Positions 1-64,000 of a stretch of DNA of 64,000 nucleotides are shown here, piece after piece. Origin of the DNA: Hesseltinella vesiculosa (taxonomy: Eukaryota > Mucoromycota > Mucoromycetes > Mucorales > Cunninghamellaceae); NCBI GenBank assembly GCA_002104935.1, contig MCGT01000002.1, forward strand, positions 1,364,001-1,428,000, written 5' to 3'. The notes under the pieces were generated by a model. The model saw only the letters and a program-made list of their open reading frames with translations. It searched no databases and was not told the origin of the DNA. Position 1 is the stretch's first letter. The number at the start of each line of letters is the position of its first letter. The translations under genes were made by a program, and so were the position numbers.

Positions 1-148
1 GCTTTCGAAGTCCCACACCTTTCTCTCTTAACGAGAAGATAACAATTAAACGACGTCGTTTATTAGATATATTTAGAGCTTCCATAAAGGAAGGGAAACT
101 AGACTTGACCAGATGTATTAGGAAGTCTCAGGGCTCGGGGCTCTGAGT

Positions 149-478
149 CTAGACGACGGAACATTGGCAGACGTGGTAGTTGAAGCTGTTGCGAGAGCAG
201 CCGAAAGCTTCAATACGTTCAAAGTTCTGGGGTCTCAAACCAATACAAGCGATTTGTCCAACGTTGGAGGGGTTGTGGTGCTCACCGTCGTACATACAGG
301 TGTGGCCACCGGCACCGTTGACACCCAATTCGATACAGTGGTTGGCGGTGTATACGGTTTCGTCATAGCCAGGCATACCGTAGATGGTAACAGTGACAGC
401 GGGATCGATTTCAGGTGCGGCCATCAAGCCAGGAACAAGAGCAGCCAAAGCAAGAGCGAAGTAGTGAATTTGAACCAT
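149..478 (-). CDS. small secreted cysteine-rich protein SSP-1 (two-module member)
   Basis: A 109-residue intronless ORF starting with MVQ. Residues 1-20 form a clear signal peptide ending in PGLMA. The mature part holds two copies of the module shared by all seven SSP genes here. The C-terminal copy is complete: an IACIG start, then F-x-R-I-E-A-F-G-C, then a C-Q-C end. The N-terminal copy (VTIYGMPG... ANHC ... HTC) keeps two cysteines and has lost the other two. That gives six cysteines in all. It is the first of the array in the window and lies on the same strand as five of its relatives. The family is not one I recognise, so no activity is proposed. Secretion to the surface or medium is inferred from the leader. 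The start was chosen because the leader aligns with those of the other six genes. Confidence 0.8.
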   Translation of the reverse strand: MVQIHYFALALAALVPGLMAAPEIDPAVTVTIYGMPGYDETVYTANHCIELGVNGAGGHTCMYDGEHHNPSNVGQIACIGLRPQNFERIEAFGCSRNSFNYHVCQCSVV

Positions 479-540
479 TGTGTTTTTCTTAATTGAAGTG
501 AAGATGTTGTTGATATTTTCAAAGATGTGTCAAACAAGGT

Positions 541-578
541 CATTTTATACCTTTTTTTATTTTTTATTTTGACCTGGC
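541..578 (-). promoter_or_regulatory. SSP-1 core promoter: A-tract plus TATA box
   Basis: On the minus strand an A-rich tract runs into GGTATAAAATG about 63-72 bases upstream of the SSP-1 start codon. The same layout recurs at SSP-3, SSP-6 and SSP-7. Confidence 0.5.
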
Positions 579-2464
579 ACTGCTGTCACTGCCTCTCGAT
601 TCTGAGATTAGAAATACCACAATTGAAATTTTTAACAAATGTTCTCATTTTCTGCTTCTACTTTGGGAAATTCTTCTTGAACCTTAATCATACAATGCCT
701 CCATGTAAACCCTGCAGGTGGGAGCAGGGGCGTGGAGGCAGAGCTGGGTGCTACTTGTTGCCATGAGGATGCCTTTTGAACGATTTTTTTTTCCGCCCTC
801 TTTCCATTTTCTTTTTTTTTGCGTGGGCTTTTGGGTAGCTCGCAAACGAGTTTGAACATGAGGAAGGCTGCAAACGAGAATATTTCGTTCTTGTCGCCTA
901 ACCATCCCTTTACCCCTTTGCCGCGCTCCGTTTCCGGTAGGGCAACGGCTTAAAAAAAAAGACAAATACCCCATGCCCTAGGATCTGGGTCGGGGTTGTC
1001 TCGATAGACAACCAAGATCTGGCAATGCCGGTGCTCGCCATTGGTTACTTCGACCTGTCAAAACTGCACAATGCGCGGAATGGAAACATTTCTTTATTGG
1101 GAAATGACAAGACAATAAACTCTGTGGTGCCATCAGAATGACGATACATCAGCTCCCCAATTTTTTTTTTTTTCGTACTTGGATCGAAGTTTATTAGTGA
1201 AGGCACGGCTTACTTCATCATCGCCTCCAATCTCGGCGATTTGCACGGGTCTAGTACAATAGCTAAGGAGAACATAGGGCAAGTCATAAAGAGCTTGTCA
1301 TCTTGATTCCAGAATGCAACAGATCGGCAGTTGCAGCATATGCACTCGAAATTGCATGTCGCTGACGAGTGGCAAACCAGGGGCGAACCGTCAGTTTTAA
1401 AGAGGCCCTCTTTATGATGCTCCATAGGTTGGCGGCTCGATCTCGATTTTTTCCATGACGAGTCAACAAGTAGCTAGGGAAGTCTTCGGTAAAAAGCAAT
1501 CGTACCGAGTCATCTTGACCTAGACGGCATATAAGCGGGTATGCAGGACACTGAAGGAATGAATGGCATGGTGTCAGAGGCTGGATTCAAGTTTAGATGT
1601 GGCATTGTATGTGATCAGGGGATAAAGCGAGACAATTTAGTGGCTTTTCAAATGAGATGAACTGGTCGAAAAATCAAAAGATGTGACATACCGACTGAAG
1701 AGGAGATGTGCATAATGGACAGCCCTCTTAAAAGAGAAGTGTGGTTAAAAAGGAAAGCCCGTGCATTTTGGCCCAATATGGAATTGACAATAGGGGAAAG
1801 GGATAGCCACAGCCAAAAAAAAAAATAAAGAAAATCCAGAAACTCGTAAAAGTTAAATCTAGCATGAGCCGTATGGTCCATGGCAAGAAAACAGGTGCAT
1901 ACATAAAAGGCAATGCTCACTGTAATAAGCATGTATCATAGCATTTTTGAATCTGTTGCTACAGCTGAAAATATGTAGACATCATGCCAAAAAATTTCTT
2001 GCCCTTGAACCAAACCTGACGACCATGTGCAATTTCAGAAGCTACCAGCGTTTCCATTCTTTGTCAGATTTTTTTGAGCCGCGAATAAATTATTTAGCGA
2101 GCAAAATAATCAGGCAAATCACCAAATTATTTGAAGTTGTTTAAAATCAAAAAATCTTGTGCATGCGAACCACTTTCTTGTATGTGCAGGCAGGTCAACA
2201 GTGGTCTCAGAAAAAAAAAGGCAGCGCCATTTTAAAAGACTACCATTTTTGAGCTGCTTTTGTCAAACCAAGCTGAGAAGAGCGACATTGAAGCAGACAC
2301 AACAGGGGAAGAAGAAATTGGCGTCATTGGAGCAGTTTGTAAATGAAGGCATAGGCATTGGAGGTTTGGATGACTTTATTATATCGAGCGTAGTATTCAC
2401 TGATTACCAGCTACCATGGTACGCCCAGAATCGAAAGCGTTGTGCGGTGATTGAATCCAGCCAC
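579..2464. other. intergenic, no gene recognised
   Basis: Only short unconvincing ORFs occur here. A perfect 8-bp stem with a 4-base loop (GGTTGTCT / CGAT / AGACAACC) lies at 994-1013. Several A/T homopolymers are present. No RNA gene was recognised. Confidence 0.5.
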
Positions 2465-2785
2465 TTCTTTTTCTTCAATTTGAAAAAAAAAAGACCCACT
2501 TGCTATACAGTACTTTTGAATGATCGTATTGATGTGAAATTTTGTATGGTTGCGCAAATGCATGAGTGATGGCGGCACTGAAAAAGTTAAGCTGATTGGT
2601 AAAGGTCGCCCAGCCGCCTATTGAACAGTTTCGATTTGTCACTTCCGATTCTCCAGCCAAAATAAATGAAAATCGGCCATTTTCACCAGGGGACCCTCAG
2701 GCCGTCTGCTGAAAAACCACAGTGCAAAACTGGCCCAAGTCAATTCGCCCAAAATTTGCACACAAGCTCAAAATGGTGAGAAATG
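2465..2785 (-). repeat. dispersed repeat copy A
   Basis: Read on the minus strand, this block aligns over about 300 bases with 12595-12960 and 30595-30930. Shared landmarks are a GGTCCCC/GGGGATCC core, GGCCGATTTT, GAATCGGA and CATGCATTTGCG. The copies are diverged with indels, and no shared open frame is kept. I could not define terminal repeats or target duplications, so the class is unknown. Confidence 0.65.
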
Positions 2786-2879
2786 ATGATGGTTAAAATC
2801 ACATCTCCCTCAGATAGCGACAGGGATAGTTAGGAGGCAGATTGTCAATTACTTTGCGCACACCTGCCAGGAAGGGATG

Positions 2880-2990
2880 TTTTGCGGTGATTAAAAACAG
2901 TTTCGACTAGTCACTTCCGATTCTCCAGCCAAAATAAATGAAAAATCGGCCATTTTCACCAGGGAACCCCCCCCCCCCGTGCCAACTGAT
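2880..2990 (-). repeat. partial dispersed repeat copy, next to copy A
   Basis: This block repeats the central part of copy A in the same orientation (CACTTCCGATTCTCCAGCC, then AAATCGGCCATTTTCACC) and ends in a run of C. It looks like a truncated or tandemly duplicated fragment. Confidence 0.65.
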
Positions 2991-3091
2991 AAAAAATCAT
3001 AGTCCGATGCCCAAAGTCCAACAACTTCTCCAACAGCTGCAGTGTCAAATCAAGGGTGCGATGATTACTGATCTTGTTTAATCGATAGATC

Positions 3092-3124
3092 TTTTTTTTT
3101 TTTTTTGCAAAAAAAAAAAAAAAA
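3092..3124. repeat. homopolymeric inverted repeat T15-GC-A16
   Basis: Fifteen T, the dinucleotide GC, then sixteen A form an essentially loopless inverted repeat. It lies 220 bases beyond the 3' end of SSP-2. It could extrude as a cruciform or form a hairpin in RNA, but no function is implied. Confidence 0.6.
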
Positions 3125-3345
3125 GAGGTAGCCTGTTTAGCAAGAGCCGCGGTAGGCTCCTGACTGGTCCGATGGCAGGTTGGCGTGCGCGCTCTTGCCT
3201 TCTCAATGTGTCGCGGGACATGATCAGGATTTCATCTGGTTTGGGCTGAGACCTGGTAGCAATACTTTTTTATATTTTATTGCAAGACATTGCATTGAGC
3301 TCCTTGGCTCAAATTTTTCTTGTTGGGATGTCAGCAAAAACTGAT

Positions 3346-3690
3346 TCAAGCTTGATCTTCCTTGCATACGCAGTAGTAGTAACCAGAGCCTGTTTGCTTG
3401 CAGTTGGTAGCAGTGAATTTCGTAAAATGGGGATCAACTAATCCGTTGCAACTAACGGTGACCTCGTTTGGCACATCTTCAGTTACATTGTTACATTTAT
3501 AAATGCGACCGTGTAAAAGTGGTTCACAGCCATCAGCAGTAAAGCCGGTGACCCCAGTGTCGGGCAATCCTGTAACATCCACAATAACTCTGCGACCTTC
3601 CAAAGATCCATCATCTGGGGCAAAAGCTGGGATTGCCAGCAATCCTGGAACGAGCGCTCCTAGTGCAACAAACAATTGCATTTGGACCAT
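3346..3690 (-). CDS. small secreted cysteine-rich protein SSP-2 (two-module member)
   Basis: A 114-residue intronless protein. The start at 3690 was chosen because MVQMQLF begins the family leader. The frame is open 16 codons further upstream, but that stretch is lysine-rich and unlike a leader. The signal peptide is about residues 1-20 (ends PGLLA). Two SSP modules follow. The first (VDVTGLPD...GFTADGC...YKC) retains two of four cysteines. The second (VTVSCNG...KFTATNC...YYYCVC) has all four. The layout matches SSP-1, which suggests the pair descends from one module duplication. An N-glycosylation site (NVT) lies between the modules. Function unknown. Confidence 0.8.
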   Translation of the reverse strand: MVQMQLFVALGALVPGLLAIPAFAPDDGSLEGRRVIVDVTGLPDTGVTGFTADGCEPLLHGRIYKCNNVTEDVPNEVTVSCNGLVDPHFTKFTATNCKQTGSGYYYCVCKEDQA

Positions 3691-3747
3691 TTTTTCTTTT
3701 TCAACTTTCAATCGGATAGAGCATTTTTTTTTGTACACAACTCACTT

Positions 3748-3762
3748 TGGGTTATATATGCT
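3748..3762 (-). promoter_or_regulatory. SSP-2 TATA-like element
   Basis: CATATATAAC on the minus strand lies about 60-70 bases upstream of the chosen SSP-2 start. It has no adjacent long A-tract, unlike the other members. Confidence 0.4.
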
Positions 3763-3779
3763 TTCAGGAGGTTAGTCTA

Positions 3780-6520
3780 GATGCCTTTAGTGGATGACTG
3801 GTACTAAAACATAACTCTCTCCATATGGCGATCAGACGCAACTTTTTTGCACGTTCACAGCTTCTGCACTTTGCACGGTATGCTTTTCGGGCCTTATTAC
3901 GCAAAGAGGCATTCCTGTGTTGTGACTTTTTTTTCTTTCATATGACCCTTCTGTTTCTTGAGATGTAACCGGCAAGTTCTCGGAGATGTTCATATCAACA
4001 ATGAGAAGGAGTCCCTTTATACGCACATTTTGTCTTTTTACATGGCCTGAATTTGTACGTGTTTTCATTGTTTGGCCCAGCGTGGTAGCAATGACGGCAT
4101 GATATTTAGTGGCGGTTTTTGTGCACCAGCTTGATCAAGCTGTTAAACAAGAATGATACCCCATATTCATTGGCACAACATCAAAGACAATTTAGCTTAT
4201 AGCATGGTCATAGTTTATAAAGTGGTGCAGGTCTGCCATGCGGCTTTCGGCCAAAATGAAAGGAAGCACAGGAAAAATGTCCAGTTTTATTTTTAAACCA
4301 ATCATGTGTTATCTATACAGCACTTTTGAAAGGATTATATTGATTTAAAAAGTTTTCATGAGCAAATGAGGCTCGTGTTTAGCTTCTCTTGTTTGACTGG
4401 CATCGTCAAAAAATAATAATGATAAAATAGAATGCAGGAGCCGCTCTTCTCTAAATCTGGCAGGAGCCAAATGGGACGCGCCTTTTTTTCTTTTCTTTTT
4501 TTTTTTTGTTCTAACCATTTTGCACCAAGGATCAACAATGATCCACACCGAGAGACGGGTCACAAGCTACATGTAAAAGCTCTCTGCAATTACCCATAAA
4601 CCTACCCCGCTTGCTAACGAGACAATGACTACAGATGTGCAGCGTGTTTAGCCATGACAATGGGTTGACTCTACATCAAGAACAGTTTGATCTCTCATGG
4701 GTCGAGGGCACGCCAAAAGTAAGTAAACGTTACCACCTTCCCCATCTCGTTCTCATCACTTTATCAATCTCGCTCTTCTAACTTCCCCCCTTTCACTTTT
4801 CACACTTTTTTAGACTTGCATTGCTATTCTTCTTGCGGATCGTCATCCCACCTGATGTTCTTCAGGCTAGCCGAAGATCCGTTTTAAGTCCAACCAGATA
4901 GAGGTAAATGTTTTATGCAGAGTGTCTTCACCATAACCACCTTTTACTCTTCCTCATTTCTGGGGTGGCGGCACAGTACACCTGCAAGCAGCGCTGAACT
5001 CTATGCCACTCAGAACCGTGGTACATGTGGTGTTCCTGGCCACACCACTTCATCCTCTTGTCCCTATCTGCGACACACAACGAACAAAAAAGAACTCCCG
5101 CAATTCTTTATGCCGTTGCATGAGAAGTATGCCAAAGCTTGCTCCTTCCACGATGTAGGTGGCCGGCAAAGAACTGTGCTTGGGTATGCGGCTGAGCTGA
5201 CTGTGGCATGGAAACAACAAGCCCCAAGCAACAAATCCTACCCAGCTTTCAAACCCGTGTCTGGGGATTTGTGAAATTCTCATTGCAAGTCGTCTTGGTC
5301 AGGTAAGCAGGGATAAAAGAAAATGCAGAGCTTGGTACAGCGGCTAACATTCAGACTCTCTCGCTCTCTCTTTTTATTTAGCAACCAGTCGCTGCGGCTG
5401 TGCGCTCTATTCAAGACTTTGTCTACCAACAATTCGCAGCGCTTAACTCCTGGTGATTCTGTACCTATTTAGACATGAAATCATCCCATACGACCTTCAT
5501 GGCATCACTACATCCTCCTCGTCTCCGATTCCCCGACTAAAAACAATGAAAGATCGACCGGCTCTGTTCTATGAAGTCCCCTACGCTTCACCAATTTATC
5601 ACCATTACGCTTCTCCGCCGGAACCCTGGACGTGTCTTACCGATACTTGTCAGGATTCTTCAGGTGTACGATGCCTACAGAGCACCATTTCAATGCGCAA
5701 ATACACAACCGGAACTGCACATACCCGCCTTTTCGGTCCTTGCCAAAATTGAGCCGGCCATTGAATCGGGGAACAGCCTACCATCTCACGGGATCCCCAC
5801 GACCAACTGGTCTTCGTGTCAACCAGGAGCCACCATCTAAATATGTCACGGACGCCTTCTGGGAAGTTTGCCAGATGGATCAATATTATAATAGGCAAGT
5901 TGGAGTGAGAGAAAACAGTCGAAGTTAGCAAAGCGCGCTAACCTTTTTTTTCGATGCTTTTCCCCGTTAGTCAAGCGGCATCGAAAAAGAGCCATACTTG
6001 GGCATCATGTTTCCTTGGTCTCGCATTAGCTGATGTCATGTTTGCTCAGACGAAACTGGTACACCCACCTCAGTAGTGTGCTGATGACCTGCCCAGCATT
6101 GGAACTTTTCAGCTAGATTATCAGAACTCTGGCGTTGACCCAATGCGCCGTGCAATTGTTACAACATCGTATGGCACTGGATCAGCACTCCACACCTACC
6201 TGCAGATTACCATGACAGAATGCGTGGCCGGCACTGGTCGGGTGGATCGAGCATAATGGCTTGAAAAGCGCAATTGGTAAAACCGTGTCGGATCGAAATA
6301 AATAACCCAACTTTCTCACAGGAGAAAGCCAGGAAGCTAGGCTTTTATCCTCTTTTTTTTTTTTACTCTTTCGTGACATGGATTCTAAGCATCCCTAGAT
6401 ATGGCTCGGGCTCTTGGGAGAATCGTTTTCATTCTCGTGGCCCCTCCAAACTTTAGAAAAGCGTAGCAAAACACGCGTGAGCCATTTATTTCGAACGGCG
6501 ATAATGAAACTTATATCGCA
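3780..6520. other. 2.7-kb spacer, no gene recognised
   Basis: An open stretch at 4915-5274 (119 codons, plus strand) is flanked by splice-like signals (GTAAGTAAACG near 4717, TTTTTTAG near 4815, GTAAGC near 5303, TTTATTTAG near 5380). It could be the debris of a spliced gene, but the translations match nothing I know and frames break repeatedly. Nothing else is supportable. Confidence 0.35.
4310..4372 (-). repeat. fragment of the dispersed repeat
   Basis: The stretch TATACAGCACTTTTGAA through GAGCAAATGAGG matches one end of copy A (2501-2566) in the same orientation. It is a short, decayed fragment. Confidence 0.45.
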
Positions 6521-6528
6521 AGATAAAC

Positions 6529-6774
6529 TTATTTACCAATTTGAGGATGAGCATCGCAGAAACATTGGTAATAACCAGGTTCTGCACCTAGAAGGCTGCA
6601 TCTGCTAGCGATGAAATTAAGAGGGTTTGGTTCATCCAATCCGAAACAAGTGATGTGCACCGGGTCTGTCTGGCGAGCGGCTAAATTCTTCCCAGCCGAG
6701 TGTTGAGCGGAACTAGCCATCATTCCAGGCACGAGCATTGCCAATGCCACAGCAAACCATTTAGCTTGAACCAT
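6529..6774 (-). CDS. small secreted cysteine-rich protein SSP-3 (single module)
   Basis: An 81-residue intronless protein. The leader MVQAKWFAVALAML...MMA covers residues 1-20. A short pro-like stretch ends in AARQ, and then comes one complete module: VHITCFG, NFIASRC, YYQCFC. The four cysteines follow the family spacing C-x(~16)-C-x(~10)-C-x-C. It is one of the shortest members and close to a minimal unit. It is transcribed away from SSP-4, with which it shares a 787-base upstream region. Function unknown. Confidence 0.8.
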   Translation of the reverse strand: MVQAKWFAVALAMLVPGMMASSAQHSAGKNLAARQTDPVHITCFGLDEPNPLNFIASRCSLLGAEPGYYQCFCDAHPQIGK

Positions 6775-6828
6775 TATATTTTATCTTGAGGATGAGTTAA
6801 TGAATGGTGGAAGCAGAAAATAGACGGC

Positions 6829-6864
6829 AGTATTTATACTTTTTTTTTTTTTTTTTTTTTTTTT
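6829..6864 (-). promoter_or_regulatory. SSP-3 core promoter: A24 tract plus TATA box
   Basis: On the minus strand 24 consecutive A run directly into AAGTATAAATA, about 57-66 bases upstream of the start codon. Confidence 0.5.
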
Positions 6865-7478
6865 GAAATAGTGCATTTCAATTGGCAACCACCATATACT
6901 CCTCTTTCTCTCCGGGATTATGCCTTGATGATACGTTGGGGGTTCATCTTATATGCAGATCCTAACCCTCAGTTAATGCTTCCCGATAATTGAGTGTTGT
7001 GCACGGATCAATGCCAATGCTGCATTGCAATTCGAATTTTTTTTTTTTACCTTTTTTTTCGCTGTCAATGGATTTTTGATTTCATGCTGGCTTTTCTTTT
7101 CACAAAAAAAATCACTGCTTGCATGCTGTTAGCGTATGGCCACTTAATCTTTATGGTCATGAAAAATGTTTTTTATTTGTCTTTAGCTGCCCGAAAGAGC
7201 GTCGTCACTGTACCAAATTTTGCTTCGCATAAAGATGCAAAGGGGAATAGGATTCGTACTTCGAAACAAGCCAATATGTTCAAGAGGCACCGGCATTGTA
7301 GAATCTTGGCATAAACGAGCCTCGGTGTATATGAGCTCGGCATAATTGGTCTTGCTTTAAGCTCGTGAATTTCCAGCAGGGCCGAAAAGGTAAAATGCAA
7401 AAATAATGCCACCAGTTTCCGGTTGCTATCCGACCCCGATCCATGCTGGTCATCCCAAAGATTGCATATTTCTGTCAA

Positions 7479-7490
7479 AGTATATATTCT
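7479..7490 (+). promoter_or_regulatory. SSP-4 TATA-like element
   Basis: AGTATATATTC lies 72-83 bases upstream of the SSP-4 start and is followed by T and A tracts in the presumed 5' leader. Confidence 0.45.
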
Positions 7491-7561
7491 TGCCTTATTT
7501 TTTTTTCTAAAAAAAAAAGTAAATCAAAAGTTGACAACATTCACTTAAAAAATATAACACG

Positions 7562-7804
7562 ATGGTTCAAGTTCAATTGTTTGCAATGGCTTTGGCAATG
7601 GTTGTGCCTGGAATGATGGCCTATTCTATCCCCGATTATGGCATGGACTTAGAAGCTCGCCAATACCCACCCGTCAATATTACTTGCATTGGAATCTATG
7701 GCACGGATGTTACCAGCTTCGGTGCTTTTAACTGTTTTGCAATGGGAGATAATGAAACGATGTGCGACTGCACGGACATCTCCAGTGAGAGCATCACCGT
7801 TTAA
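7562..7804 (+). CDS. small secreted cysteine-rich protein SSP-4 (single module)
   Basis: An 80-residue intronless protein and the only SSP on the plus strand. The leader MVQVQLFAMALAMV...MMA is residues 1-20. An acidic linker ending LEARQ precedes one complete module: VNITCIG, FGAFNC, TMCDC. NITC and NETM are potential N-glycosylation sites. It stands divergently to SSP-3. The LEARQ end of the linker resembles the AARQ in SSP-3 and LEARQ in SSP-7, so processing after arginine is possible but not shown. Function unknown. Confidence 0.8.
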   Translation: MVQVQLFAMALAMVVPGMMAYSIPDYGMDLEARQYPPVNITCIGIYGTDVTSFGAFNCFAMGDNETMCDCTDISSESITV

Positions 7805-8837
7805 CTCGAACAACACCCATGCAATGGTAGCAACGCCCATAGTTATTTTTGCATCGAAAATGAGCTAATAAAATCGTTAACCAGAGAGTCTAGTATTCCC
7901 GGCATTTTTGGAATTTTGCTTTTTGCTTGCAGTTTATAGCCGCCTGTTTGAGCAGTATTGTAAAACTTTATTATAACCATCCAAGCTGAACTTTGGTTCG
8001 CTGGCTCAAACGGGTAAGCATTGTATGCTTTTTTTTTTTTTTTCAAAACGACCAAAAAAAAAAAATCTATAAAGCTTATATTGAATAGAGGCTAAAAAGA
8101 AGAGAACGGCTAGAATCTAATTGGAATGCAAGAAAGGGACGAATCCATGATGAAAAAGGGGATGGGAAAAGGAGGACGATTTTGGACTCGTTTTTTTCAT
8201 TTTTCATTTTTCATCCTGGAGAATCGGAGGTTCCAAACGGTAAGAGATGTCAAGCTGGCTGGGAAGCCTTCATCGATCGGCTTCAATACGGCATCCATGT
8301 GTCCTATAAAGCTGTGCTCTATTACAAAATTTCACGCCGATTCTATCAGTGAAAGATGATTTACTGCCTTTTCTTTTTTTAAAAAATGCAATGGGGGGAC
8401 CTTGACGATGTGGACAAAAAATCATCATTTTTCATAGAAAACCAGTCACCATCGGTTCACCCCAAAGTTGACACACTGGAGCATAGGATGAGGTGACATT
8501 CTAGTTGCAAGCACAGGCCATGCATTCAGCGTTATGGCAAGCTTGAAGCCAAAGAGCTGCCATAAAACCTACCGCACGCATAAATTTGCAGGAAAAACAG
8601 CCAATTGCGTCCAACGAAATCACCTGTTTAATATTTCAAATTCCGAGCTGAGACTACAGTAAAAATCTCGCAGTCAGGGAAAATTCTGAGCAGAAGCGTG
8701 TCACACACAATACAAAGATCGAGGAAGACTGATGGAAAAACTTTAAATGCAATGAGAAGTCCAATTGAGCAGTAAAAAAGGGAGATATATCATTTAATGC
8801 GGAGATGATTAGCGGTCGCTGATGAGCACAGCTTTGC
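7805..8837. other. intergenic, no gene recognised
   Basis: The stretch contains A/T homopolymers and, near 8195-8242, a short match to the dispersed repeat (TTTTTCATTTTTCATCC, then GGAGAATCGGAGGTTCC). No coding region is supported. Confidence 0.4.
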
Positions 8838-9137
8838 TTAGACGATTGGAATTTCGGCACATTCACAGTGCAACTGTCCATCATCCTGTACAGTGCAGTT
8901 CGATGCAACAAATATTTCAACTAATGGCGGGATACCGAGGCACACGATATTGACAGGGGCTAATTCCTGACGCATGGTTAAGTCCTCGTTGCTGGGGTCC
9001 AAGGACGGAAACACCGTCAAGTCTTCGTTTGTAGGTTCAAAAAAAGGAGGCTGCAACAAATCTTCAATGGAAGGAGTTGCCATCAGACCAGGCACAAGTA
9101 CTGCTAATGCAACTGCAAACCACTGATATTGGACCAT
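8838..9137 (-). CDS. small secreted cysteine-rich protein SSP-5 (single module)
   Basis: A 99-residue intronless protein. The leader MVQYQWFAVALAVL...LMA is residues 1-20. It is followed by an acidic linker with two imperfect copies of (T/S)NEDLT about 15 residues apart, then TMRQ, then one complete module: VNIVCLG, IFVASNC, LHCEC. The linker is longer than in SSP-3 and SSP-4, so length variation in the family lies between leader and module. No convincing TATA box lies at the usual distance. Function unknown. Confidence 0.8.
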   Translation of the reverse strand: MVQYQWFAVALAVLVPGLMATPSIEDLLQPPFFEPTNEDLTVFPSLDPSNEDLTMRQELAPVNIVCLGIPPLVEIFVASNCTVQDDGQLHCECAEIPIV

Positions 9138-9858
9138 CTTTTCCTTTTTACGGTGGTGTATTCAACGATAAAAATAAAATTAAAAAAAAAAAGATCAAAA
9201 CTTTTCCATTCCATCGTGGTTTTTTTTTTTAGCCAATTCTTGAGCTCATTTCCAACCGCGCCTTTGATGAAGATTTTTTAGCTGCTTCCTCCCGCTCCCG
9301 CTCCCGCTCACTTTCAAATTCAAAGGTGACCTGTGCAAAATGTAGTCTAAATTAATATTTTTTAAGTCTCCAGGTGCACATGTAGCACATTGCAAAGGCA
9401 GGAATATTTGAACATGCGTGAGGATAATTTCATGCTGACAGGAAATTCGAGCAAAGCAGTATGAAGCGGAGGTTAAAACATACATGGCCATCGGCTTTTT
9501 GAGTTCACCGTTACACTTCGATGTATACAACATCATGCGTAGGCTATGCTTGTAGGCCGTAACGGCAACTGTGGAGTTAGACAATCAAACGCTTCCAGCC
9601 CTCCTAGTTTGAGGATTATCGGAGAGTTTGGAACTTTGGTATGAATGGTATGAAGGGCATAGTGCAAATCTGATTGGCGGAAAGCAACGCCCTCACACCA
9701 GCATTAATGACCAATGAGAGCAGTTACAATTTGAAAAACCGGGTTGAGGTGACAGCTTTCTCAGAGAGGGTGGAACTCAAGTAGCTCTGGAAATTTAGGG
9801 TCATTTAATAGCGTAGAAACATTAAAAAATTATGAAAAAAAAGAGGGTACAAAGTATA
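9138..9858. other. intergenic, no gene recognised
   Basis: Nothing coding is supported here. A short GC-rich simple repeat, TCCCGC repeated about three times, occurs near 9291-9308. Confidence 0.4.
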
Positions 9859-10191
9859 TTAATCATCAGCTGGTGGTGCCACTGAAGGTGATGGTGCAGG
9901 AGGGGGGGTAATGGAGCAATGGCAAGCATAGCGATCAAGAGACACTTGGACGCAATCCACCGCAGTAAAATCAGTCACACCCTTTCCTGGAAGACCTTTA
10001 CAAAATACTTCTGCGGTAAATGGTGATGCAGAGGTGTTAGCAAGGGAATCAGCTGCAGGTGTGGTTGGATCTGGCGTAGTTGCGGCTGCATCACGGGCTA
10101 TTAACCATGCCGTTGAGTCGGCAGCAGGGCGCGCGAACATGCCAGGAGCAAGTAATGCCATTGCTACTGCAAGCCACTGGATTTGGATCAT
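9859..10191 (-). CDS. small secreted cysteine-rich protein SSP-6 (single module)
   Basis: A 110-residue intronless protein with the leader MIQIQWLAVAMALL...MFA (residues 1-20; the second residue is I, not V). A Thr/Pro/Ala-rich linker of about 45 residues follows, with an LIARD site. One module comes next (AEVFCKG, DFTAVDC, YACHC), and then a Pro/Ala tail. The rich Thr/Ser/Pro linker looks like an O-glycosylated stalk. It lies head-to-tail with SSP-5 and SSP-7. Function unknown. Confidence 0.8.
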   Translation of the reverse strand: MIQIQWLAVAMALLAPGMFARPAADSTAWLIARDAAATTPDPTTPAADSLANTSASPFTAEVFCKGLPGKGVTDFTAVDCVQVSLDRYACHCSITPPPAPSPSVAPPADD

Positions 10192-10251
10192 GTTTTAGAT
10201 ACTTCTTGAGAATAGACTGGGTGAATGCTGTGATGAAAAAAAAAAAGACAC

Positions 10252-10272
10252 AGATTTATACTTTTTTTTTTC
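10252..10272 (-). promoter_or_regulatory. SSP-6 core promoter: A-tract plus TATA box
   Basis: On the minus strand an A-run leads into AAGTATAAATC about 62-70 bases upstream of the start codon, the same arrangement as SSP-3. Confidence 0.5.
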
Positions 10273-11112
10273 CCTCGAACAAGATCTTGGCGATTGACAC
10301 TTGTTTCAAACACTCCTTTTCACTAGAGAATAGAAAAGATCTGGAAAACATATTTTTATCTTCTTGATTTGTGTGCAAGTTTTTTTTTTTTCGTGTTCTG
10401 GATGCCAGTTAAAAAAGGGGCAAGCGCCTTCCTTTAAGCTGGATTTTTTTTTTCCTGTAGGAACACGGCGTCGCTCAAAAATTCCTAATAAGACTTGTTT
10501 TTGCCGTTTTTTTCTTTTTTATGCTGTGATCTGGTATGTCGATGCGCGCCTATTGTCGAGACTTCCCCCTCTTTCTCAATTTTCTGTTGTTTGGAACGTG
10601 GCGTAAAATGAAAATGCTAGGGGTAAAAAAAAAAATTATACATCTCCTCATTTCAGAAAATGAGCGGGCCAATGACATTCTTGTGATCGCCAAAATGAAT
10701 GGTAATGCTTTTTGTCATTGACAAAGTCTATTTTTTATTGTAGCACATTTTTCGGTCGAGGTCTTTCAGTCGGTGGCGGAGGCTGAAACCCGCTAACCAG
10801 CCAGCATGACAGTATCGCATTGGTAAAAAATTGAACTTGAAATTTGGACAAGCAATTTAATCTTTATGATCTCCTTCTGGTACCAGAACTCTGATCTTCT
10901 GTAAATCATCTTGCACCATGTAAAGTTGGTGAACTGAGCCTGACCAATTTTTTTTTCTCGGAGGGCGCGCATTTTTAATTTTTTCAAAAAAGGAGCTCCG
11001 TACTCATCTCTCCTTTTTTTTTTTTTTTTTTTTTTTGGTATATTCAAAGACAGCAAGCCGTCTTTCTAGCAGAGATACGGTGATCATGGAAAAGCTTATC
11101 ATACTTGTTTAT
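10273..11112. other. intergenic, no gene recognised
   Basis: T-rich sequence with several homopolymers, including a T22 run ending at 11036. No coding region is supported. Confidence 0.4.
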
Positions 11113-11979
11113 TTAATTGCTGGGTGGGAAGCCCAAGGAAGCATCAGAACTGCTGGTGCCGGAATTACTGCTCTTGATTTTTTTGTTTTTCTTGCTCTTC
11201 TTTGGCTTGACAGCTTCGGTATTGCTCGCGTCAGAATTCATAGCTTCTGAATCGGTTGCTTCAGAGTTGCCGGCCTCAGAGTTACCAGCATCGGAATTGC
11301 CTGCTTCGGAATTGCTTGCATCGGAATTGCCTGCATCGGAATTGCCTGCTTCAGAGTTCCCTGCATCTGCACCATTGAGGTTGCTCATGTTATCAGAGTT
11401 GCTGTGCATGGAGTTGCTGATGTTGCCTTCATTGGTAGTGGTAGCTGGTGGAGATGACGCGGCATTTGGACCTTGTTCTGTTGTGAGAGGGACATTCGTG
11501 TTTTGTGAAGTGGGGTCGGTGGAGATGCAGTCGCAAGCATACATACCGGCAGCAACTGCCTTGCAGCCAGTGGCTGTAAATCCAGCGTTTCCAGTGGGGT
11601 TGAACCCAAGGCATACAATTGGTAGAGAAGCAACAGCTGACATCGACACTGGCAATGATGCTGGCATGCTAGGCATTGACATTGGTATAGGTAAGGGGGC
11701 TGACACCATTGGTCCAGCCATAGGCATTGGCATAGGTGCAGCCATAGGCATGGGCATAGGTACAGGAGCGGGTGGAGAATTAACTGTAAATTCTGGGTTG
11801 ATCATACCTGGTTGCTGAGACATTTGCATTGGTCCACCGTACATATAATTTGGTTCACCATACGGGAATGGTGAAGAAGCTCCTTGGCGAGCCTCTAGCT
11901 TTGCACTGAATGTTGGGCGGGCCAGTAGACCAGGCATAAACATCGAGATTACTGTTGCGAGCCATAGAGCTTGGACCAT
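11113..11979 (-). CDS. long secreted SSP-7: module embedded in low-complexity arms
   Basis: A 288-residue intronless protein. The start at 11979 fits the family leader (MVQALWLATVISMF...LLA). The frame is open further upstream but that stretch is lysine-rich and lacks a leader. After LEARQ comes a Met/Pro/Ala-rich segment with repeated PMPM units (about residues 45-120). One complete module follows (LPIVCLG, GFTATGC, YACDC). Then comes a Ser/Thr/Asn-rich region, about ten copies of a five-residue repeat of the AGNS(D/E) type, and a tail with a lysine cluster (KPKKSKKNKK). Only the leader and module are shared with SSP-1 to SSP-6. The extended arms suggest a cell-wall or matrix role, but this is inference. 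Confidence 0.75.
   Translation of the reverse strand: MVQALWLATVISMFMPGLLARPTFSAKLEARQGASSPFPYGEPNYMYGGPMQMSQQPGMINPEFTVNSPPAPVPMPMPMAAPMPMPMAGPMVSAPLPIPMSMPSMPASLPVSMSAVASLPIVCLGFNPTGNAGFTATGCKAVAAGMYACDCISTDPTSQNTNVPLTTEQGPNAASSPPATTTNEGNISNSMHSNSDNMSNLNGADAGNSEAGNSDAGNSDASNSEAGNSDAGNSEAGNSEATDSEAMNSDASNTEAVKPKKSKKNKKIKSSNSGTSSSDASLGFPPSN
11230..11372 (-). repeat. 15-bp coding minisatellite in SSP-7
   Basis: Imperfect 15-base units (on the plus strand of the type GAATTGCCTGCATCG) encode the (D/E)AGNS five-residue repeat. Unit number is likely to vary between strains. Confidence 0.75.
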
Positions 11980-12025
11980 GATTTTTTTTTCGGGGTTGGA
12001 TCGGTTGTTAAGGAAAAAAAGGCTT

Positions 12026-12062
12026 GGTTTTTTATACGTTCTTTTTTTTTTTTTTTTTTTTT
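12026..12062 (-). promoter_or_regulatory. SSP-7 core promoter: A-tract plus TATA box
   Basis: On the minus strand an A21 run is followed by GAACGTATAAAAAACC about 50-60 bases upstream of the start codon. Confidence 0.5.
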
Positions 12063-13650
12063 GCAAAGGCTTTAAGTTAAAAATCACTCTCCTTTTTACT
12101 GTCTCATAGCGGAGATCGTCCCTTATATTTTGCTTCTTCATTTCATGCAAGCTTCCAGTCCCTGTTTAAAGGGGTAGATGAACATGCCAGTGGGCCTGCT
12201 CTCCAAGAACGACTCAATATCTCTTTATGTCATTTTCTAATGCCCCTCTGGCTCGGCCTCTATTAAACACGAGAGATTGTCTTGGACAAGATGTCTAGAC
12301 TTCTTCAAAACTTATGCAAACCTGCTTTTTTTTTGGTTACTTTAAATTTTTTTTTTTTTACAACTCCTTGTCAACTTCAAATGAGTACAAATTCGGTAAC
12401 ATCTTTTCCATTTGTGTTGAGGATCTGTGACTGGATGTACCAAGGGGTGGCAAATTTCCTCTCCCTTTGTCTTTTTTCATTGTCAATTCACAGTTCACCA
12501 GGCAGGATCCATTGTCTCATTTTTTTGGTTATAGCTTTCGCTTCGCTAGGGAGAGACAGCAATGGGCGTGTAGCTGTAAACTTGCTCAAAACCATTTCTC
12601 ATGATTTTGTGGCTGTGTGCGCGAATTGACTTGACCAATTTTGCACTGTGATTTTTCATCAGATGGCCTGGGGATCCCCCGGTAAAAATGACCGATTTTT
12701 CATTTTTTTTAGCTGACGATTCGGAGGTGTCAAAACCGAAACCTGTCAAAAATCGGCTGGGTGACCTTCACGAATGGACTTGATTTTCTCAGCATCATCA
12801 TCATTCATGCATTTGCGCTCTCACGCGACATTCACATCGATACAATCACTCAAACCTGTTGTGCAGCAGTTAGTTTTTTTTTTAACAAAGAAATTAATGC
12901 GGCCAGTTTCAATCTCCGCACAGCTCGATCAATACTGTACCTGGCCAGTGCATGCAGCCATTGGTCATCAGGGAAGGCAGTCCTCGCCCCTAAAAAAAAG
13001 ACGAGAATCCATTTCCAAAGCATCCAAAAGTCCCAAACGATGTAGAAGTATCAGTGCTGTGATCATCTTGATCAATGCCGCGCTTAACAAAAGGCCCAAG
13101 AGAACACCTACTTTGGTGATGGCCAATGGCAGCATTAGAAACGGCTTCGAGCGCGATGGACTTGCTTTTGTTCACGGCTCAAAAAAGAAAAGCGTGGCAG
13201 CCAACAAATGGCGGCTGAAATGTGGTACTTTGCTAGTTCGTTATCGAAAACTGGTGTCATGCCGGTGGAGAACGGGAAATAGAAAAAAATACGTGTCAAG
13301 TCTCCTGTGAGGGAGATATTATTGACACGCATTTTATGACTGCGTCTCATGCCATGATGGTATGAGGTGTGGAACCCTCTCATGAGGTTTGAAAACAGTG
13401 ACAACAGAAGTAGCCAAAAAAAAAAAAAGCGGTTATCGACTTTGAGCATGTCACTCCTTTTTTTTTTTCACTGCGACTCTTTAAATTTTTACAGTATCAT
13501 CTCTCCCAATTTCTCTTTTACTGTACGACTTCGATCTTGTGCAACCTGACAATTGCTTATGGTTTAAGTGTATTAAACGGGCGGACTCGCCATTATAAAA
13601 ACGAGGGAGGAGTGGGGTATCCAATGTTACAAGAAAAAAAAGGTTCACCG
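12063..13650. other. intergenic with one repeat copy
   Basis: No gene is supported. The only recognisable content is dispersed repeat copy B. A 178-codon open frame over the repeat is low complexity and is not conserved in the other copies. Confidence 0.5.
12595..12960 (+). repeat. dispersed repeat copy B
   Basis: The longest intact alignment partner of copies A and C. It begins near TTTCTCATGATTTTG, contains a GGGGATCCCCC palindrome near 12671, the GATTCGGAGGTGTCAAAAC block and the CATGCATTTGCG block, and ends around CATGCAGCCATTGG. The palindromic core is less perfect in the other copies. Confidence 0.65.
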
Positions 13651-13739
13651 AAATTCAAACACAAGTAAAATAAGAATAAAATAGCAGGTGATCTAGCGCC
13701 ATTGGGAGAGAGTGTGAGTGGTATTGGGAAGGACGGGAG

Positions 13740-15985
13740 CTAATGCCGGGAGGTATTGGAATGGGAGGATGCAGCTGAAAGGGTGGGTGAAGGTTCCTGC
13801 TGGGGGGGACCGGTGGCATCAAGTTGAGAGGCAGTTGGTATATCGATTTCAATGGCATCGTCACCGGACACAGCAAGGGGTTGGGCGTTGGAGGTCACTG
13901 AAGACGAAAAAACATCATTGGCAAGAGAGGTGAAACCCGAAAACAATTGCGACAGCCTGGGGTCGCCATGGCGGAGATTGGTGGAGGAAGACCGTGATGG
14001 CACAACGTCGTCGTCGTCCTCATCGTCGTTCGTGCGGTCGACTAGCTGGGATGCCAGTGAGATTCCTCGGATGAGGGAGCTGCGCCGGCGGCGGTGAGTT
14101 CGGGGGGCAGCAGGCGAAGAGGTATCGTGGTGGTCGGCAAACAATGGCAGATGGAAGGAATGGCTGCCATGGGAATGTATCGTTTGATTGGATGGGTAAG
14201 TGCGCAAGGAAGGCATGAACGAGGTTCCGGTCAATTCGATACTAGAACGCTGGCGATGACCCTGACTGCCCTGGTGAGAAGGAGTCAGCCGAGGGGGAGT
14301 GTCCTCGGCGGTAGGTTCTTCGACAATGGGCGGCAAGGCCGTTTCGGGCGACTCCTCCACACTTGCACGGGGGGTGGAGATGTATTGCGCTTGCGGTTGA
14401 TGAGGAGTGGCACGTTCGTGTTTGTCCGTTTGCAGGGTGATGGCACCTAACCGCTTGTGGCGCTTTGACGTGATCAGGTACACGCCAAGGAATTCAATAG
14501 CACAGCCTGCCATAAATCTATCCGACAATACCGAAAATATGCGTTGGTTACGTTTGCTGACTTTTTTTTTTTTTTTTTTTTTTGTACCTAGACATTTGCT
14601 TAAAGCTCATTCCATCAAAGTCATGGTAGATCACAGCGCTGCCGGTGATGGCTGAGACGGTGAAAAGGACAAACTGGGTTGGGATCACGGCAGTGGAGTC
14701 GAACCGTTGGAGCGCTTTGTTGAGGTATTTGATTTGCAAAATGGCGGTGGCTGCCAGCACAAAAATAAGGATATAGGAAATGGGGTAGCTGTGTTTTAGT
14801 GAAAAAGAGAGAATGGGTGAGGTTGATTTGGGAGGGGGGGTTTTTTTACAAGGATTCTTACGTGAACATGTTGAAAAATGTCAGGCTGAGCAGTGAAGCA
14901 ACGCTCTTGGTACACAGAACTGTATAACCACCTAAAATAAGAAGGATGAGTGGTCTGGTACGTGTTGGTGGGCCAGTAAATTACCATAGATGGCCACCAA
15001 GCCAAGATCCACCAAAATGCTTTGGGATCCGTACCAGGGGGATATGGCGGTTAGACCCATGATGGCTACGCCAGTGACGATAAAGTACACGATGGATTGC
15101 ATTTGGGTCATCGCTTCCAAGACCAATTCAGGGGTCAACTAGAAGAACATGAGAGAACAGTGAGTCTGGCTTGGGGAGGATGGGGGGGATTCTTACGGCG
15201 ATTTCTTGTTCATTGGAACTGAGAACAACAGTGGCTGCGCCAGCAACTGCCAAGACAACGCCCACCAGGTCCCGCTTGCGGAAGGTCTCGTTCAGCATCA
15301 GTGGTGCTAGGATGACATTGGCAACCAGCGTAGTGGTTCCCAATGGTGCAATGGTTGATGCAGGGCAAAACCATAAGCTATAAAAAAGGGGTAAGAGGGA
15401 TAGTCAGGGGAAAGGGGATCTCTGCCAAAAAAAAAGGAGTCTCTTTTGCCCTGGAGAAGTTGCACTTGCCTACAAAATTGCCTACTTCGCCCAAGACCAT
15501 TAGAGTGATTCCGATCCACCAGAGCTTTGACTGCAGGTATTCGCTATCGCCTTGCTGCTGTTCTTGTTGCATGACCATCATAAACTGCTCCAAAGCATCG
15601 TCTCGATCCATGTCTTCGGAAGCTCTTGGCGAAGAATAGCCGTCATCTGGGTAAAATAGATTGCCCGTGGATGCTGAGATCCAGCGTGGAGGTTCGTCGG
15701 TGTTGGCAAAGTAATTGACAATCTGGCGTTCTTGTAGTCTATTGTGCTATTGTCGATGAAGAAGATTAGCATGCGCTTTCATTTCATGAATACCTTACAG
15801 CTAGTTTTTGGACATTGAGGGCCACGGAAATAAGTGCCTGTGTTAAAAAAGGTTAGTTTTCTTTTTGGTTCAGAAGCGCTGTTTCGTTTGTAACCACGTA
15901 CATTTCCACACACAGACACTACAACACCTATAAAGGTGCTAAAGGTCAGATCATTTTCTTTTAACAAAAGAGTAAGGGTGTCCAT
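13740..15985 (-). CDS. NIPA-family (DUF803) magnesium transporter-like protein, 8 exons
   Basis: Exons on the minus strand: 15902-15985, 15799-15837, 15470-15746, 15197-15377, 14985-15138, 14862-14931, 14588-14788, 13740-14517. The protein is about 594 residues. The multi-helix core carries NIPA hallmarks: VALNVQKLA, WWIGITLMVLGEVGNF, GTTTLVANVILAPL, GGYTVLCTKS and FLGVYLITS. A long Ser/His-rich cytosolic tail follows. Family members move Mg2+ or related cations across membranes; the substrate here is inferred. Junction 3/4 is abnormal. With the family-conserved AYGFA reading, the donor is GC (AG|GCAAGT) and exon 4 then lacks one base after GCCC. Alternatively a GT donor four bases on (AA|GTGCAA) keeps the frame but replaces AYGFA. 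The other junctions close exactly. Confidence 0.75.
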
Positions 15986-16616
15986 AGATCTGTAATAAAA
16001 GGCATAAATGGCAAAGGGAAAAAGAAGAGGGAAGAAGGGAAAAAGGCTGGGAAAGGGTGAAAAAAAAGCGGGCAGCAACGCCGCCAGCCTGTGCAACTTT
16101 AATTTTCTGTGCAACCCGACTTTCAATTTTTTGTTTCAAGCTGTCGAAACCTTTTTTTTTTTTTTTTTTTGGCGCGCCATTCATCTTTCCAACACTTGTC
16201 TTTCAAACCGTTCTCTGAGGTGGATGTTCGCGTATACCATGAAGGATGGCTTGGCAATAACGGGCGTGTCACCTCTATTTTTAAACTAGGTCGATCGTTT
16301 TGTATTGGAAGAAAAGGCAAGAGCGTTGATTTGCCATTTTTGGCGGAGCAGCACGAGTGTCTTTTCTTGGAAATGAAAAAAGTGCTTCATTATCTCTCTC
16401 TTTTTCTTTGTTCTCTCTTTGCACATTTCCGTTTACATTTTGCTTTTTGTGATCCTGTTACTATTTATTCTTCATCCATATTAATACGTTTTATATTAGA
16501 GTGAGACCATCCCTCCCCACTCCTCTCTCTATCCTTGTCACTCCTTATTTTGTTTTATTATTTTGATTCCCCCTTCCCCTCCTTAATTCCCTTTTTACTG
16601 ATTATAAAACCATTCC
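15986..16616. other. divergent intergenic region
   Basis: Promoter region between the NIPA-type gene (leftward) and the coiled-coil gene (rightward). It contains a T-run at 16151-16170 and CT-rich sequence just before 16617. No further gene is seen. Confidence 0.4.
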
Positions 16617-17888
16617 ATGAGTGTGCAGGCAACCATTGCTTTTTTGAATGGCTCTTCCGAAAGTATCGACAGCACCATGCCTCCCATGCTTCCCATGAAA
16701 AAAGAATCGCCCCAATCAACGTGGCGAGGTCAACGCACCAACACTGATATGATTGCCGAAGAACTCGTCCAACTGTACCAGGACCTCTTGGATAAGCACG
16801 ACCATGACCAGCTAACGATTAAGAAACTGCAACTTGACGTTGAGATTTTTGAAGGAGACTCGACAAAAGTGCGTGATTACGAAATCCGAGTCGAATACCT
16901 GGCCCAGAAGCTGGAACAGATCACCGAGGAAAAAGAGGCTGCTGAACGCGAGCTTCTTGAGTACAAGAAACAAGCCAGTAGCCTTGTTACACCCCTCTCC
17001 CCCGAGTTCGACCCTGAGGATTACCTGCAGCACCCATCAGGTGAAGACGAAGACATTAAGCTGCAGCTCCCCCCTACCGACAATCAAGACAACGCTCACC
17101 CTCCTCCTGAAGAGGACGATGGCTACTTTGACGGTATCCTGGATGCCTATGACGAACCTGATCGCGAAGAAACCCATGATCAAGAGGTGGTGGAGCAACA
17201 GATGCTAGAATATGAACAAGGTATGCAGCGGGCAATGCAACAGTATGTTCTGGACCTGGAACGTCAGCGGCTACTGAATCGCCAACTCCAATCGGTCATC
17301 GACAAACAAGACAAGTTGATTTCTACTCTCGAAGGCAACCGGCCGGCCTCGGTAGTCAACAATCCTAAGCAAGATCAACAAGAATCTGAGGAAATCCTGC
17401 TTCGACAACAGGTCGACCTGCAGCGTATTGAACTGGAAAGCAAACGCGACCTGCTGACCCAGCTGTTGAACGAGCGAGAAGAATTACTCAAGTCTGTCCA
17501 TGGCAGCCAGTCGACGGATTCCGTCCACCCTTTGTATCGTCACAACTCCAACCGGTCCTCCATTGATATCCTGGCCGAGCTTGCCCAAGTCCCTAATGCA
17601 CGTGATGAAAATGGTGAAGGTGAGGCACGCCGTCCAGCCCGCAACAACGCGGCCGCCGCCGCCGCCATTGACCGAAAACAGTCGCCCACCCCTCCACCTC
17701 GCACCCCGCTTCCCCCTGTGCCCATGACCACAGACAATTCCCCTGCCATTAGCTATTCCCGATCCTCCTCCTTGTCTTCCCCTATCTCTTGGACCTCGCA
17801 AGAACGATCCGTCCGTCAACCAACAAAAGAGATCTATGCCCACCCTCATGACGTTGCTGCCTCACCCAAATCCTTCTGGAAATCATAA
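16617..17888 (+). CDS. predicted coiled-coil protein with proline-rich and Ser-rich C-terminus
   Basis: A single-exon gene of 423 residues. Residues about 42-125 and 185-300 are rich in L/E/Q/K with heptad character (for example ELVQLYQDLLDK and LKDLLTQLLNEREEL-like stretches), separated by an acidic segment with DDGYFDGILDAYDEPD. The C-terminal third has an alanine run, a PPPRTPLPPVP stretch that fits an SH3-binding site, and Ser-rich sequence (RSSSLSS). No catalytic domain is visible. It looks like a scaffold or polarity/trafficking adaptor, but I do not recognise the family. CT-rich sequence precedes the start and AATAAA-like sequence lies near 18072. Confidence 0.7.
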   Translation: MSVQATIAFLNGSSESIDSTMPPMLPMKKESPQSTWRGQRTNTDMIAEELVQLYQDLLDKHDHDQLTIKKLQLDVEIFEGDSTKVRDYEIRVEYLAQKLEQITEEKEAAERELLEYKKQASSLVTPLSPEFDPEDYLQHPSGEDEDIKLQLPPTDNQDNAHPPPEEDDGYFDGILDAYDEPDREETHDQEVVEQQMLEYEQGMQRAMQQYVLDLERQRLLNRQLQSVIDKQDKLISTLEGNRPASVVNNPKQDQQESEEILLRQQVDLQRIELESKRDLLTQLLNEREELLKSVHGSQSTDSVHPLYRHNSNRSSIDILAELAQVPNARDENGEGEARRPARNNAAAAAAIDRKQSPTPPPRTPLPPVPMTTDNSPAISYSRSSSLSSPISWTSQERSVRQPTKEIYAHPHDVAASPKSFWKS

Positions 17889-18583
17889 AAGAGCCACCGT
17901 CTCCTACTCCATTCCCGCATTCCCCTTTCAACCGATGTGTTCCCCCCGCCCTCATTATTTATTTATTTATTGTTTGATCCTTTTCGCAGCATAGACACGA
18001 TTCCATTTTTGTACATTTTTTTCTTTTCTTGACTTCCATTACCCCCTTCTTCCTATTTCATCCACTGCCCCAATAAAAAAAAAAACCCTGGCCCCTCCTA
18101 TCCTTGGTTGTTCTCTTCTTTCGTCACACAGGCACAAAGTTGCAGGAAAGGTTGGAATGCATTTGGAAAAAGAATTGAGGAAATGGAAATTGACCGATGC
18201 CCCGCTGATTCAAACTTGGAAGTTTGGCAGGACAAATTGGGAACAACTTGACGTTTTTGGAACTAGGATCTCAGACAAATGGCAATGGCTGCAATAATAA
18301 AAAAAAAAAAAAAAGTAATTCAGGGTCCACCAGTCCGTATTTTGATCACCTGTTCACCTCATTTTACAACCAAGAAGAGAGAAGAGAACAGAAACGATGG
18401 CCATTCAACTGTGTCAAAGAAGGTGAGAGCCAACGATGTGGGGTAAGTCAACCAATCATGTTTGGGGGGTATAGAAAAAAAAAAAACGAAATTTAAAAGG
18501 CAGCCCGCGCTTTCAAAAAGTGATCAAAAAACACGCAAGGTTTTTTTAGCTTTTCCCTCCTCTTTCTTTTATTCTTTTTGAAA
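17889..18583. other. intergenic, no gene recognised
   Basis: The 3' flank of the coiled-coil gene followed by the T-rich promoter of the DPP III-like gene. Nothing else is supported. Confidence 0.4.
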
Positions 18584-20440
18584 ATGTCTGGTGCTGCTGC
18601 TGCTCGTTCCCTTGCTGATCGTTTAAAGCGCTTTACATTGTACAAGTGCGGTGCTGATTTGTCACATCTGTCCAAGCATGAACATACCGCTCTGAAGCAT
18701 TTGATGCAAGCTGCCAAACTGGTCGATGACATTTTCTACCGTCAATTGTGGACTGGTGCCACCGAGCTTCGTCAAAAGATCTCACAAGGCAACAATCAAG
18801 AACTCAAGGATCTGTTTGACGTCTACAAGGTAATTGAACGCTCGTGAGAGACATCAGAAGAAAGAAAAAAAAAATCAAAGCCGACGTTCTCACGACCTTC
18901 CTTTTCAAGGGCCCCTGGGCTGGCGATGACCATGACTATCCTTTTGTGGAGGGGGTGCCTAAGCGACCCGACGGTGCTAACTACTACCCTGAAGATATGA
19001 CCAAGGAAGAATTTGTGGCCTTTGTGGATGGCCTAACGCCAGACCAAGCCGACCAGGCCAAGAGCTTCTACACAGTCATTCGACGGGACGATGCTGGTGC
19101 TCTCAAGGTGGTTCCTTTTGCCGACGAATACAAGGATCTTTTGGGCCCTCTGGGTGAACAGATGCTCAAGGCTGCTGATGAATTAGAAAAGGATGACGGC
19201 ATTGCCCAATTGCAGCAAAGCGAGCCTGGCGCCACCTCCATTGCCCAATTCTTGCGGTCGCGTGCTGCTGCCTTCAAGTCCAACGACTACATCCCTTCAG
19301 AAGAAGACTGGCTTCATTTGGGCAAGTTCAACAACCTGGAGGTGACCCTGGGACCCTATGAAACCTATGCCGATGTCATCAACAGCTTCAAATCGTCGTA
19401 TGAATGCTACATTCACGTGCGCGACCCCCATGCCTCCAAGTTGCTGGAGAAATTTTCGGATCTGCAGTATGCTGAAGACCATTTGCCAGTGCCTGACCAA
19501 TACAAGAACAAGGAATTGATCCCTGCTCCCATTGCCGTTGTCAATCAGCTGTATGCTGGTGGCGATGTTGCTGTAAGTTTGTCACGCGACTGTTTCAAAA
19601 ATGGCTCATTGTTTTTTTTCTGCTCAGGTTCCAATGACGGCTGCTTACAACTTACCCAATGATGAAAAGGCTATTGCCAAGGCTGGTAGTAAACTTGTGT
19701 TGATCAAAAATGTGCAAGAAGGCAAGTTCAAGTATGTTTTGACCCCCATTGCTGAGCAAGTGCTGTGCCTCGACCAGATGCAATACCTGGACAAGAGTGC
19801 TTTCACCACTCATATTTTGTTGCACGAAGTATGTCACTCCAACGGCCCCCATCACACCTTGGATGGTCACCCTGTCCGAACAAAGCTCAAGGAACATCAC
19901 TCTGCCTTTGAAGAAGCCAAGGCTGGTAATTGAAAGTGGGCCGTGATCGAGGGGTCTACTCACTTTTTTTTCTCCATAGATATTGCTGGTTTGTTTGTTT
20001 CCGACTTGATGATCAAGAAGGGTGTGATCGATGATGTGTCCCAGCAGCAATTCTGGGTCACCTTTTTGGCTTCTGCTTTCCGAAGCATCCGTTTTGGTAT
20101 CCAAGAAGCTCATGGTTTTGGCCAGGTAAACCAAAGAGATAAAATAGAAAACGCACGAGCTGACCTACTTTGTTACAGATCATGCAATTGAACTACCTGG
20201 TTGCCAAGGGTGGTTTTACGTTCGACGATGAAAGCCGGTTCCGTGTGGACTTTGACAAGATTGAGCACGCTGTGTCGGACTTGACCCGAGATATTCTTAT
20301 CCTTCAAGGGGATGGTGACAAGGACGCTGTAGATGCCTTTGCTAAGCAGTACGGTAGCATTGAGCCAGCGACAAGGGTTGCTTTGGATCGCATTGATCAT
20401 GCTGGTAAGTTCCCAGGCCAAAAAGCCTAGTTGGAAATTC

Positions 20441-20476
<36 letters not shown>

Positions 20477-20528
20477 AGGTATTCCCGTTGATATCCGCCC
20501 TCATTATACCTTGGAGGACGATTTTTAA
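18584..20528 (+). CDS. dipeptidyl peptidase III-like metallopeptidase (M49-related), 6 exons
   Basis: Exons: 18584-18829, 18910-19572, 19628-19925, 19980-20125, 20179-20404, 20479-20528. These encode 542 residues, and all junctions are GT-AG and in frame. The zinc site is ILLHEVCHSNGP (His369, Glu370, His373) with the third ligand region FEEAKAD (about 398-403). Classical DPP III has HEXXGH with an extra residue. Here it is a plain HEXXH with HxxGP, as in the shorter M49-like proteins of plants, bacteria and fungi, some of which are fused to a Nudix domain; no Nudix domain is present here. The expected role is release of N-terminal dipeptides or a related peptidase function in the cytosol. 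The start at 18584 is the first ATG. Confidence 0.75.
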
Positions 20529-20709
20529 GGCGGATGGTAATAAAGCACAATTTTTTTTTTCGGTGACACCAGCTCCTCATTTGCATGATGCCCTGCCACG
20601 TACTTGGTGGCCGTCGGGCTTGAAATCCAAAGGGAGGTGTATCCGCCCGTTCTTTTTCCATTTCTTTTCTTTTCTTTTCTTTTCTTTTTTCAAAACAAAC
20701 TCAATCTCG

Positions 20710-21623
20710 ATGCGTTTCTTGTCTATTTTTGTTGCTGGGGTGGTGGCTCTCTCATCTGTGCAAGCCATCAAAGAACCTCCCAAGGGTCTGCAAATTGGTA
20801 AGAAAAAAAACAAGAAAAGAGTTGTCCTTCATGTGAACAAAATGTGACCTTTGTCTTTTTTTTTTTTTTTTTTTTTTGTTTCTAGGTGTGAAACATCGTG
20901 TTCCTGAAGAACAATGCACCAAACGATCAAAGGATGGGTAAGTACCTTGAAGCTAGAAAAATAGTTTTTGTTTCTGACAGCTATTTTTTTTTTTTAAAAA
21001 AAAAGTGATAAGCTGTCCATGCATTACACTGGTACACTCTTTGACACCGGTGAAAAATTCGATAGCAGCCGGGACCGTAACGAACCTCTGGAATTCACCC
21101 TTGGCGCGGGTCAAGTGATTGTTGGCTGGGAAAAGGGCCTGAAAAAGTAACAAGAAATGTGTGTTGTGGCGAAGACTTTTTTTTTTAAAAAAAAATCTCT
21201 TTTTTAGCATGTGTATTGGTGAACAGCGCAAATTGGTGATTCCTTCTGATATGGCCTATGGCGACCGAGGTGCTGGCAGTGCTATTCCTCCCGGTGCGAC
21301 TTTAGTGTTTGAAGTTGAATTGGTTGATATCAAGGAAGGGCCTGCCTTTTTACGTCAACCTCAAGCCGTGACCAACGAGCCCAAGGACATCCTATCAACG
21401 TAAAACCACACCTCTCAACATGATCAAAGGCATGGCATACTGATCCGTTCCTTTTGTTAGTTTGCAATCATCTACTACGTTGATGGGCGCTGCTGGTGTG
21501 GTGATTGCTGTGTTGCTGTTCTTGATCTTTGGTCGTAAGCCTGCTGCTGTCAGTGCTCCTGTCGATGCTTCACCTTCGTCCAGCAAACGATCGCCCAGCA
21601 CTCGTTCCAAGCGAAAGGATTAG
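20710..21623 (+). CDS. secretory-pathway FKBP peptidyl-prolyl isomerase with C-terminal membrane anchor, 5 exons
   Basis: Exons: 20710-20797, 20886-20937, 21006-21146, 21208-21399, 21461-21623. These encode 211 residues with all phases closing. Residues 1-19 form a signal peptide (ends SSVQA). The FKBP domain spans about 35-145, with [31 protein letters not shown] and [20 protein letters not shown], the conserved core of the FK506-binding fold. Unlike typical FKBP2, which ends in an ER retention signal, this protein has a hydrophobic segment at about 166-181 and a short basic tail ([13 protein letters not shown]). It should therefore be a type I membrane protein with the isomerase in the lumen. 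It follows the DPP III-like gene by 181 bases on the same strand. Confidence 0.85.
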
Positions 21624-21780
21624 GGAGAGATTTTTGTTTATTGAAGTGATTAAAACAGCATGTGTTCAAAATGGGCAATTGGTTTAGTGTCATTTGAAAT
21701 AAAGTAAAGAAAAGAAATGTAAAAGCAAGGGGAGGGTATGTACACGGTATTGTTTTTTTTTTTTTTGGAGAATGTTCATT

Positions 21781-22616
21781 TTACATGGGTGGGTTGGTCA
21801 GACGCAGATATGGCTTGATCACACGAACATCCTTGAACATTCTTTTGGCTTCGGTGGTGGAGATGTCAGGATGAACAATCACATCCTCGCCTAAGAAGAA
21901 AAAAAAAAGAGAGGTTAGACCTGACAGGTGCAAGCATCTGACGCGCACCTTTTTTCCAATTGGCAGGGGTGGTGATAGAATGCTTATCGCCTAATTGTAT
22001 AGAGTCAATGACTCGCAGGATTTCATCAAAGTTGCGACCAGTGGAGGCAGGGTAAGTCATGATTAAACGCACCGTTTTGGCCGGGTCAATGATAAATACT
22101 GATCGCACCTATGACAAATTAGGTTAGCCACTTTTTTCCCATGTATTTAAGAAGGTGGTTATGATTATTACTGTGTAAGGAACGCCTTCCAAATCCACAT
22201 TGGTAGGATCCTGGCTGTCCAGCATGTCATACAGCGTTGACACATTTCTATCTCCATCAGCAATGATAGGAAATTGGAGGTTCACGTTGTTCACTTCATT
22301 AATGTCTTTGATCCATTGGTCGTGTTCAGACAGGCCGTTGGCCGACAGCCCTATCACCTTGACGTTTCGCTCTTCAAATTCGTCCTGCAGAGCAGCCACC
22401 ATCCCAAGTTCTGTTGTACATACAGGCGCTAAGAAGGAAGAAACAAGAAAGCCAATGTTAGCTACATTGTCTCCCATGTCTAAAGTACTTGCTGAAATCG
22501 GCAGGATGGGAAAATAAAATGCCCCAGCTGTCACCGAGATATTCATGAAAATGGATATCTCCTTTTGTAGAATGGGCAGTAAAGTCTGGAGCAGAATCGC
22601 CAAGTCGAATGGTCAT
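21781..22616 (-). CDS. 1-Cys peroxiredoxin (Prx6 type), 4 exons with a GC-AG intron
   Basis: Exons: 22493-22616, 22172-22428, 21949-22108, 21781-21890. These encode 216 residues. The peroxidatic site is HPADFTPVCTTELG with Cys45. FIIDPAKTVRLIMTYPASTGRNF and the C-terminal extension are typical of the Prx6/1-Cys class, which reduces hydrogen peroxide and lipid hydroperoxides. Intron 1 begins with GC (CA|GCAAGT) and ends CTTAG. The GT four bases downstream would break the frame and the active-site motif, so a GC-AG intron is required. The gene is divergent from the rhodanese-methyltransferase gene, with 168 bases between start codons. Confidence 0.9.
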
Positions 22617-22697
22617 TATGAGTAAGAAGAAAAGAACAAGAAGAAAAAGGAAAGAAAAACAACAAAAAAAGGGGGTGGCGACGGCTTTTGCTCCAAG

Positions 22698-22727
22698 TTT
22701 CGCGCGCAGATTTTTGTTCGCGCGAAA
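22698..22727. promoter_or_regulatory. inverted TTTCGCGCG pair in the divergent promoter
   Basis: A perfect 9-bp inverted repeat: TTTCGCGCG (22698-22706), a 12-base spacer, CGCGCGAAA (22719-22727). Each arm contains TTTCGCGC, which fits the E2F-type consensus TTTSGCGC. It is centred in the 168-base region between the peroxiredoxin and rhodanese-methyltransferase start codons, so it could serve both genes. Binding is inferred from the motif only. Confidence 0.5.
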
Positions 22728-22784
22728 AAAAAAGTAAACAGAAAATCTTTCCCGCTACTTTTTTTCTTCTTCTCATCTTTGTGT

Positions 22785-23672
22785 ATGACAAGAAAACGAT
22801 TGTTACAATGGCAGCAATCGGATCTTCGTCATTTGTGTCTCGATGTCCGACCCCAACAGGAGTATTTACTTGACCATTTACGGACATCTGTCAACATCCC
22901 ATTGGATCATTTGCCGAAACGGATGGCCGAACTGCCTCCCAAACAACAGCCATTTACCTTGATCACCCATGATCACCCTGACCAAGATGATGCAAAGCAA
23001 TGGCTTGTTGGCCACGGCTGGCAGCCCCGTGTTGTCTTCCGTCCTCGACATGAACTCTGTTTTTGGCCAAAGGCCAAAGCTCTGGGTTGCCATGGCACCG
23101 GCCTCCGTCCCGCCACATTTTTATTTCGACCACACCCCCTTTTACAAGACCACCTTGGGCTGTTGCAAGACAAGCTACACAATGCGGAAGACCCTTCCGA
23201 TGGTGGTGATGTCCATGTGCTGGATATAGGTTGTGGCTCGGGTCGTGACCTAACATGGTTGCTGAATGCTCACCCGACATGGCAAGGCACCGGCATCGAC
23301 GCTTTACAAGGGGCGCAGGAACGGTTCGCATGGACAACATTACCTGTCCGGGACCGTGTGCAATTTCTCCAGATCAAGATTGGGGCCACCCTAGCCTTGC
23401 CTCGACGATACCACCTGGTTTTAATGATGCGATGTCTAATTCGTCCATTCCTGTCTGGAAGCCTACCGAATCTGGTACGTCCAGGGGGCCTGGTGGTGCT
23501 GTCTCATTTTGTTGATCAAGGCGACTATCTGTATCCAAGAAAACATCTCCGACTTCAGCCCAAAGAACTGGAACAATGGGCCCTAGATTTTGGCTTCTCT
23601 CTCCTGGTCAACCGCACCGACACAACAGAGGACGGCCGCCCGACACACTCAGTCATCCTGGCAAAAAAATAA
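22785..23672 (+). CDS. rhodanese-like domain fused to a class I SAM methyltransferase
   Basis: A single-exon gene of 295 residues, first ATG at 22785. Residues about 15-88 resemble a rhodanese fold (LDVRPQQEYLLDHLRTSVNI, then PLDHLPKRMAELP), but the active-site loop reads ITHDHPDQDD with no cysteine, so sulfur transfer is unlikely. Residues about 145-270 carry the SAM-binding motif VLDIGCGSGRD, the acidic GTGID step, and later PGGLVVLSHF. The methyl acceptor cannot be read from sequence. Inactive rhodanese domains often act as regulatory or binding modules. It shares its promoter with the 1-Cys peroxiredoxin. Confidence 0.75.
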   Translation: MTRKRLLQWQQSDLRHLCLDVRPQQEYLLDHLRTSVNIPLDHLPKRMAELPPKQQPFTLITHDHPDQDDAKQWLVGHGWQPRVVFRPRHELCFWPKAKALGCHGTGLRPATFLFRPHPLLQDHLGLLQDKLHNAEDPSDGGDVHVLDIGCGSGRDLTWLLNAHPTWQGTGIDALQGAQERFAWTTLPVRDRVQFLQIKIGATLALPRRYHLVLMMRCLIRPFLSGSLPNLVRPGGLVVLSHFVDQGDYLYPRKHLRLQPKELEQWALDFGFSLLVNRTDTTEDGRPTHSVILAKK

Positions 23673-25330
23673 AACGGAAGGTCACACAGTTGACAGGTAA
23701 AGTATATCCCCTTTTTTTTCACTTCGGCTAGGCGATCGGAATGGGGGGGGGGTCAATTAGCTTAGCATGGAATTATAGGACTGTCTCTATAAAGATGATA
23801 TGCAGTTGAATACAGCTTATCAAGGGGAATGGCACGGGCCTTGCAGATTGATAGGTTGAAAATCAATAGAAGGGAATAACGCCGGGCAAGAAAAAGCAAG
23901 GAGACCTAGGGACATTGGAATCGGATGACCGAGGCGACCCAAAACAAAAAAAAAGGAGACCAGGCACTGGAGCGTCGAGAAAATCGAAAGGAGCCACTCA
24001 TTTTGGAATGCAGCCACGATGATTCGCTTCTTTGGATTCTTTTCAACATTTGCCCTCTCACCAGATTGATGCATGCATCATTTCTCACATGATAAGGTCA
24101 ATTAATCATAAACGTTTCAATGGTATCGATGATGTTTTATTTGATAACGTACATGATTGTGGTACAAGTTTGAAATTTGCCACAATGTTAAAGAAAAAGG
24201 CATCATGCAAAGAATTAAAAAATGGGAAGATCAACCTTTTTTTTTCGTGCTCCGTTTCCTGCATTTCCATCGACCAAGTTTTTAGCATGACCTTGACACC
24301 TTTTTTTCTTGTTGCTGATAGTTGATCCTTATTCCTATTCATAGCTTCCACTTGTTCCCCTGAACGTAAAAAAAAAAAAAAAAAAAAGAGGAGAAGATGA
24401 TACCATTTCATGCTTGCGGGATAACCCACCCCGACCCTTTTTTTTCTTGTAAATTAGGCTATTGACAGCTTTTTAAAACAAGAGTAACATCCATTCGTTC
24501 ATGCATAACATGGTTAAACAAAAGCCCATAAAAAGAGATTACTGCGCAGATGAGCAGGCTGATTTAATAAGGTAGTTCATGGTTGGGGGGGTCAATGTGC
24601 AGTGGGGTGAACCCTTTTTGATTCTCCGATGCTTATCATTCTTTTATTTTTTTCATGCACTCCAATTCGTGTGACGGTAAAACGAGATTTTTTCTACTAG
24701 GTTTCTTGATGAGCAAGGTTACGGGAGAGGAAAGGGGAGATGCTGGAGTCGCTTTTATAGAAAACAAAAAAAAAAAAAAGGCAATGACGACAGAATCATC
24801 AGGAATGATATCAGACGAGGTCTTGGCTATTGACAAGCGGACCGGAACTGTCGAGACAGAGAATGATCTAGACAAAAAAAATTGTAGCCGGTTCAACCAA
24901 ACGGTCCAAAAAAAAAAAAAAGGGTAAGAGGATCGCTTTTGTCAACATGAGAAGGTTCTTTTTAAGGAGAGGCCCACGATCAGATATCAGCCTTGAAGTC
25001 TTTATTAAATTTGTCAAAATAGCCCATCGCCTATTTGCTTTTACTCCTCGTTCTCCCCCTAATCCATTGGCTTCAACCTTCCCCCCCCCCCTCTTTTTTC
25101 TTGTTAAAACGTGCTTTTTTTTTCAGCAAAAGGCTGAAAACGAAATATAAAAAAGCAACGCTTTTTGCAAACTCTAGCCCTTTCTTTCTCTTTTTTTTTT
25201 TTTTTTTCCTTTTTCTTTCATTGTTTGCACAAATCAAGGCACTCCCGTTCCTTATTTTATATCCCTTCCTCCTTATCTTGTATCAATACCAGCCTAGTGC
25301 ACCCTTTCTCTCGTCTCTCTTCCCATCATC
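23673..25330. other. intergenic, upstream region of the proton pump gene
   Basis: No gene is supported. A TATAAAAG on the minus strand near 24755-24764 has no plausible reading frame after it. CT-rich sequence and a TTTTATATCC element near 25254-25263 lie about 70 bases before the H+-ATPase start. Confidence 0.4.
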
Positions 25331-28300
25331 ATGTCAGAGAAACATGGAAACGTACAAACGCTCACGGTCGAAGAGCTCTATGACAAGGATAAATTCGACT
25401 TGTCGACCATGGAACCTGGTGACGTGTTTGATTTGCTACAGTAAGAAGATCATCCTACTACAAACGAAACGACAGCTCATCCCCTTTTTTTTTTATTCTA
25501 GAACCACCACTACTGGTCTAACATCTGAGGAAGCTAGGCGCCGTATTGAAAAGTTTGGACCCAACAAACTGGAACAAAAAATCGTCAATCCCTTTCTCCA
25601 ATTCCTGGGCTTTATGTGGAACCCTCTATCATGGGTGATGGAAGCGGCCGCCTTGGTGTCGATCATCCTTGCCAACGGCGATGGAAAACCTCCAGATTAT
25701 CCTGATTTCATTGGTATCATGTTACTGCTCGTGGCAAACGCTACCATTGGTTTTATGGAAGAACGCCAAGCTGGCAACGCCGTCAAGGCTCTGATGGAAT
25801 CCCTTGCCCCTGAATGTAAAGTAAAGCGAGATGGCCAACTGCGCACCATGGATGCTTCTGAATTGGTTCCCGGTGATGTGATTGCTATCAAGCTCGGAGA
25901 TGTCATTCCTGCCGATGGTCGTCTTATTTCTGTAAGTCTTTTCATTCATCCGACCCCCTTTTCCCGGGAGCCGGGTATTTTAATCTGGCTGAGCGCTTTT
26001 CTCGACCCATCCCCCTTTTTTTTTTATTCACCCTTTTTTTTTTTTTTTTTTTATCTTTCTTTGACATGTTTAGGCTGAGGGCCAAGTATCGATCGATCAA
26101 GCTGCATTGACGGGCGAATCCCTACCCGTGGGTAAAGAGGAAGGCGACGAAATCTTCTCTGGATCAACCGTCAAGCAAGGCGAAGCCGAAGCCGTCATCA
26201 TTGGCACGGGTCTCAACACATTCTTTGGCCGAGCCGCCAAATTGGTCGGTGATGCCGGTGAAGAAGAAGGCCATTTACAAGTCATCCTGGCCAAAATTGG
26301 TAACTTTTGTTTGTATGTGATTGGCTTCTTCTTGATCATTGAAATCGTCGTCATGTACGCTGGCTTCAAGTATCCTTATCGTCGCGGTATTGACAATGTC
26401 CTGGTGCTTCTGATCGGTGGTATCCCCATTGCCATGCCCACCGTCCTGTCTGTCACCCTGGCTATCGGTGCCAAGCAATTGGCCGAACACAAAGCCATTG
26501 TCACTCGTATCACCGCCATTGAAGAAATGGCCGCGGTCACGATCCTCTGCTCAGACAAGACCGGCACCCTGACCCTGAATAAACTCATTGTCGACAAACC
26601 CACCATCAAGACCTATGCCGAATTCAACGGCGACGAGATCATCCAACTCTCGGCATTTGCCTCCCGTACCGAAAACCAGGACGCTATCGACTTCTGCATC
26701 ACCAACTCTCTGCCCGATCCCCGCACTATGGTCCGCATCGGCATCGAAGAGCTCAACTTCAAGCCTTTCAACCCTGTTGTCAAACGCACGGAAATCACTT
26801 ACCGCGAATCATCCACCGGCCGCGTCTTACGTGTGTCCAAGGGCATGTCCCACACCATCCTTGACCTCTGTTCCCGTGACAAGACCGACGCCCAGATCAA
26901 GGCCCTCAACGACGACGTCGACGAATTTGCCCGCCGTGGTCTCCGCGCCCTTGCCGTTGCCGTGGACGAAGTGCCTAGCGGCGAAGTCGATGGCGACGGC
27001 CTTGGCTTCCGATTGATTGGCCTCTTGCCCATTTATGACCCTCCCCGCACCGACACCAAGGAAACCATCGATCGAGCCATCGCTCTCGGCGTCCAAGTCA
27101 AAATGATCACCGGCGACCAACTCGCCATTGGCAAGGAAACCGGCCGCCGCCTTGGCATGGGCGATAACATGTTCCTTTCCAAGACCCTCAAAGAAGGCCC
27201 ACCCCCTGGGTCTGGTTACTCCAACGTCGACCAGATGATCTTGCAATGCGACGGTTTTGCCGGCGTCTACCCCGAACACAAGTACGAAATCGTCGAACGT
27301 CTGCAAGCCATGGGCCACATGACTGCGATGACGGGCGATGGTGTCAACGACGCCCCCGCCCTTTCCAAGGCCAATGTCGGTATTGCGGTGGCCGACGCCT
27401 CGGATGCCGCTCGCTCTGCTGCCGACATCGTCCTGACCGAACCCGGTTTGTCCGTGATTGTCGAAGCCATCATTGGCTCCCGTCAAATCTTCCAACGTAT
27501 GCGCAACTACTCCATCTATACCTGCTCTGTCACGGTCCGTGTCGTCGGTGGCTTCTCCCTGCTGTGCTGGTGCTTTGAATATGATTTCCCTCCCTTCCTT
27601 GTTTTGATCATCGCTATCCTCAACGATGGTACCATCATGACCATCTCCACCGATCGTGTCAAGCCCTCGCCCTTCCCTGATGCCTGGAATTTGCGTGAAA
27701 TCTTTTCTTATGCCATTGTCTACGGTGCCTACCTGACCTTGTCTACCGTCGCCTTCTTTGCCGTTGTCCACCAAACTGACTTCTTCGTCCATCATTTTGG
27801 CGTCGAGCGCTATGCTGACGCCAATGACCCGCTTTACCACTCTATCATCTATCTGCAAGTCTCCACCATCTCACAAGCCTTGATCTTCATCACACGCTCC
27901 CGCGGTCTCTGGTTCTCTGAACGACCATCCATCATGCTCATGTCTGCCTTTGTCATTGCCCAGCTGCTTGCCACCTTTATTGCTGTCTACGCCAACTGGC
28001 CCTTCACTTCTATCCGTGGCTGCGGCTGGACCTGGGCTGCTATCGTGTGGGTTTGGAATCTTATCTGGTTCTTGCCAATGGATGCTCTCAAATTTATCAT
28101 GCAGTGGTACTTTGAACCTGCCAATGCTGTCAACCCTGCCAGCGTCAGCAAGAAGGTGCCTCATCCCAACCACTCCCGCCGTGCCAGCGCCATCTCTGCC
28201 ACTTCATCTGCCCGCTACTATGCTAACCGCACTCGTTCGCTCAAGTCGCTCGAACGTCCTGAAAATACGCACACCAACTTTGGCAAGCGCCTTCTTGGCA

Positions 28301-28435
28301 TGAACAAACGTGCCGACCAAAAGGAAATGCGCCGCTTCTCCTCGATACAGGTAAAAAAAAAAAAAAAAAAAAAAAAAGACGTAGCTGACCTTTCTTTCAC
28401 AGACTAACCAAGCTGCCCAGATGTTGCATCAATGA
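25331..28435 (+). CDS. plasma-membrane P-type H+-ATPase (P3A), plant-like type, 4 exons
   Basis: Exons: 25331-25440, 25502-25931, 26074-28350, 28403-28435. These encode 949 residues and all phases close. Motifs in order: LTGES actuator loop (about 192-196), phosphorylated Asp in [12 protein letters not shown] (about D341), [52 protein letters not shown] and [20 protein letters not shown]. These agree with plant and protist proton pumps more than with ascomycete Pma1 (for example [13 protein letters not shown] rather than GDAVGIARET). The pump exports H+ and energises nutrient uptake. The last exon encodes only 10 residues. A long antisense open frame over 26827-27858 is a composition artefact. 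Confidence 0.92.
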
Positions 28436-29330
28436 TAACCCCTCCCTTCTCTCCAGTCTTTTTTTTTTCTCCTCGTGCCTATTTTGTTTTTGCTGTACTC
28501 GTCGGTAGCCACACTTGTACTTTAATGCATACAGTAACCGAAAAAATATAATAAATTAAATAATGACCAGCAAATTTTTTGACGTACCCTTCAATGGAGC
28601 AACCGAATAGGGTAATATGGCTGGTTGTTCATCCGTCCACACTTACAGCCTGTGTCAACCTTTTCAAATCTCGATCTGATCGATCAAACGTGCAACGCAG
28701 ACACGCCACTGCTGATCGGCTCCAGAATTACTTTGGTACTGTGGAAAAAACAGCCTTGTTAAATAGACAGAAAATAAAATAAACGAACTCTTGGAAACAA
28801 TAAGAACTCTTGACATGCAAAATCAGATGCCAAAAAGTCATGATGCGACGGCGGCAGAAGATCAAAACAAGGTTAAAATCAAGCATGGCGCCGCTCTCTT
28901 CGGTGTTTGTAAAAGCAGGCAAAATCTTCTAATATGTCTTCTTTAACTCGCAAGAAATATGCCTCAGCTTTGACACTTAACGCACAGTTTATTCGTAAAA
29001 GTAGAGAGAAACATAGCGCTGGTTGCTGCTGGTTTTTCCCGCATTTTTTAGTATATTTTCGATCGCCTGCATTTCATGAAACTCGACCAGTGTTACGATG
29101 CACAGCCTCTGTGCCTGAATTCATTCTGTCTCCACTTCACTATGCGCGTTGCATTTCTTTACACCTTTTTCATGCTTTCATATCCTGTGTCTTTTGCTTT
29201 AACAAGAGCAAAGTAACTAGACAGAGAAAATGCGGCTCGCTCAAAGCCACAAGCCACCACTGTGATTTGATTGGTCGAAAATTTTTTTTTGTTTACATGC
29301 CTGGATTGTTTTTTTTCTCTTTCTTTTTCT

Positions 29331-29683
29331 TTTGGATCACCACACTTTCATCGATGAGATTGCATGACAACGCTAACAAAAACGCTTTTAAAATCAAATG
29401 CTAGTAAGGCAACATCCAGATATTACTTTGTGGTATTGCGCCGTATTGATTGGGTCCATTTTATATTGAAATGTAGCAACTGTGTGTTCTTTATGCTGCT
29501 TGACCTTTTTCTTTTGGATCACCACACTTTCAGCGATGAGATTGTATGACAACGTTAACAAAAACGCTTTGAAAATCAAATGGTAGTAAGACAACATCCA
29601 GAAAATACTTTATGGTATTTCACCGTATTGATTGGGTCCATTTTATATTGAAATGTAGCAACTGTGTTCTTTATGCTGCTTGA
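29331..29683. repeat. tandem duplication, two units of about 182 bp
   Basis: Two adjacent units beginning TTTGGATCACCACACTTTCA and ending TTTATGCTGCTTGA differ by a few substitutions and small indels. Only two copies are present and neither has coding capacity. Confidence 0.85.
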
Positions 29684-30377
29684 TTAGTGCCAGTCCATCT
29701 ATCTCGCTCCTGCACAGCCATCTCAAGCATGGTTATTGGATCTGTGTGCCCGGCAACATATAAACCTTCGGGGTTGGGCAACAGTGGTCATGTCATGGGC
29801 GTGGGTCAGGTGTTACCTCCTTTTGGGGGGCTCCTGGTTTACGTTTTCTTCCATTGTTTTCAGACTTGTCCTGCGCGCTCTAGTGTGGGCTTCACTGCTC
29901 GGCATTGCCGTTCTATCTCACGCACTTGAGTATGTGTTCTTGACTGCTGATGCAATGGGGATTGACGGTAGGGTGGTAGGGAACGCATTGACTTGACTGT
30001 TGCCTTTTGTCCCTGGGTGCTGAACTTCCCAATGGATTCGAGCGAGCAATGGCCAAGATTTAGTTCAGACGGCAGGCAAATGCTGGGAAGTCGTGGCCTG
30101 TCTCTTTTCTTGGTCTCGTCTCGCTAGGTGGCTGGTCACCTTTTGTGCAGGAGTTGTCCCCACTTGGTCGCGGCGGTTGCTATATGGAAACACAGTGCTC
30201 TCCAGACGCCTTTAGGCAGACGGGGAAGGAGCAGGTGTCGTGGGATTTGCACTTGATCTATCACTGACGATATAGCTCCGCTGGGTGGACTGGCAATGCA
30301 TCCCTGGCGCCCAATAACCTGTGGTTTGTCCTCACTATGTCTATCAGCTCTCGTTGTACACCACCTTCACACTACCA

Positions 30378-30485
30378 TCACTGCCTGCACTCTGCTTTCA
30401 CTCTGCCTGCACTCTGCTTTCACTCTGCTTTCACTCTGCTTTCACTCTGCTTTCACTCTGCTTTCACTCTGCCTGTACTTTGCCT
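30378..30485. repeat. 11-bp minisatellite (CTCTGCTTTCA)
   Basis: About nine imperfect head-to-tail copies of an 11-base unit alternating CTCTGCTTTCA and CTCTGCCTGCA. The same repeat is open in all three forward frames, which explains the overlapping ORFs there. Confidence 0.85.
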
Positions 30486-30594
30486 TACTCTATCAAGGAA
30501 TGACATGATATTGGGCCTGCTACGAATCAATTGCCCTCATTAAAATGAATGCTGCCTTTTTTTTGGCGCACACAGCTTTTTATTTTAAAAAAAA

Positions 30595-30930
30595 TTAACA
30601 GGCGATTATACCGCCTTGGGGACCCCTGGGAAAAATGGCCGATTTTTCAATTATTTTAGCAGGTGAATCGGAGGTGTCATAACGAAACTGAACAAAAATT
30701 GGCTGGGAGACAATCACCAATCGACCCGATTTTTTCAGCACCATCATTGCTCACGCATTTGCGTACCCTTACTAAATATCAGATCGATCTGATCTCTCAA
30801 AAATGCTGTGTAGCATCGGTTTTTTTTTTCTTCAAAAATGAAGAAAAAGAATTTGGTGGCCAATTCAATTTCCGCGCAGGTTCATACTGTGTGGGTATCG
30901 ACACCCCGCTCAGGCCCTGTCACAAGCACG
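30595..30930 (+). repeat. dispersed repeat copy C
   Basis: Aligns with copy B: GGGGACCCCTGGGAAAAATGGCC, then GAATCGGAGGTGTCA, GCATTTGCG and a T-run, ending near CATACTGTGTGGGT. It contains a perfect 16-bp palindrome ATCAGATCGATCTGAT at 30778-30793. Confidence 0.65.
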
Positions 30931-31059
30931 GGTCACCTGCTTGTTGTGATTCAATTGTAGTGTACCGAAATCGTCGGTTTGGCCAGGTTTCACCGAAACC
31001 ATGGCCTCGTGTCACCTACCTGGCTGGCGCGCAGCGCCTAGATTTTTTTTTTTCTTTTG

Positions 31060-31081
31060 GAGAGAGAGAGAGAGAGAGAGA
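31060..31081. repeat. (GA)n microsatellite
   Basis: About ten GA units directly after a T-rich run. A second, interrupted GA-rich stretch lies near 31237-31260. Confidence 0.9.
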
Positions 31082-31744
31082 TCCAACAATGGCCATGAAA
31101 AATGATAAAAAATAAAAAAAAGTATATGATACCATGGGAGATCTCTCAATATTGAAGTTACATACACCTGGGGCAGACCTACAGGCCAGCTTGGGGAATT
31201 TATTCAGAATTTTGGCGGCAAAAGAAAAAAAAAAGGTACAGAGAGAGAGAAAGAGGGGGAAATGAAAAAAAAAAAAGAAAATCAAGGTCAAGCCTCTACA
31301 TCAAGATGATCAGGCATTGCCATTTTGTCGATACCCACACAGTACGCGTTTAAAAAAAGCAACGAAGTGACAAACTAACTTTATTTGCTCTGGCAGGAAT
31401 AAATCCCCTCGGCTAATTTTTTTTGGAGTAGATCGTGGCCAGTGGCACCACCAGCACACTTCCTTTTTGTCCATCAAGTCATTTCACAGAAACAGCCCAC
31501 TATTTTCGGGACTTTGCATTAAATTTAACGATAGCCACACTCTTGACAGTACGTTTTAATCGTGTTCTATGAACTGGCTCTGTCGACCTGTGAAGACAAC
31601 TGGAGTGATGCCCTGGCAGGCACCTGATAAGGTATTATTTTTATAAAACAATGGCCATCTCAACATTATTCAAAAATGATGGCTTGACACAAGCCCGATC
31701 CCTTGCCTCAATTTTTTTTTTCGTGGGTTTCCTTAGCTTGATAT

Positions 31745-32359
31745 CATGGCTACCAGGTTCATAGTGAATGGTGAACTGTCGGACGTGGGGTGGTGGTGTT
31801 ATGGTGGGCATATTGCCGATGACGACGACGGGAGCGTGGCAGGCATCGACGACTGCCATGTTGCCGCTATGTTTGCCACGCACATTCCATGCCACGCACC
31901 AAGGCGGTTTTCCTGCGCAGCAGGCCATCGGGCAAGGTGGCTCGGACCTTCTCTTCGATACGTTCTTGGTGAGCAGGAGGTGGAGGGGGAGCAATGGCCT
32001 GCACACGCAGGGCATTGTTGGCCCAGTCAGAGTAGACGGTGAGGCAGGGCGTTCAAAAAGGTTGTCAGGACGACCCGGAGATCGCGGCTCGGGATAAAGT
32101 CATGGACAAAGTAATTCAACAGCCAATGACGCATCATGACGAACGTTCTATGACATTGGATAGAACAGTGAATGATGAGATGATTAGGTTGCATTTTCGG
32201 GGGGACGGACAGGTGGGGTTTACCTGATGCGGACGATTTTACGTTCAGGGCCATCGTTTTCCAATGCCCAACGGAAGCGAAGAATCAGCGGTTTGCAGTG
32301 CTGTGTAGGCGAGATGAAGCTTCGATAGGTCAAGAAAAAATCGGTCATAAAGTCGTAAT
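31745..32359 (-). pseudogene. decayed duplicate of a RasGEF N-terminal region
   Basis: Read on the minus strand, 32359-32224 is a 136-base exon-like block, the same length as exon 2 of the intact RasGEF at 55569-55704. About 35 of 46 residues agree (MTDFFLTYR, LILRFRW, ERKIVRIR). A retained GT-AG intron (32223-32148) follows, then RHWLLNYFVHDF and FLNALPH. The frame breaks just after that, about 20-30 residues are missing, and homology resumes (APPPPP, EEKVRATLP, LLRRKTA), hits a stop and shifts frame again to KHSGNMAV. The kept intron points to DNA-level duplication, not retroposition. No upstream exon or catalytic domain is present. Confidence 0.8.
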
Positions 32360-33420
32360 CTGCAGATCATGGCAAAAGGCGAGTGAGAACAAAAAAAAAA
32401 AAATCGCGCCCTTGTTTGGAAAAAAAAAGTTCCTGCAAAATAGCACATTGATTCTTTTCGTCAAGCATGATTTATACCAACCTCTTTTTTTTTATTCAAA
32501 AGATAGAGGTAACCCCCTACACATATGCCTGTGCTTTTCTTTTTTTTTGTTGTTGCCTCTTTAAGCCTACATGCTTTTTGCTCCACATAGTCATGTCTAA
32601 GAAGTCATGCGGTGAATATATTAGAGCATTTTTGGACTGTGTTTTTTGACGGGATCACCTGGGATTCTTCACTTTTTTAAATAGCTGGTCCTCTTCCATT
32701 GTGCATCAGGGCTTGGGTGTGTTAGACAAGAGCTACAAAGTCATAAAAGGCACTGTGTAATGTTCATATCCATGAAGTTTCTGAACCTCCTCGTTTATTT
32801 ACGATCCTGTCGCTGATGAGCTGTGCAACTTTTGGTGTCAAAGCTGTAGATATTCCAGCCAATTGCTCGAAGATGAAGCACGTGTGTAGTGTCATAACGC
32901 TCATTTCGATCGCACATGATTGACGCTAGACAATGACACCTGTGTAATTAAAAAAGAGAATGACGGTTTTAACCCTCTTTTTTTTTTTCCCGCAACAGTG
33001 ATGATATCATCAACACTGTGATTTTGTTCGTGACGGCAACCACATAATATACACTTTCATTTGCCAAGCATCACTTGCGCACAAACTCAGGCATACGCCT
33101 TCTCTGACTTCCTTATCTTACCCTTTCTTCCTCTTACTGGCCTACAGCTTTTCCTACCATATCTACTCAACCAGTCCTTGTAAAACCCTAGTAAAACTAT
33201 GAATTTACTCATTCAACGTGGCTCTACATTGACCAGCTATACACTCACTCTGCCATTATTTCTGTTGACCTTTTCTTTCCAAATCGGGAATTCGCCTTTC
33301 ACCCGTCGTCATGGGTGAAAGCTTGCAATTGTTATTCAATCCTTCTGAAAATTGTGCTGTCACCTACAAAATCTATTTTTTATTTGTGGTTTCAAAGAGA
33401 ATTCATTAGCTTCCCTAACA

Positions 33421-33771
33421 TCAGAAAGTCGATGGTTTTACGATTCTAGGCTTGGCCACCGGGCCAGGCTCAACTGAGCGGTCAGCAAATTTAAAATGTC
33501 CTGCAATTTTTTTTTCTTCATCTTTTTCTTGAACATAGGTTAAAACGCAGCCTCTTGGATGGAGCCCAGAGACCAAATCTGAACAGTCTACTGCATGGGC
33601 ATCGACATTTGTCAAAAAAAAAATAAAAAAAGCCTAGGCCATGGCAGAATTCCAGACACTGGCCTGTTGCCCTTGATCCGGCACCCTCGTCAAGGCGCTT
33701 TTTTCCGCGCAAATGATTAAGCTTAAAAATGACGCCAGAATGATCGGGAGGAGTTGAGGCTGTGTCGTCAT
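33421..33771 (-). CDS. weak candidate: small secreted protein, 2 exons
   Basis: If exons 33660-33771 and 33421-33587 are joined (donor A|GTGTCT, acceptor GCAGTAG) a 92-residue protein results. It starts MTTQPQLLPIILASFLSLII, which resembles a signal peptide, and its mature part has a CSDLVSGLHPRGC stretch. The donor is weak, there is no relative in the window and it lies in a repeat-rich desert. It may be chance. Confidence 0.25.
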
Positions 33772-36234
33772 TATATTGAAACTAGAAGTATCAGTAAAGT
33801 TCACGACGTTGACAAGTGGTGACATTGAAAAAGAGAAAAAGTCATCATAGTGAGCAACTTGCACTTGCTCGTGAGAATAGGCGTTGCCAGAAAAAAACCT
33901 GTCTGTGCAATATCACCCATTTTTCCGATGCTCCTGGCTTCTCCTGCCTTCACCCCCCCCCAAATAGAAATCCACCTCCTTCTCTTACATTGTCTGGTTT
34001 AAAAAAAAAAAAGCCTGCCACCCAACCTGCAGCCAAAACGCATCACCTGATCAGGTGAGTCGTCACCGACGTCGTGTGCACAAGGACCAGCATCTGGGCG
34101 GAGTTAAACCGGCGGCGGGTGCAACCAGTTTGGCAGGCGGTTAGTGAACCCCATGATGAACACCTTTCAGGACAACCTCGTTGTTGCCAAAGTCATCAGT
34201 GTTTTTTAGAGTTGGATCCATACATCATACGTGAACTTTCTTTCGGGACAAAAAAAATAGCGAGGTGGCTAATTTTTTTGCCTGACCAGAAGACCCAACG
34301 GACAAGGATGTAAACGGGTGGGCCCACTTTTTTTAATTTCTTTGTTTCAGGACAAACTCAAAGCTACGAGTATTCCCGGTGGTGCATTTTATTTTTTTTT
34401 TGGGCCGAGGCATTGGCATGAATCCAACAATGAATATATTTTATAATACCTGCCAACTATCCACTCTCATAAAACGAGATCGTGTTCTCCAGAAAAAAAA
34501 AAAAGTCGCCTCCTTGCTCGCTCGATTGTGAAGAAAAAAAGCTTTTCCGCCACGCTGATAATTAGGAGAGAACTTTTTTTTTGTTCATAAATTAAGGTTA
34601 TTTTGAAGGGTCACGCTCGGTTGAAAGGAAAAAGGAGTCAAGTTTGACATGAAAACGACGGATTCAGAAGAGGTGGGTAATTCAGCATAGGCGACCAAGA
34701 AGAATTGGGGGAAGGTATCAATGGTTTCCATGATAGCTATGCCACTGACATGTTTATGACCTGAAAGACAGCAAGTGACCTCCATCCATCGCTGAGATAT
34801 CTTTTTTGTGTACTGATACGATCCTTTTTTATTATAGATGCAAGACTTCAGCCTAAAGCCCGCCACGTGCAACCAGCCAGGTTTTTTTTTCTCGCGCGCT
34901 TCCTGTCAGTGAGAGACATGAAAGGACCTCAAAAGATATGGTTGCAAGGGTATGCGCCATTTTTATTATCAAAGGGCTGTCCAACCGCATCCATAAATAT
35001 CACCCTCTCTGTTGCTAGTTGATCGTGTACACCAAAGGACAACGTCAGCAGGCGGACGATGCTGCAATCATTGGCAGGTTTTTTTTTCTTGTGTACCAAA
35101 TGCTGTATCACTTTCAAAACGCATGTCCACGCGTGTATTATCGTTTGCCAAGGAAATGGGCGTCGCTTTAGCTCATTTATGTGAGCCATGCGTTTCCTTT
35201 TTATTATAAAAAATCGGGGACTAGAGTTAAAGCGGCCACCGCATCCAAAGAAAGGTCAATGCCCAAGAAGGTGGGACAAAAAAAAGTTGAGACTCGTGGC
35301 AAATTTGCCTTTGTTTTTTTCTTTATAAACTGTTCCTCAGAGACTTTCCTTTTACTTCAACCCTCAGCCATGATTTTTTTTTCATTAATTGCATCATGGG
35401 AGGTAAAAAGGCAAGAGGCTCCTGACCTGTGCGAGGATGCGTTTTGTTCCTTTTGTTCTTGGATCCTAAAAAAAGAAATGAACCCATGGTTTCCCATCTT
35501 TTTTTTTTTTTTTTTACAATCCAAGCTTGTGTGGCTGTGACACAAATTGTAGATCTCCTTTGGTTATTTGTTTAGTCTACGTGTAACACGAGCGAATGAC
35601 CCCGCTTTTTTTTATATTGTCAAGCGCAAGCCGAGATGTTGGGATGAGAAGCATGCACCACATGACCAAAAAGCTTCTCTGTGTGTCAAGAAGTTTCTTT
35701 TTTTTTTATGTGTTTGTTCATCAAATCATGTGGGGAAAGAACTTGTCCAAAAACAAGCACCGATCTATTGTTAGATCGTGAGTTTCAATCGACTTTTTTT
35801 TGAAAGGAAAATTTGTTCACCCCCAAAAGTTACGTTTGCCCAAAGTAAAAGAAAAAAAAAGAATGACTTGAACAATGACAAGCTGTGACATTTTTTTTAT
35901 TGTCGAGTTGAGGAGGGTCCTTTGAAAAGAGAAGGGGGTGATATCAAACAGAAAAAAAAGGTGAATGTACATAGCAAAAAAAAAAGGGGGGGATAAAGAG
36001 CTCTTGATCAACAAGAGCAGATGCTCAAATCCAGTGTTAAAAAAATGGACCAAGTCATCCAAGCATGAATGAAGGTAAAAAAAAAAAAACGTGGGGCTTA
36101 AAAAAATGGGGAATAAATATGAATCGGGATGGTGATTGAGTACGTATAAAAAACGAGGTGGTTTGCCCTTGGGTTAGGGGATCATCATAAAAAAAAATGA
36201 AGTGAGGGGCACAAAAAAAAAAAAAGTAATGATC

Positions 36235-37487
36235 TCAATCCAGCTGGGGATCACCAGGTTGAACATCATCGTGGAGTATGGACCGAAGAATGGCACAGCG
36301 TCGTTCCAGCATGGTCAAGAAGCCTTGCATCTGCTGATGATTCATGCGGCTGAGTAGGCTCTTGAAGCGGGTATCATCGAAATCGCTCCACTCTTTGGAA
36401 GAGGATTGCAGCGGCAGGATGGCTTGGGCTGGGACAGACTCGGCGGCAACAGGATGCAAGGGAGCGGCAATGATTGAAGAAATCGAAGTGTCGGCGGTGG
36501 GCGCAGTGAGCTTGCGTCGCTTGGTTGACTTTTTGGACACAGGGGCGGCAGGCCGATCATGACCATAGGGCTTGCTGAAATCCACACATGTTTCACACAG
36601 AGGCTGGCCAAGGCGATCAGTAGCAGCGACAGTCAGGGTAGGTTGCTGACAATGGGCACAGTAAGAGGCGGTATAGGTGTCATGGTGATAGAGGGGACGG
36701 ACCAGGTCTTGGGTGGTGGTGGTGGGATGACGAGGCTAGCTGGCGGGTGACTAGGGGAAGCGGTAGTGGATCTCTTTTTTGAGTGGGTAGCCGAGTCTGA
36801 GGGCGAGGTGGGGGTGGCAGCTTGTTTTTGTTTTTGAGACAGCTGATGCTGTTTTTGGCGCACATGCAGAGGGCGGTGGTTGCCATATTGCTTATAGTAG
36901 AGCCCACAGGCGTTGCATAAAAAGTGGACTCGGTCGGGCGTGCGGCGCCAGAGTGGGGTGGAGGTGACATGACAGTTGGAGCATTCTAGTTGACGGGAGC
37001 GTTGAGGGGTGGAGGCAGAGGGTTTGGAGATGGCTTTGGGAGACACTGTCTCACGGGCAGGTTCTTGCTGCAGGGAAGAGGGGGCAGGCGTCATGGTGGA
37101 TGGGAGATGGGCGGGTATACATAAGCTGGGATGAGCTTGTTGGTTGGGGTCATTGTCAAATTGGACAAACTGATCAAATTCCATCGAGGTGGGCAAAGAG
37201 TAGGCGGTGGTGGCTGGCATGGGCTGAGCAGAAGTGTGCGCTGGCTGGTCTTGTTGGCCATACAGGGCCTGAAGCACATTCATAGGCACGCTTTGGAATG
37301 TGTTGGGATGAAAGTACATGGACTGTGGCGAGTAGTCTAAGGAGTCGTTGGAGGAAGTGGGTGAGGGAAAGTTGCTGAAGGCTTGTCCTTCGGATGAGGG
37401 TGAAGGCAGTGGTTGTTGGACGAGATGAGAGAAGGCTTCCTTGGTGAAAAAATATTCACTGTTGCTCACTTGTTCGATTTTCACCAT
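36235..37487 (-). CDS. GATA-type zinc-finger transcription factor with an apparent one-base frameshift
   Basis: From ATG 37487 the frame runs 284 residues to 36633. A canonical GATA finger lies at about 169-194 (C-x2-C-x18-C-x2-C, with [11 protein letters not shown] and CNACGLYYK), followed by the basic RPLHVRQKQ. The N-terminal half is Ser/Pro/Gln-rich, as in activation regions. In the next frame, from about 36720 to 36235, translation continues with ASYCAHC-x17-CETC, a second C-x2-C-x17-C-x2-C pattern of GATA-finger spacing, then the basic [10 protein letters not shown] and a helical C-terminus. Adding one base in the C-rich stretch near 36705-36720 would join both into 417 residues. No intron fits. 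A TATA box lies about 85-95 bases upstream of the start. Confidence 0.75.
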
Positions 37488-37570
37488 CAAGGAATAAGAT
37501 AAAAGAAATAGGTATTGTTGAAAAAGAGAGGAAGAAAAAAAAAAAAGAATGGAAAAAGCGCAAGCGGACC

Positions 37571-37582
37571 TTTTTATATAAG
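37571..37582 (-). promoter_or_regulatory. TATA box of the GATA factor gene
   Basis: CTTATATAAAAA on the minus strand, 84-95 bases upstream of the start codon, with an A-run just upstream. Confidence 0.5.
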
Positions 37583-37589
37583 AGGACAA

Positions 37590-40140
37590 AAAAAAAAAAA
37601 AAAGAGAGGAGTCAAGCACGACTCTTTCAAAAAGGCCATCCCTTAATTTCAAGAGCCGCGTAGTCAGACTCAACCAATGACAGGAGAGGATTGTCCCCAT
37701 CACGCCTAAAAAGGTACATTCACCCCTGGCAAGGTTTTCGTGAATGGCAACTGTGATTCAAGACGATGGTTTTTGTGTAGTTAAAGAAATGGGGGGAGTA
37801 AAAAAAAAACACCGCGCACCTCCAAATAGAACTACACTTAGACAAACCAAAGGCAATTCCGGGGGGTGGGTTTTCCTTTTTTTTTTTTTTTTTAGAATGC
37901 CTGTATAAAAAAAGAAAGTAAGAGCACGCACACGAAAGAAGTAAACACCAATGTGAACTTGCCCCATCCACCTTTTTATTGTTATTCTACCATGGCTCTT
38001 CTCTATTTAGCGATTGAGAACGAGGTCCTGAACCTGCCCATAGCGCTGCTTTGAGCCATGAGTTGCATAGGTGGTCTTTTAAAATAGGACCGCTGTTCAG
38101 CAATGGTGCCCTTGGATCAGATCCACATCTCTGGGGATTGCCTTTTCCTCATCTTCGCGCGCTCAAAAAAAAAAAACGAAGGCATTGGGTTGGTCATCAT
38201 GACTAGCCAGCTTTTTTATCTGGCCAATGGTATGCGAGGAACTAATCACTTTTATGAAAACGCTGAGCGCAAGAAAGTATAAAGTAAAAAAAAAAAAAAA
38301 CCAGGCAGAATAGTCATTGGTGGAAGATATCCAACTTTTTTTTTACCAGCTTCTTTTTGCATGCCTTTTTTGGTTGCTTGTCATACAAAAGATGGATGGC
38401 GACATTGGGCTAAAGAATAGGCGGGTCCACCGTTTCTTTTTTCTTTTTTTTTTTTTTTTTTCGAAGCCCTTGTTTTGTCTTGACTCACTTTTTTCTTTAC
38501 TCTTTTCATCGCATTTTTAACTTTCGAAATAGTAAAAAAAAAAGTTCTATGCAAGGAGTGAAAAAATCGTCGCCGCTGTAGGGTCTGTTCCTATTCATGT
38601 TGAAGTATACCATTGACCCCCTTGATTTTATGGCAAAACTTGCCTTCAAATTCTTATTGTGCATTGGGTTTTTTTTATATAAAAAGTCTTATTGTAAAAA
38701 GCAAATCTTATCTGGCGTTTGTGGCACCTCCTTTTTAAAATGAGGTGTCTTTTTGAATGATCTTTTTTTTTTTTTGTGGGGTGGGAGTGAGTACAAATGA
38801 GACACTCGATCGAAACAAACTTTTTTCTCAATGAGAAATTTCCATTGGTCCCATACTCTTTTTTATAATATTTGCATAAATACGAAAACGTCTGTTCTTC
38901 TCACTCTCAACAAAATAGAACCTCCCCCAGGAACTTTCTTTTCGTTACCAAACGGTGGTACCTGAAAAAAAGACAGCCTCTCCTGATCAATTGAAACCTC
39001 TGTGTTCCAACGAATGAAACCCAGATGGCGCTCTTTAAAACTCTCGCCAAGAAAGCTTCAAAATGAAATATTGGTTGCCATGGTAACATATCGCTGTAGG
39101 AGAGCCCTCAGGTTTCTTCTTCGAGAGGTACAATAGAACTAGAAAAAAGAATGTGCATTTGACTGCATGAGAACCTGATTTTTGAGAGTACGTTTTTGGT
39201 GCATTAAAAAAACGATTGATTTCTGTGTGTCAACTTTGAAAAAAAATGGGGGTGACGAGGGTGAACACAGAAATCAAAAAAGGGAGGGCAGAGGCAATGA
39301 CGCTCAGGCTTATTGCAGTTTCATACACAAAAAAAATTTTTTTATGAAATAATTGGGGCAAAAATGACGAAAGCAAGAGGTGGCATCCATGGAAGCAATA
39401 GGAGCAAGCTTCTTTTGGATTTGCCCTCGTTTTTTTTTCTGACTTTCTGAGAGCAACCGTGCTTTGCATTGATACACGGTTGAACGGCTAGTTCTCCTAA
39501 TAGCCAAGCTGGTCTTGCAGGTCCCTTTTTGTTTTACCATAATTTTTCCTCATGAAAATGCAGTTAATGCTGATCGGCTTTGCCCTCAAATATATCCCTC
39601 TCCCACTCCTTTCACCTTGAAAGGGGAGCACGATTTTACAGAGATAATCTTTGAATCGGCATACCGCCAATGATCTAACCACCAACGCCATCCTCCTTTA
39701 TTTCACCTATCAATAAATGACTGGGATCAAAAAAAACGGTGATCTCCAAGGATACACAAAAAGAAAGAACCAAACAGAGCCTTGGCCAAGAGTTACACAT
39801 TGTTCACGTTTTTTTTCGTTGCATTTGCATTTTACGATAAGGAAATCGGTCCAACGTTTCTAGATCGGCATACACCATATTTGTTAACACCATTGACGAT
39901 CTCCCTCTCTCTTTCTTGTGTGTCCATTGCTAAAGCACCTATAGTAAATTGGCGCATTCTCTTTCCCCCCTCTTGGTGCCCCCCCCCCTCACCTTCTTTT
40001 TCAAGTTCACTCTTCCGTTTTTCATTGTGTCCCCATGTTTCTTAGAAGCAATAAAAAAAATCACGGTATACATGCCTAAATTTAATCCCCATCCTGTGCC
40101 ACCAGATCAAAAAAAAAAAGAGCCAAGGGGTAGCATAGAT
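37590..40140. other. 2.5-kb intergenic region, no gene recognised
   Basis: AT-rich with many homopolymers. The open frames are short or low complexity. No repeat shared with other parts of the window was noticed. Confidence 0.45.
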
Positions 40141-42156
<2,016 letters not shown>

Positions 42157-42287
42157 GGCAAAAAAAAAAAAAAAAGCAGGTTCACAAAATAAAAAGGGAC
42201 TGGGGTGGATATATTTTAAAAAAGTAACAATACAATGATGGAGGGGTAGGGCTGAGATTACAGAGCAGGGAAGGTAAGCTACAGTTA

Positions 42288-42653
42288 ATGGCTGATATGA
42301 ACCTTTTTGAAATGAGTAAGAACAATAACGAAGATTCCAAGAAGGAAAACGCAACCCAAAAGTCTTGGCCTTTTTCAAGGGCGGCGCGGTTTGAAAACAG
42401 CGTTTTGTCGATGGCTGCCTTCATCCTGTCCCCAAAAAAAATGGACGGCATTGACAGGCTCAGCATTTGGACTGATCAATTTGCAATGTTCTTCCAGGAG
42501 ATTGGATGTGAGTCTCCCAAAATCAAAAAAAAAAAAAAAAAAAAAAAAAAGCCAACAACGGCTGGCTTCATCATTTCAGCCAAGGCAGGTGACCACGGCC
42601 GGCGTTCCATGATTCTCACAGCCCATGGTGACACACTGATGAGATCTGCATGA
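42288..42653 (+). CDS. small protein of unknown function, 97 residues, 2 exons
   Basis: Exons 42288-42507 and 42580-42653 join in frame across a 72-base intron with a strong GTGAGT donor and CATTTCAG acceptor. The protein starts MADMNLFEMSKNN, is charged at the N-terminus, has a moderately hydrophobic middle (LSMAAFILSP, FAMFFQEIG) and ends HGDTLMRSA. The gene sits divergently to VPS4 (131 bases between start codons) and converges on the Sls1-like gene. Reading straight through the intron would add a run of lysines, so splicing is likely. I do not recognise a family. The evidence is the splice signals and frame only. Confidence 0.5.
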   Translation: MADMNLFEMSKNNNEDSKKENATQKSWPFSRAARFENSVLSMAAFILSPKKMDGIDRLSIWTDQFAMFFQEIGCESPKIKKKKKKKKKPTTAGFIISAKAGDHGRRSMILTAHGDTLMRSA

Positions 42654-42730
42654 AAAAAAATGGAGGCCAAAGGTCATGTCATTTTTGGGACCGCCATTTC
42701 ATTGCTCCTAGTAAAAGTTTATTGCAACAA

Positions 42731-45047
42731 CTATTTCTTAAAGGACCATTGGTTTGCCAAGGAGACTAGACTACTCCAAAAGCTTGGCCATTGATCCAGC
42801 CCCTGGGTCATAGAAGTCATCTACCATAGGAAAAAAAGTTGAGTATCTCCCATGATCAATGGCGACAAGGATCACTTTACCTTCATTTCGGCTCGCCTTG
42901 TGCATGTTTCTTGTTCACTAATGTAATTCAAAGTCACTTCGTTGTCACCCAGTTTGTATCTAGACTCGTTATTGAACGTGATGCCAAGAAGTGTCATTGC
43001 ATGCTGATCCCAAAAATCCGGGCATCGAAGATCGGAAAAGCTAAAAGCGGACAAGAGAATGAGAGTTTTGTTCCTGGGTCAAAAAATTCTATTTCCCTAC
43101 CTTGCCAGACGGCATTCATTGATCAAGTCTTGGATCGGTGAGGGCAAATCCTGGTCAAATTCTTTTAGTCGTGTGGCCACCAATCGCACGTCCACATTGC
43201 TAGGATACAGAGAAAAAAAAATCAGCGTGAAAGTCAAAGTGTAGTTGATCGGTTCTCTGTTTTACCCGCCAAGTTGCAGTAAATCGATCATTGTATGCTT
43301 GCGGCTACCCACTACTTGATCAAAGACCAAGGACCCGTCCTGCTGTTCCACAAAGGCCAATTGCAACCGTTCCAGGGGTGTGGACCAGGATGTTCTGGCA
43401 TCGGTCTCGTCCACAAATCGGCCGACGCGTGACGAGGCAATGTAATCTACTTTGACCACCCGACGATGGAAACCTTCATTGAGGGGCAAAGGTACCAACG
43501 AGGAACGCACTTTGTTGGATGGATTGCTAGAGAGGAATGCAGAGATGAGACCCTTTGTCAACAGCAATGGCAAGAAAAGACGCTACCCTGTGTAGAATCG
43601 GCGATGTTTGCCAGGTGTTTGGAAGAATTTCTGCAGCCCGTTCACATCAAAGGAGCCTTGCAAGCCAGGAACGAGTAAGTTAGGATGAATAGGCTGATCG
43701 GCAGGATTTTCAAAGAGCAAATGACCAAATCTAGCGCAAAGATCAAACGACGGTGATGAGGTTGGTTTTGATTCTCCATTCTCTCTTACAGCGCTTCTAA
43801 ACGGACAGAGCCGTTACTGTCCTCCTCGATAGACAACGTCTTCTCTAGATGTTCCTTGATGCCTAGTTCGGTCAAAATGTCTGTCGACCTGCTTGAGAAG
43901 AATCTGGTTCGTCAGTGCCCATTTTTTTTAATGCTGTCAACCTTGCTCACGTACCCGTCCAAGGGGGAAAATGCGTTTTCTTGGCTTTGACCATGGGCAG
44001 CCAGTCGGCTCCAGCCAAGGGTCGACATGGTGAGCGGCATGGTGGCAGAGTCGTGCAGGGGTAAGAGGCAGAGTGGTTCGGAGGTGGAGGCTGGGAATCG
44101 TTGGATAAGAGTCACGTCGGCCGATTGCAAAGATGGCTGGGTGGTCAGCCCATGCTGACATATAAAATAAAATGAGGATTTGGCCACGGTAATGGAAAAA
44201 CAGCACTCACGTCAGTCATTAGCACTGCTAGCATCCGCTTGGCACGATCCAGCTTTTCTTTAGACTTGGCTGTCATAGAGATCTATCGATGGCGAATGTC
44301 AGATGCAGCGTGTGGAAGGAAAGAGGCAGTTACCTTGTCGTTGTCGAGAGAGAGATAGACGCCGGTCAAAGTGGACATGTCGTCCAAGAGGGGTTGGGTC
44401 ATCTTTTGGAAGGTGGGGGTGGTGGACTGGTCGGGAGTGGTCAGGCGAACTTGCTGTCTTTCAAGAGCCAGGGCATCTTGTACAGCTTTTTTGACAGGCT
44501 CCATGGAGCGTTTTGGCGACACCAACGTACATTGGCCATCGGCAATGTTGATCATGATGTTCACACTGGGGTACCTGGCTTCAATGTCGCGGAAGACTTG
44601 ACCATTGTCAGACACAGCAAAGAAGAGTTCATCAGGGGCCAGTTGGATCTGATGTTGGATGGTGTGCTTGCGATCGCGTTCTTGCTGCAAAAACTGACGT
44701 TCCCGGGTGGTGACTTGCCAGTCTTCCAAGATCTGTTGAATCAGCTCGGCTTTGCGGCTCATGGGCTTTCTGCCAGACTGGCGGATGAACAATTTCAGTT
44801 GAGGAACGTTGAATCGACTGCCAAGCTCGGACTCTAGCTTGTTGTATTGTGTTTCTGTAGGTAGGACGGGTTTGGCTGGTCGCAGTGATTTGATCTCGTC
44901 CAACACGGCCGCATCGACCGGTGGATGGTGCTGGTTGAAACACAAGGAGGACGCGATCCCCCGATGCTGCAGCCCATTGTTAGCTGCATGGGCTGATCTC
45001 TGGTAAAACTGTTTTAAATAAGCGTGGCGGAACAATGCTGTAGCCAT
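42731..45047 (-). CDS. SLS1: Sls1-like mitochondrial inner-membrane protein, 9 exons
   Basis: Exons: 44334-45047, 44211-44282, 43955-44154, 43790-43888, 43587-43730, 43266-43526, 43101-43199, 42881-43040, 42731-42820. These encode 612 residues with all phases closing. The N-terminus is rich in Arg/His/Gln and poor in acids, as in a mitochondrial presequence. A SAP-like stretch (PQLKLFIRQSGRKPMSRKAE) and KH-like segments follow (for example VNIMINIADGQCTLVSP), resembling Sls1, which couples mitochondrial transcription and translation at the inner membrane in yeast. The FGHLLFENP and YTGNPSNKVRSSL stretches are formed across junctions. The first ATG is at 45047. Assignment is by overall pattern and is less certain than for VPS4. 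Confidence 0.65.
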
Positions 45048-45599
45048 GTGTTGAAGAGTTAGCCCAAGCAAGGAAGGTGAAGAAAATCAAGAGCCACCAG
45101 AGGACAAACAAAAAAAAAACCTCCCCCCCCAGGTTTGATTCTCCGCCTGAGCCTGTTACAGTATTAGCTGTCGCTCGACTTGTGATCTTGGTACAGATTT
45201 GCTGGAAACACCGTAAACGGGCACTTTATTGTTTAAAGGCAAAATCTGTTTCATTTGGCAGATGCACGCCATCAGCGCCAACCTCGATTTGGCAATGAAT
45301 GATCCCAGGTTTAGAAAGTATGCTTAGGCGATCGCTGCAGATTTTTTTTTTCCACGAGGATCCTTCCAGGGAGAGCGAGGCGATTTACCGAAGTAGGGGA
45401 GCCGCTAAGACAAAAAAAAAGAAGGCGGTGCTCATTGATCCAACAGAGAAGTGTGACAGAAGGTGGCTCAGCATCATAAGATGGCCAGCCATGACACTGA
45501 CCGGTTTATTAAAAGTGTTGTACATTTAAGATGATTGTAAAAATACACAAATGAGGGGTGACAGCAGGAAGGAGGGGTGACAGAAGGAGAGACAAAGAG
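45048..45599. other. intergenic, no gene recognised
   Basis: Contains the upstream region of the Sls1-like gene and the 3' flank of the EF-hand gene. No coding region is supported. Confidence 0.4.
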
Positions 45600-46283
45600 C
45601 TAATGTTTTCGATGGAAGAACTGGCGAAAGGAGAAGCGTTTGTGGTGCTTGGTAGGGCTTGTGGGGGAGAGGAGATCAAACGAGGCACGGCTGCCATCTT
45701 GGCTCGGTCTAGGTGAGGATACGCCCATCATGCGACAGAATTCATCAAAGTTGACAACACCATCATGATCACTGTCGGCTTCGCTGATCAATTGCTGGGC
45801 CTCGTCCATACTGACCCGGTCGCCAAGCTGCTGCATCATGGACTGAAGCTCGTTGGCGTTGATGACACCGTCTCCATCTCGGTCAAATACCTTGAATGTT
45901 TCCCAGAGTTCCTGCTGTTTACTCGTCATTCGAAACGGCGTTCGTAGGGTGGGTCGCATCAGTTTGGCAAAGTCGTCAAAGGACAGGTAGCCGTCGCTGT
46001 CTGTGTGGAGGTTGGTTGACTGGAAAAAAAAAAGGAATGTTAAAATCTAGAAAAACCCAGGCATGCCAATGGCATCTTGAAGAACACGAGATTATAAGGA
46101 AGAGGGGCTTACCAGAGATTGGAACTGCTGTTCATCGAACCCGGTGGATTTCAAGGTGGTCTTGAGCTCGGCAATGGAAATGCGTTGGTCATGGTCTTGG
46201 TCAAAAGAATCAAACATTTCCTTCAGCTCCCTCTTGTTTTCACTGCTCATAAACTGCAGCGTTAGACTATGATGTTTGCTCAT
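45600..46283 (-). CDS. calmodulin-like EF-hand protein, 2 exons
   Basis: Exons 46113-46283 and 45600-46019 encode 196 residues. Four EF-hand loops are visible. Loop 1 is at about 28-39 (DQDHDQRISIAE). Loop 2 is at about 62-73 (HTDSDGYLSFDD; position 1 is His, so calcium binding is doubtful). Loop 3 is at 103-114 (DRDGDGVINANE). Loop 4 is at 139-150 (DSDHDGVVNFDE). The spacing is like calmodulin, but a 45-residue Ser/Pro-rich tail ending in a basic segment (KHHKRFSFRQFFHRKH) is added. It likely acts as a calcium sensor; the basic tail might bind membranes or targets. The start at 46283 is the first ATG in frame. Confidence 0.85.
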
Positions 46284-46906
46284 GATGCTATCTTTTTTGT
46301 TGGTAAGATGTCGGTCGATGAAGGAAGGAAAAAAAAAAAAAAAAGAGGAAAATTGGCCCCTTTTATGAGCGCCGATTGCCTACTTTGAACAAGTGCAAAA
46401 AAAGCCGCCGCCATTGGCTAGGCACTGATGTGCATGAACGAATCCCCGGCTGTCACTCTCGAACTCTTGGCAAGGGCTTTGATGAAGAAGTTAGGTAACG
46501 TGGAACGAGGAATACTGTAACAACAGGGCTATGTCCATCTTGGCACTTCAGCCCCGTTCAAGAAAAAAGCTACCCAGCCATAGTTTGCTTACAGGCTATA
46601 TGTTTTTGTGTCTCGGCGGCCATTCCGCATGTCAGCGTGTGAGTGGAAAAGCATGGAGATGGGCATGACTGTTGTTTGTGTGATGGATTTGAAACCTAGG
46701 GAAAGGCAGTCATGTGATGGGATTTTGCATGAATGGAGAAAAACAAGAAACAAGGCGAATGACTTTTTTCATGAGTGTTACTCCAACCCAGCATAAAAAA
46801 GGTAAAATGGCCACCGGAGTCATTTAACATTTTTTGTGTTTTCTTTTCTTCTTCACCAAACTCGCTAAAAAAGTGCGAAAAAAAAAAACGAGACTCGGTT
46901 TCCATC
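46284..46906. other. divergent intergenic region
   Basis: Lies between the EF-hand gene and the small Cys-tail gene. CATAAAAAAG near 46792-46801 is a possible TATA element for the latter. No further gene is seen. Confidence 0.35.
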
Positions 46907-47235
46907 ATGCAAAAGACAAAGCCAATGAATATCAAGATCCAGACAGGCCAAATCGACCGCCAAGCCAGCCCCCTCATGTTGGAACAGCGTCAAATGGACG
47001 TGGGACTGTCTCCTACGTATTATGACGACGGCGGTGACGAAGCCATCAAAAGCAAAAAAACCACTTGGGGATCGCCTGTCTTTAACGATTCTAAGCGTAT
47101 CTTTTTCCCACATCACCGCACTTGCGATTGTACGTTCCAGCCAGGCAAACTTCTGATCCTCACCAGCGTTTTTTTTTTTTCTTAGGCAATGGCTCTGGCA
47201 TTGGCTGTGAATGTTGCTACACTTGCAGCTGCTAA
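46907..47235 (+). CDS. small protein with cysteine-rich C-terminus, 90 residues, 2 exons
   Basis: Exons 46907-47129 and 47186-47235 join in frame (donor T|GTACGT, acceptor TTTCTTAG). The protein is hydrophilic (MQKTKPMNIKIQTG...), with an acidic DDGGDEA patch, GSPVF, and a tail in which seven of the last 18 residues are cysteine: CDC, then CECCYTCSC at the very end. The arrangement C-x-C-x6-C-x-C-C-x2-C-x-C could bind metal ions as in metallothioneins, or be palmitoylated. It lacks the hydrophobic stretch of CYSTM stress proteins. No signal peptide is present, so it should be cytosolic. The second exon encodes only the tail. I do not recognise the family. Confidence 0.55.
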
Positions 47236-47467
47236 ATACCACTCCTCTTTCTCCCCCCCCCCATTGAATGTAAATACTCGTGCCAATCTTGCAAAATAAA
47301 ATTTTTCTTCAAAGCTTGCCAAAGACAGGTCAACCACGTGCGTAAAAAAAGGCATGTCTTTATTGTGTTCGGCTGGCTTTGATTGGGCCATTCGATGAGG
47401 GCGGGTGATCCGTCGCCAATGATGACACACGGGAGTTCAACAGAAAGTAACTATGCAATTGTTTATT

Positions 47468-48952
47468 TTAGAAATGTAACATGGATATATCATCAAAGAA
47501 GAACTCGTGCGCTTCAGCCTGGAAAAAAAAATCAGTCACTAATGAGACACGGCAAGGATGGACTTACAGCTTTTGCAGAGATACGATTAGCAGGATCGTA
47601 AGTTAGTAAAGACTCGATCAGTTCAATCATACTCGTACTGATGGGGGCCGTGGGTTTCAGTTCTAGAATGTGTTTTTGGAAGTCTCTTCGTTTCCAAGCT
47701 AAGAAAGAGAGGTTAAGTTCCGAGTACCATGCTAAACGTAGGATGGTTGCCACTTACGAGGCCAGTTGTTTTCAAAGCATGGATAAGTTGAGATGCCGGG
47801 CCATACGTTTTCGTCGGGAGTGCCCAAAAATTGAAAGATATTGAACAGCTCATCAATTTGTGAGTCACCTGTCAGAAAAAAAAGGAGGGTCAGAGCTGCT
47901 TTCTTGTCCTTGTTGCGTGACAAACCTGGGAAGGCAGGTGCCAAAGTGGCCATTTCGATCATGATGCACCCAACACTCCACATGTCGACGGCGGTTGAGT
48001 AATAGAGGCCGCCTAATAAGATTTCCGGTGCACGGTACCAGAGAGTGATGACATTGTGTGTATATGCCCGCATAGGAACGCCAAACGATCGAGACAAGCC
48101 AAAATCAGCAATGGTCACCATGCCACTGCGGTTGATCAGGATGTTTTGTGGCTTCAGATCTCGATGCAGGATACGATGGGAATGGATATACTGTAATCCA
48201 GACAGAATTTGATGTGTAAAGCTCTACGAGTTGGAAAAAAAAAAGAGTAAGTAAACTTGCCTTTGGTCATTCATTTTTTTTTTACTTTGATATGCTTGTA
48301 AGTTAAGCCTGGTCGGCCAACTTTTTCAATGTACCGTCGCAGGTCCTATAAAGAAGGCGTTGGTCCTGATAAAAGGTACCGAGCTAAACCGTTTGTGTTT
48401 GTCTATTTACCACGTCGCTGTAATCAAAAACTAGGTATAAGTTGGTGTCTCTGTAAATTAAATCTCGTAGCCTATCAAAGTGGTCAGTCTTTTTTTTTTT
48501 TTATAGTTTTCATGTTGCAGTTGGACTGTTTACCGTAATACATTCTTGTGTTTGATTTCTTTGAGAAGAGCAATCTCTCGTAATGCAGTGGTGGAGATGC
48601 CACCATGAGAGATGTGAAGATGCACTCGTTTGAGAGCCACGGTGCTGTTGGTTGCCTTGTGAATCGCTCGGAAGACCTCGCCATAAGTGCCTTCACCAAT
48701 CTTGCCCATTTTTGTGTAGCCTTGGTCAATGATATCTCTTTCTTCTCGTCGTTCGTCGATAGCATCCTTGCTGCCATCGACATTTGTTGTGTCAGGATCA
48801 TCTTTGCATTTGTCCTTCATTTCCTGCACTCGATCTTCTTTGGTGAGAAGGGCAAGAGGCAGGCAGTCATCCAAAGTACGATTGCCCAAGCCTTTTGATG
48901 CTTTGCACATCTCTTCAGGTAGTGGCCTTGGTGCTCTCAGATGTCTGGACAT
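47468..48952 (-). CDS. cyclin-dependent kinase, divergent CDK1/2-like, 7 exons
   Basis: Exons: 48534-48952, 48411-48471, 48286-48345, 47926-48223, 47758-47868, 47568-47698, 47468-47518. These encode 376 residues with all phases closing. An N-terminal extension of about 78 residues precedes the kinase domain: IGEGTYGEV with the Thr/Tyr of inhibitory control, catalytic Lys108, cyclin-binding helix ISTTALRE in place of [15 protein letters not shown] (200-207), DFG (220-222), activating Thr235 in [17 protein letters not shown], and VDMWSVGCI. The set fits a cyclin-dependent kinase of the CDK1/2 clade with a changed cyclin-binding helix. An ATATATATAT run ends four bases before the ATG. If that is the TATA box, translation may begin at Met15 (48910). 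Confidence 0.88.
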
Positions 48953-49194
48953 GGATATATATATATAAATAGAAATGTGGCAGATATAATAAGGTGAAAG
49001 AGGACAAGGGAAGTGAGAGAAAGGGGAAGGAAGAAAAAAAAACAACAGGTCAATGAGTTTTTTTTTTTTTTTTTTTTCCAGCTCCACCAGCCGCGTCGCT
49101 TCATTTTTCATACTGTAGTGACCGCTGCTTTCTGGCTTTGATGGGTATCCGATTTGTGCTTTTTTTTTAATTTTCAAAAGAGACAGGAGGATGA

Positions 49195-51313
49195 TTATTG
49201 AAGATGATATTGGATCAGTACAATAGCAAAAAGTATATCCTGGTGTAAGCAGGCAATACGATGTAGAAAAGGTGTCTTGATGATGAGGGCTGACACGATG
49301 TCTTGAAAAAAAAAAAAAAAAAGGGCCGTTAACGCTGATTGGGTGCTGGCGGGAATGAAATATAAAACCAGGACATTACCAATAGCAATGTTGAATGATT
49401 TATATACCAAGGTGGATTTACAAACATGGAGGACCTGTTTCAAAGAGTTAGAATGAAGAAAGAAAAAAAAAAAAAAAGAGGCTCGTTCATTGGTGATTGC
49501 CAAACTGACCTTTTGGGATCGATGATTCAGGGCCACCTGAGGAAGCAGGAACAGGAAGCCGAAGAGATGAATGACGCGGGCAACAGAACCAAGCACGGGG
49601 GAATACCAGCCAACATCGTCGAGGACGCGGTACAGAATCAACAGAGCAACAAGCCCACCTATCAAAGAAAAGCCGTGCAATTGCAGAACACGCTGGATAT
49701 CTTGCATGGTGCAAGATGGGTCGACGCCTCGACAGTGACACCTGTATTTCACCCACTTCCATCCATCAACCATCATTTGCAGGCCATGCAAACCCATCAT
49801 CAGCCATGACCCTCCACCTTCAAGCAAGTATAGAAATAAGGCAACATCGGCCACCGCCTGGATGGACAATGACCAGCCAGACACGCCTTGATTTGATTGC
49901 TTTTGTTGCCAAAAGCGAATGTCTACTCAACCAATGGAAAGGGGAGATACCAAGACAGTCAGTTTAAAAATAATAATATTAAAAAGGGGGAACCTACCAT
50001 GGTGAAAAGCAAGCATAGAAAATACCACATACAACCCACTAATAAGCAACAGCAAACAAAGATACACAGGATGGACCTCGAGGAACAATTGTTTGACATG
50101 ATCCATTTCGGAAAAGGTCATTCCACCAAAGCCGTCGGTAAATACAGCCAAGCTATTGAATTTCCACATCACCATGCTCTCGATCGTCACCGTCAGCGGC
50201 AGTTCACTATGGAAAAAAAAAAAAAAGTCAGCTTGAGTCCGCTTTATTTTTAGCTACGTGCGTGGTATTTTCCAACACCGGGTAGGCATGTTTCTGAAGC
50301 AGCCAAAAGTCATTGGGAAACAAAATAGGGCGATAGAACCCAACTCTTCGTTTCAGATCGGCGTCTTTTAATGGCGTGTCCAGGGACTGTCGCACAAACT
50401 TTTCATTTGTTGCTGTGGTTTCCAAGGAGATATCTTCAAGGAGAAGCCAAAATAAAAATAAAAAAAATGAGCTCTTTGCTTGCGTCTCTTGATTGGGGGT
50501 TTTTACGTTTCAAGGTGGCTGGATGCAAAGAATTCCTTGGGATGGTCAGGCCTTGGTTGATCAAGGCAATGGTTACTTTTTCCTGCCAAAAAGTGTCCTT
50601 GGCCATTGGGTAGGATTTGGTTAAGACTTTGGAAAAACAATGAGCGGCATAGTTGACCTCCTTTCTTTTGAAAATAAAGAATTACCGTGTCGCAAATAGA
50701 CAATGTGGCCAGGATTGAAACCGGGTATAGAGGGGTCGATGGGTGAATGCTGCCGAGTTAAAAAAATGTGTGCATACAAGGTCTTCTTTGGTTTGATCTA
50801 TAACAAGAGAGTCAGAACGCAACCGACGGTTTAGGGACTTACCTGGTTGACGGCGAGTTGCTGCGTACGAGGTTCAAAGGGTCGGCCGAGAATCAGGTTG
50901 TGGATTTGAAAGCAGGGTGGCGACTGGTATTCCGTAAAGTATTCTTCTTGCGTGATATAGACAAACAAGTCCATGGACACGCCTGGCTGCCACAAACCGA
51001 CAAGCATATCTGGCAATTCGTGGAGAAGCGTCTGACGAGGTTCAGGGTTGTGATAGACCCCAGCAGGCAAGGCTGAAGACGCAATGGTGGCCTCCACATC
51101 GTTGGTAGACGGGGTAGGCACAGGTTTCCTGTCAACTGCAAGTAAAAAAAAAAAAAAACAAAAAGGAGAAGCGTTCAATAGGAGGTGAATGCCCAGAAAG
51201 TATTTGTTACCAAAGGTGGAGACCACTTGTAATAGCACCAGACAACTTGGAATTAACCATTGACGATAGGATCTTTTCGGTAAAGGTATAGAAGGATACC
51301 GCAAGTGATACAT
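49195..51313 (-). CDS. CLPTM1/CLPTM1L-family multi-spanning membrane protein, 9 exons
   Basis: Exons: 51211-51313, 50843-51135, 50686-50797, 50507-50626, 50258-50433, 49998-50206, 49510-49922, 49380-49434, 49195-49301, about 529 residues. An N-terminal membrane segment and a luminal domain (LWQPGVSMDLFVYIT, FYRPILFPNDFWLL, ELPLTVTIESM) come first. The family signatures follow: AFHHDIRFW at an exon junction, FGFLFLLPQVALN, VYKSFNIAIDDIV and TPFLHRIACLHQD. CLPTM1L acts in ER phospholipid scrambling and GPI anchor synthesis; the role here is inferred from the family. Junction 5/6 is off by one base: exon 5 ends after CAC, while exon 6 reads T|GAA CTG. All other junctions close. Confidence 0.8.
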
Positions 51314-51871
51314 TGCTTAATGAGACACCCAACTGGAGTAAGGAAAAGAAAAAAAAATGAGGGAATAAAAAGGAGAGCATTTTTTTCGACTTTCCAGCTT
51401 TCGAGTCTTTTTTTCTCGCCTGCTATTGATCAAAGCTTTCTCTATTTGTGTCTCTCCTGAATGGTTGCAACTGCATAAACAAACTCAATATTCTGTGTGT
51501 CCTGCGCCATCGGGGAAGACAAGGAGCCCCAAACAGGCTACTTTTTCATCCCCTTCTTTCATGGGGAGCTTGGCGCCATTTCATTCTGTCCATGATATCA
51601 GTCAAAACGGGTCCGCTGCCACACCATGCATGGGGCTGGCCCTGCACCGCAGCGGTTTTGCCTGCTGCAGTCTCCAGCCTTTGCCATGTCAAGGCAACCT
51701 GATTGGCTTGCCTGAGAACGCCACAGGTCTTCTCGGTCTTAGTAGCGAATGCTGTGCCTATTAGACAAGCGCTCCCTGCCCACTCCTTGTTCCACCATCG
51801 TAGTTTGGGGCCACGATAGTCGTTGCTCACAGAACATGCTCACATACACTCGTTTCTTAAATCCTTTTTTT

Positions 51872-51977
51872 TATGCTCACGCTGCTCACGACATGCTCAC
51901 GCTGCTCACGGAAAATGCTCACGCTATTCACGAGGTGCTCACGATGCTCACGGAACAAGCTCATGATGCTGCTCACC
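51872..51977. repeat. GCTCACG-based minisatellite
   Basis: About four imperfect 18-22 bp units of the type ATGCTCACGCTGCTCACG, with outlying single units near 51823 and 51838. Confidence 0.8.
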
Positions 51978-52186
51978 AATGTAGCGTCTTTTCGGAATTA
52001 TCTCCTTTCTTAGTGTTGTAATCCTTCCACGTTTATTTTATAATTCGACGTCGAATTGAATTGAGAAAAAAATATTTAAATACGTGCTTGATTGGGCGAG
52101 GTTTCCTGCGCAGAGCTTCGAACTTTATTTTTGTTTTTCCGCAAGATCGCCTTGGTGATTCTCTTGAACTGCTGGCCCATCTCGTT

Positions 52187-53101
52187 TAATCAGTTATAGC
52201 TGGCCCAGATCCATCGCCTTTTTGGTCGTCGCAGGGGAAGATGTTCATTGCCAAGCGGAACAAAGATTGAATTGTCTCGTCGTCATTGTGTTCTGTGTCG
52301 ATGATACTGAGCTTGCCCGCAATAGCGAAGAGGGCAAATGCTGCTAAAGGTGGCAGTTCGTCATCTTTGCCAATCAAAGGCTGAATGGTGTCTTTCGTAA
52401 TCATAATGAAATCGTCAGCATAGGCGAAACAGGGGACTGCTTGACAATACGGCAGGCGATGGTTTTGCGCAACTCGTTAGCCTTGCAAAGCATGATATTG
52501 AACCAGGCCCTGCTGTTTTCGAAGCTGAGGAACGGTTCGTCAGACAGATGCCATCGGTAAAAAAAAGTTCAGGGCAATGGCACCAAAGGCGCACTTCCAG
52601 ACGTCCTTGTGGCGGATGGTTCCGCAATAGAGCACCTTGCCAAGTGGGGTCGTCTTCCCTTTATCCATACGGAGCATGGAAACAAACCATCGGGTAGGCC
52701 CTTCCACTTCAAACTCCAAGTCCACCAGGTCGGCTAGTTCCATTCCAGTGCACGAGCGGTCTACCCACGTAAAAGCAAGGCGTGCTGCTTCAAAAACATC
52801 ATGCGTTCGCGGATGGCTTCCCTAGATCCAAGCTCAAAATAGTACTTTGATGCCTTGACCAGCTCCTCGGTTGTAGAGCCATCATGACGACCGTTGATGC
52901 CTCGATCTTCATCATTGTCACGGCGGTGTTGTTGCTCCTCGTGCTTGCGACTTCTGAATCACATGTTCGATGCGGTACGAGAGGATCGGTCAAATAGCAA
53001 AGTTCGGGATCTTCTGCAAGCGTTTCTTGGAATTTGTCTATTGCAATACGCACGATTTCTGGATGGCATACTAGAATGAATGCCGAGAGCCCTTTCTTCA
53101 C
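52187..53101 (-). pseudogene. relic of an Ndc10-domain / Crypton-like tyrosine recombinase gene
   Basis: On the minus strand, pieces in different frames line up in order. First comes STTEELVKASKYYFELG, then LKQHALLLRG with a stop. Next is MELADLVDLEFEVEGPTRWF, followed by DKGKTTPLGKVLYCGTIRHK. Last comes ALNFF, which after a shift in a T8 run continues YRWHLSDEPFLSFENSR. The order (LLLRG, ELADL, GKT, IRHKD, ALNFF-YRWH) is what I expect of the Ndc10_II-type recombinase-fold proteins abundant in mucoralean genomes and in Crypton elements. At least two frameshifts and stops mean it is dead. Terminal sequences were not found. Confidence 0.6.
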
Positions 53102-54422
53102 AGATTATCATATTGGACCAAGCGCTAGAAAAAGTCGAAGAAAAGGGTCAAAAATCTATCCTTGTCCTATATCCAGCCAACGCCCTTACCTCTCACGCCC
53201 CGCCCATTACCCAGGCCAACGGTCCATTCACGTTAAACATCTGTACAGTCGTGATGTGCTGACTGAGGCGGTAAAACTGATGACATGAGGTGGCCAGTGT
53301 TGGCTGGAGGCGGATGATGCATATCTTTGTGTCGAGAAGTGGTTGATTGAAAGAGGTTAACTCTGCTTTTGTCTTCTGACACCAGCTTCCGGATCATTCA
53401 GGCGTCTTTTCTTCATAGCGATGTTTTCGTCCAAGGCACTTGTCCGTCCTCATAGCATCGAAAGTATCATATTATCAAAACATAAGAGGATGATAAAGAA
53501 AAGTAACCTAGAAGGCACTTTCTTTCTTTTTTCCATTTCGCCCTTACCTTTTCCAGAGCGGGTCTACCACAGGGGCAGTGGCGACTTCGATGTGGCCGTG
53601 GTGATTCAGGCTGTTGCTACTTCCTTGGGAAGGATCATGGTCGATGATGCTGTCCGTTTCGGCAGGATCTTGGTCATTGCTGCTGCTAGCTGTAACAAGC
53701 AACCCTCTTTTTTTTTATTCCATTGACGCAACGCTTCTAATACGACAAAGTTTTCACAGAGGACGACGATAAAAAAAAAAAAAGAGCAGTAAAATGTGTC
53801 GGCGCCAAAGGCTTGCTTGGCGAAAACCAATTTGGATCATTCTTGCAATTCCAGTTAGCAGAGCTCTTCAGACGTATTTTATCAGCCTGAGCTCGGCTCC
53901 ATTTTCATCTCTGCCTTCGTCTCTCCTTGCATGGCTTTTGTTGTGCACAAGCTTCAGTTTCAGCCAGCAAACCGATTGGCGGAGTTCATCCACCGCTTTT
54001 GCTGATGCTCAAGATTTTTTTTTTTTTTTTTTTTGCCTCCTTGGCGAAAGCAGGGGTATTATTGATAGCACTTCTCCAAAAAAAGTATATTGGCCGACAA
54101 GAAGAAACAGGAACGCTGGTCCGTTTGGTGAAGGGCAAAGTGGCCAAGAAAGAAAAAGGTGAGAGGTTTTGAAACAGAGATCGTTTGGAGCACGTTTTGG
54201 AAACATGATTGGTTGCTTCGGAAAGGTGGCAACAGCATGGCATACCCCCATTTTCAGGGCGAAAAGATCAAAAAAAGTGACACAAAGAAATATGAGCTTA
54301 TTGTTTGACCACATTCTATTTTTTTTTTTTTTTGTTGTGCTTCACGAAAACCAGCTTTTTTTTTTCAGCCTCCTCTTCTTTCTTCTCCTTTTTTTTTATA
54401 TTATTACTTGATACCATATGAA

Positions 54423-57400
54423 ATGACGACGGCTGATCGATACCAAGAAGCCAGCGTGTTGACCAGCAACATGCCTTTACCCAAAGAAACCGCCATACCA
54501 TCCCGCAAGAAACGAAGCCATTCTCTTATTCCCCCTGAACTCCTCAACCATGCTGAGGGTGGCATGGAGCGTGCAGCTCTTGCTACTGTGTTTGGTGTAC
54601 GTGAATATACCGAGCCTAAAGTTCTTTGGGAGAAGCAATTGACCACACCGCGACCTGACCACGCCATTGACAACACCGCAACCGATGGCTTTATCGCCAT
54701 CACCAGTCATGCCACCGTCGCCAATCCTCTGGCATCTCCATCCACGTCGCATGATGGCGCTGCACCTCTGGCTATCGAAACCTACCTTGACTCTATGCTG
54801 TCGCAAGTCGGCAAACAGCAATTCAGCACCACCATGCCCAATGGCAACACCAAGTTCGATCTGCCATCCATCCCCATTGTCAGTCAGTTGGACGACTGGT
54901 GGAAGAATCCGTCCACGACCTCTGCCTTTCCCGGCCGGAACGCCTCGTCATCAGCCAGCCACCCACGTTCCCGCCAGGACTCGCTCGAGACTGCACCACC
55001 ATTGATCTTTCACGAGTATCCACCGGCCATCTTTGATCTACTCAAATCCGATTCAGACGACCGCATTATTATCTGGCATTACGAAATGCCCGCCACTGCT
55101 GTCTCCGCTTCCACCGGCCATCCCCAACAACATCAGGCTGTTGCCAACGCTGCCTTCTCTACACCCAATATCCAGCGCACCGGCTCTCCCTTTTCCTTGG
55201 GCTTCTCGTCCAACACCACCGCCGTCTCCACCTCCACCTATGCCGCTTCCCACTCAAGTGACAAACCGTCTATGAAGTCCCTGCCACGCTTCTTATCAAA
55301 AATCAAACATCGCCATCACCAACAGCAAGACGCGTCTTCGGAGCAACAACTTTCTCCACTGCGTGCCCGTTTCTCTCGTCGTCGCCGCTCGGCTCCTCCT
55401 CCGGCCAATACATTGTCTCCGCCAGCCCCCGTTCTTTCGCTCAAGGTCATCGAAGCTGCCACGGTTGAAAAACTTGTTGAGAAATTGACCATCACCTTGG
55501 GTAAGCGCATGAAATCAGGCCGACCACGGGGAAAAAAGCTAACCTTTTTTTTTTTCATTTCTTGCCAGATTACACCTTCATGACCGACTTCTTTTTGACC
55601 TATCGCATCTTTTTATCACCCATTCAATTATGCAAACTGCTGATCTTACGGTTTCGATGGGGCTTGGAAAACAATGATGATGAACGCTGCATCGTTAGAA
55701 TCAGGTAAAGGGACAAAAAGGGGAGAATGCCAAGCCTGGCTAACCCATTTTTATGTTTTTAGAACTTTTGTTGTGCTGCGTCATTGGTTGCTGAATTACT
55801 TTGTGCATGATTTTACGCCCTCCAGGTACCTGCGCGAAATCTTGACCGAGTTCCTCAACGCCTTGCCACACGATGATGTGATCCGCCATTCACCTCGTGA
55901 CCAACGCATTGTCAAGGGCCTGAAACGGGTGGTCCGTCGTTTGAAAAAGGTCCACTATCCACGCACCTCACAACATGTCCAGGTCATCTCCCCACCGCCG
56001 CCAACCTTTGAAGAGGAACGACTGCAGCTCAAGGTGCGGGCCAAGCTGTCTCAAAGCCCTCTACGCCGCAAGACCGAAGAATGGATGCAAAAGGGCATGG
56101 CTGTCGAGGACCGCCATCACGGCAACCTGGCCATTCAAGACGCCCGCGTCGCCCCCATCCGCTTGATCGGCAGTCCCTTGAACCGTTCCATCACCACCGA
56201 CGATACCCAGCCGGCTTCTCTCTACCAAGTCTCTGCCACCCCCTCGCTCCCTCCTCTCCCTCCTCTCCCTCCTCCACCTCACCCGACCGCCCCTCTGCAC
56301 CCATCGCCAGCCTCCGTCCCTCCATCACCACCCATGACCACAGCCTCCTTGCCTGTGTCTGCGCCTCCTACACCCGAGATCACCAGCCGACACCGCAACA
56401 TGTCTCAAAACTCGATCCTGGCACGCTATGCCTCCAACCTATCGATCGGCCGTCGCGCACACCAACAACAAGAGCGAGCCAAAGTCAAAGAATCTTACCT
56501 GCGACGCATGGAGCAGCAACGTCGCACGATGGAAGACACCGAGCACCACCCTCGGCCCGACCATGACCTGGGGAGCCTCGGCTCGGATGACTCGCTGGAA
56601 AGCCTGATCTCTGCCGGCACCACCGATCAGGAGGACGACGATGACGATGATTCTTCGTCGTATGCCACCGGTGAAAGTGACGAAGACGATGATGAAGACG
56701 TTGACCTTGCTGAGCTGGATCCGCGCGTTGGAACCAAACTGATGCCTCTCACCAGCGACACCGTGGCCGATATATCCAAACGTCGGTCCGTTTACAATGC
56801 CAACCTGCGGTCCCTGACGCCTCTGGTGTCGCCCTCGCCGTCCATGATCCAGGGCATGGCCTCGTCCGTGTCGGCCCCCACCGGCTTGCACACCTCCTCC
56901 GCCTCTGCTCACGACATCGACAACCATCTCCTCGACCGTCCTCATCGGGTGTCCAAAATCGAAACCCAAAACGAAAAACACGGGCTGGACGACATCCATG
57001 AAAAAACCCTAGACTTGGTCGAGAGCCCTACCAGCCTAACCAGCCCGGCAAGCCTAGACGACCGGCCCAAAACAAGAGTTGGCCCGCCACCTACCACTTC
57101 GTCCCTGCCTCCTCCTCAGCGAAAGCTGTCGCAGCGCCTGGCCAGTGTCTTCCGAACAGCCAAGGGCACGAAGCGAGCATCCCTGGGCGAGACGACCCTG
57201 GCCTCCAGCCACAGCCGCGCCACGGTGATCCAGCCGCCTTTGATGACGCCCACGCCCTCACAAGACCAGGCACGCACCCGGCCACATGTCTATTCGGAAA
57301 AGGTGCAAGTGCCATTGGATGAAAAGGAACAAACCTCCTCCACACCGCCCCCTGGACAACGGGTCATGAGCAACATGGATGATCTGCGCACTTCCTTGGA

Positions 57401-58721
57401 CGAGATCCTGCCTCCGGCCTCGATGGTCCCCAACCCCGCCTCAGCCGACGTCTACCGCCACCTGTTCCAGTCCCACCATGGCTCCCAGGACTCCTCGTCC
57501 TTGCCTTCGCCTTCTGCCACCGGCTCCACAAAATTGGTCGAGCTGGACCTGCCTGCTTGGAACCCCAACGAGCCCCATCCATCGCTGCAGACGCTGTACC
57601 ACCAACCCATCATTCTGCGCCATAGCTCTGAAAGCCTTGCCCAGCAGCTGTGCCTGGTGGAGCAGTTTATTCTGCGTCAAGTCAACTGGGAAGAATTGGT
57701 CCATTGCCGATGGACCAAGATGAGTCGTGATTCCTTGATGAATGACCAAGACCTGTACCCAGGTCATCCAAACTACAATCGTTTCACCACCGACTCGCTC
57801 TCACTCCACGATGACGTGATGGATGCTCACACCTTTTATTCCCGCCAGACAAGACAGCTCCAACTACTCCGAGGTGAACAGGAGGGAGGTGTCCAACACG
57901 TCATCAAGCGCTTCAACACGGTGTGTCAATGGGTATCCAGCGAAATCGTCCGTACCCGTCACTTGGACCAGCGGGTCCAAGTGGTGGAAAAATTCATCCG
58001 CCTGGCTCAGGTAAAAAAAAAAAAAAAAAAGGGGGGGGGCGAGACAAAATGGAATTCATGGTTTTTTTTTTTTTTTCTGTTTGCAACTTAGAAATGCCAA
58101 TTGTATTCCAACTTTGCAACCTTGGTGCAGATCTTGCTTGGCTTACAGTCGCCGTCTGTGTCACGACTGCGCAAGACATGGGCGAGAGTTGGGGATTCCG
58201 AAATGCGGCTGCTGGACGAGCTCTCTGAATTCACGTCACCGATCAAAAACTGGAAACACATTCGAGATAACATGACCGTGGTGGCGGATGAATATGGCAT
58301 GTCGCCGACCGAAGTGCAAGTGGAACTGCCTGGCGCAGCCGACCGCCATCTGAACAAACCAAAGATCAAGCTTCCGTTTGGCGGCTGTATCCCCTTTCTG
58401 GGCCTGTACTTGTCTGACCTTGTTTTCAACTCGGAGCAGCCATCCTACCTCGAACCCAGCCATGACCACCATAAGATCTACCAAGCCTACACCAAGACAT
58501 CCACCATCTCACCCTTGCTGTGCCAACCGCTCGTCAACTTCCGCAAATACCGCATCATTGCCACCATCATCAAACGTGTGCTGACCTTCCAAACGTTGTC
58601 CGAGCGCTACTCGTTTGATCACATCAAGCCCTTGTATGATGCCTGTTTCCATCTGGAGGCTCTGGACGCTGACATGATTCGCCAATTGAGCTTGGACATC
58701 GAAGCACCTCCCATTGTTTAG
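54423..58721 (+). CDS. CDC25-type Ras guanine-nucleotide exchange factor, 4 exons
   Basis: Exons: 54423-55500, 55569-55704, 55763-58010, 58092-58721. These encode 1363 residues with all phases closing. The N-terminal 330 residues are Ser/Pro-rich with a basic KIKHRHHQQQ stretch. A RasGEF N-terminal domain begins near residue 340 (VEKLVEKLTITLG, YTFMTDFFLTYR, RHWLLNYFVHDF). A long disordered middle holds proline runs and an acidic D/E patch. The catalytic domain spans about 1015-1363 (LAQQLCLVEQFIL, then IPFLGLYLSDLVF, a hallmark). It loads Ras-family GTPases with GTP. The first in-frame ATG was used. It converges on UTP15, 246 bases between stop codons. A decayed copy of its N-terminal region lies at 31745-32359. 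Confidence 0.92.
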
Positions 58722-58967
58722 TTGCCATAGATACATATATACTTTTTAACCCAGCCTTCATTCATATAATAGTAATCACCAAATTTGAAAAAAAAAAAAA
58801 AAAAAAAAAACTAGCGCGAGACTGTGAAAAGCACAAAGTCAAGAAAGCATGCAAGAGTATGATTTTTTTATCATTAAGAATGGGGGAGTAGACGAGGTAA
58901 AACGAGCACCATAAAAAGTGAATGACATGAGGGTGGGGGGGGATCTATCAAGAGGAAGGGGAAGCGT

Positions 58968-60729
58968 TCATGCGTCAGCACTGACCATTTGAGAAGCAGA
59001 GCTATCCATGACGGAGCGAGCAAACAGCATGTCCAGAGAGGCGATGGTTTGGAGGAGATCGCGCTGCAATTGGATCTCACCAGCTACCTTTTGTCGCAGT
59101 TGCAAGACGAGCTGATCAATCAAAGGTGACTGACCAAAGACATTGTGGTAAACATCTATTTAAAAAAAAGGATCAGTTCCGTGTACGTGGCTCGTTTTAA
59201 AGTGGCGGCTTTTACCTAGAACAAGATCAACTGTGTCGACGAGAAGATTGGTATAGCGAGGGTTGTGGACATAGCGCATAAGGAAGCGAAGGAGAGGCTC
59301 GAGGGAGACATCATCACGACCGGCAATGGCGGGCTTGAGGGCGTCGCGGTGCAATAGTTCCTGGAGCATGGACACGACAATAGGAGGGTTGCCGGATTTG
59401 AGGGCTTCGTCCAATGCTTTGGTGAATTCAAAACTGCGCAGGTAACGATCGTACTTAGCGAGGCGTTTGCGACGGATGCGTTCGACAGTGAAATCTTCTT
59501 GCAGGAGCGAGTGCTGCTCGGGTGTGGTCTGCTGCTTGTTGCGGGGGGTGCCGGGGAAATTGGCTTGGCCACGCATGAAGTACTTGTAGCCACCGGCCTG
59601 CATGAATTCCTGGGTTTGGAGCTTGGCCGCCTTTTCACTGGACTTGAGCTGGCGCTGGCGGATGGACAACAGGCCATTGGCCATACCGACAACGAGGTGC
59701 GAGTCGTCGGGCGACAGGCCAAGGCTGAGGATGGGAGCGGGATATTTCAGGTTGTGGACGACTTGGTAATCTTGAACGTTGTATACCTTGACCTGATGAT
59801 CGAGCGAGCCGGTGATGAGTCGCGAGGCCGAACCATTGAAGCTGAGACTGGTGACGGTCTTTTGATGGTTGCTGAGCGATTGAAGGCATCGGCCGCCGGA
59901 GAGCAAGTCCCACACCTTGACGTGAGGCCCACCCGCGGACACGACGGCGCCGCCGCCAGGGAACATCAGGATGGATTCGACCGGAGCTCCGTGTTGCATG
60001 GTCATGACACAGTCGTCTTGTCGCATGTCCCATAACTTGACGGTTTGATCGTAACTGCCGGTGAGGACCAGGTTGGGGTTGTCGTCGCTGACGACGCCGC
60101 TTCGGATGTAATCGTCGTGGCCCTCGAACACATTGACACTGGATTCTGTTGGTATATCCCATATCCGCACGGTTTTGTCGTCCGAGGCTGACATGAGGTG
60201 TTGGTTGTTCTTGGCGAATTTCGTGACGTGCACTGGCCTAAACGGGAGGGAAAAGGAGAGATGAGTGTGTTGGTGCCAGAAGAGGGACGTGAGGGCTTTT
60301 TACATTTTATGCTCTCGAAAGGTACGCAGGATAGCCCGGGAATTGACATCAAAGATCTGGACCAGGCCGGTGGCATCGCCAGCCACGATCAGTTTGCCGT
60401 CATGTCGAAAGCTGCCAGAGTAGGCGAGATCTTTGAAGCGAGAGATGGTTTTTTTGGGTTGGTGTGTTTTTGCTGAATAGACTTGGACGCGTGTGGAAGA
60501 GGTGACGACAAAGTCATGAGGAGCCACAGGGGAGAAATAGATGGATGGGATGCTGCCATACTCTTTGATCAGGATGGGCGACTGACAATAAAATGGGACA
60601 AGCGTTTGTTAGCAGCGAATGGTCAAGGGCGTTGCGTTTTACCTTGAATTCCTTCCAATATCTATTTTCAGACGTCTGCTTTGAAGGCGTCTTTGGGTAT
60701 TTTTTGACAACAGTTTTGCGATACTCCAT
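58968..60729 (-). CDS. UTP15: Utp15, U3 snoRNP / t-UTP WD40 protein, 4 exons
   Basis: Exons: 60643-60729, 60304-60581, 59216-60237, 58968-59155. These encode 524 residues, close to yeast Utp15. The N-terminus MEYRKTVVKKYPK is followed by WD repeats from about residue 40 to 310 (VQVYSAKTHQP, KTVRIWDIPTES, QTVKLWDMRQDD, HVKVWDLLSGG, HQVKVYNVQD). The characteristic C-terminal domain comes next (QEDFTVERIRRKRLAKYDRYLRSF-type sequence; LDEALKSGNPP; LLRFLMRYVHNPRYTNLLVD). Utp15 is part of the t-UTP subcomplex that supports pre-rRNA transcription and 18S processing in the nucleolus. All junctions are GT-AG and in phase. Confidence 0.93.
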
Positions 60730-61410
60730 GGTGAGGAAAAAAAAGAACGAAAACGAAAGCGCAGTGCAACCACCAGTTTTTTTTTTTTTTTCTGGAGCCT
60801 CAACCAAAGCCACTCTTTTTTTATTTTAAAACGCCGTCTCCAATCAGGACTTATGCTGAGGGTTGTCTAAGAGCACGGCTTGCAGCATGCCGTGCTTCGC
60901 ATGAAGCCTATCCAGCTGGGGGGGGAGTAACATAGTAAGACGGCGTTGGTGCAGGTAAAATCACCTCATTGCTGTTGACATGCTCCTTTTTTTTTTTAAC
61001 CTACCTCGCTTGTTTTGAACTCATTCAGTGGGTCCTCGAAGCTTGTCCTGACGTTCCCATTGGTTGACGACCAGGGAACATGAGCCAGGGAGTCAAAGGG
61101 GCTGCCAACAGGATGGATGGGAGTACTGTGTTCATGTCTGACTTCCTACTTTAGTGCGCTTAGTCATCTATTTACACCTGGCATTTTGACTGGCTGGTGA
61201 TCATTCTATTTTTTTTTTTTTTTTTTTTTTGCAAGGTGACGCTCCCAGCTTCATTTTCTTCGTTCCACGTTGAGCAAAAACACCAGCCGTTAAGAAAAAT
61301 GAACATTTGAAAAAAAAAAAATGCACATTTGAATACCAGGAAAAAAGGGGAGGGACTCTTGTCAACTTGGATTTTCTAATTTTGCACGATCTGTCGTTGG
61401 ACCCTTTCCT
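60730..61410. other. intergenic, no gene recognised
   Basis: UTP15 upstream region and 3' flank of the proline-rich gene, with a T24 run at 61209-61230. Nothing coding is supported. Confidence 0.4.
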
Positions 61411-61932
61411 TTATTCACTGCGAGTGGCAGCATTTTTATTTTTCGTAGTCCGACTTTTGTCGAAAAAGGTGTATGCTGACGTTGCGGCGATTAGATTGTC
61501 TAATTTAGCTTGTAATTCAGGGTCGTTTTGGTAGTAGCGGCTTGTCCTTCGTGAGGGTACATCGGTAGGTTGAGTCAAGGATGGCTGGTGTGATTCGTTT
61601 GATCGGGTGGGAAGGGTTCTGCGTAACAGACGAGGCTGAAGGTGTGGAGGGTCTTGTTTGGTCAAGTAGCTTTTGGGTCGACAGGATGGCTCAGAGTCGG
61701 TGCCGGAGGAGCTGAAGGAGGATCGAGGAGAGGAGTCATGAGAAGCAGGTATAGGGTGACTGATGGTATGGGATCGAGCAATATATTGATGTTTAGGCAA
61801 AGGAGGCGGAGGTGGTATTTCAACCTTTTCATTCATGTAGCTTAGATCTTGCTGGGCCAAGTAATAACACGGTGGTGGTGGTGGTGGTGTGGGTGGTGTG
61901 GGTGACCTAGGATGATTTGTGGTTGTGAACAT
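61411..61932 (-). CDS. proline/serine-rich protein of unknown function
   Basis: A single-exon frame of 173 residues from the first ATG at 61932 (MFTTTNHPRSP). Two proline runs (PTPPTPPPPPP and IPPPPPLPK) flank CYYLAQQDLSYM, and a Ser-rich part follows (SSPRSSFSSSGTDSEPS). The C-terminus is predicted helical (DPELQAKLDNLIAATSAYTF) and basic. Proline runs of this kind bind profilin, SH3 or WW domains, but nothing proves it here. The open frame extends upstream without an ATG. I do not recognise the family, and it could be a fragment of a spliced gene. Confidence 0.45.
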   Translation of the reverse strand: MFTTTNHPRSPTPPTPPPPPPCYYLAQQDLSYMNEKVEIPPPPPLPKHQYIARSHTISHPIPASHDSSPRSSFSSSGTDSEPSCRPKSYLTKQDPPHLQPRLLRRTLPTRSNESHQPSLTQPTDVPSRRTSRYYQNDPELQAKLDNLIAATSAYTFFDKSRTTKNKNAATRSE

Positions 61933-62995
61933 GTGCAAGCTGGGAATCGAAGGGGGGAAAGAAAGTAAAGAGAGCAAAAGGGAGGAAAAATCACTTTTTT
62001 TTGGGATCCCCTTTTTTTTTAGAAACTTTAAGCAAGTTCCTGATTGTGGCTGCTCCAAAAACGCACATCCACACTTTTTTTAAAGCCCTCCCAAAAAAAA
62101 CCTTACAACGCTTGATGGTGATGAAACAAAGAACTATTTCTCCTTTGGCTTATACAGCACCTCCTTGTTAAATGGGCTTGTCTCGGGATGTTGAAATAAA
62201 AAAAAAACAACCAAGATGGGGAAAGCATAATGGCTTGTTTTGGTCATGGTCACACAAAAGCCTGGCTGGTTGAAATTTTTTGAATTTTCTTTCCAAATTT
62301 TGGCAACACCCATGATGCAGCCCACTCCCCATTTAAATAAATTCTCGAATGACGTCGTTGACTGACAATCAAATAAAATGAGATGAGTTGCTTCATTTTT
62401 TTTTTCCCAAACGCAAGAAAGTGATGAAGAGGACAATGAGCCCAAAAATACAGTAGCAGAAACGACAGGAATAGCCGGCCAATCAAATCGCGAGGCAAAA
62501 TGATGCGCAAGCAAAGGGTGATTGTTCTGGACTTTTTTTTTTTTTTGAACCAAAAAATAAAAACCAAGAGCAAGAGCGTTTGGGTGGTTTTTCACTTTTT
62601 TTCAAGAGACATCTCTAGTATCCCAAATTTCTGGATTTGAGGCTTGTCAACTTGACCAAATCGAGCGGACGACGCACGCCCAAGATGCTCGAGTCCACGC
62701 GCATCACTTTTACCCGGCTGGTCGCAGCAGCCATGGCAAAAAAATCTTCCGGGGCAAATGTGATTTGTCCAGGTTTTTTTTTTACCGGATGACCATGCTT
62801 TTCGGTCATGTGGGTCTTTGTGCAAATCAACCAGGGAGAGCTCTTTTTTTTTTTTTTTCATTTGTGCATGCACTGCCTTTTTATTCAAAAAATCTAAAAC
62901 TAAATACCAAGCAGGGAGAAGTACACTTGAGGAAGGGGGAGGGAGATCCTTTTTTAAAGGGGGGAATAGAATGAAAAAAAAAAATCTAAAATGAT
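61933..62995. other. intergenic, no gene recognised
   Basis: Open frames on the minus strand at 62134-62595 and 62592-63017 are interrupted by homopolymer-encoded lysine or phenylalanine runs and match nothing I know. They are left uncalled. Confidence 0.4.

Positions 62996-64000
<1,005 letters not shown>

Follow-up and report, generated by a model that had tools for sequence, protein, structure and literature searches.

A family of putatively secreted four-cysteine proteins with an array of seven genes in Hesseltinella vesiculosa

Fungal small secreted cysteine-rich proteins (SSCP/SSP) are grouped as a loose class, the members of which have a leader, fewer than 300 residues, at least four cysteines and no named domain, and are poorly conserved across species. 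Some secreted proteins are processed by Kex2, including those described for the Ywp1 propeptide and for the KEP signalling peptides. The preference of this protease is given as LXXR in PMC6258133, and PMC6339444 describes KEPs as repeated peptide units, which are absent from the family reported here. This family is new, but the kind of system to which it belongs, that of small secreted cysteine-rich proteins, is already known. It has the properties listed above for SSCP/SSP, with a leader that is putatively one for secretion; unlike that class, it forms one coherent homologous family with a single module type, and it shows an internal duplication in four members as well as an L-x-x-R pro-site. 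As in Kex2-processed proteins, a cut is predicted between the leader and the mature part. In contrast with KEPs, one cut would release one product per precursor, with one module or two diverged modules.

Seven genes of the family form an array at the start of the window, i.e., the whole stretch of 64,000 nucleotides that was analyzed from the soil mould Hesseltinella vesiculosa (contig MCGT01000002.1, positions 1,364,001 to 1,428,000; Table 1). The first-pass annotation had described seven open reading frames (ORFs) with a common leader and a four-cysteine module, an observation that is borne out by their frames, alignment and profiles: all seven are intact from ATG to stop, gene 4 on the plus strand and the other six on the minus strand. 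The leader, M[VI]Q...PG.xA, is hydrophobic, comprises 19-20 residues and ends in Ala; as read from the sequence, it is a putative secretion leader that would send the chain into the secretory pathway. The module has the form C-x-G-[LIFM]...[FI]-x-A-x-x-C...C-x-C, and 11 columns are invariant in the alignment of the array proteins (M1, Q3, P16, G17, A20, C78, G80, A91, C94, C104 and C106, gene 1 numbering). Mean identity is higher for the leaders (51%, 12 genes) than for the modules (34%, seven genes of equal module length). Three further module genes are found in the genome, on contigs C9, C56 and C6, and all ten encode short proteins (80-288 residues) with the C-C-CxC arrangement and at least four cysteines. 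The earlier view that the spacers vary freely does not apply to the interval between the first two cysteines of the module, which is nearly fixed (16 residues in eight of ten modules, 15 and 17 in the remaining two).

Table 1. Positions of the array genes and of their features in the window
Feature	Positions	Strand	Remarks
Gene 1	149..478	-	109 aa: leader, degenerate module 1, canonical module 2
Gene 1 module 1, degenerate	290..397	-	First and last cysteines replaced by Ile and Tyr; A4 alignment
Gene 1 four-cysteine module	161..247	-	Leave-one-out E 6.5e-10 for ORF
Gene 1 TATAAA box	544..549	-	71 bases before gene 1 ATG
Gene 2	3346..3690	-	114 aa: leader, L-E-G-R-R site, degenerate module 1, canonical module 2
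Gene 2 module 1	3487..3588	-	Cysteines 1 and 4 lost
Gene 2 four-cysteine module	3364..3450	-	Leave-one-out E 1.7e-16 for ORF
Gene 2 L-x-x-R site	3592..3603	-	
Gene 3	6529..6774	-	81 aa, one module; structure predicted
Gene 3 four-cysteine module	6556..6648	-	Leave-one-out E 1.2e-5
Gene 3 L-A-A-R site	6673..6684	-	Gln next
Gene 4	7562..7804	+	80 aa, one module; divergent partner of gene 3
Gene 4 four-cysteine module	7685..7771	+	Missed in leave-one-out (E 7.2)
Gene 4 L-E-A-R site	7649..7660	+	Gln next
Gene 5	8838..9137	-	99 aa, one module
Gene 5 four-cysteine module	8859..8942	-	Leave-one-out E 9.2e-6
Gene 5 L-T-M-R site	8970..8981	-	Gln next
Gene 6	9859..10191	-	110 aa, one module, Pro-rich tail
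Gene 6 four-cysteine module	9916..10002	-	Leave-one-out E 1.1e-7
Gene 6 L-I-A-R site	10093..10104	-	Asp next
Gene 7	11113..11979	-	288 aa: leader, Pro/Met-rich linker, module, Ser/Asn-rich repeat tail with Lys cluster
Gene 7 four-cysteine module	11527..11613	-	Leave-one-out E 7.4e-8
Gene 7 L-E-A-R site	11887..11898	-	Gln next

Profiles built without the tested gene, and run against a background of 4,761 six-frame ORFs, recovered nine of the ten module genes (E 1.2e-5 to 1.7e-16, whole-ORF scores), while the best match in ten shuffled copies had E 0.12 to 0.43 over the ten runs; chance is excluded for these nine genes. Gene 4 is missed in this test (E 7.2); its match to gene 3 is at E 2.7e-10, with 45% identity. 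As a single query, the module of gene 7 matches only itself in the genome, and gene 7 is joined to the family only by its leave-one-out profile and its leader, a point against the favored explanation given below. With synonymous sites near saturation, pS exceeds pN in the leaders (0.63 vs. 0.29, one residue being counted twice in two of the 12 leaders, those of gene 2 and C6) and in the modules (0.78 vs. 0.48), so that the substitutions look coding.

Several other candidates were rejected. L003:6224-6313, in the left flank, gave a weak profile match (E 0.013 to 0.72 in nine of ten runs, 0.049 in another search) and was read as antisense to an ordinary gene that is dehydrogenase-like as judged by eye, and the C2 match of the C6 query (E 0.35) has neither leader nor module by pattern scan. 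A loose regular-expression screen listed nine more ORFs, located in the window, in the left flank and in the flanks of C9 and C6, that do not have leader and module together. One of them, at window positions 46380-46490, shows a canonical-looking cysteine spacing; it is absent from the module-profile list at E<=10, and no leader was seen upstream of it. A full-length alignment with leaders was set aside because modules 1 and 2 were misaligned in it, as was alignment A2, which was spread over long linkers.

No Pfam model scored above its gathering threshold with the seven full proteins, the ten module rows or nine of these rows rescanned singly, no PDB chain matched at E<=0.001, and every match of the protein searches came from this genome itself; the first-pass statement that the family is unnamed thus stands for Pfam, PDB and these searches. 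A strong match to a characterised Pfam domain, named beforehand as evidence against such a family, was looked for and not found; RNase A came nearest, with a score of 19.7 bits where 23.1 are required. None of the listed paper titles on secreted or cysteine-rich proteins of Mucorales, Mucoromycota or Mucoromycotina concerns the family, in a body of titles to which most subscription journals do not belong. The apparent restriction of the family to one lineage is drawn from a word-seeded search of predicted proteins. As a whole, the first-pass interpretation is partly supported.

That the two-module members might be distant RNase A-like proteins, possibly ribonucleases, is suggested by the match of the C9 protein to the Pfam RnaseA model (E 0.0012 over 38 residues) and by those of the family profile to RNase 1 (2vq9, E 0.0075) and to three more RNase A-type chains (E 0.077 to 0.24). 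None of ten Cys/Gly-fixed shuffles hit RnaseA, their best match of any kind being at 0.058, and a stretch of 36-45 residues resembles the superfamily (PF00074) in its C-x(9-10)-C-x-Y and V-x-C-x-G spacing. Nevertheless, the Pfam score is sub-cut-off and concerns one of ten members, and the C9 sequence alone matches 2vq9 at E 0.56. The Pfam match spans profile positions 73-111 of 121, which leaves out most residues of the His-Lys-His active site, and the invariant columns of the module are Cys, Gly and Ala, with no His or Lys among them. The present proteins are also short and fungal, and at 43-47 residues the products of genes 3 to 5 would be too short for the fold. Searched singly against the PDB, C56 gave four weak matches (E 0.068 to 0.48), none of them RNase A, and no RNase A-named entry occurs among the best 50 of 147 Foldseek matches or among the best 50 VIA-align matches. 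RNase A kinship was demoted to a weak rival, being sub-threshold, limited to one member and mostly off the active site; we regard it as most improbable.

Between leader and module, L-x-x-R occurs in eight of 12 proteins, compared with a mean of 1.09 and a maximum of 6 in 20,000 shuffles, the motif, which agrees with the Kex2 preference, having been chosen after the sequences were viewed and a length of 40 residues having been set for the pro-region of either C67 gene. An R-R or K-R pair is present in four of the 12, alongside L-x-x-R in two of these four, and a Kex2-type site of either sort is thus found in ten; gene 1 and C56 have neither. The reading that we favor, to which we give an even chance, is that of a family restricted to one lineage, the products of which are acidic β-peptides that are secreted, trimmed by Kex2, held by disulfides and active outside the cell. 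A Kex2-type protease would cut after L-x-x-R or the dibasic pair, as the strongly non-random motif suggests, and in genes 3, 4, 5 and 7 the cut would leave an N-terminal Gln, which would cyclise. This step cannot hold for all members, as gene 1 and C56 show. If it takes place, the family would add a clear Kex2-type pro-site to small secreted precursors.

The predicted mature products of genes 3, 4 and 5 are compact, at 43-47 residues, and the release of such single products by a Kex2-type site might point to secreted signalling peptides for development or mating. Each precursor would yield a single product, identical repeated peptides are absent, the paralogues are strongly diverged in sequence, and mating in Mucorales uses trisporic acids, all of which make a signalling role unlikely. 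Small size and richness in cysteines, together with a weak match of the family profile to antimicrobial peptide 1 (1c01, E 0.53), might similarly argue for cationic antimicrobial peptides; this is highly unlikely, as each of the ten module genes has a predicted mature product of negative charge (-0.9 to -11.2). No Pfam model naming an enzyme or a lytic peptide scored above its cut-off, and the products are probably neither enzymes nor membrane-lysing peptides.

According to our favored explanation, the acidic product would fold as a three-stranded antiparallel sheet with two disulfides, C1-C4 and C2-C3. The AF2 model of the predicted mature gene 3 product (47 residues, pLDDT 83.5) has strands at 6-10, 20-27 and 34-41, that of a two-module protein (pLDDT 70.1) has six strands, and the modelling predicts each module to be a three-stranded sheet. 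There was no significant Foldseek fold match for the AF2 models. In genes 1, 2, C9 and C56, a second, degenerate module with two cysteines missing precedes the canonical one. The proposed pairing is deduced from the fact that the four degenerate modules have all lost C1 and C4 together, although this loss may go back to a single ancestral event. Homology of module 1 to module 2 was found in three of the four cases, as tested by profile against shuffles. With the four-cysteine profile, module 1 of gene 2 (E 1.8e-6) ranks first among 1004 sequences including its shuffles; module 1 of gene 1 (E 0.28, rank 12 of 1004, Cys/Gly-fixed shuffles) is no better than its shuffles, a point against the explanation, and its assignment therefore rests on the alignment with C56.

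Two-module members may form a six-stranded body, a prediction of low confidence. A bolder proposal, which we hold to be improbable, is that a disulfide-held β-domain of ~35 residues arose in one Mucorales lineage and was duplicated within a gene, that the first copy lost one disulfide, and that the two three-stranded units together came to form a closed, OB-like barrel of six strands. With the OB-like small β-barrels CusF and IF1 there is no sequence match, and Z lies within the range of common arrangements. If true, a small barrel fold would here have been born from a peptide unit, of which single-unit forms persist in the array itself. As one-unit and two-unit forms occur side by side, the family offers a compact test of whether a single-unit peptide can give rise to a two-unit barrel.

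Sequence divergence among the paralogues is large, and divergence, charge and tails are the features that suggest fast-diverging surface or interaction proteins outside the cell, facing other microbes or placed at the fungus's own wall. It is conceivable, though doubtful, that they serve as effectors or interference factors against other organisms (competing microbes, protists or plants), being small, apparently secreted, cysteine-held, diverse and species-restricted in the data, and one decayed copy in the genome is what an arms race would predict. This is weakened by the lack of a sign of diversifying selection (pN below pS in leader and module, at near-saturated synonymous sites), and the array lies among ordinary-looking genes with a GC content close to that of its surroundings (43.2% vs. 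46.2% and 45.9%). We know of no host for H. vesiculosa, which also counts against effectors. Proteins of the fungus's own wall or spore surface are another possible reading, again tentative: the tail of gene 7 is Ser/Thr/Asn-rich, at least the longer of two leader-sharing genes on C67 has a Ser/Thr-rich body, and some products are hydrophobic, such as that of gene 5 (GRAVY 0.71). No GPI-type hydrophobic C-terminus was seen by eye in the members, however, and the Pfam scan gave no hydrophobin or CFEM match; the hallmark of both is an eight-cysteine pattern, against four cysteines per module here.

Growth by tandem duplication, as first proposed, is only partly supported: genes 3 and 4 look like a local inverted pair, but the best non-self matches of genes 1 and 2 in the genome lie on other contigs, namely C56 (42% identical, E 7.7e-8) and C9 (E 6.1e-10), respectively. 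In a tree of the ten module genes (58 columns), none of the seven inner branches is supported. Seven genes do stand together, but the array is not the whole family, with relatives on C9, C56, C6 and also C67, which carries two leader-only genes without a module. The family may have evolved by birth and death, with one inverted pair formed locally, other copies dispersed, one copy decayed and the leader reused on module-less proteins, and it offers a compact test case for the growth of lineage-specific secreted proteins in early-diverging fungi. The earlier impression that housekeeping genes begin only after the array is a window-edge effect, since ordinary gene-like ORFs are present in the adjoining 10 kb on the left as well, as judged by eye and with a family scan of one of them.

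The family defined here is missed by Pfam, and its genes 5 and 6 are wrongly fused in at least one public model (P0002). A TATA box lies 48-90 bases before the ATG in nine of 12 family genes and in six of the seven array genes, gene 5 being the exception. The ORF of gene 7 extends upstream to 12141, but its TATA box, 57 bases ahead of 11979, favors the latter position as the probable start, as set in the first-pass annotation.

The seven open reading frames (ORFs) of the array are all present at the positions in the table, and encode proteins of 80 to 288 residues, each with the leader and a module of the form C-x-G ... F-x-A-x-x-C ... C-x-C (cysteines C1 to C4); their alignment contains 11 invariant columns. 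The seven-gene family with common leader and module described in the first-pass annotation is real and correctly placed, and it extends further than was seen there. Relatives on other contigs of this genome (C9, C56, C6 and C67, which also name the genes) were found by ten protein queries and reading of the matched loci, and their counts are lower bounds.

Positions of family members and other features (plain numbers, window; C, contigs; L, stretches outside the window with their own numbering)
Feature	Position	Strand	Remark
Gene 1	149-478	-	
Gene 2	3346-3690	-	
Gene 3	6529-6774	-	
Gene 4	7562-7804	+	
Gene 5	8838-9137	-	
Gene 6	9859-10191	-	
Gene 7	11113-11979	-	
Module gene C9	C9:140489-140818	-	genome queries, locus reading
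Module gene C56	C56:788451-788813	+	genome queries, locus reading
Module gene C6	C6:373599-373925	-	genome queries, locus reading
Decayed copy beside C9 gene	C9:142038-142205 (L039:1996-2187)		TAG inside
Leader-only C67 gene	C67:38492-39091 (L034:2492-3091)	-	no module in open frame
Leader-only C67 gene	C67:48443-49660 (L035:2443-3660)	+	no module in open frame
EF-hand loop-like segment, C56 protein	L037:511-561		
DM01DRAFT_328111	8838-10191		public gene model, 144 aa
ORF between genes 2 and 3	4915-5274		
Rhodanese-like ORF	22785-23672		
Short Cys/Ala ORF	46380-46490	-	rejected
Ubiquitin ORF	62996-63652		

The members are homologous. When each module gene was tested with a profile of the remaining modules, nine of the ten came up with whole-ORF E values of 1.2e-5 or lower in a set of 4,761 six-frame ORFs from the window and twelve further stretches; the shuffle control (ten shuffled copies, ten runs) gave best matches of E 0.12 to 0.43. 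Gene 4 was not significantly recovered in this way (E 7.2); it shares 45% identity with gene 3 (E 2.7e-10). Gene 7, whose module matched only itself as a lone query of the genome, belongs to the family by the family profile (E 7.4e-8) and its leader. Silent changes are favoured in the leaders (12 genes, one residue being entered twice in two of them; pS 0.63 vs pN 0.29) and in seven modules of equal length (pS 0.78 vs pN 0.48), and the family ORFs thus appear to be coding. The public model DM01DRAFT_328111 joins gene 6 to gene 5 by splicing, omitting the gene 6 module and part of the gene 5 leader, a fusion that looks like an annotation error.

Genes 1, 2, C9 and C56 have two modules each. All four first modules have Val or Ile in place of C1 and Tyr or Asn in place of C4, and all retain C2 and C3. 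The four-cysteine profile matched those of gene 2 (E 1.8e-6), C9 (E 1.3e-5) and C56 (E 2.1e-4), which took ranks 1 to 3 of 1,004 rows with either type of shuffle; that of gene 1 did not outscore them, its E of 0.28 only equalling that of the best shuffle, and it ranked 12 among shuffles with Cys and Gly kept constant. The joint loss of C1 and C4, perhaps a single event, suggests C1-C4 and C2-C3 disulfides. C1 and C2 are spaced by 16 residues in 8/10 canonical modules, and the module fold is a predicted one. Between leader and module 1, the C56 protein contains D-P-D-G-H-H-H-V-N-F-D-E-F, which resembles an EF-hand loop; one source names the protein EF-hand domain-containing, with Pfam at only E 0.17.

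To judge from the leader, the family proteins are probably secreted. Between leader and module, L-x-x-R, a motif chosen after inspection of the sequences, occurs in 8/12 proteins. The count over 20,000 within-region shuffles averaged 1.09 and never exceeded 6, and the motif is thus non-random. R-R or K-R is found in the pro-region of four of the 12, two of which also have L-x-x-R, so that ten carry at least one of the two motifs; neither occurs in gene 1 or C56. Kex2, for which an LXXR preference is described (PMC6258133), may cut the precursors. Gln directly follows the predicted cut in genes 3, 4, 5 and 7 and in C67a. The predicted mature products of all ten module genes are net negative (C56 only -0.9). 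This model of anatomy and processing is likely. In nine of the 12 genes, a TATA box precedes the ATG by 48 to 90 bases; the pattern used found none in gene 5, C56 or C6.

The two C67 genes, about 9 kb apart, both start with the leader and R-P-I-G-[ED], and their bodies, Ser/Thr-rich in the longer one at least, lack the module; the leader may have been reused on other mature parts. The decayed C9 copy comprises a leader remnant, then a stop, and a truncated second module. Growth by tandem duplication, as first proposed, holds in part: the best partners of genes 1 and 2 are C56 (E 7.7e-8) and C9 (E 6.1e-10), respectively, so local duplication explains only part of the growth. Tree building did not resolve how the ten module genes branch.

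The window corresponds to C12:1364001-1428000, and the array spans about C12:1364149-1375979 of this contig of 1,513,655 bases, in a genome of 27.05 Mb and 85 contigs. In the 30 kb left of the window, a pattern screen detected neither leader nor module, and a looser pattern listed only chance ORFs; the nearest 10 kb hold, as judged by eye, ordinary gene-like ORFs. The first 12 kb of the window have a GC content of 43.2%, vs 46.2% in its remainder and 45.9% in the left 30 kb. The ORF between genes 2 and 3, with C-G-x-x-G-H spacing and no Pfam match, is probably a repeat or transposon relic; a segment of it, residues 32-82, has 31 further matches elsewhere in the genome (E 9.7e-9 to 0.17). The short ORF with canonical-looking Cys/Ala spacing was rejected as chance: no leader was visible, and the profile did not list it at E<=10.

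The family is unnamed, as first proposed, no Pfam model reaching its cut-off in any member scanned. The C9 protein approached Pfam RNase A (E 0.0012) and the family profile the RNase A-type chain 2vq9 (E 0.0075), with 0/10 composition controls matching RNase A; the match, however, scores below the Pfam cut-off and falls outside most of the active site, and kinship with RNase A is best called a near-miss. Three query runs against 5.8 billion proteins gave 3, 4 and 3 matches, five different proteins, all from this genome. This search covers predicted proteins sharing five-residue words with the query (7,994 candidates with most shared words scored in the first run, 148 and 254 in the others); restriction to this genome would apply to such proteins, and unannotated or distant Mucorales relatives are possible. 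The products of this unnamed family may have an extracellular surface or interaction role, interaction and wall readings being about equally plausible. Small secreted cysteine-rich families are already known as a kind, of which this is a further example. Elsewhere in the window, one ORF combines rhodanese-like and methyltransferase domains, and another ubiquitin, a diverged ubiquitin-like repeat and an AN1 zinc finger.
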